33,788 nucleotides of DNA from Balneolia bacterium (GTDB lineage: Bacteria; Bacteroidota; Rhodothermia; Balneolales; Cyclonatronaceae): positions 1 to 33,788 of the forward strand of contig PWID01000121.1 of NCBI GenBank assembly GCA_003555145.1. The letters are read 5' to 3'. A program made the position numbers and the translations under genes. How positions within the stretch are numbered: position 1 is the first letter of the stretch; each line of letters begins with the position of its first letter. Positions 1 to 33,788 of this stretch are shown here, piece after piece. The notes beneath the pieces are model-generated. The model did no database searches and was not told the origin of the DNA. It worked only from the letters and a program-made list of their open reading frames with translations.

Positions 1-762
1 AACCCGAGAATCATCCCCATTTTTGCATTGCTTTTCCTGCTTCTAGCTTCCTGCGATACTGTGGATCCGCTCGAATCGGCAGAGCTGACCGAAGAGCAGC
101 GCGCCGAAGCCTATCGTCTGGCGCTTTGGTACACGGGCGAGCTTCAGCCTTCGGAGGCCGATGTGCAATCAGCCGCCCGTACACTCAGCCAGATCCGAAC
201 ACGATATGGTAACCGGAGTGAGTTTATTCGAGACTCGAACTTTGTAACACCATGGGTTCCGAATCGGTTAAACCTTATGGTCACCGTGGAGACCAGGGCA
301 GAGTATGATGCTGAAGGTTCATGGCCCTGGGAGGCAGATTCAGATCTTCCGCAGCCGGAATCGTACCGGACTTATAATTTTTCATCGGTACATGTAGGCC
401 TGTCGTTTGAAGAGGATCTACATCCCGGCAGGTTGTGCAGCCTGTATCTGGAGCGGGGATATGTAATAAACTGCTATCCGGATTATTATGGGTTCATAGG
501 TTTAGGACGCCATGGAGTTATTGTGGAAGTCATTTCGGACCAGATTCGATGGTTCTCATTTCAAAGTCAGAACACATTTGGTCCCGGGAGCTCCGAATTC
601 CATTTAATCATCGAATCGAACGGGTCGCTCATATACAAAGAGAATCCTGATAATTTTGATTTCTTTGAAATGAACGAAGCCTTTTCCAGCTGGCAGATTC
701 CCCAAATTGGAAATGATTTTGAACCTCACGGGGCAGTGGAAATTCCCAACGCCGATCGGTAA
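1..762 (+). CDS. Lipoprotein of unknown function, 5' end outside the window
   Basis: The reading frame is open from base 1 and encodes a hydrophobic stretch ending in LLLASC, a good lipobox (L-A-S|C), so the mature protein would be a lipid-anchored envelope protein. The first in-window start would be a TTG at 28, inside the signal peptide. The true start therefore probably lies a few codons upstream of the window. The mature part has about 235 residues, is acidic and rich in aromatic residues, and has a helical N-terminal portion followed by a probable beta-rich domain. It contains only two further cysteines. I recognise no domain. The TAA stop overlaps the first arm of a palindrome. The neighbour cysM is convergent. 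Confidence 0.75.
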   Translation, partial: NPRIIPIFALLFLLLASCDTVDPLESAELTEEQRAEAYRLALWYTGELQPSEADVQSAARTLSQIRTRYGNRSEFIRDSNFVTPWVPNRLNLMVTVETRAEYDAEGSWPWEADSDLPQPESYRTYNFSSVHVGLSFEEDLHPGRLCSLYLERGYVINCYPDYYGFIGLGRHGVIVEVISDQIRWFSFQSQNTFGPGSSEFHLIIESNGSLIYKENPDNFDFFEMNEAFSSWQIPQIGNDFEPHGAVEIPNADR

Positions 763-877
763 GTTTATTACCGTCAGCTGAAGCAAACGGTAATAAACTT
801 ACCAGCTACGTTCTTATTTGGGGCTAAAGCCCCGGTTGCGGGCTGCTTAATTACCGTTGACTGAAGTCAACGGTAAT
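761..877. repeat. REP-like cluster of three palindromes
   Basis: Three inverted repeats sit in 117 bases between convergent genes. The first has perfect 14-bp arms at 761-774 and 787-800 around a 12-base loop. The second is GGGGCTAAAGCCCC at 820-833. The third has perfect 13-bp arms at 850-862 and 865-877 around a GA loop. The outer two share the arm core ATTACCGT and the apex CTGAAG, so they are copies of one unit. This matches the general look of bacterial REP/BIME elements, which are often mobilised by RAYT transposases. None is encoded here. It may also stop transcription from both sides, although no T-tract follows the stems. Confidence 0.7.
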
Positions 878-888
878 AGAAAAACGCC

Positions 889-1773
889 CTAAATATCCTC
901 GAACAAAGGTGAGCTCAGATAGCGATCGCCGCGGTCGCAGGTGATGCAGACGATGAGACCTTCATCCAGCTCTATGGCCAGCTTCATGGCCGCCTGAAGC
1001 GCGCCACCGCTGCTCATGCCGGCAAGAATGCCTTCTTCCTTTGCCATTCTGCGGGTCATGCGGGTGGCTTCGGCCTCGCTCACGTCTATGATACGATCCA
1101 CGCGTTCTTTTTCGTAAATGGCAGGCAAAAACTCCGGTGACCACCGCCGGATTCCCGGAATGCTGGAGCCGTCCTTCGGCTGGGTGCCTACAATCTGCAC
1201 CTCAGAGCTCTGTTCTTTCAGGTAGCGCGAAACGCCCATGATGGTGCCGGTTGTGCCCATGGAGGATACAAAGTGCGTGATTTTGCCGTTGGTGTCCCGC
1301 CAGATTTCGGGTCCGGTGGTGTTGTAGTGCATGCGGTAGTTATCCGGATTGCCGAACTGATTGAGAATCACGTAGCCATGCTTTTCGGCCAGCTCTTCGG
1401 CATGGGTGCGGGAGTACTCAATGGTTCCCTCGGCCGGAGTGAGGATCACCTCGGCACCGTAGGCCTTCATGGTTTGAACCCGCTCTTTAGTCGAGTTTTC
1501 GGGCATCACCAGCTTAATACTGATACCCTTCAGTCGTGCAATCATGGCCAGCGCAATGCCCGTATTCCCGCTCGTGGCCTCAACAATGGTGTCGCCGGAT
1601 TTCAGGTCGCCACGCTCTATGGCGCCGTTAATCATACCCAAAGCGGCACGGTCCTTCACACTACCGCCCGGATTCTGCCCCTCCAGCTTACAGAATATGG
1701 AAACATTCTTTTTCACAGGAATATGCTTGAGCTGTACAAGGGGCGTGTTTCCAATCAGGTCTTCGATATACAT
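889..1773 (-). CDS. cysM: Cysteine synthase B (O-acetylserine sulfhydrylase, CysM type)
   Basis: PLP enzyme of 294 residues that makes cysteine from O-acetylserine and sulfide (CysM members can also use thiosulfate). The PLP lysine is K40 in NPGGSVKDRAAL. The substrate loop TSGNTG is at residues 67-72. The phosphate-binding loop SSMGTTGT and the late motif GSSIPGIRRW are present. EATSGNTGIALAM and CDRGDRYLS match CysM rather than CysK. The ATG at 1771-1773 gives the normal start MYIEDLIGNTPLV. A 36-residue upstream extension in the same frame lacks homology and was dropped. No clear Shine-Dalgarno is visible. It lies 146 bases downstream of cysE on the same strand, so the two final steps of cysteine synthesis are adjacent. 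Confidence 0.95.
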   Translation of the reverse strand: MYIEDLIGNTPLVQLKHIPVKKNVSIFCKLEGQNPGGSVKDRAALGMINGAIERGDLKSGDTIVEATSGNTGIALAMIARLKGISIKLVMPENSTKERVQTMKAYGAEVILTPAEGTIEYSRTHAEELAEKHGYVILNQFGNPDNYRMHYNTTGPEIWRDTNGKITHFVSSMGTTGTIMGVSRYLKEQSSEVQIVGTQPKDGSSIPGIRRWSPEFLPAIYEKERVDRIIDVSEAEATRMTRRMAKEEGILAGMSSGGALQAAMKLAIELDEGLIVCITCDRGDRYLSSPLFEDI

Positions 1774-1890
1774 GGCGGGACAGTTATTGCGTGGTAATGA
1801 ATTTTGAGCTGTTTTAAGGACAAAGACAAAAGTTTTTCCGGTTCGGCAATGATAAGCGAAACCGTAATTATTCAAATCCAATCAAAAATG

Positions 1891-1913
1891 AAAAAATCAG
1901 ATTTCAGAAATCT
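1891..1913 (-). terminator. Weak terminator-like hairpin between cysE and cysM
   Basis: Read on the minus strand just after the cysE stop: a 6-bp stem AGATTT/AAATCT with a 3-base loop, followed by GA and six T. The stem is A/T-rich, so termination would be partial at best. It could attenuate read-through from cysE into cysM. Confidence 0.3.
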
Positions 1914-1919
1914 AAAGGG

Positions 1920-2720
1920 TCAGTATTTTACCGCGCCGCCTTCGGGCTGGTAGTAGATTTTTGAATGAGGAGCCACGCTTTCGGTCAGCCAGACGTTGCC
2001 GCCAATTATACTGTGATGCCCCACGACCGTTTTACCGCCCAGAATGGTTGCTCCGGCGTAAATCACTACGTGATCTTCAATATCGGGATGGCGCTTGATC
2101 TTGGCATCCTCTTTCCTCACGCTTAAAGCTCCAAGCGTAACGCCCTGATAGACCTTAACGTGGTTTCCGATTCGGGTGGTTTCACCAATAACTACGCCGG
2201 TGCCATGATCAATACAAAAATGGCGGCCAATTTGGGCGGCGGGGTGGATATCGATACCTGTTTTGCTGTGAGCGATCGATGAAATAATGCGCGCGATTAA
2301 ATCCAGATTTTTATCACACATGCAGTGCGCTATCCGGTAGGCTGCTATCGCATAAAAACCTGGATAGGTACGAACAACCTCGGTGAGGCTTTTTGCAGCG
2401 GGGTCTCCATCATAAACGGCCTGAATGTCTTCACGAAGCATCTCGCGGATTTCCGGCAGGGACTCAAACACATGGTGAAGAATGGCCTCATCTTCTTCCG
2501 CATTACGATCCATTCTTTTGGACAGAATAAAGCGGAAATCGTCTTTCAGACTTTCGAAGCTCTTTTCGAAATCATCAAATGATTCGTAGGTCTCGGTGCT
2601 TATTTCCGGAAACAAAAACGCCAGCAGCTTGTTAAAAAAATCCGATACCAAAGCCGGAGAGGGGCAACGGGAAGCGACTTTAAAGTCTTTGTAGAGTTGC
2701 TTAATAAAAGAGGGTTCCAT
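1920..2720 (-). CDS. cysE: Serine O-acetyltransferase
   Basis: Protein of 266 residues that transfers acetyl from acetyl-CoA to L-serine, giving the O-acetylserine used by the downstream CysM. The N-terminal ~110 residues are a helical domain. The C-terminal part (about 150-245) is a left-handed parallel beta-helix of hexapeptide repeats. The catalytic dyad of the family is visible: D157 in GIDIHPAAQIG and H172 in DHGTGVVIGET. The long N-terminal domain resembles the EpsC-like subgroup more than the short Bacillus form. The start is ATG at 2718-2720. The C-terminus ends in ...GGAVKY without the usual Ile tail that docks into CysK, which fits pairing with a CysM-type partner (inference). Confidence 0.94.
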   Translation of the reverse strand: MEPSFIKQLYKDFKVASRCPSPALVSDFFNKLLAFLFPEISTETYESFDDFEKSFESLKDDFRFILSKRMDRNAEEDEAILHHVFESLPEIREMLREDIQAVYDGDPAAKSLTEVVRTYPGFYAIAAYRIAHCMCDKNLDLIARIISSIAHSKTGIDIHPAAQIGRHFCIDHGTGVVIGETTRIGNHVKVYQGVTLGALSVRKEDAKIKRHPDIEDHVVIYAGATILGGKTVVGHHSIIGGNVWLTESVAPHSKIYYQPEGGAVKY

Positions 2721-2782
2721 GGGTGTCTTTTTAAAATGTTACAGAGCCTTCTTAAACATGTAAGCTGATTATGCCGTTCTGA

Positions 2783-3199
2783 TTAAGCTTCAATAACGGC
2801 TTCGTAAGTTATTGGAATGTTCGGGTCGAGGGTTGCTCCCACGGAACAGTATTTCTCAACCGAGAGCTTCACGGCACGGTCGGCCTTGGCCTGGTTCACA
2901 GCACCCTTCATTTTAAAAATAAAATGCATACTTGTGAAGGGTTTTGCATCGCCTTCTTCCGCACGGTCTGCTTTAGCAGAAATAGTAAGGTTCTCCAGAG
3001 GCTCGCGCTGTTTTTTTAAGATACTAACCACATCGAACGCGCTGCAGGATGCAACGGCAGTGAGCAGTAGTTCCATGGGCCGCATTCCCTTGCCTTCACC
3101 ACCAACGGCCGGGCCGCCATCCATATGCACGGTGTTCCCGTCGGAATTGGCAGCTTCAAAATGCAGATTGTCGTTCAGCTGTTTGATTTCTACTTCCAT
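2783..3199 (-). CDS. OsmC/YhfA-family protein
   Basis: Protein of 138 residues of the OsmC/Ohr superfamily, whose members reduce organic hydroperoxides with a cysteine pair. The two conserved cysteines are C52 in AVASCSAFDV and C118 in EKYCSVGATL. The helix-capping Glu of PMELLLTAVASC is also present. The sequence GGEGKGMRPMELLL is closer to the YhfA-like branch than to Ohr, so substrate is uncertain. It is probably cytosolic, as there is no signal peptide. It sits 32 bases after the purine phosphorylase gene and 62 before cysE, probably on the same transcript. A link to sulfur or thiol stress handling is plausible but not proven. Confidence 0.85.
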   Translation of the reverse strand: MEVEIKQLNDNLHFEAANSDGNTVHMDGGPAVGGEGKGMRPMELLLTAVASCSAFDVVSILKKQREPLENLTISAKADRAEEGDAKPFTSMHFIFKMKGAVNQAKADRAVKLSVEKYCSVGATLDPNIPITYEAVIEA

Positions 3200-3231
3200 A
3201 GCAAATAGTCTTTTGGGGGTTATAAAATGTG

Positions 3232-4026
3232 TCAGATACCGGATTGAATAAGCTTATTCACAAAGCGGGCGAAGTCTTCTTTCCGGCTTTCGGCCGTTTC
3301 CTTAACATCGCTGTGATCCAGCTTCTGATGGTTAACGCCAGTGGCCATATTGGTAACCAGCGAAATGCCAATACAGCTGATGCCAAGCCTCGTGGCTTCG
3401 AGCATCTCAGGGGCGGTGCTCATACCGACCACATCGGCACCCATGGTACGGTAGGCGCGTACTTCAGCCTTGGTTTCGTAGGTCGGACCCTTTACATAGA
3501 AATAGGTTCCGTGCTGAAGGTGTATGCCGGAATCGGCGGCAAGTTTCAAAATCTTCGATCTAAGGGGCTTGATGTCGTAGCGCACATTCGACTTCGGAAC
3601 GCCTTTGTAGCTGTAGGCGTAGCCGGGAGACATAAAGTCGTTAATGAGCATGAGGTCGCCTGTTTCCAGTCTTCCGTTAACTCCGCCGGCCGCGTTGCTT
3701 ATAATCAGCTTTTTGATGCCGAGCTCGTGTACAATGCGTACAAGGCAGAGGGAAACATCCATATCGTGGCCTTCGTAGCTGTGGAAGCGACCGCCAAATG
3801 CCAGTACCTTTTTGGCGCCGGAGTTTCCGTAATGAACGGTGCCTGAATGTCCGGTAACGGTTACTTCCGGCATCCCGCTAATTTCAGAATAGGGAATGTC
3901 AATCCGATCGGTGAGTGAGTCGGCAAAATCACCCAGGCCGGATCCTAAAATTACAGCTACGTCTGCATCGGTGATATCTCGCTCGAAAAGATGAGCCGCT
4001 ATTTCGGCAATATTTACTTCAGTCAT
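3232..4026 (-). CDS. Purine nucleoside phosphorylase, type I (trimeric PNP/MTAP family)
   Basis: Protein of 264 residues that splits purine nucleosides with phosphate to base and ribose 1-phosphate (purine salvage). Visible family motifs are the phosphate loop VAVILGSGLGDF, the GRFHSYEGH motif, LIISNAAGGVN, GPTYETKAEVR and GMSTAPEMLEA. The Asn in SLVTNMATG (Asp in MTAP) suggests 6-oxopurine substrates (inosine, guanosine). The start is the ATG at 4024-4026. The longer frame to 4116 would translate codons of the upstream gene and adds a residue run unlike the family. The first 8 bases overlap the end of the MBL-fold gene (its TGA is at 4019-4021), which suggests translational coupling. Confidence 0.93.
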   Translation of the reverse strand: MTEVNIAEIAAHLFERDITDADVAVILGSGLGDFADSLTDRIDIPYSEISGMPEVTVTGHSGTVHYGNSGAKKVLAFGGRFHSYEGHDMDVSLCLVRIVHELGIKKLIISNAAGGVNGRLETGDLMLINDFMSPGYAYSYKGVPKSNVRYDIKPLRSKILKLAADSGIHLQHGTYFYVKGPTYETKAEVRAYRTMGADVVGMSTAPEMLEATRLGISCIGISLVTNMATGVNHQKLDHSDVKETAESRKEDFARFVNKLIQSGI

Positions 4027-4813
4027 TAAAAAAATCTGCGTTTGTGATCGTATACCCTTTGTCCTTGCTGTAGTCCGTGAGCCGGAACATCGGGTGGGTG
4101 TAATCATGATACGCAAGAATTATGGCTTTTTCATCATAAACCCTGCGGCTTAGCTCCTCGCGAAGCTTCATGCTTTTTTTGCCGTCGAAGTCGTATTTAG
4201 CCGCATATCTGCGGTTAATTGCGCCACGGGTTCCAAGAACGTCGCCGGCCATCAAGAAGAGCTGGTCGCCCAGACGTACTTCTGTGAGCCGGCTGAATTC
4301 GGTGTGTCCACCCATATTTTTACTGCTTATGTACTCATTCGGGCTGGCTTCATCATCCATGAGCTCCAGATCGGCCCGGGCTTCGATGAAGTCAAGAAAC
4401 TCGGTTTGCGGGCCCTCATCGTCGGAAATTGACTGCAGTTTTGCCCACTCTTTGCCGGAAGCCCAAATGGTGGCGTCGGGAAAGGTGAGCTCCCAGTAGC
4501 CGTTGGTATTGTGAGCGAGCCCGCCAATATGGTCGTAATGAAGGTGGCTGCAAAACACGTCGGTTATGTCGCGTTCGCTCAGGCCTTCATTTTCGAGATT
4601 GGCAATCATTTTAGGGTGATGGCTTTCAATCCCGAACGTACCGAGCCCGCAGTCGATAAGCATATTTCGGTCGGGCGTCTGTATCAGAAACGGATTTAAG
4701 GCTAGCTTAAGCGCACCTTTAGCCGGTGAATCATCTTTGTCTATCTGATTAAATTTTTTGTCGAGTCCTACGGAGTAGGTCCCTTCATGCAGCGGTTTCA
4801 GACTGAAACTCAT
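4019..4813 (-). CDS. MBL-fold metallo-hydrolase, lactonase-like
   Basis: Metallo-beta-lactamase-fold protein of 264 residues. The zinc motif SHLHYDHIGG places H90, H92, D94 and H95. Further ligands are H170 (MGGHTEFS), D191 (MAGDVLG) and H236 (AYHDYTH). The N-terminal half carries the usual LIDCGLG strand. Order and spacing resemble the YtnP/AHL-lactonase-like branch, but substrate cannot be told from sequence. There is no signal peptide, so it is cytosolic. The ATG overlaps the phoH stop as ATGA (4810-4813), and its own stop overlaps the phosphorylase start. The three genes are therefore tightly coupled. Confidence 0.87.
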   Translation of the reverse strand: MSFSLKPLHEGTYSVGLDKKFNQIDKDDSPAKGALKLALNPFLIQTPDRNMLIDCGLGTFGIESHHPKMIANLENEGLSERDITDVFCSHLHYDHIGGLAHNTNGYWELTFPDATIWASGKEWAKLQSISDDEGPQTEFLDFIEARADLELMDDEASPNEYISSKNMGGHTEFSRLTEVRLGDQLFLMAGDVLGTRGAINRRYAAKYDFDGKKSMKLREELSRRVYDEKAIILAYHDYTHPMFRLTDYSKDKGYTITNADFFND

Positions 4814-5823
4814 TCTTTTCTCTTAGATTTACGCTCTTTTTTTTCCAGCTTTTCCAGCATTCTCTCTTCTGCTTCCTCGTGTTTTTCGTAGGCAGATATA
4901 ATCTCACGAATAAGCTTATGTCGAACTACATCACGCTGATCCAAATAAACAAAGTCGATTCCCTTAATATCTTTCAGAATGGTTTGTATAGAAATCAGTC
5001 CGGACTGCTTCAAGCGGGGTAAGTCGGTCTGGGTAACATCACCCGTAATAATAGCTCTCGAATTGAAGCCAAGACGCGTGAGGAACATCTTCATCTGCAT
5101 ATTGGTGGCATTCTGGGCTTCATCCAGAATCACAAAGGCGTTGTTAAGTGTGCGTCCGCGCATGTAGGCGAGGGGCGCGATTTCAATCACGTTTTTAGTC
5201 ATGTGCAGGTCGAGGCGGTCCTTATCGATCATTTCCTCCAGTGAATCGTAAAGCGGGCGCAGGTACGGATCGATTTTGTCTTTCAATCCGCCGGGAAGAA
5301 AACCAAGGCTTTCTCCAGCCTCAACTGCGGGGCGTACAAGCACAATTTTCTTAACCTTTTTGTCTTTAAGCGCCTTTACGGCTATAGCTACAGAGGTATA
5401 GGTTTTACCCGTACCGGCCGGGCCAATAGCAAAAACAATATCATTAACGGCAGATGACTCCACGATTTTCTTCTGATTGGGAGTTTTTGCACGAACGACT
5501 TCACCGGTGTGCGTGTGCACAATAGCATCTTCATCTTTTTTCACCAGGCCTTCAACTATGCGGTCGCTTGTCTTCATATTCAGAAGCGTGTTAACGTCCT
5601 GATCTGAGATGGCTTTATTACGCAGCGCCAGACGAATAAGCTGATTGAGGATATCGTTGATTTCGGCAAAATCCTCATTTGAGCCCGTTATTTTTATTTT
5701 GTTGCCTCGTGCGGTGAGGCTGGCCCCGGGATAAGCCCGTTCAATCTGTTTGAGAATTTTATCCTGAATTCCCAATACGAGAACCGGCTCTACATCCTGA
5801 ATGATAATCGTTTGTTCTATCAA
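4810..5823 (-). CDS. phoH: PhoH-family ATPase
   Basis: Cytosolic P-loop ATPase of 337 residues, PhoH/YbeZ type, a family tied to RNA metabolism and ribosome maturation (often with YbeY). Walker A is GPAGTGKT at 134-141. Walker B is VILDEAQN with D234-E235. VRPAVEAGESLGFLPG is a hallmark of the family. The N-terminal ~110 residues form the small KH-like domain (LTARGNKIKITG). The C-terminus is a highly charged Glu/Lys tail that may be coiled. The only plausible initiator is TTG at 5821-5823; upstream codons in frame hold no ATG before a stop. YbeY, its usual partner, is not in the window. It lies 88 bases downstream of rpe. Confidence 0.93.
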   Translation of the reverse strand: MIEQTIIIQDVEPVLVLGIQDKILKQIERAYPGASLTARGNKIKITGSNEDFAEINDILNQLIRLALRNKAISDQDVNTLLNMKTSDRIVEGLVKKDEDAIVHTHTGEVVRAKTPNQKKIVESSAVNDIVFAIGPAGTGKTYTSVAIAVKALKDKKVKKIVLVRPAVEAGESLGFLPGGLKDKIDPYLRPLYDSLEEMIDKDRLDLHMTKNVIEIAPLAYMRGRTLNNAFVILDEAQNATNMQMKMFLTRLGFNSRAIITGDVTQTDLPRLKQSGLISIQTILKDIKGIDFVYLDQRDVVRHKLIREIISAYEKHEEAEERMLEKLEKKERKSKRKE

Positions 5824-5871
5824 ATTAGTCTCAGCAAGGTTTATTGAACAAGGTTGTTGTCTATACTATGT

Positions 5872-5899
5872 TGAATGAATATACATGAAGATTCATTCA
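5872..5899. repeat. Inverted repeat upstream of phoH
   Basis: Perfect 9-bp arms TGAATGAAT and ATTCATTCA flank a 10-base spacer in the 88-base gap between rpe and phoH. No T-tract follows on the minus strand, so a terminator is unlikely. It could be an mRNA hairpin or an operator for phoH. Confidence 0.4.
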
Positions 5900-5911
5900 T
5901 TGCGGGACGCC

Positions 5912-6619
5912 TCAGGTTAAATTACTGCTACCAATTATGGCCTTCTGGAAAAGCTTCTGGATTTGCTCATTTTTGTCGTTTGCACCAAAAACGCTGCTAC
6001 CAGCCACAATTACGTCTGTGCCTGCTGCTGCAATATCCTCGACGTTGCCCGGGCCTGCGCCTCCGTCTATTTCAATGAGGAAATTCAGGTCCATATGCTT
6101 GCGCCAGGTTATGAGACGCTCAATCTTTTGCAACGATGACTGTATGAATTTTTGACCGCCAAAGCCAGGATTTACGCTCATTACGCACACCAAATCGACT
6201 TCAGGAAGAAGCTCTTCGATTGCCGTTAAAGGTGTTCCCGGGTTGATGGCCACGCCGCGGTATAAACCCAGCTCTTTTATAGCCCCCAGGGTACGGTGGA
6301 TGTGTGGATCGGCCTCAACATGCACCGTAATAAGATTGGCACCTGCTTTTGCAAAATCGTTTATATAGCGATCGGGGTTGTAGATCATCAGGTGGACGTC
6401 CAGAAAACCTTCGGGTGCGCTTCTGCGAGCGGCCTCTACAACCAAAGATCCATAGCTGATGTTCGGTACAAAATGGCCATCCATTACATCGCAGTGTATC
6501 CAGCTAACGCCGGCCTCTGTACAGGCTTTGATGTCCTCACCCAGACGCGTATAGTCGGCGGCAAGGATGGATGGGGCTATGGTAGGGAATGAGTAGTTTT
6601 TGGACAGCGGATGAGACAT
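5912..6619 (-). CDS. rpe: Ribulose-phosphate 3-epimerase
   Basis: TIM-barrel enzyme of 235 residues interconverting ribulose 5-phosphate and xylulose 5-phosphate in the pentose phosphate pathway. Active-site elements are seen: S17 in IAPSILAAD, H42-x-D44 and M46 in HCDVMDGHFVPN, H76 in LDVHLMI, D185 in IEIDGGAG and the phosphate loop VAGSSVFG. The ATG at 6617-6619 was chosen. A GTG two codons upstream (6623-6625) is possible. It follows the PASTA gene by about 55 bases on the same strand. In Firmicutes a PASTA kinase and rpe share the fmt-rsmB-prkC-rsgA-rpe cluster, so the neighbourhood looks like a remnant of that ancient order (inference). Confidence 0.95.
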   Translation of the reverse strand: MSHPLSKNYSFPTIAPSILAADYTRLGEDIKACTEAGVSWIHCDVMDGHFVPNISYGSLVVEAARRSAPEGFLDVHLMIYNPDRYINDFAKAGANLITVHVEADPHIHRTLGAIKELGLYRGVAINPGTPLTAIEELLPEVDLVCVMSVNPGFGGQKFIQSSLQKIERLITWRKHMDLNFLIEIDGGAGPGNVEDIAAAGTDVIVAGSSVFGANDKNEQIQKLFQKAIIGSSNLT

Positions 6620-6674
6620 ATTCACAATACTTAAGGATACGGTTAGTGGAATGTAGTGTGATGGTTCGGCTTAT

Positions 6675-7532
6675 CTAATCGTCCTCGTTGCCACCCTCCT
6701 CGGGTACGCGAAGACTGTCTGGCGTTGCTTGTTCGACGTTGGTGGAATCTGTAATAATAGCGCCGCGTTCCTCGGTTTCCTGAATGTCGGATAGTTCGGA
6801 AACAACCAGGTTAATTCGGTCTCCCTCAAAAAGGGAGTCGGTTTCGGACGGAGTGAAACGAAGTATGGTGTTGGGTTCCACAAAAGCACTTGGCTGGAAT
6901 TCGATCTGACCCACACGGAGTCCGGCCTGCCTGATTTCGCGCTGGGCTACGGCCAGTCTTTTTCCGGTTAAATCTGGTATGGGTACCTTATTCATGCCAA
7001 GGCCATCACTTACAACCAGGTTTACAGGTGTACCTCTGCGCACGGATGTGCCTGCAGGTACGCTCTGGCTGAGCACCGTATTACGAAAGCGCGATGATGC
7101 TACCTCTACGTTACCGAGCTCCAGCCCGTGTGTACTGAGCTGTATCTGAGCATTTCGCAGCGAGAGGTTTACAATTTCAGGCACAATAGCTGTGGGCGTT
7201 TCTGAAGTATTAACCGTGAGGTAAATTTTCCGGTTTGGCTTTACGATGGAGTTACCGTCCGGCGCCTGATCGAGCACGTAGTCGGGCGGGAAATTTTCGT
7301 TGGAGCGGCGGTCCATCACTTCGAAACGCAGACCGGCACGGGTAAGCAGGTCTTCGGCGTCGGCAATACTTTTTTTAGTAACATCCGGTACTGTAACACC
7401 CTGATTGTAATTGGTGTATGCCGGCATGATGTAACGATCCATGAGGAAAAGTGTTACAACGGCAAGCACCGCCAGCGTAATGAGGCCGATATAAAGACGT
7501 TTATCTGTAAGTAAATTTATAATGCCAGACAT
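6675..7532 (-). CDS. Membrane-anchored protein with three PASTA domains, no kinase
   Basis: Protein of 285 residues. A short cytoplasmic N-terminus is followed by one transmembrane segment (about 13-31). Three PASTA repeats then lie in the periplasm: about 46-110 (VTVPDVTKKSIADAEDLL), 115-184 (AIVPEIVNLSLRNAQIQL) and 187-255 (VPIPDLTGKRLAVAQREI). PASTA domains bind muropeptides or beta-lactams and normally sit on Ser/Thr kinases or penicillin-binding proteins. Here no catalytic domain is present. The last 30 residues are acidic and look disordered. It is the first gene after a terminator, so it probably heads the rpe-phoH transcript. Likely role: cell-wall sensing or scaffolding (inference). 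Confidence 0.88.
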   Translation of the reverse strand: MSGIINLLTDKRLYIGLITLAVLAVVTLFLMDRYIMPAYTNYNQGVTVPDVTKKSIADAEDLLTRAGLRFEVMDRRSNENFPPDYVLDQAPDGNSIVKPNRKIYLTVNTSETPTAIVPEIVNLSLRNAQIQLSTHGLELGNVEVASSRFRNTVLSQSVPAGTSVRRGTPVNLVVSDGLGMNKVPIPDLTGKRLAVAQREIRQAGLRVGQIEFQPSAFVEPNTILRFTPSETDSLFEGDRINLVVSELSDIQETEERGAIITDSTNVEQATPDSLRVPEEGGNEDD

Positions 7533-7546
7533 AAATTTGAGCTGCT

Positions 7547-7569
7547 AAAAACCGGATTGAAGAATCCGG
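7547..7569 (-). terminator. Rho-independent terminator after the T9SS block
   Basis: On the minus strand, CCGGATT-CTTC-AATCCGG (stem 7552-7558/7563-7569) is followed by five T. It lies downstream of the DUF5683-like gene and just before the PASTA gene, separating the two transcription units. Confidence 0.7.
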
Positions 7570-7627
7570 CTGTAGCGCTGCTTTCCTGTGCTAAATGTTA
7601 AAGTGATGGTGGAGCGTGTCTAAAATA

Positions 7628-8686
7628 CTAAAATTTGTAGGATACCTGTACGCCCGGATTTCCGCCAGGCATCAGCGCGGCCGATGTTTCCATATTGCGC
7701 CTGTGGTTGCGCAGCTGAGATGTAAACAAGGCATCAAAAGCTGAAACCACATGATTGGCAATTAATAGCATGCCCATATTACGCGAATAGCGCAGCATGT
7801 CGTTAAAATCTTCTTCGAGCGCGGTGTGATAACGCCAGCTTGCCGGCATATCGTCTATACCCCCATCAATTATGCTCATATCCCGGTTCCAGTCGCGCCA
7901 GCCCGGTCCGTACTGAAAGTACTTGCTCGGCAGCTCGTAGTACTGCTGCGAACCATAGGCAGGAACAACGTGCGAAAACGGCCGGCCCGTAGACCGGTAC
8001 AGCGTGTTGAATTCGAGCTCGTTAAGGGCTCCCAGATCAATCATGGCCCAGTCGATATCGTTGTTGAAGGTCGGGCGTATAAAGCCGTTATTCATTAACT
8101 CCTGCATGCCGGCCTCGGTAACAACGTCGGCCATAGATGCATCGACCTGGGTATAGTTAACCACAAACTGTGCGTACTGCACAACGCTCCAGTGATCATC
8201 GGCATATTGGTTGTAATCGCGCTGCCAGCGGTCGCCCGTGTTGCGGTAGTCTATCATAAGATACAGCGTTGTTATTTCAACACCTGCGAATAGTGCGGTC
8301 TTCCACCACTGCTGGTTGGCTGCCTGACCAAATCCGGGGAGAATTGCCGACGAAAGAAAGGCCAGTCCCGGCGTTTCTGCGATGGTGTTCATAAATGAAC
8401 GGCGTCCGGCTCCGGTTTCCTCGGCGTACATGCGTCCGAAAGAACGCACATCCATAGCCGTAAAATCTGCCGAAGCGTTGTAAGAAAAGGTGATGGCTTC
8501 TGTGGCTTCATCATCCTTTGGCAAAAAGGCGTTCAGTTCACTTTCTGAAACCAGACTGCCGAGCTGCTGAATGTCGGAATTACCAGAAAAATAGGATGAT
8601 GAAAACTGTGCATTAGCCGACGAAGCCAGAAGTAAAAACAGCCCGGTTGCAAAACAAGCGGTAAATAAACGCAGATGTTTTAACAT
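7628..8686 (-). CDS. DUF5683-like envelope protein
   Basis: Protein of 352 residues with a clear signal peptide (cleavage expected after SSANA, residue 26). The core has the motif SAILPGFGQAANQQWWKTAL at about 113-132, followed by a hydrophobic segment LFAGVEITTLYLMI. Near the C-terminus there is an IANHVVSAFDALFTSQL helix. This pairing of an LPG-GQ motif with an N-VxxxDA helix is typical of DUF5683-like proteins of Bacteroidota, whose function is unknown. The end ...GVQVSYKF looks like an outer-membrane strand. It is the last gene of the porU-led run, 50 bases after the protease-barrel gene. Confidence 0.65.
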   Translation of the reverse strand: MLKHLRLFTACFATGLFLLLASSANAQFSSSYFSGNSDIQQLGSLVSESELNAFLPKDDEATEAITFSYNASADFTAMDVRSFGRMYAEETGAGRRSFMNTIAETPGLAFLSSAILPGFGQAANQQWWKTALFAGVEITTLYLMIDYRNTGDRWQRDYNQYADDHWSVVQYAQFVVNYTQVDASMADVVTEAGMQELMNNGFIRPTFNNDIDWAMIDLGALNELEFNTLYRSTGRPFSHVVPAYGSQQYYELPSKYFQYGPGWRDWNRDMSIIDGGIDDMPASWRYHTALEEDFNDMLRYSRNMGMLLIANHVVSAFDALFTSQLRNHRRNMETSAALMPGGNPGVQVSYKF

Positions 8687-8736
8687 AATTCAGAAATTAA
8701 AGTGTGTATCAGGTCAGCAGGATGATGCGGGTGTTC

Positions 8737-11700
8737 CTAAAGCTCGAAGTCGAACAGAACACCAAAGTTAAACAGGATTTCCCCTCCAAACCGAACGGCA
8801 TCGCGTTGGTCGGCGCTCACAAAGCCTTCAGGCACGCGCAGGTCAAAGCGATCAAAGCCATAGGCACCGCTCACAAAAAACTTGGTCGGGAACAGGTAAA
8901 ATGAATTGATTGCAATCCTTAGTTCAGCCCCGACTCCGGTTTTGATATTGTCTCCAATAGCAAGAGGTCCGCCCCAGCCGTTGCCGGCCTCGGCGAAGAA
9001 GCGGGTGTAAATTTTATCGAGCGTAAACTGCCCGCTCTGTCGGTTGATGTTCGTAAGAACCGGCTGATAGTACGATAGCTGAGCAAATGCAGTACGGTTA
9101 CCGCCGAGGGCAAAAAACGGATAGCTGCGCATGCCGTCGAAACCGCCGATGTAATCGAGAAAGAAATATTCATCCGGATTATCGAAATAGCTGAATAGCC
9201 TCGTGCGTGCCTGAAAAACCCGTTGAAACGGCCCCATAAATCCGTATCGGGCATCCAGCTCAACAGAATGATTCTTGAAGCTGTTATACACCGGAATAAG
9301 CGTCCCGTCCCGGATTTCATAATTATCGAGCAGCCTTCCCGGTTGGTAGTTGTACCTGATGTGCCCCCGGAACCCAATCGGAGCGATATCGCTGTGCCGG
9401 TAGGGCAGATATGCATCAACTACGTAGGCTGCAGTTAAGGTATTACCAATAAAGTAGCGTGATGTGGATCCCGGCACAAATTCATTAAACTCATTGGAGA
9501 AAAACGATTGAGTTGAAACGCGGTAGGGCGTGTGATGAAGCCCGAGCTGAACCAGGCTGTACCGGTTAATTTTGCTGTAAAGATTGATTTCAGCCTGCCA
9601 GATGTCGTAGGCTATATCGATGTTGGTAGTATCGGGCAGACAGGCAGTACATGCAAACTCTTCGATTTCGAGCCCGTTTTTAACGTTACGCCTCAGGTTG
9701 TACAATCCAATCTCAATAGTTGGCGACCAGTGGCGTTCAATGAAAGGCAAACCGTTGTATTCAATGAGAAGAAACAGGTCGCGATCCAGATCAACCAGGC
9801 GTCCGGGACGGAAGAAGTCGTTAACGGTCTCAGCATCACGGGAGGCGGGCCCGATTAGCATACCGCCAAAAATACTGATCCGGTCGAGCATTTCGCGCGA
9901 GCTCATGTAGAAACCAAGCTTCGTATCACGCAAAACGTTGCGGCCTAAATCTCCGAAATTCCCGGCTTTTATGAGCGATGAGTTGCTCCCGAACTCCTGA
10001 GAGTAGTTATCGAACCGAACAGCCGGCAGAAAGCTGAAGGAGACAAACTCATCATCATAAGAGTAAAAGCTACGGTTGGAAGATTGGCCGCGTGTAGCGA
10101 GACTGAAGTCGTATGAACCGCTGCTTGCCAGCTCATATTTTTCCGGAGAGAATGATGAAATGTCGGTATCGTCGAAAGCATTCAGCGGGTTGGCTTCGGT
10201 ATCGGGGCGCTGGGGCGGGCCAAATGCCGGACGCTCTGCAAGGCGCTGATTTGCAGCATGTTCGATTAAATTATCCATACTCGCCTGACGAATTTTGTAG
10301 CCGTCCCAGGTGAACTCGGAGTAGAGGAGCTCGCCTTCAGCATTCACATGAGGCATGAACGCGCCCCCAATTACATCAGTGAGCTGCTGCGGCTCGCCGC
10401 CTTCATTCAGGTTGAGACGGTAGATATCAAACTTGTGGTTAAAGTCGGCTGCGAAGTAAAGGAAGGTGCCGTCTGGCGAAACAAACGGATCGCGAAAATC
10501 GATGGAGTCATCCCGTAAAATTACATCATACTGACCAGGCTGCTGCGGATTAAAAGCGATTATATCACGTCCCTTCTGTCCGCTTTTGGCCACGAAAATC
10601 CGGCTGCCGTCGGGCGACCAGGTCGGGCGGTAAAGCTGTTCGCTTCGGTCGAACTCACTGATTTGGGTAACATCGCCGGTTTCCGGATTGACGAGCACCA
10701 GATTCAGGCTGCCGTCTCTGGACTGAAGAGCTGCCAGCTTGCTGCCGTCGGGGCTCCATGAGGGTTCGCTGAGGCGGGCATCCTGGGTTAGTTTACGGCT
10801 GTCTTCCTCAGCCACATCATAAATATAAATGTCGTTGTAGGTTTCGCCGTAGCGATTCTGACGGATGTGATTATATGCAATCTTTGAGCCATCAGGAGAA
10901 AAGCTGTAGCCGCTGCCAATCCTGCTGATAAGCGGCGTGGAGTGCATGCCGCAGCTATGTAAAAAGCTGCCGGTGCCGGACGGCGACTGCTCTGCATCAC
11001 CGGTATCAAAAAGCTGGCGCTGACGGCCCTCTTCATCGAGCACGATGAGGCTGGTGCGCGCAAAATCGAAGAACGTATTGCTCAGAAAAGCAACGTCACC
11101 ATCGGGCGTGAAGCTCGGGTGTATATTGATAAATCCCAGGTCGAAAACTTTCTCGGACTCATTTGGGGTGATGTTAGATGCGTAATCTGAATATTCGGCT
11201 CTGAGGCTTTCAATCCAGTCGCTGTAAATTTCCTCACCGGGAATTCCTGTGACACGGCGCATAGCGGTGCGGATATCGTTTGTGCGCTGCAGGCCATGGG
11301 TGATGTCTGCAATAACCTGCTCGCCAAAGCGATCGGCCAGATAGCGCGTGAACGCAAATCCCTGATTGTAGGCGAGCTCGCGCTCCATGCTGGTCTTGGA
11401 TGAAAAGTGCCCCATTTCGACCAGGCCGAGCTGCTTGTCTTCCAAAATCCGGGTGCGAATCATCATATCGCGGTGGGTATCCCAGAAGTCGTAGTGCAGA
11501 TCCTGGCGCATGAACTGAGCCGTTCCTTCGGCAAACCATGCCGGAACGCTCACGGTCGAAAACGGATAGCTTATAATGCCCGACGGATAGCCGTAGAGCA
11601 CATCAGGGCGGCGAACGTTCTCATAGGAAAGCCACTGCACGTAACTGATCGGCCGGGTTCGGCTTCCGCTCATGGACGCCTGAATCTGAACGATGTGGGT

Positions 11701-12141
11701 GAATTCGTGGGCGATTACGTCGCGCAGCCAGTTATTCGTACCGCGAAAAGGTGTATCGAGAGACGGGAGCCAGATCTCAATTTTGTTGTCGAAGAAATAG
11801 GCGGCGCCGTTTGAGTAATCTTCCCGGTCGATCAGCACAATGCTTATGGGGATATCCGGCTCATAATCATACAGCTCGGTGATGTCGGTCCAGATTTCTT
11901 CGGAGATTCTGGAAATGACCTGAGCGGGACGGTCGTTGCCCTCCTGGAAATGCACCAGAAAATGATCGCTGCTGATAGTGAACCAGTCCAGATGGTTGTG
12001 CGGATACTTCAGGTAGGCTGGCCGCTGCTGGGCGTCACTCTGGTAAACGTCCGTAAGGGCAGGACCAATCAGCGCAATGGCGACTGCTGCAAAAAAGCCT
12101 TTCAGAAAACGTTTGGTGTTGGTTGAACCGGAAAAAATCAT
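8737..12141 (-). CDS. Peptidase-MA / TolB-like propeller / outer-membrane barrel fusion protein
   Basis: Protein of 1134 residues with several modules. After a signal sequence (about 10-35), a gluzincin-type peptidase domain carries HEFTH at 145-149 and a downstream Glu in WFAEGTAQF (E205), so it looks catalytically competent. Next come WD40/TolB-like propeller blades with repeated [ST]PDG motifs (about 330-620). The C-terminal ~400 residues are rich in alternating aromatic strands (GGFDGMRSYPFFALGGNR, then FAEAGNGWGG, ending FGVLFDFEL), as in BamA-like surface-antigen barrels. It is therefore predicted to sit in the outer membrane with the protease in the periplasm or at the surface. The ATG at 12139-12141 avoids overlap with the previous gene (stop at 12162). 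A 37-residue extension was rejected. Confidence 0.82.
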   Translation of the reverse strand: MIFSGSTNTKRFLKGFFAAVAIALIGPALTDVYQSDAQQRPAYLKYPHNHLDWFTISSDHFLVHFQEGNDRPAQVISRISEEIWTDITELYDYEPDIPISIVLIDREDYSNGAAYFFDNKIEIWLPSLDTPFRGTNNWLRDVIAHEFTHIVQIQASMSGSRTRPISYVQWLSYENVRRPDVLYGYPSGIISYPFSTVSVPAWFAEGTAQFMRQDLHYDFWDTHRDMMIRTRILEDKQLGLVEMGHFSSKTSMERELAYNQGFAFTRYLADRFGEQVIADITHGLQRTNDIRTAMRRVTGIPGEEIYSDWIESLRAEYSDYASNITPNESEKVFDLGFINIHPSFTPDGDVAFLSNTFFDFARTSLIVLDEEGRQRQLFDTGDAEQSPSGTGSFLHSCGMHSTPLISRIGSGYSFSPDGSKIAYNHIRQNRYGETYNDIYIYDVAEEDSRKLTQDARLSEPSWSPDGSKLAALQSRDGSLNLVLVNPETGDVTQISEFDRSEQLYRPTWSPDGSRIFVAKSGQKGRDIIAFNPQQPGQYDVILRDDSIDFRDPFVSPDGTFLYFAADFNHKFDIYRLNLNEGGEPQQLTDVIGGAFMPHVNAEGELLYSEFTWDGYKIRQASMDNLIEHAANQRLAERPAFGPPQRPDTEANPLNAFDDTDISSFSPEKYELASSGSYDFSLATRGQSSNRSFYSYDDEFVSFSFLPAVRFDNYSQEFGSNSSLIKAGNFGDLGRNVLRDTKLGFYMSSREMLDRISIFGGMLIGPASRDAETVNDFFRPGRLVDLDRDLFLLIEYNGLPFIERHWSPTIEIGLYNLRRNVKNGLEIEEFACTACLPDTTNIDIAYDIWQAEINLYSKINRYSLVQLGLHHTPYRVSTQSFFSNEFNEFVPGSTSRYFIGNTLTAAYVVDAYLPYRHSDIAPIGFRGHIRYNYQPGRLLDNYEIRDGTLIPVYNSFKNHSVELDARYGFMGPFQRVFQARTRLFSYFDNPDEYFFLDYIGGFDGMRSYPFFALGGNRTAFAQLSYYQPVLTNINRQSGQFTLDKIYTRFFAEAGNGWGGPLAIGDNIKTGVGAELRIAINSFYLFPTKFFVSGAYGFDRFDLRVPEGFVSADQRDAVRFGGEILFNFGVLFDFEL

Positions 12142-12161
12142 GTATAAAACAAAAGAAGAAT

Positions 12162-15100
12162 TTATCGGATTACAGCAATTTTGATGAGTCGGGTTTCTTC
12201 GCGTCCGCTTTGTGAAGCTCGTACGCGGGCATAATACACGCCGCTGCTCCATCCGGAGGTGTCGACCAGAACTTCTTCGGGCGTTCCGCCGCGCGACTGC
12301 ACCCGGCGCTCAAAAACCCTGGTGCCGCTCATGTTGGAAACGGTAATGGTGATGTCGGCCTCGCCGCTGGTTTGATACCTGATCCAGGTTTCATTTGTTG
12401 CAGGGTTTGGCCAGTTGTACGTTTCATCAGCATTCAGAAGCCCGAATCCTGCTACCGGCTGCCCGCCTGATGGCACATCGGCCGTTATCTTATTACCCGG
12501 ATCGTTGCCATAAACGGAGCCCCAGAAAACTTCCCCGGTTCCGTCCAGTTCCCAGATTTTAAGGTCGCCGGCCGAACTGACGGCATACAGCAAGTTGTCC
12601 CTCAGAACCGGCTGCAGGGGGAATTCCAGCGGATCATCAGAAAGAGAACCGACGTAGAGCGGAAAACCGTCAATAGGGTTGAGACGATAGTCGAAAGCAT
12701 GAATGATGTACGACAGGCTGTCTGCAGACGGAACAATAAGGTCTGCGCGGCCATCGCCCGTAATGTCGGCTACAATCGGAGTAGACAGAAACCGCTGCCC
12801 GTCGGGTGCATCAAGAGGGAAATCCCAGAGGAAAGCCCCGTTATCGTTACGCCCTTCAAGACGGTTTTCGTTGTAATTAATGAATAGAAAGTCGAGCGAT
12901 CCATCATCGTTGAAATCAACCAGCGCGGGCCAGCTGAGACCCGGATATCCGGATGTTTCAGCAAGGGTGATGTCATCGCGGGAGTCTTCTGCCAGAAGGG
13001 TGATTTCAGTATCGGTTATGAGCAGGGGCTGTGGCAATGCATCTGCGTTTATCCTCACGGTAGCTGCATACATTCTCGATCCTTGTCCGGAACCAACATT
13101 CCTGCTGATACGTCCGTCGGTGGTTATGAGCTGTCCGTTTTCGATAATGGTCTGCACACCGCCAACGACTGCACTCTGCTGAAAACCACCGGTTACGAGC
13201 TGAAGATCACCGGTTTGTGCATTAAGTCGTGCGGGCGTGGTATCAATATCAATTAGCTGACCATCGACGGTGGAGGGGATGCCAAAAACGGCCTCCGGAA
13301 TGCCAGTTTGCCAAATTGTTTCGAAAGTACCGGCGGACTCATCATACTGAAAAAATGAAGCGGTAAATCCATCGGATTCTTCGCTAACGGTAAGTACGCC
13401 CTCATTCGTAAACAATGGCATGCCGGTGCCGGAAGGTAAATCAATGCGGCCGGATTCATCGATTCCGGATTCATCGTTTAAAGGAAAAGTTGTAACTGAG
13501 TTAAGACTCGGGACCAGCAAAAACGGAGTTCCCTGCGAAGAGGTATAAAGCGAAGGTGACTGTGGCCAGGCATAAAAAAGTCCGTCCATTTGCCCGTATC
13601 CCGATCCGATGTTTCCTTCATAAAGCAGGTTCACGGTTTCTGATGAAGCCGTTCTGGCGCGGAATGAAGAAACAGGGAGATTCTCAGAAAAATCGTAAAA
13701 CTCAAAAAAGGTGCTGCTGCCCGTGTTGCTTCGGTTATTTGGGAAGGTGTCGTCAGCGAATCGGTTTTCATAGAGCACAATACGCCGGCCGGTTGGCGTA
13801 ATCACCGTAAAGTCGTTGCCCGACCACCAGAAGTCGAACGGTCCGCCGTTGGAAAAGTTAGTGAGCCCCTGCGCCGGGCGGCCAATATCCTGAGCTCCAT
13901 CGGCCTCCTGAAGCGCGATACCGCGTCTGTCAGGATTATTGTTGATGGCGTTGTCGTCGATTGTATTTCTGATGACAGCCTCATCGATGTGCCAGATGAG
14001 CATACCGCCGTTCAGGATGCGGTCGTCATCAGAGCCGATAATGCCGTCTTCACCAACATCGAGTCCGCCGGGAAGGCTCCAGTCGAAGTTGCTCACGTTC
14101 ACAAGCACGCCTGCGGGAAAAATTTCGTCGTAATCGCTCTGATCTGTAGGCGAGAAGCGCTCTTCCTCGTTATCAAACGTTCGGGTTTCTATGGAGCCGT
14201 CAGGCAGGCGAAAGGTTAGCTCAACGCCTGTGCCGAGAGGATCACGGTGGCGGTTTTCAACCAGAAAGTACTCATCGGTTGAAATCCGGTGGCGGGCAAC
14301 CCGCTCTGTTCCGCCAAGCCCTACAGCAGGAAGGGTGACGGGCTCATCATCATTTAAAGAAATATCAAACGGATTATCCCAGCCCATGTAAATGCGCTCC
14401 CAGGCGGAGGGAAGAGGCGGAAAAAGGCCATAGTAGGAGAAAATTCCGGCCCCGTCCATTAGACCGAACTGACCAATTCCTGATGCTCCGGTTTCGGTAT
14501 TGAACAGATCTGGTATACCAAGAAAGCTGCCAACGTTGGCCGTCAGGATTCCGTTGATGGAGAGCTGAAGCACGATTTCGGCGCCGGTAACGTCTTCACC
14601 CCGTCTCGACTGCGTTTGCGGAAGGATGGCAGAGTTCGTAACGCGAGGTCCGCCCGGAAGCGGAATGCCGTCGAAGTCTGGTCCGGCTGATGAAGACAAA
14701 CGGGTTATAGCACCACGATCCAGAAAAACGGAGGGTATATCCTGAGGGGTATTATCCAGAATTGTACCGACAAGCTCAATATCTCGACCGGCACCTGCAT
14801 GAAATATTACAAACATGGTGCGATCCTGAGGCAGGAAGCTAAGATCCGGCAGGTTAGAATTGGCAACCATAGTCCAGGTATCATAAAATAAATCGCCCAG
14901 ACGAAAATTTTCGCTGTCATCGGGTCCCGTGGGCGAATACTCTCGCATGGGTTGGTTCAGGCGGTAAACCTGCGGAAGAACCGTGTATTCAATGTCCAGC
15001 AGACCGCTTGATGCCTGCTGAAAATAGTTTACTGCAAAATCCAGATGGGCTTCAAAGTAGCCCTGATCGTGGGGCAGCGGATCGATAATGATATCGTCGC

Positions 15101-15377
15101 GCATCAGGTATTCCAGCTCGAATGTACCGTCTCCTGAAGTGAAGCGGTTGTCTTCAGGCTCAAACTCAACCATCACCGCGAGAATATGAATTGTGCCCTG
15201 TGAAATAGGATCGTTTAATTCAGCAGGCAGGCTGCTTAGCTCAGCGATATCAAATGGTTTGTAGGCAGGAAACGGGGTTGCCTGTTCCTGTGACTGTGCG
15301 AATGAGGAGCCGTAAATACAAAACAGAAGAATACCCGCAAGGGATATTCTTCTGCTAAGCTGGAAGAAATGGAGCAT
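12162..15377 (-). CDS. T9SS-sorted M6-like pseudoprotease with FG-GAP repeats
   Basis: Protein of 1071 residues. Signal peptide 1-27 (GSSFAQ). Residues about 60-540 follow the M6 (InhA-like) metalloprotease fold: ILAVMVEF, a GxxxLGIPDLF segment, FGLMDGAGIFSYYG, SAWERIYMGW and the hallmark GGMLIWHIDEAVI. The zinc motif HExxHxxGxxD reads ANVGSFLGIPD at 280-290, so both His and the Glu are lost and only Gly and Asp remain. Two FG-GAP-like calcium motifs follow, DFNDDGSLD (821-829) and DITGDGRAD (871-879). A T9SS type A sorting domain covers about 985-1071 (YNWPNPATNETWIRYQ, then SGVYYARV). It is predicted to be exported through T9SS and processed by PorU, encoded two genes upstream. The gap to porV is 35 bases. 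Confidence 0.88.
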   Translation of the reverse strand: MLHFFQLSRRISLAGILLFCIYGSSFAQSQEQATPFPAYKPFDIAELSSLPAELNDPISQGTIHILAVMVEFEPEDNRFTSGDGTFELEYLMRDDIIIDPLPHDQGYFEAHLDFAVNYFQQASSGLLDIEYTVLPQVYRLNQPMREYSPTGPDDSENFRLGDLFYDTWTMVANSNLPDLSFLPQDRTMFVIFHAGAGRDIELVGTILDNTPQDIPSVFLDRGAITRLSSSAGPDFDGIPLPGGPRVTNSAILPQTQSRRGEDVTGAEIVLQLSINGILTANVGSFLGIPDLFNTETGASGIGQFGLMDGAGIFSYYGLFPPLPSAWERIYMGWDNPFDISLNDDEPVTLPAVGLGGTERVARHRISTDEYFLVENRHRDPLGTGVELTFRLPDGSIETRTFDNEEERFSPTDQSDYDEIFPAGVLVNVSNFDWSLPGGLDVGEDGIIGSDDDRILNGGMLIWHIDEAVIRNTIDDNAINNNPDRRGIALQEADGAQDIGRPAQGLTNFSNGGPFDFWWSGNDFTVITPTGRRIVLYENRFADDTFPNNRSNTGSSTFFEFYDFSENLPVSSFRARTASSETVNLLYEGNIGSGYGQMDGLFYAWPQSPSLYTSSQGTPFLLVPSLNSVTTFPLNDESGIDESGRIDLPSGTGMPLFTNEGVLTVSEESDGFTASFFQYDESAGTFETIWQTGIPEAVFGIPSTVDGQLIDIDTTPARLNAQTGDLQLVTGGFQQSAVVGGVQTIIENGQLITTDGRISRNVGSGQGSRMYAATVRINADALPQPLLITDTEITLLAEDSRDDITLAETSGYPGLSWPALVDFNDDGSLDFLFINYNENRLEGRNDNGAFLWDFPLDAPDGQRFLSTPIVADITGDGRADLIVPSADSLSYIIHAFDYRLNPIDGFPLYVGSLSDDPLEFPLQPVLRDNLLYAVSSAGDLKIWELDGTGEVFWGSVYGNDPGNKITADVPSGGQPVAGFGLLNADETYNWPNPATNETWIRYQTSGEADITITVSNMSGTRVFERRVQSRGGTPEEVLVDTSGWSSGVYYARVRASQSGREETRLIKIAVIR

Positions 15378-15412
15378 GAAAATGCTTATACGATGGAAAA
15401 ATTAGGGACTTG

Positions 15413-16528
15413 TCAGAAATTCAGCAATACCGATAATCGGATGGTATTTGCCAAAGGGTGATCCTCCCTAATGGTATACAAATAGCTAAAATCGACACCA
15501 AACATATCGTAGCGAAGACCGGCACCAAATGTTAGGAACTGACGGTCACCATTGTTTGGGGCCTCATAAAAATAACCGGTACGAATCGCAAACTGCTGGT
15601 TGTACCAGTATTCTGCACCAATGGCGTACATAAACTGCTCGCCGAGCGGTACATCAATAAAATCTTGTCCGTCAAACCTGGTATAGGTATCCCAGGATCT
15701 GTACAGTGCTTCCATAACACCCATTGCCTGGCCTGCAGTATCGTTACGCGCCATAATTTTTGAGACATCACCGGCGAAAGTAATGGTGTTGAAACCCTGG
15801 TCGTCGAGGTCAATTTCGTATGCAACACCCATGCGCAGAAGGGTTGGAAGCGGATCACTCTGTGCATCATCGGTATACTGAATTGCCGGGCCTACATTAG
15901 AGAGGTTAATTCCAGCGCTGAACGTAGATGCGCGATCCAGAAAAACAAATTCGTTGCTGCGGTAGAGAGCAGCAAAGTCAAGTCCAACGCTTGTACCGGC
16001 TTTGGCTGTCTGTCCGCCAACATCGATATTTGGTGTAAGACGGCTGTAGATAAAGCGGAAGCCAGTACCGAGTGCCAGGTTATCAGTAACCTTGAAACCA
16101 TAGCTTAAGCCCGTTGCAAGCTCATAGCTCGAGAAGCTGCGAAGCTCCCGACCGGTTTCGTCGGTCTGAATCTGCTCGCCAAGGTTGAGGTAAGTGATGT
16201 GACCGCCAATGGTACCAATACCTTCGATGTAGGTTTTACCTACCAGATAGTTGTAGAAAAGGTCGGTGTTGAAGTTAGGCAGCCAGCTGGCATACGTTAA
16301 TGACAGCTGGGTTTCTTTTGGCTGCATAGCCAGTCCTGCGGGATTCCAGAAAACAGCGGATGCGTTATCGGCAATAGCCACGCCTGCGTTACCCATACCC
16401 GGAGTACGGGAGTCAGGCTCAATCTGCATAAAAGGGACTGCGGTAATACCTACCTGTGCAAAGCTGTATCCAGCGCCAAGGCAGACTAGCAGCATGCCCG
16501 TAAGTATTGATTTTGTTACTTGCTTCAT
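15413..16528 (-). CDS. porV: Type IX secretion outer-membrane protein PorV
   Basis: FadL-like outer-membrane barrel of 371 residues. Signal peptide with cleavage near SFAQ (residue 24). The PorV signature DSRTPGMGNAGVAIADNASA followed by FWNPAGLA is at about 39-66. The rest is amphipathic beta strands ending in TIRLSVLLNF with the terminal Phe typical of barrel proteins. PorV shuttles cargo from the SprA translocon to the PorU attachment complex by holding the C-terminal sorting domain. It lies 107 bases downstream of porU on the same strand, which agrees with joint function. No terminator is visible between them. Confidence 0.93.
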   Translation of the reverse strand: MKQVTKSILTGMLLVCLGAGYSFAQVGITAVPFMQIEPDSRTPGMGNAGVAIADNASAVFWNPAGLAMQPKETQLSLTYASWLPNFNTDLFYNYLVGKTYIEGIGTIGGHITYLNLGEQIQTDETGRELRSFSSYELATGLSYGFKVTDNLALGTGFRFIYSRLTPNIDVGGQTAKAGTSVGLDFAALYRSNEFVFLDRASTFSAGINLSNVGPAIQYTDDAQSDPLPTLLRMGVAYEIDLDDQGFNTITFAGDVSKIMARNDTAGQAMGVMEALYRSWDTYTRFDGQDFIDVPLGEQFMYAIGAEYWYNQQFAIRTGYFYEAPNNGDRQFLTFGAGLRYDMFGVDFSYLYTIREDHPLANTIRLSVLLNF

Positions 16529-16635
16529 ATCTTCGTTTGTCTATGAGTTGTTAAATAAAACGTTGGTGTTCGGTATCGGCTGTTTTATAGACGTAAGGCT
16601 TAAATTAAGAATAGATTAGGTGTTTTGCGGGATAT

Positions 16636-19600
16636 TTATCGAATGATTACAAGTCGTTCAATTTTTTCCTCTGTCATACGCCCGTTTGCTCCATCGGTAC
16701 GTACGCGAAGATGGTATAAATAAGTTCCGGCTGCCAGACGGTTGTGGTCGTCGTCGCGGCCTGTCCATTCAAACATCTCCAGATTTCCGGTAGCAATCCG
16801 GCTTTCCCGGATTTGTGCGACGGGTCTTCCGGAAAGCGTATAAATACGAATAAACACATCCAGAGGCTGCCCCAGCGCCTGATTGTGTTCAAAAGCAAAC
16901 CTTGTGAAGTTATTCATCGGGTTTGGGTAATTATACACGTTTCTGATCGTAAGTTCATCACCGCCGGATACATCAAAAAAGATTTCTGATTCCCCGACAT
17001 TGTTGAAGACATCCCACACGCGAACGCTCATGGAATAGCTTCCGTCGCTTAGATTATCCAGTGGATACTCGATTTGTCCACGGGTGAAATCATCTAGCTC
17101 ACTGGAATAGAAGTCATTAAGAATAAACGTTTGTTCCTGCTGTGGATTGTCCTGATTGCGTAATATACCGATTATTTCATGCCCCACACCGGCTCCGGTA
17201 GTGTTTACGCCACCTTCGCTAAATACGTTTACATACAGCATGGGATCAGAATTTACCAGCGATCCGTTCACAAAATTATCGTCGTTCAGGTAGACATCCA
17301 GCTCCGGGCCGTCAAAAATATTTTCAGCGTCTTCATTAATCCCGTTCAGGTAGAACTGGGAAAATGAGCCGGCTGCATCAGTTCGGGTAGGATTCACTCC
17401 ATATACGTGTATACGCGCGAGCGAATCGGAATAAGCAATATCCTTAGGTACAATAAATTCAGTGCTGAATTCGCCATTGGTAATGCTTACCCGGCCGTTA
17501 AAAAGTACATCGTTCTGTACACGGAATCCGCAGCCTGGTAAAAGGTTACAGGTTACGTCCGGGTTGGGCAGAGATTCGAGACGGGAAGCATCAAATACGC
17601 GCACAAAGCCTTCACCATTAAACTGTGTATCGACCATCCCATTGGCATCGCTTACCTGACCGGTAATGCTTACACGGTCCAGCGATCGTATTTGAAGCGG
17701 GCCTTCGCTGAAGTCGCTTATTCCGTTGATACCAGTAATCTCGATTTTCTTTTCTGGAAGCCCCATGGTCATGGCCGGATCACCAAGCAGTACAAACTTA
17801 CGGCTGTTGATGCGGTTTGAGTTGGCAGCCTCATTATTTGCTGCTACAAAGTTCTTGGTATTTTTGAACACCTGGCCAATCGTTTTATTGGTACCGTCAG
17901 GATTTCGCTCAACCATCTGCCGGGTAAGCTCGATATGCAGGGCAAAGTTGTTATCCTGACCCACATTCGGGCTGCTGCTGGTAAACACCACACGCGATGT
18001 TGTTAACGAAGCAACCGCCCCGCCGTTGGTGTGGTTTATGAGCTTTTCTGCACCTGAGAAGTCAACGTTATCATCATAACGCCCAAATGAACAGGTAGCC
18101 GTTACCATAATGAACGGTCTGTTCTTGTTGGTAAGCCTCGGAATATCCGACGACTGAAATAAGCGCTGCTGGGTGAGCTGCTGCTCGCTCCCGTGTCCGG
18201 AGAAGTGAAGGGTGAGGGTACCGTTGTTAATTTGATTTACCAGAGCCGTGGTGGCCTGTGGTACACGCTGGCCGGCCGGAGTGTTCTCAACCGGATAGCT
18301 GAACTGGTACAATTTGCGCACCCGGATTCCGCTGTCATCCTCATCGATAGTTTCGGCCGTGAAGTCGGCGTTGAATGTATGAAGATCGCGGTCGTTGCTT
18401 TGTCCGTTTACGTTATCATCAGCCGTGAAAGTAAAAAGAGTGCGCCAGTCGCCGGCCTGCTCAAGGTTTTCAAATGCTATTACCTTATCGACCATGTTGT
18501 TGGCCTGATCCAGATTTTGCACCGGGAAACGCCCAATCTGGATATCCAGACGGTTGTTCTGATCCTGACGTCTCCAGGACCCTTCATCATCACCTAAGAA
18601 CGCAAAGAAATCGTCGCTGCCGTAGGTGTCGACTCTGGATAGGTTATCATTATCCACATAATGCTGAAAGTTGAAGACCAGGTTCTGCATGGGCGAACTT
18701 TCTATGCCTTTATAATCGAAGGTAGCGTTACCAAACAGAACGAGATATTTGGGCATTAGCTCATCATCCAGCCCTGCAAGATCATACAGGTACTTCATGA
18801 AATCGCGAATGGCTACGGGATCGGCTACTCCGCCGTTAAATTCATTAAAAATTTGTCTCTGGGTTACTATTAACGGGCGAAGACCGTTTCGGGCAGCGCG
18901 ATAATCGGCAAGTCTCTGAGCTGCATCAACCATGGACTCATGAGTTACGATTATGTAATCCGGATAAAAATTAGTGCCGCTCAGATTCTGATTGGCAATC
19001 TGGCTTCCCATGGCCGGGGTAAGAAAACGTGTTGCAGCAATTAGTTGCCGCCCCGGGCTGTACAGGTATCGGGCCGACCAGTTGTTTCCGCTGCCTTCAG
19101 CAGGAATAAGAACCGGGTTCGCGGGGTTCGTAACGTCCATTACAAGCGGTGCCGAACTGAACCCATTAAAAACATAGCGCGCAATCTGGTTGGTGCTTTC
19201 TGAATTATCTGGCGACAAGAACTCCAGAATGCCGTTGTTCGGAGCCAGAAGACGGGTGGCACGTACATGTATAAAATCAACCCAGCCTCTGGAATCCGGT
19301 GAAGTAGGGCTATACTGAGCCTGAATCTGAATGCGGTCGTTCTCAAGATTCACATTGTTTAGTTGCCGGGTGATGTTACCCAGGTTGGCCGCACGCCCTG
19401 TGGCAGAAATAAGATTTGTTATAGGGGCTATGGTGATAGAACCCGCATTCTGACTGCCGCGTGTAAAACTAAACGAAGAAGAGGTTCTGGATCGTGCACC
19501 CATTCGTGCACGGAACTCAATATCGCTGCCTTGTACGAAGCCGGCCAGGGTATCTGTAAAAACGGTCTGATCCCGGAATTCAGGCGTAAAGAGCTGACCA

Positions 19601-20604
19601 AACCAAAAGGTACCAGATCGCTGCTGGGATTCGGGCATATATAAATCCTGCTCAAGCCACCTGAAATCACGGAATTGAGTAATGTCCTGCGTTACAGAAC
19701 CGGAGGCCTGAAAAGGTGCAAGACGAAGGCCCTGCTCCTGGCCAACCGTAATGAACACATAGTTCTGAGTGTCGTAGGCGTGCAGGTTATGATCCCATTC
19801 CAGGGTGGAAGGATTAAAAATGCGCTGATTTATATCGTTTGCGTAAAAAACGACGGCATCTCCACTGCCAAAGTTTCCGTCCGACTCGCCTTCCACAATT
19901 ACCGGTATCTGAGCGAATGACGGGCGTTCGTCGGCGTTGGCTTTTGGAAGCTCATATCCCGGGGTGCCCCAAACCTGGATATTTCTCGGATCGATACTAT
20001 CGGTATTAATACCAAGATCTCTGAGGTAGGTTCTGTTTAGGCGATAGATGCCATTTTTGCCAATAGGAATACGGTACCATGTACCGCTGCTAAGCGGGTG
20101 TGACTGGGCGGACTGTGTTCGTGCAGCAGCTTCGGAAGCGCGGCGAGACCAGGTCTGATCGTTGTAAACGCGAATTCTGATGTTGCGAGCTACCAGGAAA
20201 CTACTGCTGTCGTTCAGATCCTGGCGCGAAACATGCAGCATCAGCGTAGACTGGTACTGCTTTCTGTATTCGTGCACCGGACTTGCCGAAACGAGTGGCT
20301 CGGACGTAGATGGTATGATGGCCATCAGGTCTTCGTCTGAACCAATCTGTTGGTTCGCAAGCTGAGGACTGCTGGTTCGTACGATATCCTGCTGCAAAAT
20401 TCTGTAGCGAAGTTCGCCTTCACGAGAAGGAACATTCAGGAATTGGGGAGCCGCAATTTTGAGGCTGTCGTTGCGATACTCGTAATCGGTAAACTCAGAG
20501 GTTTCCTGTATGATGCGAAACTGCTGTGCATGTAATTCGACTGATGCCAGTCCGGTTAACATCAACAGAATAAATGCGCGAAGTAAGATGTGCACGGTAT
20601 TCAA
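16636..20604 (-). CDS. porU: Type IX secretion sortase PorU (C25 gingipain-like)
   Basis: Protein of 1322 residues. PorU cleaves the C-terminal sorting domain of T9SS cargo and links cargo to the cell surface. Signal peptide about 1-26 (SVELHA). An N-terminal beta domain precedes the C25 cysteine-protease domain (about 545-940). The catalytic His lies in LHFSGHGSEQQ (H804) and the catalytic Cys in MVTATCSFGRYD (C838, codon 18091-18093). Both are intact. The last ~99 residues (from Y1224, YNYPNPMNNFTRF) form its own FlgD-like/T9SS C-terminal domain, as PorU proteins usually keep. The start codon is TTG (20602-20604) or the GTG three codons later; no ATG fits. It probably heads the block running down to 7628. 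Confidence 0.92.
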   Translation of the reverse strand: MNTVHILLRAFILLMLTGLASVELHAQQFRIIQETSEFTDYEYRNDSLKIAAPQFLNVPSREGELRYRILQQDIVRTSSPQLANQQIGSDEDLMAIIPSTSEPLVSASPVHEYRKQYQSTLMLHVSRQDLNDSSSFLVARNIRIRVYNDQTWSRRASEAAARTQSAQSHPLSSGTWYRIPIGKNGIYRLNRTYLRDLGINTDSIDPRNIQVWGTPGYELPKANADERPSFAQIPVIVEGESDGNFGSGDAVVFYANDINQRIFNPSTLEWDHNLHAYDTQNYVFITVGQEQGLRLAPFQASGSVTQDITQFRDFRWLEQDLYMPESQQRSGTFWFGQLFTPEFRDQTVFTDTLAGFVQGSDIEFRARMGARSRTSSSFSFTRGSQNAGSITIAPITNLISATGRAANLGNITRQLNNVNLENDRIQIQAQYSPTSPDSRGWVDFIHVRATRLLAPNNGILEFLSPDNSESTNQIARYVFNGFSSAPLVMDVTNPANPVLIPAEGSGNNWSARYLYSPGRQLIAATRFLTPAMGSQIANQNLSGTNFYPDYIIVTHESMVDAAQRLADYRAARNGLRPLIVTQRQIFNEFNGGVADPVAIRDFMKYLYDLAGLDDELMPKYLVLFGNATFDYKGIESSPMQNLVFNFQHYVDNDNLSRVDTYGSDDFFAFLGDDEGSWRRQDQNNRLDIQIGRFPVQNLDQANNMVDKVIAFENLEQAGDWRTLFTFTADDNVNGQSNDRDLHTFNADFTAETIDEDDSGIRVRKLYQFSYPVENTPAGQRVPQATTALVNQINNGTLTLHFSGHGSEQQLTQQRLFQSSDIPRLTNKNRPFIMVTATCSFGRYDDNVDFSGAEKLINHTNGGAVASLTTSRVVFTSSSPNVGQDNNFALHIELTRQMVERNPDGTNKTIGQVFKNTKNFVAANNEAANSNRINSRKFVLLGDPAMTMGLPEKKIEITGINGISDFSEGPLQIRSLDRVSITGQVSDANGMVDTQFNGEGFVRVFDASRLESLPNPDVTCNLLPGCGFRVQNDVLFNGRVSITNGEFSTEFIVPKDIAYSDSLARIHVYGVNPTRTDAAGSFSQFYLNGINEDAENIFDGPELDVYLNDDNFVNGSLVNSDPMLYVNVFSEGGVNTTGAGVGHEIIGILRNQDNPQQEQTFILNDFYSSELDDFTRGQIEYPLDNLSDGSYSMSVRVWDVFNNVGESEIFFDVSGGDELTIRNVYNYPNPMNNFTRFAFEHNQALGQPLDVFIRIYTLSGRPVAQIRESRIATGNLEMFEWTGRDDDHNRLAAGTYLYHLRVRTDGANGRMTEEKIERLVIIR

Positions 20605-20872
20605 TTTCAGAGCGTGAATTAAAGGTTCTGCTTTGCGACGGAGAAGCTGAATTAAACTCAGTCTCCAAAATAGTGAAAGTAAATGTAAACAGTTATGTAA
20701 CGTATGTCGCGATAAACCGGCTCTTTTTGAAAATTAGTGCTTAAAGATGGGACCGTAAAAATACCTTTACAACCCTATAAAAGCAAATGGATTAAATGAG
20801 TAAACCCTCTTCTTAGTACAATGTTCCCGCCGGTTAAAAAAAGATGTGCTTATTTCTTAAAAAAGCATCCAC
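20605..20872. other. Intergenic region upstream of porU
   Basis: This is the only stretch over 300 bases without a gene, counted with the adjoining terminator (20605-20930). It is A/T-rich and must hold the porU promoter. On the minus strand the frame of porU is open for some distance upstream but offers no ATG. I find no exact TTTG...TAnnTTTG promoter; a near match CTATTTTGG lies around 20665-20675. No RNA gene or repeat is visible. Confidence 0.5.
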
Positions 20873-20907
20873 AAAAAATAAGCCCGGTCCTTTTTAAGAC
20901 CGGGCTT
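20873..20907 (-). terminator. Rho-independent terminator after the thiolase gene
   Basis: On the minus strand, a perfect 10-bp G/C-rich stem AAGCCCGGTC/GACCGGGCTT (20880-20889/20898-20907, 8-base loop) is followed by AT and then six T. It lies 24 bases after the thiolase stop and ends the PLP enzyme-lipoprotein-thiolase transcript. Confidence 0.88.
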
Positions 20908-20930
20908 AAATTCAGTCGGTTAGAAAAGGT

Positions 20931-22109
20931 TTAAATCATCTCAACCGTAATGGCAGATGCACCCCCGCCGCCGTTACAAATGCCGGCGCAGCCTTTTTTG
21001 CCACCAGTGCGCTTCAGAGCGTGCAGCAGCGTAACAATAATGCGGGCACCAGAGCAGCCAATGGGGTGGCCAATACTCACAGCTCCGCCGTGAATATTCA
21101 CCTTGGCCGGATCAAGTTTAAGCAGCTGATTGTTAGCGATAGAGACTACAGCAAAAGCTTCATTAATTTCAAACAGGTCTACATCTTCGGTCGAGTAACC
21201 CGCTCTTTTGAGCGCGATTGGAATGGCATCGGCCGGGGCGGTCGTAAACCACTCGGGATCCTTGGCAGCGCTTGCCTGCCCTGTAATACGGGCAATAGGA
21301 GTGAGGCCAAGCTCTTTGGCTTTGTCTTCACTCATAACCAAAAGCGCTGCAGCACCGTCGTTTATAGAGCTGGCGTTCGCAGCCGTAATGGTTCCATCTT
21401 TCTGGAATACAGGGCGAAGTCCGGGGATTTTATCAAAGTTAACCCGGCTAACCTCTTCATCGGCTTCAACTTTGGTTACGTTACCTTTGCGGTCTTTTAC
21501 GTTAATTGGAATTATTTCATCGTTGAACCAGCCTTCATTGGTTGCCTTTTGAGCTCGCTTGTAGGATTCGATAGCAAAATTATCCTGATCTTCACGGCCA
21601 ATGTTCATTTCACGGGCTGTAATTTCGCCGGCGTTACCCATATGGAAATCGTTGTACACATCCCACAAACCGTCTTTAATGATGCCGTCTAAAGCCTGCG
21701 TATGGCCTAGTTTTGCGCCATTACGCTCTTTGGGAAGATAGTAAGGTACATTGCTCATGCTTTCCATACCACCGGCCACGATTACGTCGGCTTCGCCTGT
21801 CTGTATTTGGTTCACGGCCATCATCACAGCTTTCATACCGGAGGCACAAACTTTGTTGACCGTTGTGGATGGCGTGTTCTTATCTAATCCTGCTTTTAAT
21901 GCTGCCTGTCTCGCAGGCGCCTGACCAATCCCGGCAGTGAGCACACAGCCCATAATAACTTCCTGCACATCTTTGGGTCTGCAGTTTGTTTTCTTAAGCA
22001 GACCGGTGATGGCCGCTGCGCCTAGTTCGGGCGCTGTGAAAGATGAAAGGCTTCCGCCAAATGACCCTAAGGGCGTTCTGTATGCGCCCACAATGACTAC
22101 ATTTTTCAT
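20931..22109 (-). CDS. Acetyl-CoA C-acetyltransferase (biosynthetic-type thiolase)
   Basis: Thiolase of 392 residues, condensing two acetyl-CoA to acetoacetyl-CoA or the reverse. The nucleophile is C88 in NKVCASGMKA. The second active-site pair is H348 (GGAVSIGHPIGCSGAR) and C378 (CAGICNGGGGAS). NEAF (INEAFAVVS) is present. These residues fall at almost the same positions as in Zoogloea PhaA (Cys89, His348, Cys378), so length and register are normal. It could serve beta-oxidation, ketone/leucine metabolism or polyhydroxyalkanoate precursor supply; no neighbour decides this. The ATG at 22107-22109 lies 48 bases after the small lipoprotein gene, so it is probably the last gene of that transcript. 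Confidence 0.94.
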   Translation of the reverse strand: MKNVVIVGAYRTPLGSFGGSLSSFTAPELGAAAITGLLKKTNCRPKDVQEVIMGCVLTAGIGQAPARQAALKAGLDKNTPSTTVNKVCASGMKAVMMAVNQIQTGEADVIVAGGMESMSNVPYYLPKERNGAKLGHTQALDGIIKDGLWDVYNDFHMGNAGEITAREMNIGREDQDNFAIESYKRAQKATNEGWFNDEIIPINVKDRKGNVTKVEADEEVSRVNFDKIPGLRPVFQKDGTITAANASSINDGAAALLVMSEDKAKELGLTPIARITGQASAAKDPEWFTTAPADAIPIALKRAGYSTEDVDLFEINEAFAVVSIANNQLLKLDPAKVNIHGGAVSIGHPIGCSGARIIVTLLHALKRTGGKKGCAGICNGGGGASAITVEMI

Positions 22110-22157
22110 AAATGATTTATTAATATAAGTTTATGTTATTTATAATAGATAGCTATT

Positions 22158-22697
22158 CTAGAGATCGGATTCGTCTCTCCAGGATCTCAGCTGCCAGTTA
22201 TCGGTCGAATCTTCTCTGGCAAGAATGAAATTTACAGCGCCGTCGGTCCGTATTAAATCGGCCGCTTCAAGCACTACGGTTAAGTCGAATCTCCGGATTA
22301 CCTGAGCCCGGTCTTTATCTGCGTTAACGTCTTGCGAAATAATATTATTCCACTGTATACGAATATCTCTGCTGTTAATAAAGAGACGGTAGGTACTGCT
22401 CATTTCCTCGCTGCGCCCCCAGCTGATATCCACATTGTTGTCGTAATCGCGGTAGGTAAAGGTAAAGTCCGATGCTATCAGCGGTCCGTAAAGCGTGGTA
22501 TCGCGCAGCTGATAAGCATTTTGAAAACGGGTAAAAAAACCTTCAATAGTCGAAGGGTCACCCAGAAGTGTTTCAAACGGATCCCCCTCCTCGGCCCCCG
22601 GGGCAAATGGATTCCAGCATCCCAACCCAACAAGGGCCAGAACAGCCAACCCAAACCAGGTAAGTACAGGAGCTCGGTATGAGGCGGATTCGTTCAA
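22158..22697 (-). CDS. Small lipoprotein, possibly NTF2-like
   Basis: Protein of 179 residues. A hydrophobic N-terminus (WFGLAVLALVGLGC) ends in a lipobox with Cys at about residue 27, so it is a lipid-anchored envelope protein. The mature part begins with a helix (IEGFFTRFQNAYQLRDTTLYGPLI), then strands with FTFTYRDYDN, IRIQWNNI and a final WQLRSWRDE. This order resembles SnoaL/NTF2-like cone folds, but the similarity is only by eye. The start is a TTG at 22695-22697; no ATG or GTG precedes the signal segment. It lies 33 bases after the PLP enzyme stop, in the same frame, and 48 before the thiolase, so all three are likely cotranscribed. Function unknown. Confidence 0.7.
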   Translation of the reverse strand: MNESASYRAPVLTWFGLAVLALVGLGCWNPFAPGAEEGDPFETLLGDPSTIEGFFTRFQNAYQLRDTTLYGPLIASDFTFTYRDYDNNVDISWGRSEEMSSTYRLFINSRDIRIQWNNIISQDVNADKDRAQVIRRFDLTVVLEAADLIRTDGAVNFILAREDSTDNWQLRSWRDESDL

Positions 22698-22730
22698 ATA
22701 GTTATATCCAATATTGTATGGCTTATAGTT

Positions 22731-23876
22731 CTAAACAGATTTGAAAGCTTTTTCAAGATCTTCTATCAAATCATCGCCGTCTTCAATACCAACTGAAAGG
22801 CGAATTAATGAGTCGTTCAGGCCGGCTTTTCTGCGTACTTCAGCAGGAATAGAACCGTGTGTCATGGTGGCCGGATGGCTTATCAGCGATTCCACACCGC
22901 CGAGACTTTCAGCCAGCGTAAACAGCTTCGTGTTCTTCATGAAGGTATGAGCAGACTCGATATCGTCTGTTTTCAGAGTGAAGGAAACCATCCCTCCGAA
23001 ATCTTTCATCTGTTTTTTAGCAATTTCATGTCCGGGATGATCTTCAAAACCCGGGTAGCGCACGTTTTTGACCTTAGGATGATTTTTCAGGTGATGCGCA
23101 ATCTTCCTGGCATTTTCGCAGGTCCGTTCCATACGAACTGCCAGCGTTTTGATGCCACGCAGCGTGAGGTATGAATCCATCGGCCCGGGTACACCGCCGG
23201 TAGTTTTAACCTGAAAGAGCAGGTTATCCATAATTTCTTTGTTGGAAGTTGCTACTGCTCCGCCAATTACATCCGAATGACCACCTAAATATTTGGTTGT
23301 GGAATGCATTACGGCATCAGCGCCGAGCTCGAGCGGACGCTGCAGGTACGATGATGCAAACGTGTTATCCACTACGGTCAGAATTTTTTTTGCCTTTGCC
23401 AAATCGGTCAGCGCCTTAATATCCACGATGTTCAACAGCGGGTTGGTCGGCGTTTCAATCCAAAAGAGCTTCGTTTCTTCATTGATGGCATCACGTACGT
23501 TTTCGATGCTGGTCATATCCGTAAATGTGAAACGAATTCCAAAAGGTTCAAAAACCTGAGTGAAAAGACGGTATGTACCACCGTATAAATCGTTGGAGGC
23601 AATAATGTGATCACCCGGACGAAACATCTTTATGATGGCGTCCATGGCCGCGCAGCCACTTGCAAAGCAGGCGCAGTTATCGGCTCCTTCCAGGCCGGCT
23701 ATCATCTTTTCGAGTGCCGTGCGTGTAGGATTACCAACCCGGGCATAATCGTAGCCTTTATTTACATCAGGAGCTTCCTGCGCATAGGTTGAGGTTTGAA
23801 AAATAGGTGGCATTACCGCGCCTGATGTTTCTTCCGGCGCCTGACCTGCATGTATTACTTTTGAATTGAACTTCAT
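22731..23876 (-). CDS. Cystathionine gamma-synthase/gamma-lyase family PLP enzyme
   Basis: Enzyme of 381 residues of the Cys/Met metabolism PLP family, acting in transsulfuration between cysteine and homocysteine. The PLP lysine is K195 in MHSTTKYLGGHSD. YDYARVGNPTRTALE (residues 42-56, phosphate-binding Tyr/Arg), ASGCAAMDAI, DNTFASSYLQRP and the late ESLGGVESLISHPATMTH motif are all present. Sequence alone does not separate the synthase, gamma-lyase and beta-lyase. The Glu in LGGVESL is shared by synthases and gamma-lyases and argues against a beta-lyase. Start ATG at 23874-23876. A structured leader lies 48 bases upstream. It heads a probable three-gene transcript. Confidence 0.92.
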   Translation of the reverse strand: MKFNSKVIHAGQAPEETSGAVMPPIFQTSTYAQEAPDVNKGYDYARVGNPTRTALEKMIAGLEGADNCACFASGCAAMDAIIKMFRPGDHIIASNDLYGGTYRLFTQVFEPFGIRFTFTDMTSIENVRDAINEETKLFWIETPTNPLLNIVDIKALTDLAKAKKILTVVDNTFASSYLQRPLELGADAVMHSTTKYLGGHSDVIGGAVATSNKEIMDNLLFQVKTTGGVPGPMDSYLTLRGIKTLAVRMERTCENARKIAHHLKNHPKVKNVRYPGFEDHPGHEIAKKQMKDFGGMVSFTLKTDDIESAHTFMKNTKLFTLAESLGGVESLISHPATMTHGSIPAEVRRKAGLNDSLIRLSVGIEDGDDLIEDLEKAFKSV

Positions 23877-23920
23877 TAAATATAGTGTCCTTTAATAGTA
23901 GAGTGATGAATCGCATCTTT

Positions 23921-24003
23921 ATGCCCGCCGGTTCAGGCAGATTTTGCTGAAACCATAAAAAGACCAGACCAATACGAACCGCTCAATAGCGGTGTGGCGG
24001 GAT
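23921..24003 (-). promoter_or_regulatory. Structured 5' leader of the PLP-enzyme operon (candidate riboregulator)
   Basis: On the minus strand three helices nest as a three-way junction. The closing stem P1 pairs CCCGCC and GGCGGG (23996-24001 with 23924-23929), extended by AT pairs with one bulged base. P2 is a 6-bp hairpin with a 4-base loop (23978-23993). P3 pairs GGTTTCAG with CTGAACC with one bulge (23930-23954) and abuts P1 directly. A 23-base strand joins P2 to P3. The leader also contains a 7-codon frame MVSAKSA (starting in P3). I could not match it to the SAM-I or SAM-II consensus. Position before a sulfur amino-acid gene makes a metabolite sensor plausible, but this is inference. 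Confidence 0.4.
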
Positions 24004-24060
24004 GTCGAATCTTTATTTGTTAAGATACAAAGTTGAGTCCAGCTATTGAAATACTGTACA

Positions 24061-24104
24061 AACAGAACAGGCCCGTATCAGTTGAGATACGGGCCTGTTC
24101 TGTT
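24061..24104 (-). terminator. Long hairpin terminator after the TPR lipoprotein pair
   Basis: Perfect 19-bp arms (24061-24079 and 24086-24104) surround a 6-base loop, with a G/C-rich core GGCCCGTATC. Read on the minus strand the 3' arm ends CTGTTCTGTTTGT, a T-rich tail rather than a pure T-tract. It lies 24 bases after the stop of the downstream TPR gene and upstream of nothing on plus. Confidence 0.75.
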
Positions 24105-24127
24105 AAACCTAAGCTAATTTTTGAAGC

Positions 24128-25345
24128 CTATAAAGCAGTAGCATTGGCACGGGCAATGCGGGCTTCATCTTCCATTTCAAGCAGATCATAAACATCTGCC
24201 AAAGCGAGCCAAACCTGCTGATTGGCAGGATCCTGCTCAGACAACAGTTCAAGGTGATTCAAACTTTGGTAGAGATGGTCAGCTATAGACAGCTCCCGCT
24301 CGTCGGAGGCAAGAAAAGGAAAATCGGCGTAAAGAGTGCTTAAACGTAAAGCAAGATTACGGTGGTACAGACCTACAGTCTGGTTTGCAAGCAGATGATC
24401 CTGATTGAGAACCAGCGCGGCTTCGAACTCAGACTCTGCAGCTCTGAGATCCGCCATGGCAGAATCGAAAAACTGTTCGTTTTCGTCCCGGTTGTTGCTG
24501 GAATTGATTTCATTAAGCGTATCCATTGCGCTCAGCGCAAGTATACGCCCGTAGCCAAGCTTGCTTTCCACAGTTTGTGCATCGAGACGGCTAAGTCGTT
24601 CAAGTATTGCAAATGCTTCATCGGCGCGGTCGAGTTCCAGCAGAGCGTTAGCGAGCCCCCTTCCGGAGTTGATAAGCCCTTGTCCGTCGTTCCATGATTC
24701 ATAAAGCACTGGGACAGCTTTTTCAAATTCGTACTCCTGTACGTACAGGTATCCTAAAGCGGCAATATGCCTGCCGGCAGCAACGCCGTTTTGGTACATG
24801 CCTTCCAGGGCTGAGATAGCCAAATCTGTTTCGCCCATTTCGTAGTAGAGCTCAAAGAGCATGTCGTAAACACGAGGCTCATCTGAACGGATAATTCGGG
24901 CATTTTCAAGATGCGAAGCAGCCGTCATGCGACTGGAGTTATCAAGATACTCTCCGCTGGCGAGGATGTTTTCTGCAGCGTCGTCTTCGGCCTTGAACCT
25001 TTCCGAACGAAGCTCGGAAGAGCGACTGTAGATTTCGTTTTGCTGCTCAGAATTTGCCGTTTCCCGGGCTTTTTGGAGAGCTTCAATCATATCTGTGTAA
25101 AGACCAGAGCGATCCGCCGGCTGGTAATTGCGAGACATCTCGGCTATAATTTCGGCTTTAAGCAGATGGGCTCCGGCGTTATCCGAATTTTCTGATGTGG
25201 CTCTGTTGGCTGCTCGAAGAGCCTCGGATAGGTTATCTCCTTGTCGGAGATTTTCAGCCCTGTCGATATGAGAGGTCTGAGAACAGGCAAAAAAGAACCC
25301 GAAGGCCATGACAAGCACAGCCATTCGGGTGAGTTGATTCAGCAT
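24128..25345 (-). CDS. TPR-repeat lipoprotein (downstream paralogue)
   Basis: Protein of 405 residues. The signal peptide ends in FFFAC (Cys at about 21), giving a lipid-anchored protein. The rest is helical with tetratricopeptide-like repeats, for example residues about 35-65 (ALRAANRATSENSDNAGAHL), a central LYYEMGETDLAISALEGM and a C-terminal ALADVYDLLEMEDEARIARAN. TPR arrays bind other proteins, so an envelope assembly or scaffold role is likely, but no partner is known. It shares its layout and several stretches with the gene just upstream (30-base gap), so the two arose by tandem duplication. Composition is acidic (many Asp/Glu). Confidence 0.82.
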   Translation of the reverse strand: MLNQLTRMAVLVMAFGFFFACSQTSHIDRAENLRQGDNLSEALRAANRATSENSDNAGAHLLKAEIIAEMSRNYQPADRSGLYTDMIEALQKARETANSEQQNEIYSRSSELRSERFKAEDDAAENILASGEYLDNSSRMTAASHLENARIIRSDEPRVYDMLFELYYEMGETDLAISALEGMYQNGVAAGRHIAALGYLYVQEYEFEKAVPVLYESWNDGQGLINSGRGLANALLELDRADEAFAILERLSRLDAQTVESKLGYGRILALSAMDTLNEINSSNNRDENEQFFDSAMADLRAAESEFEAALVLNQDHLLANQTVGLYHRNLALRLSTLYADFPFLASDERELSIADHLYQSLNHLELLSEQDPANQQVWLALADVYDLLEMEDEARIARANATAL

Positions 25346-25375
25346 AAATGTAGTTATAAAAAACGTATGTAGTGT

Positions 25376-26701
25376 TTAAAGGCCAGCTTTTTGAGCAGCT
25401 TCTTCGGCTTGTTCGGCCATTCCAAGTCTGGTATACACCTGGAAAAGCTTCAGCCAGTTGTCTTCTTCTTCGGGCTCGAGCTCGGCTGTTTTTTCATAGA
25501 ACGGAAGTGCCGCTTCAAAGAAGTCACGGGCTCTCTGCTGATATTCTTCGTTGTCAAGATCCTGAGTAAACAGGTTGTTGAGTTGATCGAGCAGGGCAAG
25601 GCCTCGGTTTTCGTTTATCGCGCCAAGAGTATAAGTGGTATTTGGCTCGTTCGGGTCGAGCTCATAAGCAATCATAAGCTGCTCTTCGGCACGTTCAGCG
25701 ATATCAAAACGGATATCATCGATACGGGTAATCTCTTCCTGGATTTCGTCCATTTCAGTTTCCAAACGTCCGATCTTAGCCATATCCGGTCTTGAAGCAC
25801 GTGCTTCTTCGCGAAATTCGGAATTAAGGTCGAACAACCTGTCGTAGAGTTCGGCTATTTCATCAGTCATGTTCAGGTACTCCTGATAAATCTGAGTGCC
25901 GAATACAAGACGGTATTGCGCATTCTCCGGATCACGCTCGATCAGGTCTTCAAGAATTTCCATGGCTTTTTCATTTTCTCCGGCCCGGAAATAGATGTTA
26001 GCTTGCTCCTGGATAAAGAAAATTTCATCAGGAAAGATAACTGATGCGCGTTCCAGCAGAGACAGACTGCCAGCCTCATCTTCATTTACCTGATAGAAAA
26101 AAGCCAGTCGCTGGTATCGGGTAAGGTCTTCTTCATCAGCCTGGTCGATTGCCTTTTCCATATAGTTTATGGCGTTATCCACATCATCCATCATGAAATA
26201 GAGCTCAGAAAGTGCATCCAGATTCATGGTGCTGTCTGGCATTACGGCATGAGCATTGTATACATGGTGGATGGCCGTCTGAAGTACTTCCGGTGGATTT
26301 TCGGCTTCAAAATCGATACCGCCTATACCCTGAGAGTACTCATCCTGCCAGCGTGCAACAAGCAGAGATATGGCAGACTCAGCTTCATTTGAAGTTATTT
26401 CCTGTGCTCTGTAAAGCTCATCGGCTTTTACCATATTTTCGCGCGCAGAACGTAAGTCGTCGCGGCGCTCGGATACGGGCTTATCTTCGGACATTTCGAG
26501 ATGAGCAGCGCCGATGTAGAAAAATGCATCAGCATTTTCAGGATTCTCAACGAGAGCCCGGTTAGCTGCATCAATCACGCCCTGGTAATCGGCGTTTCTG
26601 AGATTGAGTTTAGCTGATTCAATATTAGGATCACTTGCACATGATGCCAGAATCGCGGCAATAAGCACAGCAAGTGTGGTGATCTTGAAGTTAAGTTTCA
26701 T
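25376..26701 (-). CDS. TPR-repeat lipoprotein (upstream paralogue)
   Basis: Protein of 441 residues, strongly acidic. The lipobox ILASC puts the anchored Cys at about residue 21. TPR-like units are visible at about 38-70 (GVIDAANRALVENPENADAF), 165-200 (LYFMMDDVDNAINYMEKA), 235-265 (ANIYFRAGENEKAMEILEDL) and at the C-terminus (LFQVYTRLGMAEQAEEAAQ). A helical, probably coiled-coil insert lies at about 280-335 (GRLETEMDEIQEEITRIDDI). It is the first gene of a two-gene unit with its paralogue and is divergent from ridA across a 263-base A/T-rich gap. Function unknown; an envelope scaffold is likely. Confidence 0.83.
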   Translation of the reverse strand: MKLNFKITTLAVLIAAILASCASDPNIESAKLNLRNADYQGVIDAANRALVENPENADAFFYIGAAHLEMSEDKPVSERRDDLRSARENMVKADELYRAQEITSNEAESAISLLVARWQDEYSQGIGGIDFEAENPPEVLQTAIHHVYNAHAVMPDSTMNLDALSELYFMMDDVDNAINYMEKAIDQADEEDLTRYQRLAFFYQVNEDEAGSLSLLERASVIFPDEIFFIQEQANIYFRAGENEKAMEILEDLIERDPENAQYRLVFGTQIYQEYLNMTDEIAELYDRLFDLNSEFREEARASRPDMAKIGRLETEMDEIQEEITRIDDIRFDIAERAEEQLMIAYELDPNEPNTTYTLGAINENRGLALLDQLNNLFTQDLDNEEYQQRARDFFEAALPFYEKTAELEPEEEDNWLKLFQVYTRLGMAEQAEEAAQKAGL

Positions 26702-26964
26702 GACTGATTATTTAATTTATCGTCTAATAAACGTTACAGTATTTTTGCAAACAGTAAGGTAATGATAGCTGAAGCCTCACGCAATATATGGAAAGAATCA
26801 TTATGTTATGATATCAGGGCCTGAAAGCGGATTAATCAATCAGGCAGATCCGTTAAGTTGTGCAAATCAGATTCTAACGCTTTCATTAAGTCACTTACAC
26901 TTCAGCGTGTTTTTATACACAACGTTAAAGCACGAACATTAATTATTTGAAAGGGAATAAATAG

Positions 26965-27345
26965 ATGGAACACGAACTCATCCATACATCTCAGGCACCA
27001 GAAGCCATTGGGCCGTACTCACAGGCAGCAACTCATAACGGAATGGTGTACTGTTCCGGCCAGATTGGGGTCGATCCCGAAACAGGTGAGTTTGCAGGGG
27101 CGGATGTAAATAGTCAGGCAGAGCAGGTTATGCAAAACCTGGAAGCCGTGCTGGAAGCAGCAGGTTCGTCCTTCAGCAAGGTTCTTCGCTGCACCATCTT
27201 TCTGGAAAACATGGAAGACTTTGTTACCGTTAATAAGATTTATGGTTCGCGCTTTCCGCAAAATCCACCCGCGAGAGAAACCGTTGCAGTACGTACGCTG
27301 CCTAAGAATGCGAAAGTGGAAATCAGCTGTATAGCCTATATATAG
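26965..27345 (+). CDS. ridA: RidA-family enamine/imine deaminase
   Basis: Protein of 126 residues, the usual RidA length. It hydrolyses 2-aminoacrylate and related enamines/imines released by PLP enzymes, protecting other PLP enzymes from damage. Signature residues seen are Y18 in GPYSQA, R104 in NPPARETVAV and E119 in KVEISCIAYI, so the active RidA arginine is kept. An AAAGGG sequence about 11 bases before the ATG is one of the few Shine-Dalgarno-like sites here. The upstream 263 bases (26702-26964) are A/T-rich and divergent to the TPR genes, with no RNA gene or clear promoter seen. The gene converges with the M23 peptidase with a 15-base gap. Two PLP enzymes elsewhere in the window could generate its substrate. 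Confidence 0.95.
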   Translation: MEHELIHTSQAPEAIGPYSQAATHNGMVYCSGQIGVDPETGEFAGADVNSQAEQVMQNLEAVLEAAGSSFSKVLRCTIFLENMEDFVTVNKIYGSRFPQNPPARETVAVRTLPKNAKVEISCIAYI

Positions 27346-27360
27346 AGCTGTTTTATGCGA

Positions 27361-29343
27361 TCAGTGCGTAAACGTATGGGTAAATTCCGATACGTTTCCG
27401 GCACGATCCGATAGTTCAAGGGTGATGGAGTTTCTGCCTCTAACGGGTTCAAAGCCAGGTAAATAATAGGTGAGCTGATGCCCGAAAGGGTCGTACTCGG
27501 CTATGCCGCGAATCCCGTTTACTTTGAAAATCGCATTGTTGAAATCGAGTCCGGTTTGCAGATCTACCGCACGTACGCTCACAAACCACCGTTGATCTGA
27601 GTTTCTTCTCCAGAGGCGCGGTCTGCTTATTTGAGGAGGTGTCGTGTCGGCAGCAACAACGAACAGACCAAATCCACGGGCCTGGGCGTTTAACTGGTTC
27701 CCTTCCACGGTTGTGGACACGGCCGAGCGGGCACCATTTCGCTCATTCACGTAATAAAGGCTCAGCTGTTGGTTATCGGCAAGACTGTCTGCAATCGACA
27801 TACTCAGATGGAAGCTTTGCTGGAGAGGTTCATCACCCGGTGCCAGACGAACGAAGTCCTCTCCATTACGGGTAAACCGTGTCGCGTATACATAAAGAGT
27901 GTCGAATACAGCTGCTTCTGGAAATTGTAACCGCATGCGATGAGCCGGAAACCGAAGTTCGGTCTCACGTCCCGGAAGCACACGGTTTAGAGTGAAGGCA
28001 CCGGTTTCCTCGCTGCTTATTTCCACAACTTCACCGGATAAAGGCGCTGTCTGTCGGTTGTTCAACGATTCGTAGTTGTAAACCGGGCGTCCGAAATCAC
28101 CACGACTTCGGATGCTAAGTTTTTGAACGGCTCTTCCGGCAGGACGTATCCAGTGTTTATTCCATTCAAAGTGGTCGTGCGGAGGACTGGTTCGTTCCGA
28201 AAAGGGGGCTGGTGGTGATACGGCTCCTGCTTTGTATACAAAACGTACTTCTGGCGTTTGATAAGCGGGTTTTTCAGGTACACGTATTTCGAGAGAGGCT
28301 GTTGCCTTGTTGCCGTAAAAATCAAGAGCTGTAATATCTACTTTATGCGTGCCGGGTTCCAGGTGAAGCAGACCGTCGCCTAAATCCCGGTTATAAAACG
28401 GCAGGGTATTAGTTGGTAATATATGAAGACGCTGGTACCCGGCACGGCGCTGCTGAAGAATAGGAAATACACGGTCTATTAACATCTGCCGGCTCTGGCC
28501 CATATAGAAACTGTCTGCTCTTGAATGGAATAAGGGCTCGCCATTCACTTTCATTTCGAGCTCATACACAGCGTAAACATTACGGCCGTTATCGGAGCGA
28601 TCGCTGGCATTAACGGCCAGGCCTATGGTTCCTTCAGCATCAATACGGCCAAAATTAAAGTGATTCCCGCTGCGTGATGGCGTTCTGGTTACCATTTCTG
28701 CATTCCCGTTTATGAGCGCATCACCACTTTTGGGTACTATCGCAATAGAAGAAAAGGTCGGAGGCACGCTGTCTGCAATATGGATACCAGCCAGCATGGG
28801 ATTGAAGGCTGCATTGTTTGGAGAGCGCAGTTCAAAATGCAGGTGGGGCGGGCCAATTCCGGTAGAGCCGGTGCGGCCGATCAAATCACCCTGGCTAAAA
28901 TGCAGATTGTATTCTGTCATAATTCGGTCGAAGGAGTGCTCAAATGTCTCAAACCGAAGCGAATCCACAATGGCTCTTATGCCGGGCTCGAAGTCCTGCA
29001 GGTGTGCGTAGACTGAATATGAGCCGTCATCGTGCTGCAGATAGATTACATTTCCGTACCCGTGCGGACTAATACCAATTCTAAACAAAATTCCATCCCG
29101 TGCAGCGTATACTTCGTAGCCTTCACGGCCCCAGGTGCCAATATCGGCAGCCGCATGGAAGTGTGCCGATCGCGTTTCTGCAAAAGTTGCTGAAAAATAA
29201 TCGCTGGCATCGGTCGGCCATATGTAGGTGGCCGACGGGTCGATGTAGTGCGGAAAATTGGTATCGGTTGTTCGCTCCTGTGCGACGGAAACGGTCGCGC
29301 TAAAGAGCAGAGCAAGGGAAAAGAAAAGCAGTCGCTGCAGCAC
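27361..29343 (-). CDS. M23-family (LytM) peptidase with C-terminal beta domains
   Basis: Protein of 660 residues with a signal peptide (cleavage near SVAQ, residue 21). The LytM domain is N-terminal (about 50-180) with all metal and catalytic residues: H63 and D67 in HFHAAADIG, H114 in VYAHL, and H167/H169 in PPHLHFELR. It is therefore probably an active peptidoglycan endopeptidase of the periplasm. The remaining ~480 residues are beta-rich, Ig-like modules (ALDFYGNKATASLEI; a final LELSDRAGNVSEF), an unusual C-terminal load since most M23 proteins carry the peptidase domain last. The start is GTG at 29341-29343, supported by AGGA about 5 bases upstream on the minus strand. The gap to the FAH gene is 89 bases, so cotranscription is possible. 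Confidence 0.9.
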   Translation of the reverse strand: MLQRLLFFSLALLFSATVSVAQERTTDTNFPHYIDPSATYIWPTDASDYFSATFAETRSAHFHAAADIGTWGREGYEVYAARDGILFRIGISPHGYGNVIYLQHDDGSYSVYAHLQDFEPGIRAIVDSLRFETFEHSFDRIMTEYNLHFSQGDLIGRTGSTGIGPPHLHFELRSPNNAAFNPMLAGIHIADSVPPTFSSIAIVPKSGDALINGNAEMVTRTPSRSGNHFNFGRIDAEGTIGLAVNASDRSDNGRNVYAVYELEMKVNGEPLFHSRADSFYMGQSRQMLIDRVFPILQQRRAGYQRLHILPTNTLPFYNRDLGDGLLHLEPGTHKVDITALDFYGNKATASLEIRVPEKPAYQTPEVRFVYKAGAVSPPAPFSERTSPPHDHFEWNKHWIRPAGRAVQKLSIRSRGDFGRPVYNYESLNNRQTAPLSGEVVEISSEETGAFTLNRVLPGRETELRFPAHRMRLQFPEAAVFDTLYVYATRFTRNGEDFVRLAPGDEPLQQSFHLSMSIADSLADNQQLSLYYVNERNGARSAVSTTVEGNQLNAQARGFGLFVVAADTTPPQISRPRLWRRNSDQRWFVSVRAVDLQTGLDFNNAIFKVNGIRGIAEYDPFGHQLTYYLPGFEPVRGRNSITLELSDRAGNVSEFTHTFTH

Positions 29344-29432
29344 GTGTTCCTGAAAAGTTAAAGCGTTGTAAGGATTTGTTGAGTGTTTGCCTCAGGTAAA
29401 CGATAGCAACCGGGTTTTAATACAGGGACGTA

Positions 29433-30101
29433 TCAGATTTCCTTAACTGAAACGCTCAGTCGGCTCAGGTTATTACCGAGGGTAGCAACAACTTCATCAC
29501 CATCACTTAATGGACCAACGCCGGCTGGGGTTCCTGTAAATATGAGGTCGCCTTCATGTAGCGTTACAAACTGTGATATGTAGCTGATTAGAGCCGGAAT
29601 GGTGAAGATCATGTCAGCGGTGTTGCCATCCTGTTTGATTTCGCCGTTCACGCTGAGTTTTACAGACAGATTATGAGGATTCGGTACAGCTTCGGCAGGG
29701 ACGAAATTGCCTATTGGTGCAAAGGTATCCATACCTTTGGCCAGTGTCCATGGGTGGGATTTCTCCTTTAGCGCCGACTGAAGGTCTCGTGCAGTAACGT
29801 CGATTCCGATTCCGTAGCCAGAAACGAACTCCATTGCTTCATCCTCACTAATGTAGCGGCCGAATTTGCCAATGGATATAACCATTTCCGCTTCATAATG
29901 AACACTTTGTGTGAGGTTAGTCGGGATGATGATTTCACCGCCGTCGAATGTGATTGTATTTACCGGCTTTGTGAAAACAACGGGAAGAGCAGGCAGCGGG
30001 TTGTTTAACTCTTTGGCATGGTCGGCGTAGTTTCGGCCAATGCAAAATACGGAGTTAATTGAATGTTTAAGCGAAAGACCCGGGATTTTTATATTTCTCA
30101 T
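29433..30101 (-). CDS. FAH-family hydrolase (acylpyruvase-like)
   Basis: Cytosolic enzyme of 222 residues of the fumarylacetoacetate hydrolase family. It resembles the FAHD1/YcgM branch, which acts on acylpyruvates or oxaloacetate. The metal ligands E70, E72 and D101 are in VHYEAEMV and GIGIDVTARD. The lid/active lysine region PWTLAKGMDTFAPIG and the late FTGTPAGVGPL motif are typical. The ATG at 30099-30101 was chosen. A 19-residue in-frame extension would translate the stem of the rplU-rpmA terminator and lacks homology. Lying straight behind two terminators, it probably has its own promoter, and a TATAAT sequence occurs at 30118-30123 on the minus strand. Exact substrate unknown. Confidence 0.9.
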   Translation of the reverse strand: MRNIKIPGLSLKHSINSVFCIGRNYADHAKELNNPLPALPVVFTKPVNTITFDGGEIIIPTNLTQSVHYEAEMVISIGKFGRYISEDEAMEFVSGYGIGIDVTARDLQSALKEKSHPWTLAKGMDTFAPIGNFVPAEAVPNPHNLSVKLSVNGEIKQDGNTADMIFTIPALISYISQFVTLHEGDLIFTGTPAGVGPLSDGDEVVATLGNNLSRLSVSVKEI

Positions 30102-30137
30102 GTGAAAATGATAGCTGATTATAAGCACAAATTGAAA

Positions 30138-30166
30138 AAGCCCCAATGTACGGGACATTGGGGCTT
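30138..30166 (-). terminator. Second terminator of rplU-rpmA
   Basis: Perfect 12-bp stem AAGCCCCAATGT/ACATTGGGGCTT (30138-30149/30155-30166) with a 5-base loop. On the minus strand the stem runs into a short T stretch (CTTTTTC). This is the stronger stem of the tandem pair. Confidence 0.8.
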
Positions 30167-30202
30167 AAAAAAAGAGTCAGCAGTCGAAATTTTTCGTCTG
30201 CT
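30167..30202 (-). terminator. First terminator of rplU-rpmA
   Basis: Directly after the rpmA stop on the minus strand: 11-bp arms with one mismatch (30192-30202 with 30179-30189, 2-base loop), then GACTC and seven T (30167-30173). The T-tract abuts the next hairpin, giving a tandem terminator. Confidence 0.6.
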
Positions 30203-30220
30203 AAAACAAAAACTGATGTA

Positions 30221-30472
30221 TCAGGCTTCTACAGATACAAACTTGCGCTTGTTGCGTCCTGTTTTGAACGTAACAACGCCATCTTTGGTAGCGAAAAGGG
30301 TATGATCTTTTCCAAGACCTACATTCTCACCCGGATGGATTTTAGTACCGCGCTGGCGAATAATAATATTGCCTGCAATAACGTACTGGCCGCCGAATTT
30401 CTTAACGCCTAAGCGTTTGCTTTCCGAATCGCGACCGTTTCTACTGGAGCCTTGACCTTTCTTATGAGCCAT
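30221..30472 (-). CDS. rpmA: 50S ribosomal protein L27
   Basis: Basic protein of 83 residues starting [20 protein letters not shown], the universal L27 N-terminus that reaches the peptidyl transferase centre. [20 protein letters not shown] and [14 protein letters not shown] follow as in the family. There is no cleavable N-terminal extension of the Firmicutes type. It lies 19 bases after rplU, the standard L21-L27 pair. The usual third partner obg is absent here. Confidence 0.98.
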
Positions 30473-30491
30473 TTTATTCTGCTTTTAAAGG

Positions 30492-30803
30492 TTAAACCGT
30501 AATGGAGTTGATTGTGAGCTGGGTAAGATGCTGGCGATGGCCATTTTTCTTCTGGTACCCTTTGCGGCGTTTTTTCTTGAAAACGATAACTTTGTCGCCT
30601 TTCAGATGCTGGCTTACGGTTGCTTCAACTTTTGCAGAGTCGACAGCAGGTGTGCCAACCGTTATATCAGAGTCATTTGATACAAGCATTACACGATCAA
30701 ATGTTACAGTAGCGTCTGCATCTTCAGATAAACGATCTACAAAAATTGTATCGTTTGCTCTTACTTTATATTGATGGCCGCCAATTTGTACTATTGCGAA
30801 CAT
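30492..30803 (-). CDS. rplU: 50S ribosomal protein L21
   Basis: Protein of 103 residues, normal length. MFAIVQIGGHQYKVRANDTI is the L21 start. The basic stretch KKKRRKGYQKKNGHRQHLTQL near the end contains the L21 signature and binds 23S rRNA. First gene of the rplU-rpmA unit, divergent from the 67-residue protein gene. The leader is short (about 40 bases from the candidate promoter) and lacks a Shine-Dalgarno. Confidence 0.98.
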   Translation of the reverse strand: MFAIVQIGGHQYKVRANDTIFVDRLSEDADATVTFDRVMLVSNDSDITVGTPAVDSAKVEATVSQHLKGDKVIVFKKKRRKGYQKKNGHRQHLTQLTINSITV

Positions 30804-30846
30804 AGTATTGAATAAATTCGGTATTAGATTTTTTATTACTAGCTTA

Positions 30847-30878
30847 GAAATATAAGGACAATTACAATTAGTATCAAA
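30847..30878 (-). promoter_or_regulatory. Candidate Bacteroidota-type promoter of rplU
   Basis: On the minus strand TTTG (30875-30878), a 20-base spacer and TATATTTC (30847-30854) match the Bacteroidota consensus TTTG-N19-21-TAnnTTTG with one mismatch. Transcription would start about 40 bases before the rplU ATG. Confidence 0.45.
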
Positions 30879-31017
30879 GGCTGTTTCATTCCTTTTTTAC
30901 TGCTGTGCCTAGGCAGGGTTTCGGCTATTTTGTGTTATATTCATTAGATATTAATGCCGGTCTCGATAAACCGGAACGAGTTTCAGTATTTATTAACAAC
31001 CAATAAACGAATTTGAT

Positions 31018-31221
31018 ATGAGTAACTTACCGGATTTGCACAAGCAGGCAATGGCCATGAAGAATAAGCGCAGGATGCGCTACGACGGTGGCCGTGCGTG
31101 GATAAAAAATGGCCAGCTGCACGATGCCGTTAAATCTGCTTCGCTTACGGTTGAGCGGAATCCCGATCGTGAGGTCATTACTCTCAAGGCACTTAAGCCT
31201 GCTTCCGCTGCGGAAAATTAG
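31018..31221 (+). CDS. Small basic protein of unknown function
   Basis: Protein of 67 residues that I do not recognise. The N-terminal half is Lys/Arg-rich (KQAMAMKNKRRMRYDGGRAW). The second half looks like a small strand-rich unit (IKNGQLHDAVKSASLTVERN, then REVITLKAL). It has no signal peptide or membrane segment. The frame is supported by its isolation as a single gene with a leader of about 100 bases and by its own bidirectional terminator 28 bases after the stop. The basic N-terminus suggests nucleic-acid or ribosome contact, which would suit its place next to rplU, but this is a guess. Confidence 0.65.
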   Translation: MSNLPDLHKQAMAMKNKRRMRYDGGRAWIKNGQLHDAVKSASLTVERNPDREVITLKALKPASAAEN

Positions 31222-31248
31222 AGACAGCGATAATCTTTTGTACTATTT

Positions 31249-31280
31249 AAACGTCCGGCGGTTTAACCCGCCGGACGTTT
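31249..31280. terminator. Bidirectional terminator between the small gene (+) and the thioredoxin-TPR gene (-)
   Basis: Perfect 13-bp stem AAACGTCCGGCGG/CCGCCGGACGTTT (31249-31261/31268-31280) with a 6-base loop, placed between two convergent genes. On plus the stem ends in TTTTCTGTTTG. On minus it ends in TTTAAATAG. Confidence 0.8.
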
Positions 31281-31300
31281 TCTGTTTGATGCAGTTCGGC

Positions 31301-32143
31301 TTAGTACAGAGCCATCGAAAAGCGCCGGCGCCAGGCTAAGGTTGCCGGATGTTTTTCACCTAAGAGATGGAATATAGCAATACATGCTTTTCGGGCTCCG
31401 TCATCATCAAGCGCACGGTCTATCATTACAATGTTAATGAATGCTTCAAGCGCCTCTTCAAATTTTTGGTCAAACAGCAATTTGGCAGCTTTCACGTAAG
31501 TATCGGCAAGCTTGCCATCTGCTCCTTCAAGTTTCTCTGTCCCGGCTGCTTTATGAAGTCTCTTTACCGTTAAGATGCTCTCTTTTTCCATCTCGTACTT
31601 AATAGGCTCAGTGGCAGACTCCACAAGCTTCAGTGCCGTGTCGGCGTCTGAAGGCAACAATAGCATTGCAAGCTGTACTTTATTCTCATCGCTTGTTTTG
31701 TCTTCTTCGTACGCTTTTTTTGCAGCCTCCAGCGCTGATGAGCGATCGCCTTTCTCAATGAAAGATTCGATACTATCCTCTTCGGCTTCATCATTATCTT
31801 CGCTGCCTTCTATTTCAGGAAGATTCGTTTTGAGCCATTGCTTAACCTGCGTTTCCGAGAGGGCGCCCTCAAAAGATCCCAAAACTTTACCCTTATATAG
31901 CATGCGAACTGCCGGAATACTGCGAATCTGGAACTGCGACGCAATCTGCTGGTTTTCCTGTTCATCTACATTAATCTTTACAAACTTCCACCGGCCTTTA
32001 GCTTGCCCTGCCAGTTTTTCAAGAATGGGTCCCAGTGTCTTACAGGGCCCGCACCACGGAGCCCAAAAATCTATTACTACCGGGATTTCAGCGCTTGGTT
32101 CAAGCAGGTCTGTGCGGATATCTTTTAATTCGTAATCTGCCAT
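31301..32143 (-). CDS. Thioredoxin-TPR fusion, CnoX-like chaperedoxin
   Basis: Cytosolic protein of 280 residues. Residues 1-110 form a thioredoxin domain with the active site WCGPC (C31, C34) and the cis-proline in RSIPA (P77). Residues about 125-280 are helical TPR-like repeats, ending in ACIAIFHLLGEKHPATLAWRRRFSMALY. This is the CnoX/YbbN layout, a holdase that protects clients and passes them to GroEL/DnaK. The E. coli protein has lost the CxxC and the Caulobacter one keeps it. Here both cysteines are present, so redox activity is expected. An acidic linker (SEDNDEAEEDS) joins the two parts. It is transcribed alone, convergent with the small gene. Confidence 0.9.
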   Translation of the reverse strand: MADYELKDIRTDLLEPSAEIPVVIDFWAPWCGPCKTLGPILEKLAGQAKGRWKFVKINVDEQENQQIASQFQIRSIPAVRMLYKGKVLGSFEGALSETQVKQWLKTNLPEIEGSEDNDEAEEDSIESFIEKGDRSSALEAAKKAYEEDKTSDENKVQLAMLLLPSDADTALKLVESATEPIKYEMEKESILTVKRLHKAAGTEKLEGADGKLADTYVKAAKLLFDQKFEEALEAFINIVMIDRALDDDGARKACIAIFHLLGEKHPATLAWRRRFSMALY

Positions 32144-32230
32144 AAAATTTTATCGATGTATTTCTCAATTCAAGTTTGAACGTAAAGATACGGGGAATGC
32201 CCCGCTTGTGCTACTGGTGCAAAACACAAC

Positions 32231-32264
32231 AAAAAAGGGATTCAGTATAGAAACCGAATCCCTT
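32231..32264 (-). terminator. Rho-independent terminator of lexA
   Basis: On the minus strand, a 9-bp stem AAGGGATTC/GAATCCCTT (32235-32243/32256-32264), which can extend inwards past one mismatch, is followed by a run of T (TTTTTTGTTG). It lies 24 bases after the lexA stop. Confidence 0.8.
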
Positions 32265-32287
32265 GGAGTAATTTAATGGTGCTTAAA

Positions 32288-32929
32288 TTAGTTAGGCTTT
32301 TGGCGGTAAATGCCTGAGCGGTTTACGTGGCCGATATATTTACCGAGAATGCGAACCTCCTCAAAAACATCGGGCTCAATATAGATGTCTTTGTAGGCAT
32401 CGTTGGCTGGCTCAAGCCGGAGTCCGTTTGGACCATAATAAATGCGTTTGAGGCTGGTTTCGCCATTAAACAGTACGGCGCCAATGTCTCCGTCTTTTAC
32501 GTCGTCGTCCATGAGCAGAACGAAATCGCCATCCATTACGCCAGCATCGCGCATGCTGTATCCGCTTACACGTAGCGCATACATTTTGTGGATTCCGGGA
32601 AACAGGTGCTTCAGCGTGATTACGCCCAGATCTGCTTCGACGGCTTCCTGCAAATAACCGGCGGCGATTATACCGCGAACGGGAATGCCTTCGTCATTCA
32701 CTTCGGTGTTTTCCGTTTCCTCGGTAAGGACGTACTCGTTATCGTCAGTTTTTGTGAGGTAGCCTTTCTTAACGAGTGCCTGCAGATTTTGAGTTACGCT
32801 GTTTGGCGACTTAAAATGAAATTCATCTGCAATTTCGCGATAAGTTGGCCATATATCATGCTCATACAGATAGTCCCGGATAAATTCGTAAAACTGCTTT
32901 TGCTTACGTGTTAGCTGATGCTGATCCAT
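32288..32929 (-). CDS. lexA: LexA repressor
   Basis: Protein of 213 residues from the ATG at 32927-32929. The N-terminal winged-helix domain (1-65) has LTRKQKQFYEFIRDY and TYREIADEFHFKSPNSVTQNL. The C-terminal S24 autopeptidase domain carries the Ala90-Gly91 cleavage site (IIAAGYL), S125 in VSGYSMRDAGVMDGD and K161 in GETSLKRIYY, so RecA-triggered self-cleavage should work. It represses SOS genes. A GTG eight codons upstream (32951-32953) is an alternative start, giving 221 residues. The start is preceded by a 12-bp palindrome, a candidate self-operator. Transcribed alone with its own terminator. Confidence 0.93.
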   Translation of the reverse strand: MDQHQLTRKQKQFYEFIRDYLYEHDIWPTYREIADEFHFKSPNSVTQNLQALVKKGYLTKTDDNEYVLTEETENTEVNDEGIPVRGIIAAGYLQEAVEADLGVITLKHLFPGIHKMYALRVSGYSMRDAGVMDGDFVLLMDDDVKDGDIGAVLFNGETSLKRIYYGPNGLRLEPANDAYKDIYIEPDVFEEVRILGKYIGHVNRSGIYRQKPN

Positions 32930-32961
32930 GCTGTTTGGGTTACGTGGGCTCACATTGTTTA

Positions 32962-32973
32962 TACATATATGTA
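32962..32973. promoter_or_regulatory. Candidate LexA operator
   Basis: TACATATATGTA is a perfect 12-bp palindrome 33-44 bases upstream of the lexA ATG, where an autoregulatory operator is expected. It does not match the E. coli (CTGT-N8-ACAG) or Bacillus (GAAC-N4-GTTC) boxes. A/T-rich palindromes also arise by chance. Confidence 0.3.
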
Positions 32974-33092
32974 ATATATGAAAGCCTTAGTAATTCACAA
33001 ACGCTTTCGGCATTTATTTTTTCAGGGCTTTAACCAATCAAAGTACATGAAAAAATAGCCGGAGAAACCTTCTGGCATATTTCCCACTCAAA

Positions 33093-33112
33093 AATCAGCA
33101 ATCAGCAATCAG
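33093..33112. repeat. Short tandem repeat AATCAGC x 2.9
   Basis: Two full AATCAGC units and a six-base partial third lie in the 224-base gap between lexA and the phosphohexomutase gene. The rest of that gap (32930-33153) shows no gene. Confidence 0.6.
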
Positions 33113-33153
33113 ATATCAGAAATCCCTGACCCATCACCCTTTCCCAAGCTTAA

Positions 33154-33788
33154 TTAGCCGGCTATAGCTTGTTTGATTTCCGACGCGATGGCCTGAGCCT
33201 TATCCATGGTATCACTTTCTGTATATATCCGGATGATGGGCTCCGTGTTGGATTTTCTGAGGTGTGCCCAGCCTTCATCAAACAGGATTTTAACGCCGTC
33301 GGTAAGGTCGGGATTCCGGTCAGCGTATTTTTCTTTGATGATACCCAACGCCTCATCGGCATCGATATCAAGCAGCTGGATTTTGTTTTTTGAGATGAAA
33401 TAATCGGGTAGGCTGTCGCGGTACTCGGCTGCAGAAAGGCCGGTGTTTGCCATATGCTGAAGCATAAGGGCTGTTCCGAGCAGGGCATCGCGGCCAGCGT
33501 GCAGGTCGGGCAGAATTACGCCTCCGTTGCCTTCGCCCGAAATTACGGCACCTTCAGCGCGCATCTTCTTAACGACATTGATTTCTCCAACGGCCGAGCG
33601 GTGACACTTCACGCCGTACTTATCAGCAATGAAATCGCAAATCATGGATGATGAGAGGTTCGTGCAAACATCACCTTTGTTATGGCGCAGGTAAAAATCA
33701 AAAGCGGCGGCCTGAGTGTACTCTTCGCCGAACAGGCGTCCGTTGTTGTCTACAAACGCCAGACGATCGGCATCGGGGTCGGTCACCA
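33154..33788 (-). CDS. glmM: Phosphohexomutase (phosphoglucosamine mutase-like), 5' part outside the window
   Basis: The last 211 codons of an alpha-D-phosphohexomutase, in frame to the window edge. The metal-binding loop DPDADRLAFVD lies at the very start, the sugar loop GEGNGGVILPDLHAGRDA in the middle and the phosphate-binding RKSNTEPIIRIYTES near the end. The catalytic Ser loop and domain 1 must lie beyond the right edge. The GTG that could be read as a start (33784-33786) is an internal Val. The family includes GlmM (glucosamine-6-P to glucosamine-1-P for cell-wall precursors) and phosphomannomutases. The GEGNGG loop is common in GlmM-like proteins of Bacteroidota, but the substrate is not certain. 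Confidence 0.85.
   Translation of the reverse strand, partial: VTDPDADRLAFVDNNGRLFGEEYTQAAAFDFYLRHNKGDVCTNLSSSMICDFIADKYGVKCHRSAVGEINVVKKMRAEGAVISGEGNGGVILPDLHAGRDALLGTALMLQHMANTGLSAAEYRDSLPDYFISKNKIQLLDIDADEALGIIKEKYADRNPDLTDGVKILFDEGWAHLRKSNTEPIIRIYTESDTMDKAQAIASEIKQAIAG

Follow-up and report, generated by a model that had tools for sequence, protein, structure and literature searches.

The window, a 33,788-nucleotide stretch of DNA from a Balneolia bacterium, carries on its minus strand four genes that are transcribed in the order porU, porV, M6i and the gene for a 1.1-kaa gluzincin. PorU, the C25 sortase of the T9SS, is encoded at positions 16636–20604 (NF033707, 979 bits; PF01364, 315 bits) and PorV, the outer-membrane shuttle, at positions 15413–16528 (NF033710, 287 bits; PF19572). 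Both pass the NCBIfam cut-offs, which agrees with the neighbours named in an earlier, sequence-only reading of this DNA. The M6i gene (M6-like inactivated metalloprotease; positions 12162–15377) is an open reading frame of 1071 residues. The gluzincin, which we label MA_PD40, occupies positions 8737–12141; its reading frame opens at 12252, and the signal peptide indicates that the likely start is the ATG near 12141. The genes are closely spaced, with gaps of 107 nt between porU and porV, 35 nt between porV and M6i and, if this ATG is used, about 20 nt between M6i and the gluzincin gene. A gene for a DUF5683 protein (7628–8686, minus strand) lies directly downstream, followed by one for a PASTA-domain protein.

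M6i contains a signal peptide (residues ~1–27), an M6 fold (residues ~57–585), a BamB-like propeller (residues ~600–980) and a T9SS type A C-terminal sorting domain (CTD; about residues 985–1071, positions 12162–12425 of the minus strand). The AlphaFold2 model has a pLDDT of 87 and a pTM of 0.87. The M6 fold is defined by this model and by a profile-profile alignment (hhalign) with active M6 proteases of the same phylum, which extends over residues 59–582 with a probability of 99.9% (E=5e-37). The landmarks FGLMDG, SAWERIYMGW and GGMLIWHIDEAVI are colinear with active M6, as had been proposed from the sequence. Against the M6 peptidase model TIGR03296, M6i scores 45.6 bits, below the cut-off of 110.8. 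Propellers dominate the Foldseek matches of the whole model, with PorZ (5m11) among the top ones and BamB (7nri_B) matched at a TMt of 0.64, and the M6 domain is therefore unmatched to any solved M6 structure. A phmmer search of the PDB with M6i gave no match, and a profile search of the PDB returned only CTD relatives (PorU and PorZ) and weak propeller matches. The Pfam model PF05547 had no match in the window's own genome in a search where the control was also unmatched anywhere. The sorting domain is intact (PF18962, 31.5 bits against a cut-off of 27; TIGR04183, 33.2 against 23), and the two FG-GAP calcium-type motifs noticed earlier, DFNDDGSLD and DITGDGRAD, lie in a protein that exceeds the cut-offs of PF13517 and PF01839.

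M6i shares its fold with the M6 peptidases (TIGR03296/PF05547; InhA and PrtV) colinearly over residues 59–582 but differs from them at the zinc site, where the zinc histidine, the glutamate and the second histidine are replaced. The motif HExxHxxGxxD is substituted by A280-N-V-G-S-F-L-G-I-P-D290 (positions 14508–14540, minus strand), and the codons of ANVGS, residues 280–284, are found at 14526–14540 as had been reported. In the profile-profile alignment, H342, E343 and H346 of active M6 fall on A280, N281 and S284, while the structural glycine and aspartate are retained at the same positions as G287 and D290. The loss, which the sequence-only reading had asked to be sought in homologues, is conserved: HExxHxxGxxD is present in none of the 101 aligned sequences, so that no homologue has an intact HExxH in place, and no alternative HExxH is conserved elsewhere in the fold, the one HEMAH, in L079, being coincidental. 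The replacements follow a pattern of fixed small residues, A-[SNT]-x-x-[SN]. Position 280 is A in 87 homologues, S in 8, G in 5 and N in 1; position 281 is mainly S, N or T; position 284 is S in 77, N in 23 and G in 1; and D290 is invariant (101/101). The segment 280–335 is the best conserved part of the protein, with a mean pairwise identity of 68%, compared with 37–46% for the remainder of the M6 fold, 40% for the CTD and 14–25% for the propeller region in the middle. The dN/dS of the whole gene is 0.08–0.17 in the pairs with unsaturated dS, and 0.03 for residues 270–335 in one pair. Since the same replacement occurs in all 101 sequences and dN/dS is low, chance or local decay does not account for the loss; the non-random replacements, the position in the most conserved segment and the low dN/dS indicate that selection preserves the dead site. 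Judged at the sequence level, M6i is inactive across its whole lineage, with both zinc histidines and the glutamate gone.

M6i belongs to the NCBIfam equivalog family NF052323, "T9SS-dependent M6-like inactivated metalloprotease" (1097 bits against a cut-off of 600, residues 57–1071), and has its inactivated M6 site and type A CTD. The core of the sequence-only reading, an inactivated T9SS-linked M6 family, is thus already catalogued by NCBI. Of the 296 genomes analysed from the phylum (Bacteroidota as GTDB broadly defines it), 115 carry M6i; 110 exceed the NF052323 cut-off and five are syntenic at 358–408 bits. The carriers span 25 GTDB families of Balneolales, Rhodothermales and Ignavibacteria/Kryptonia, and the named records come from Balneolales, Rhodothermales, Rubricoccaceae, Ignavibacteriales, Melioribacteraceae and Kryptonia. 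A FastTree phylogeny of PorV needs 5–6 changes of M6i presence, which shows that the distribution reflects more than one inherited event, even though the 296 genomes are not independent. The place of the gene after porV is conserved well beyond the window's genome: PorV is directly upstream on the same strand in 98 of the 100 loci fetched, mostly with PorU before it and the 1.1-kaa gluzincin after M6i. In one relative (G010:C29:4116-6799) M6i is divided between two frames with a TGA, either an assembly error or a real break.

MA_PD40 is composed of a signal peptide, a gluzincin domain, a TolB-like propeller and a 16-strand BamA-like barrel. It bears the HExxH and downstream glutamate of the gluzincins (Peptidase MA) as HEFTH (residues 182–186) and AEG (E242), and HExxH and W-x-AEG are intact in 88 of 88 gluzincins. 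PF13485 (Peptidase MA) detects 28 of 29 members at E<=0.01, the window protein scoring 22.9 against 32.4 bits, and no NCBIfam model matches MA_PD40 above its cut-off. In the AlphaFold2 model (pLDDT 81.5, pTM 0.81), the 16 C-terminal strands resemble the BamA barrel. The gluzincin is apparently a working outer-membrane protease.

The gluzincin, which had been missed in the sequence-only reading, is the obligate genomic partner of M6i. Its profile is bimodal over the 296 genomes: 115 score above 1000 bits, and the others score at most 172 bits and match the propeller only. These 115 genomes are identical to the 115 that carry M6i. The two genes are not adjacent in at least 12 genomes, for example in G064, where they are 862 kb apart on one contig. 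Both are missing from G055, G258, G281 and G317 (genus g20) and from G270 (genus g33), whose congeners have both. M6i is present wherever, and only where, the gluzincin is, whereas its distribution departs from those of PorU, PorZ and PorV. Mirror-tree correlations are high for all four genes (PorU, PorV, M6i and the gluzincin) and are not specific to the pair, the partial r being 0.41 for M6i–gluzincin, 0.49 for M6i–PorU and 0.62 for PorV–gluzincin. That every M6i genome also has the gluzincin suggests that M6i is its fixed non-catalytic partner.

Nine genomes that are 97–100% complete (G028, G036, G044, G047, G058, G235, G266, G297 and G305) carry M6i, PorV and the gluzincin without PorU. 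A search for C25 peptidases was negative in all nine, SprA is present in all nine, and PorZ is absent from eight and very weak in G305. M6i keeps its CTD in the PorU-less genomes examined. Type A CTD matches number 7–32 in the six PorU-less genomes checked, against 60–66 in G000 and G038. Conversely, about 91 genomes with PorU over the cut-off are devoid of M6i (197 PorU-positive genomes minus 106 with both). M6i is therefore neither dependent on the sortase nor serves it only. In the Balneolaceae genomes of records L077, L079, L150, L151, L152, L272 and L273, SprA and PorV are present alongside type A CTD proteins, but PorU and any other C25 peptidase are missing; these genomes apparently have a T9SS without its sortase. 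Culturable carriers of M6i include Gracilimonas and Rhodohalobacter, and in the Rhodohalobacter loci L224 and L244 the run of PorV, M6i and gluzincin has no PorU next to it.

The window's genome has a separate PorZ (PF21544, 49 bits, 813-aa frame; L281, G000:C43), which is unlinked to porU–porV, and PF21544, the N-terminal propeller of PorZ, has no match in M6i. M6i and PorZ are found together in most M6i genomes. As its own PorZ is present, M6i was rejected as a PorZ substitute in the window's genome.

A terminator-like hairpin with a 15-bp stem and a T-rich tail lies within the beginning of M6i (positions 15312–15356, minus strand), where it covers M6i codons ~8–22, in the signal peptide. 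The hairpin lies 56 nt past the porV stop, and its stem (15356–15322) falls in codons 8–19. The stems are too divergent between lineages for one alignment, and synonymous-codon shuffles were therefore used as the test. Under a strict rule applied to the first 60 codons, the hairpin occurs in 35 of 98 M6i loci compared with 1.3 expected from the shuffles. Among the genes of other exported proteins, the same rule finds one case in 99 porV genes, none in 81 porU genes and one in 78 gluzincin genes. The stem sequence varies by lineage, and the pairing and position are kept, mostly 20–55 nt past the porV stop; in a few lineages the hairpin precedes the M6i start and resembles an ordinary porV terminator. 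The simplest reading is that M6i overlies the terminator of porV, which would reduce its expression relative to PorV, possibly with ribosome-coupled read-through at the hairpin.

We favor, at about even confidence, a model in which M6i is a permanently inactive M6 protein that is exported by the T9SS, held by PorV and fixed as the non-catalytic partner of the downstream gluzincin. The family-wide loss of the zinc residues, the strong purifying selection with its focus at the dead site, the conserved order of the genes and the exact co-occurrence with the gluzincin, which holds at unlinked loci and in PorU-less genomes, are the observations on which this model draws. After export by the T9SS, M6i would sit on the cell surface, where its CTD and PorV would retain it at the outer membrane, and would serve the gluzincin as a substrate-docking, regulatory or assembly subunit. 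Outer-membrane barrels normally have periplasmic N-termini. The gluzincin would be an outer-membrane protein whose protease domain probably lies in the periplasm, as in BamA-type barrels. With the protease domain predicted inside and M6i outside, physical contact between M6i and an active gluzincin, both presumed in this model, would take place through the barrel or before export. The two proteins could also act in one shared pathway without touching, which would yield the same co-occurrence. In its fullest form, the model would describe a new PorV-carried complex of a dead M6 and a live gluzincin, independent of PorU and expressed below PorV by means of a terminator in the signal-peptide codons of M6i; this fuller form is tentative, and we consider it less likely than not as a whole.

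Several other roles were weighed against this model. M6i may belong structurally to the PorV attachment or translocon site itself, as a PorZ-like or scaffold subunit, with the gluzincin acting at the same site but not pairing specifically with M6i. The PorU and PorZ of P. gingivalis are CTD proteins that PorV and PorQ hold in place (PMC8545088), and M6i resembles PorZ in its plan of propeller and CTD, is encoded immediately after PorV in nearly all loci fetched and shows a partial correlation of 0.49 with PorU. However, a PorZ already exists in the window's genome, about 91 PorU-positive genomes do without M6i, and its presence follows the gluzincin exactly rather than any of the three T9SS proteins. 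We regard this role as possible but unlikely. It is also conceivable, though rather improbable, that the gluzincin has M6i as its dedicated substrate or client and processes it during or after export to yield a mature surface-binding protein, an adhesin or a carbohydrate-binding protein. The exact co-occurrence fits such a role, as do the BamB-like propeller with its FG-GAP calcium motifs and the fast evolution of the middle region, which is expected of a surface-exposed part. The conserved part of M6i, however, is the dead site and not the propeller, an unexpected pattern for a simple adhesin, and no cleavage site was identified.

The sequence-only reading had envisaged a dedicated partner of the secretion apparatus rather than a random exported enzyme. 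This is borne out by a non-catalytic M6 relative that bears a T9SS signal and has a conserved place beside porU–porV. Its further proposal, that the protein is a sortase cofactor or inhibitor, is not supported. M6i adjoins porU–porV in most loci and its distances correlate with those of PorU, but the nine near-complete genomes in which M6i persists although PorU and all other C25 peptidases are absent, together with the PorU-positive genomes that do without it, make a role as PorU cofactor or inhibitor very improbable. Scarcely credible is a catalytic M6i that employs a different metal site. In its favour stand the residues H193, D290, D308, E374, E491 and D515, none of which varies, and the nearly invariant H463; against it, there is no conserved alternative HExxH, and H193, E374, H463 and E491 appear to be structural because the segments in which they lie also match active M6 proteins.

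An inactive and an active metallopeptidase are paired in the alpha and beta subunits of the M16 protein MPP. In M16 alpha/beta MPP, the M16B heterosubunits and FtsHi, a dead homologue likewise acts as a subunit or regulator, whereas the dead M6 and the live gluzincin of the present pair come from different peptidase families. The use of inactive metallopeptidase homologues as subunits or regulators has been reviewed (PMC11266112). PorZ is likewise a surface CTD protein with a β-propeller at the PorV/PorQ site (PMC8545088), but it has no M6 domain and is a separate gene in the same genome; and in contrast to the components of the attachment complex, M6i does not require the co-occurrence of PorU. 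The model name of NF052323 is silent on the gluzincin partner, the PorU-independent genomes and the hairpin. No paper on this family was found in the literature searched, in which the obligate partner, the PorU independence and the hairpin also appear to be unreported. Because the pseudoprotease family has already been named by NCBI, the value of the present analysis lies in these three features.

What is known of the T9SS comes mostly from Porphyromonas and Flavobacterium. Two further genes, which are gained and lost together and persist after the loss of PorU, are found at the porV locus in Balneolales, Rhodothermales and Ignavibacteria. This opens the testable question of what role PorV has besides feeding the sortase, and offers a pseudoenzyme/enzyme pair from two peptidase families with natural sortase-less genomes as controls.
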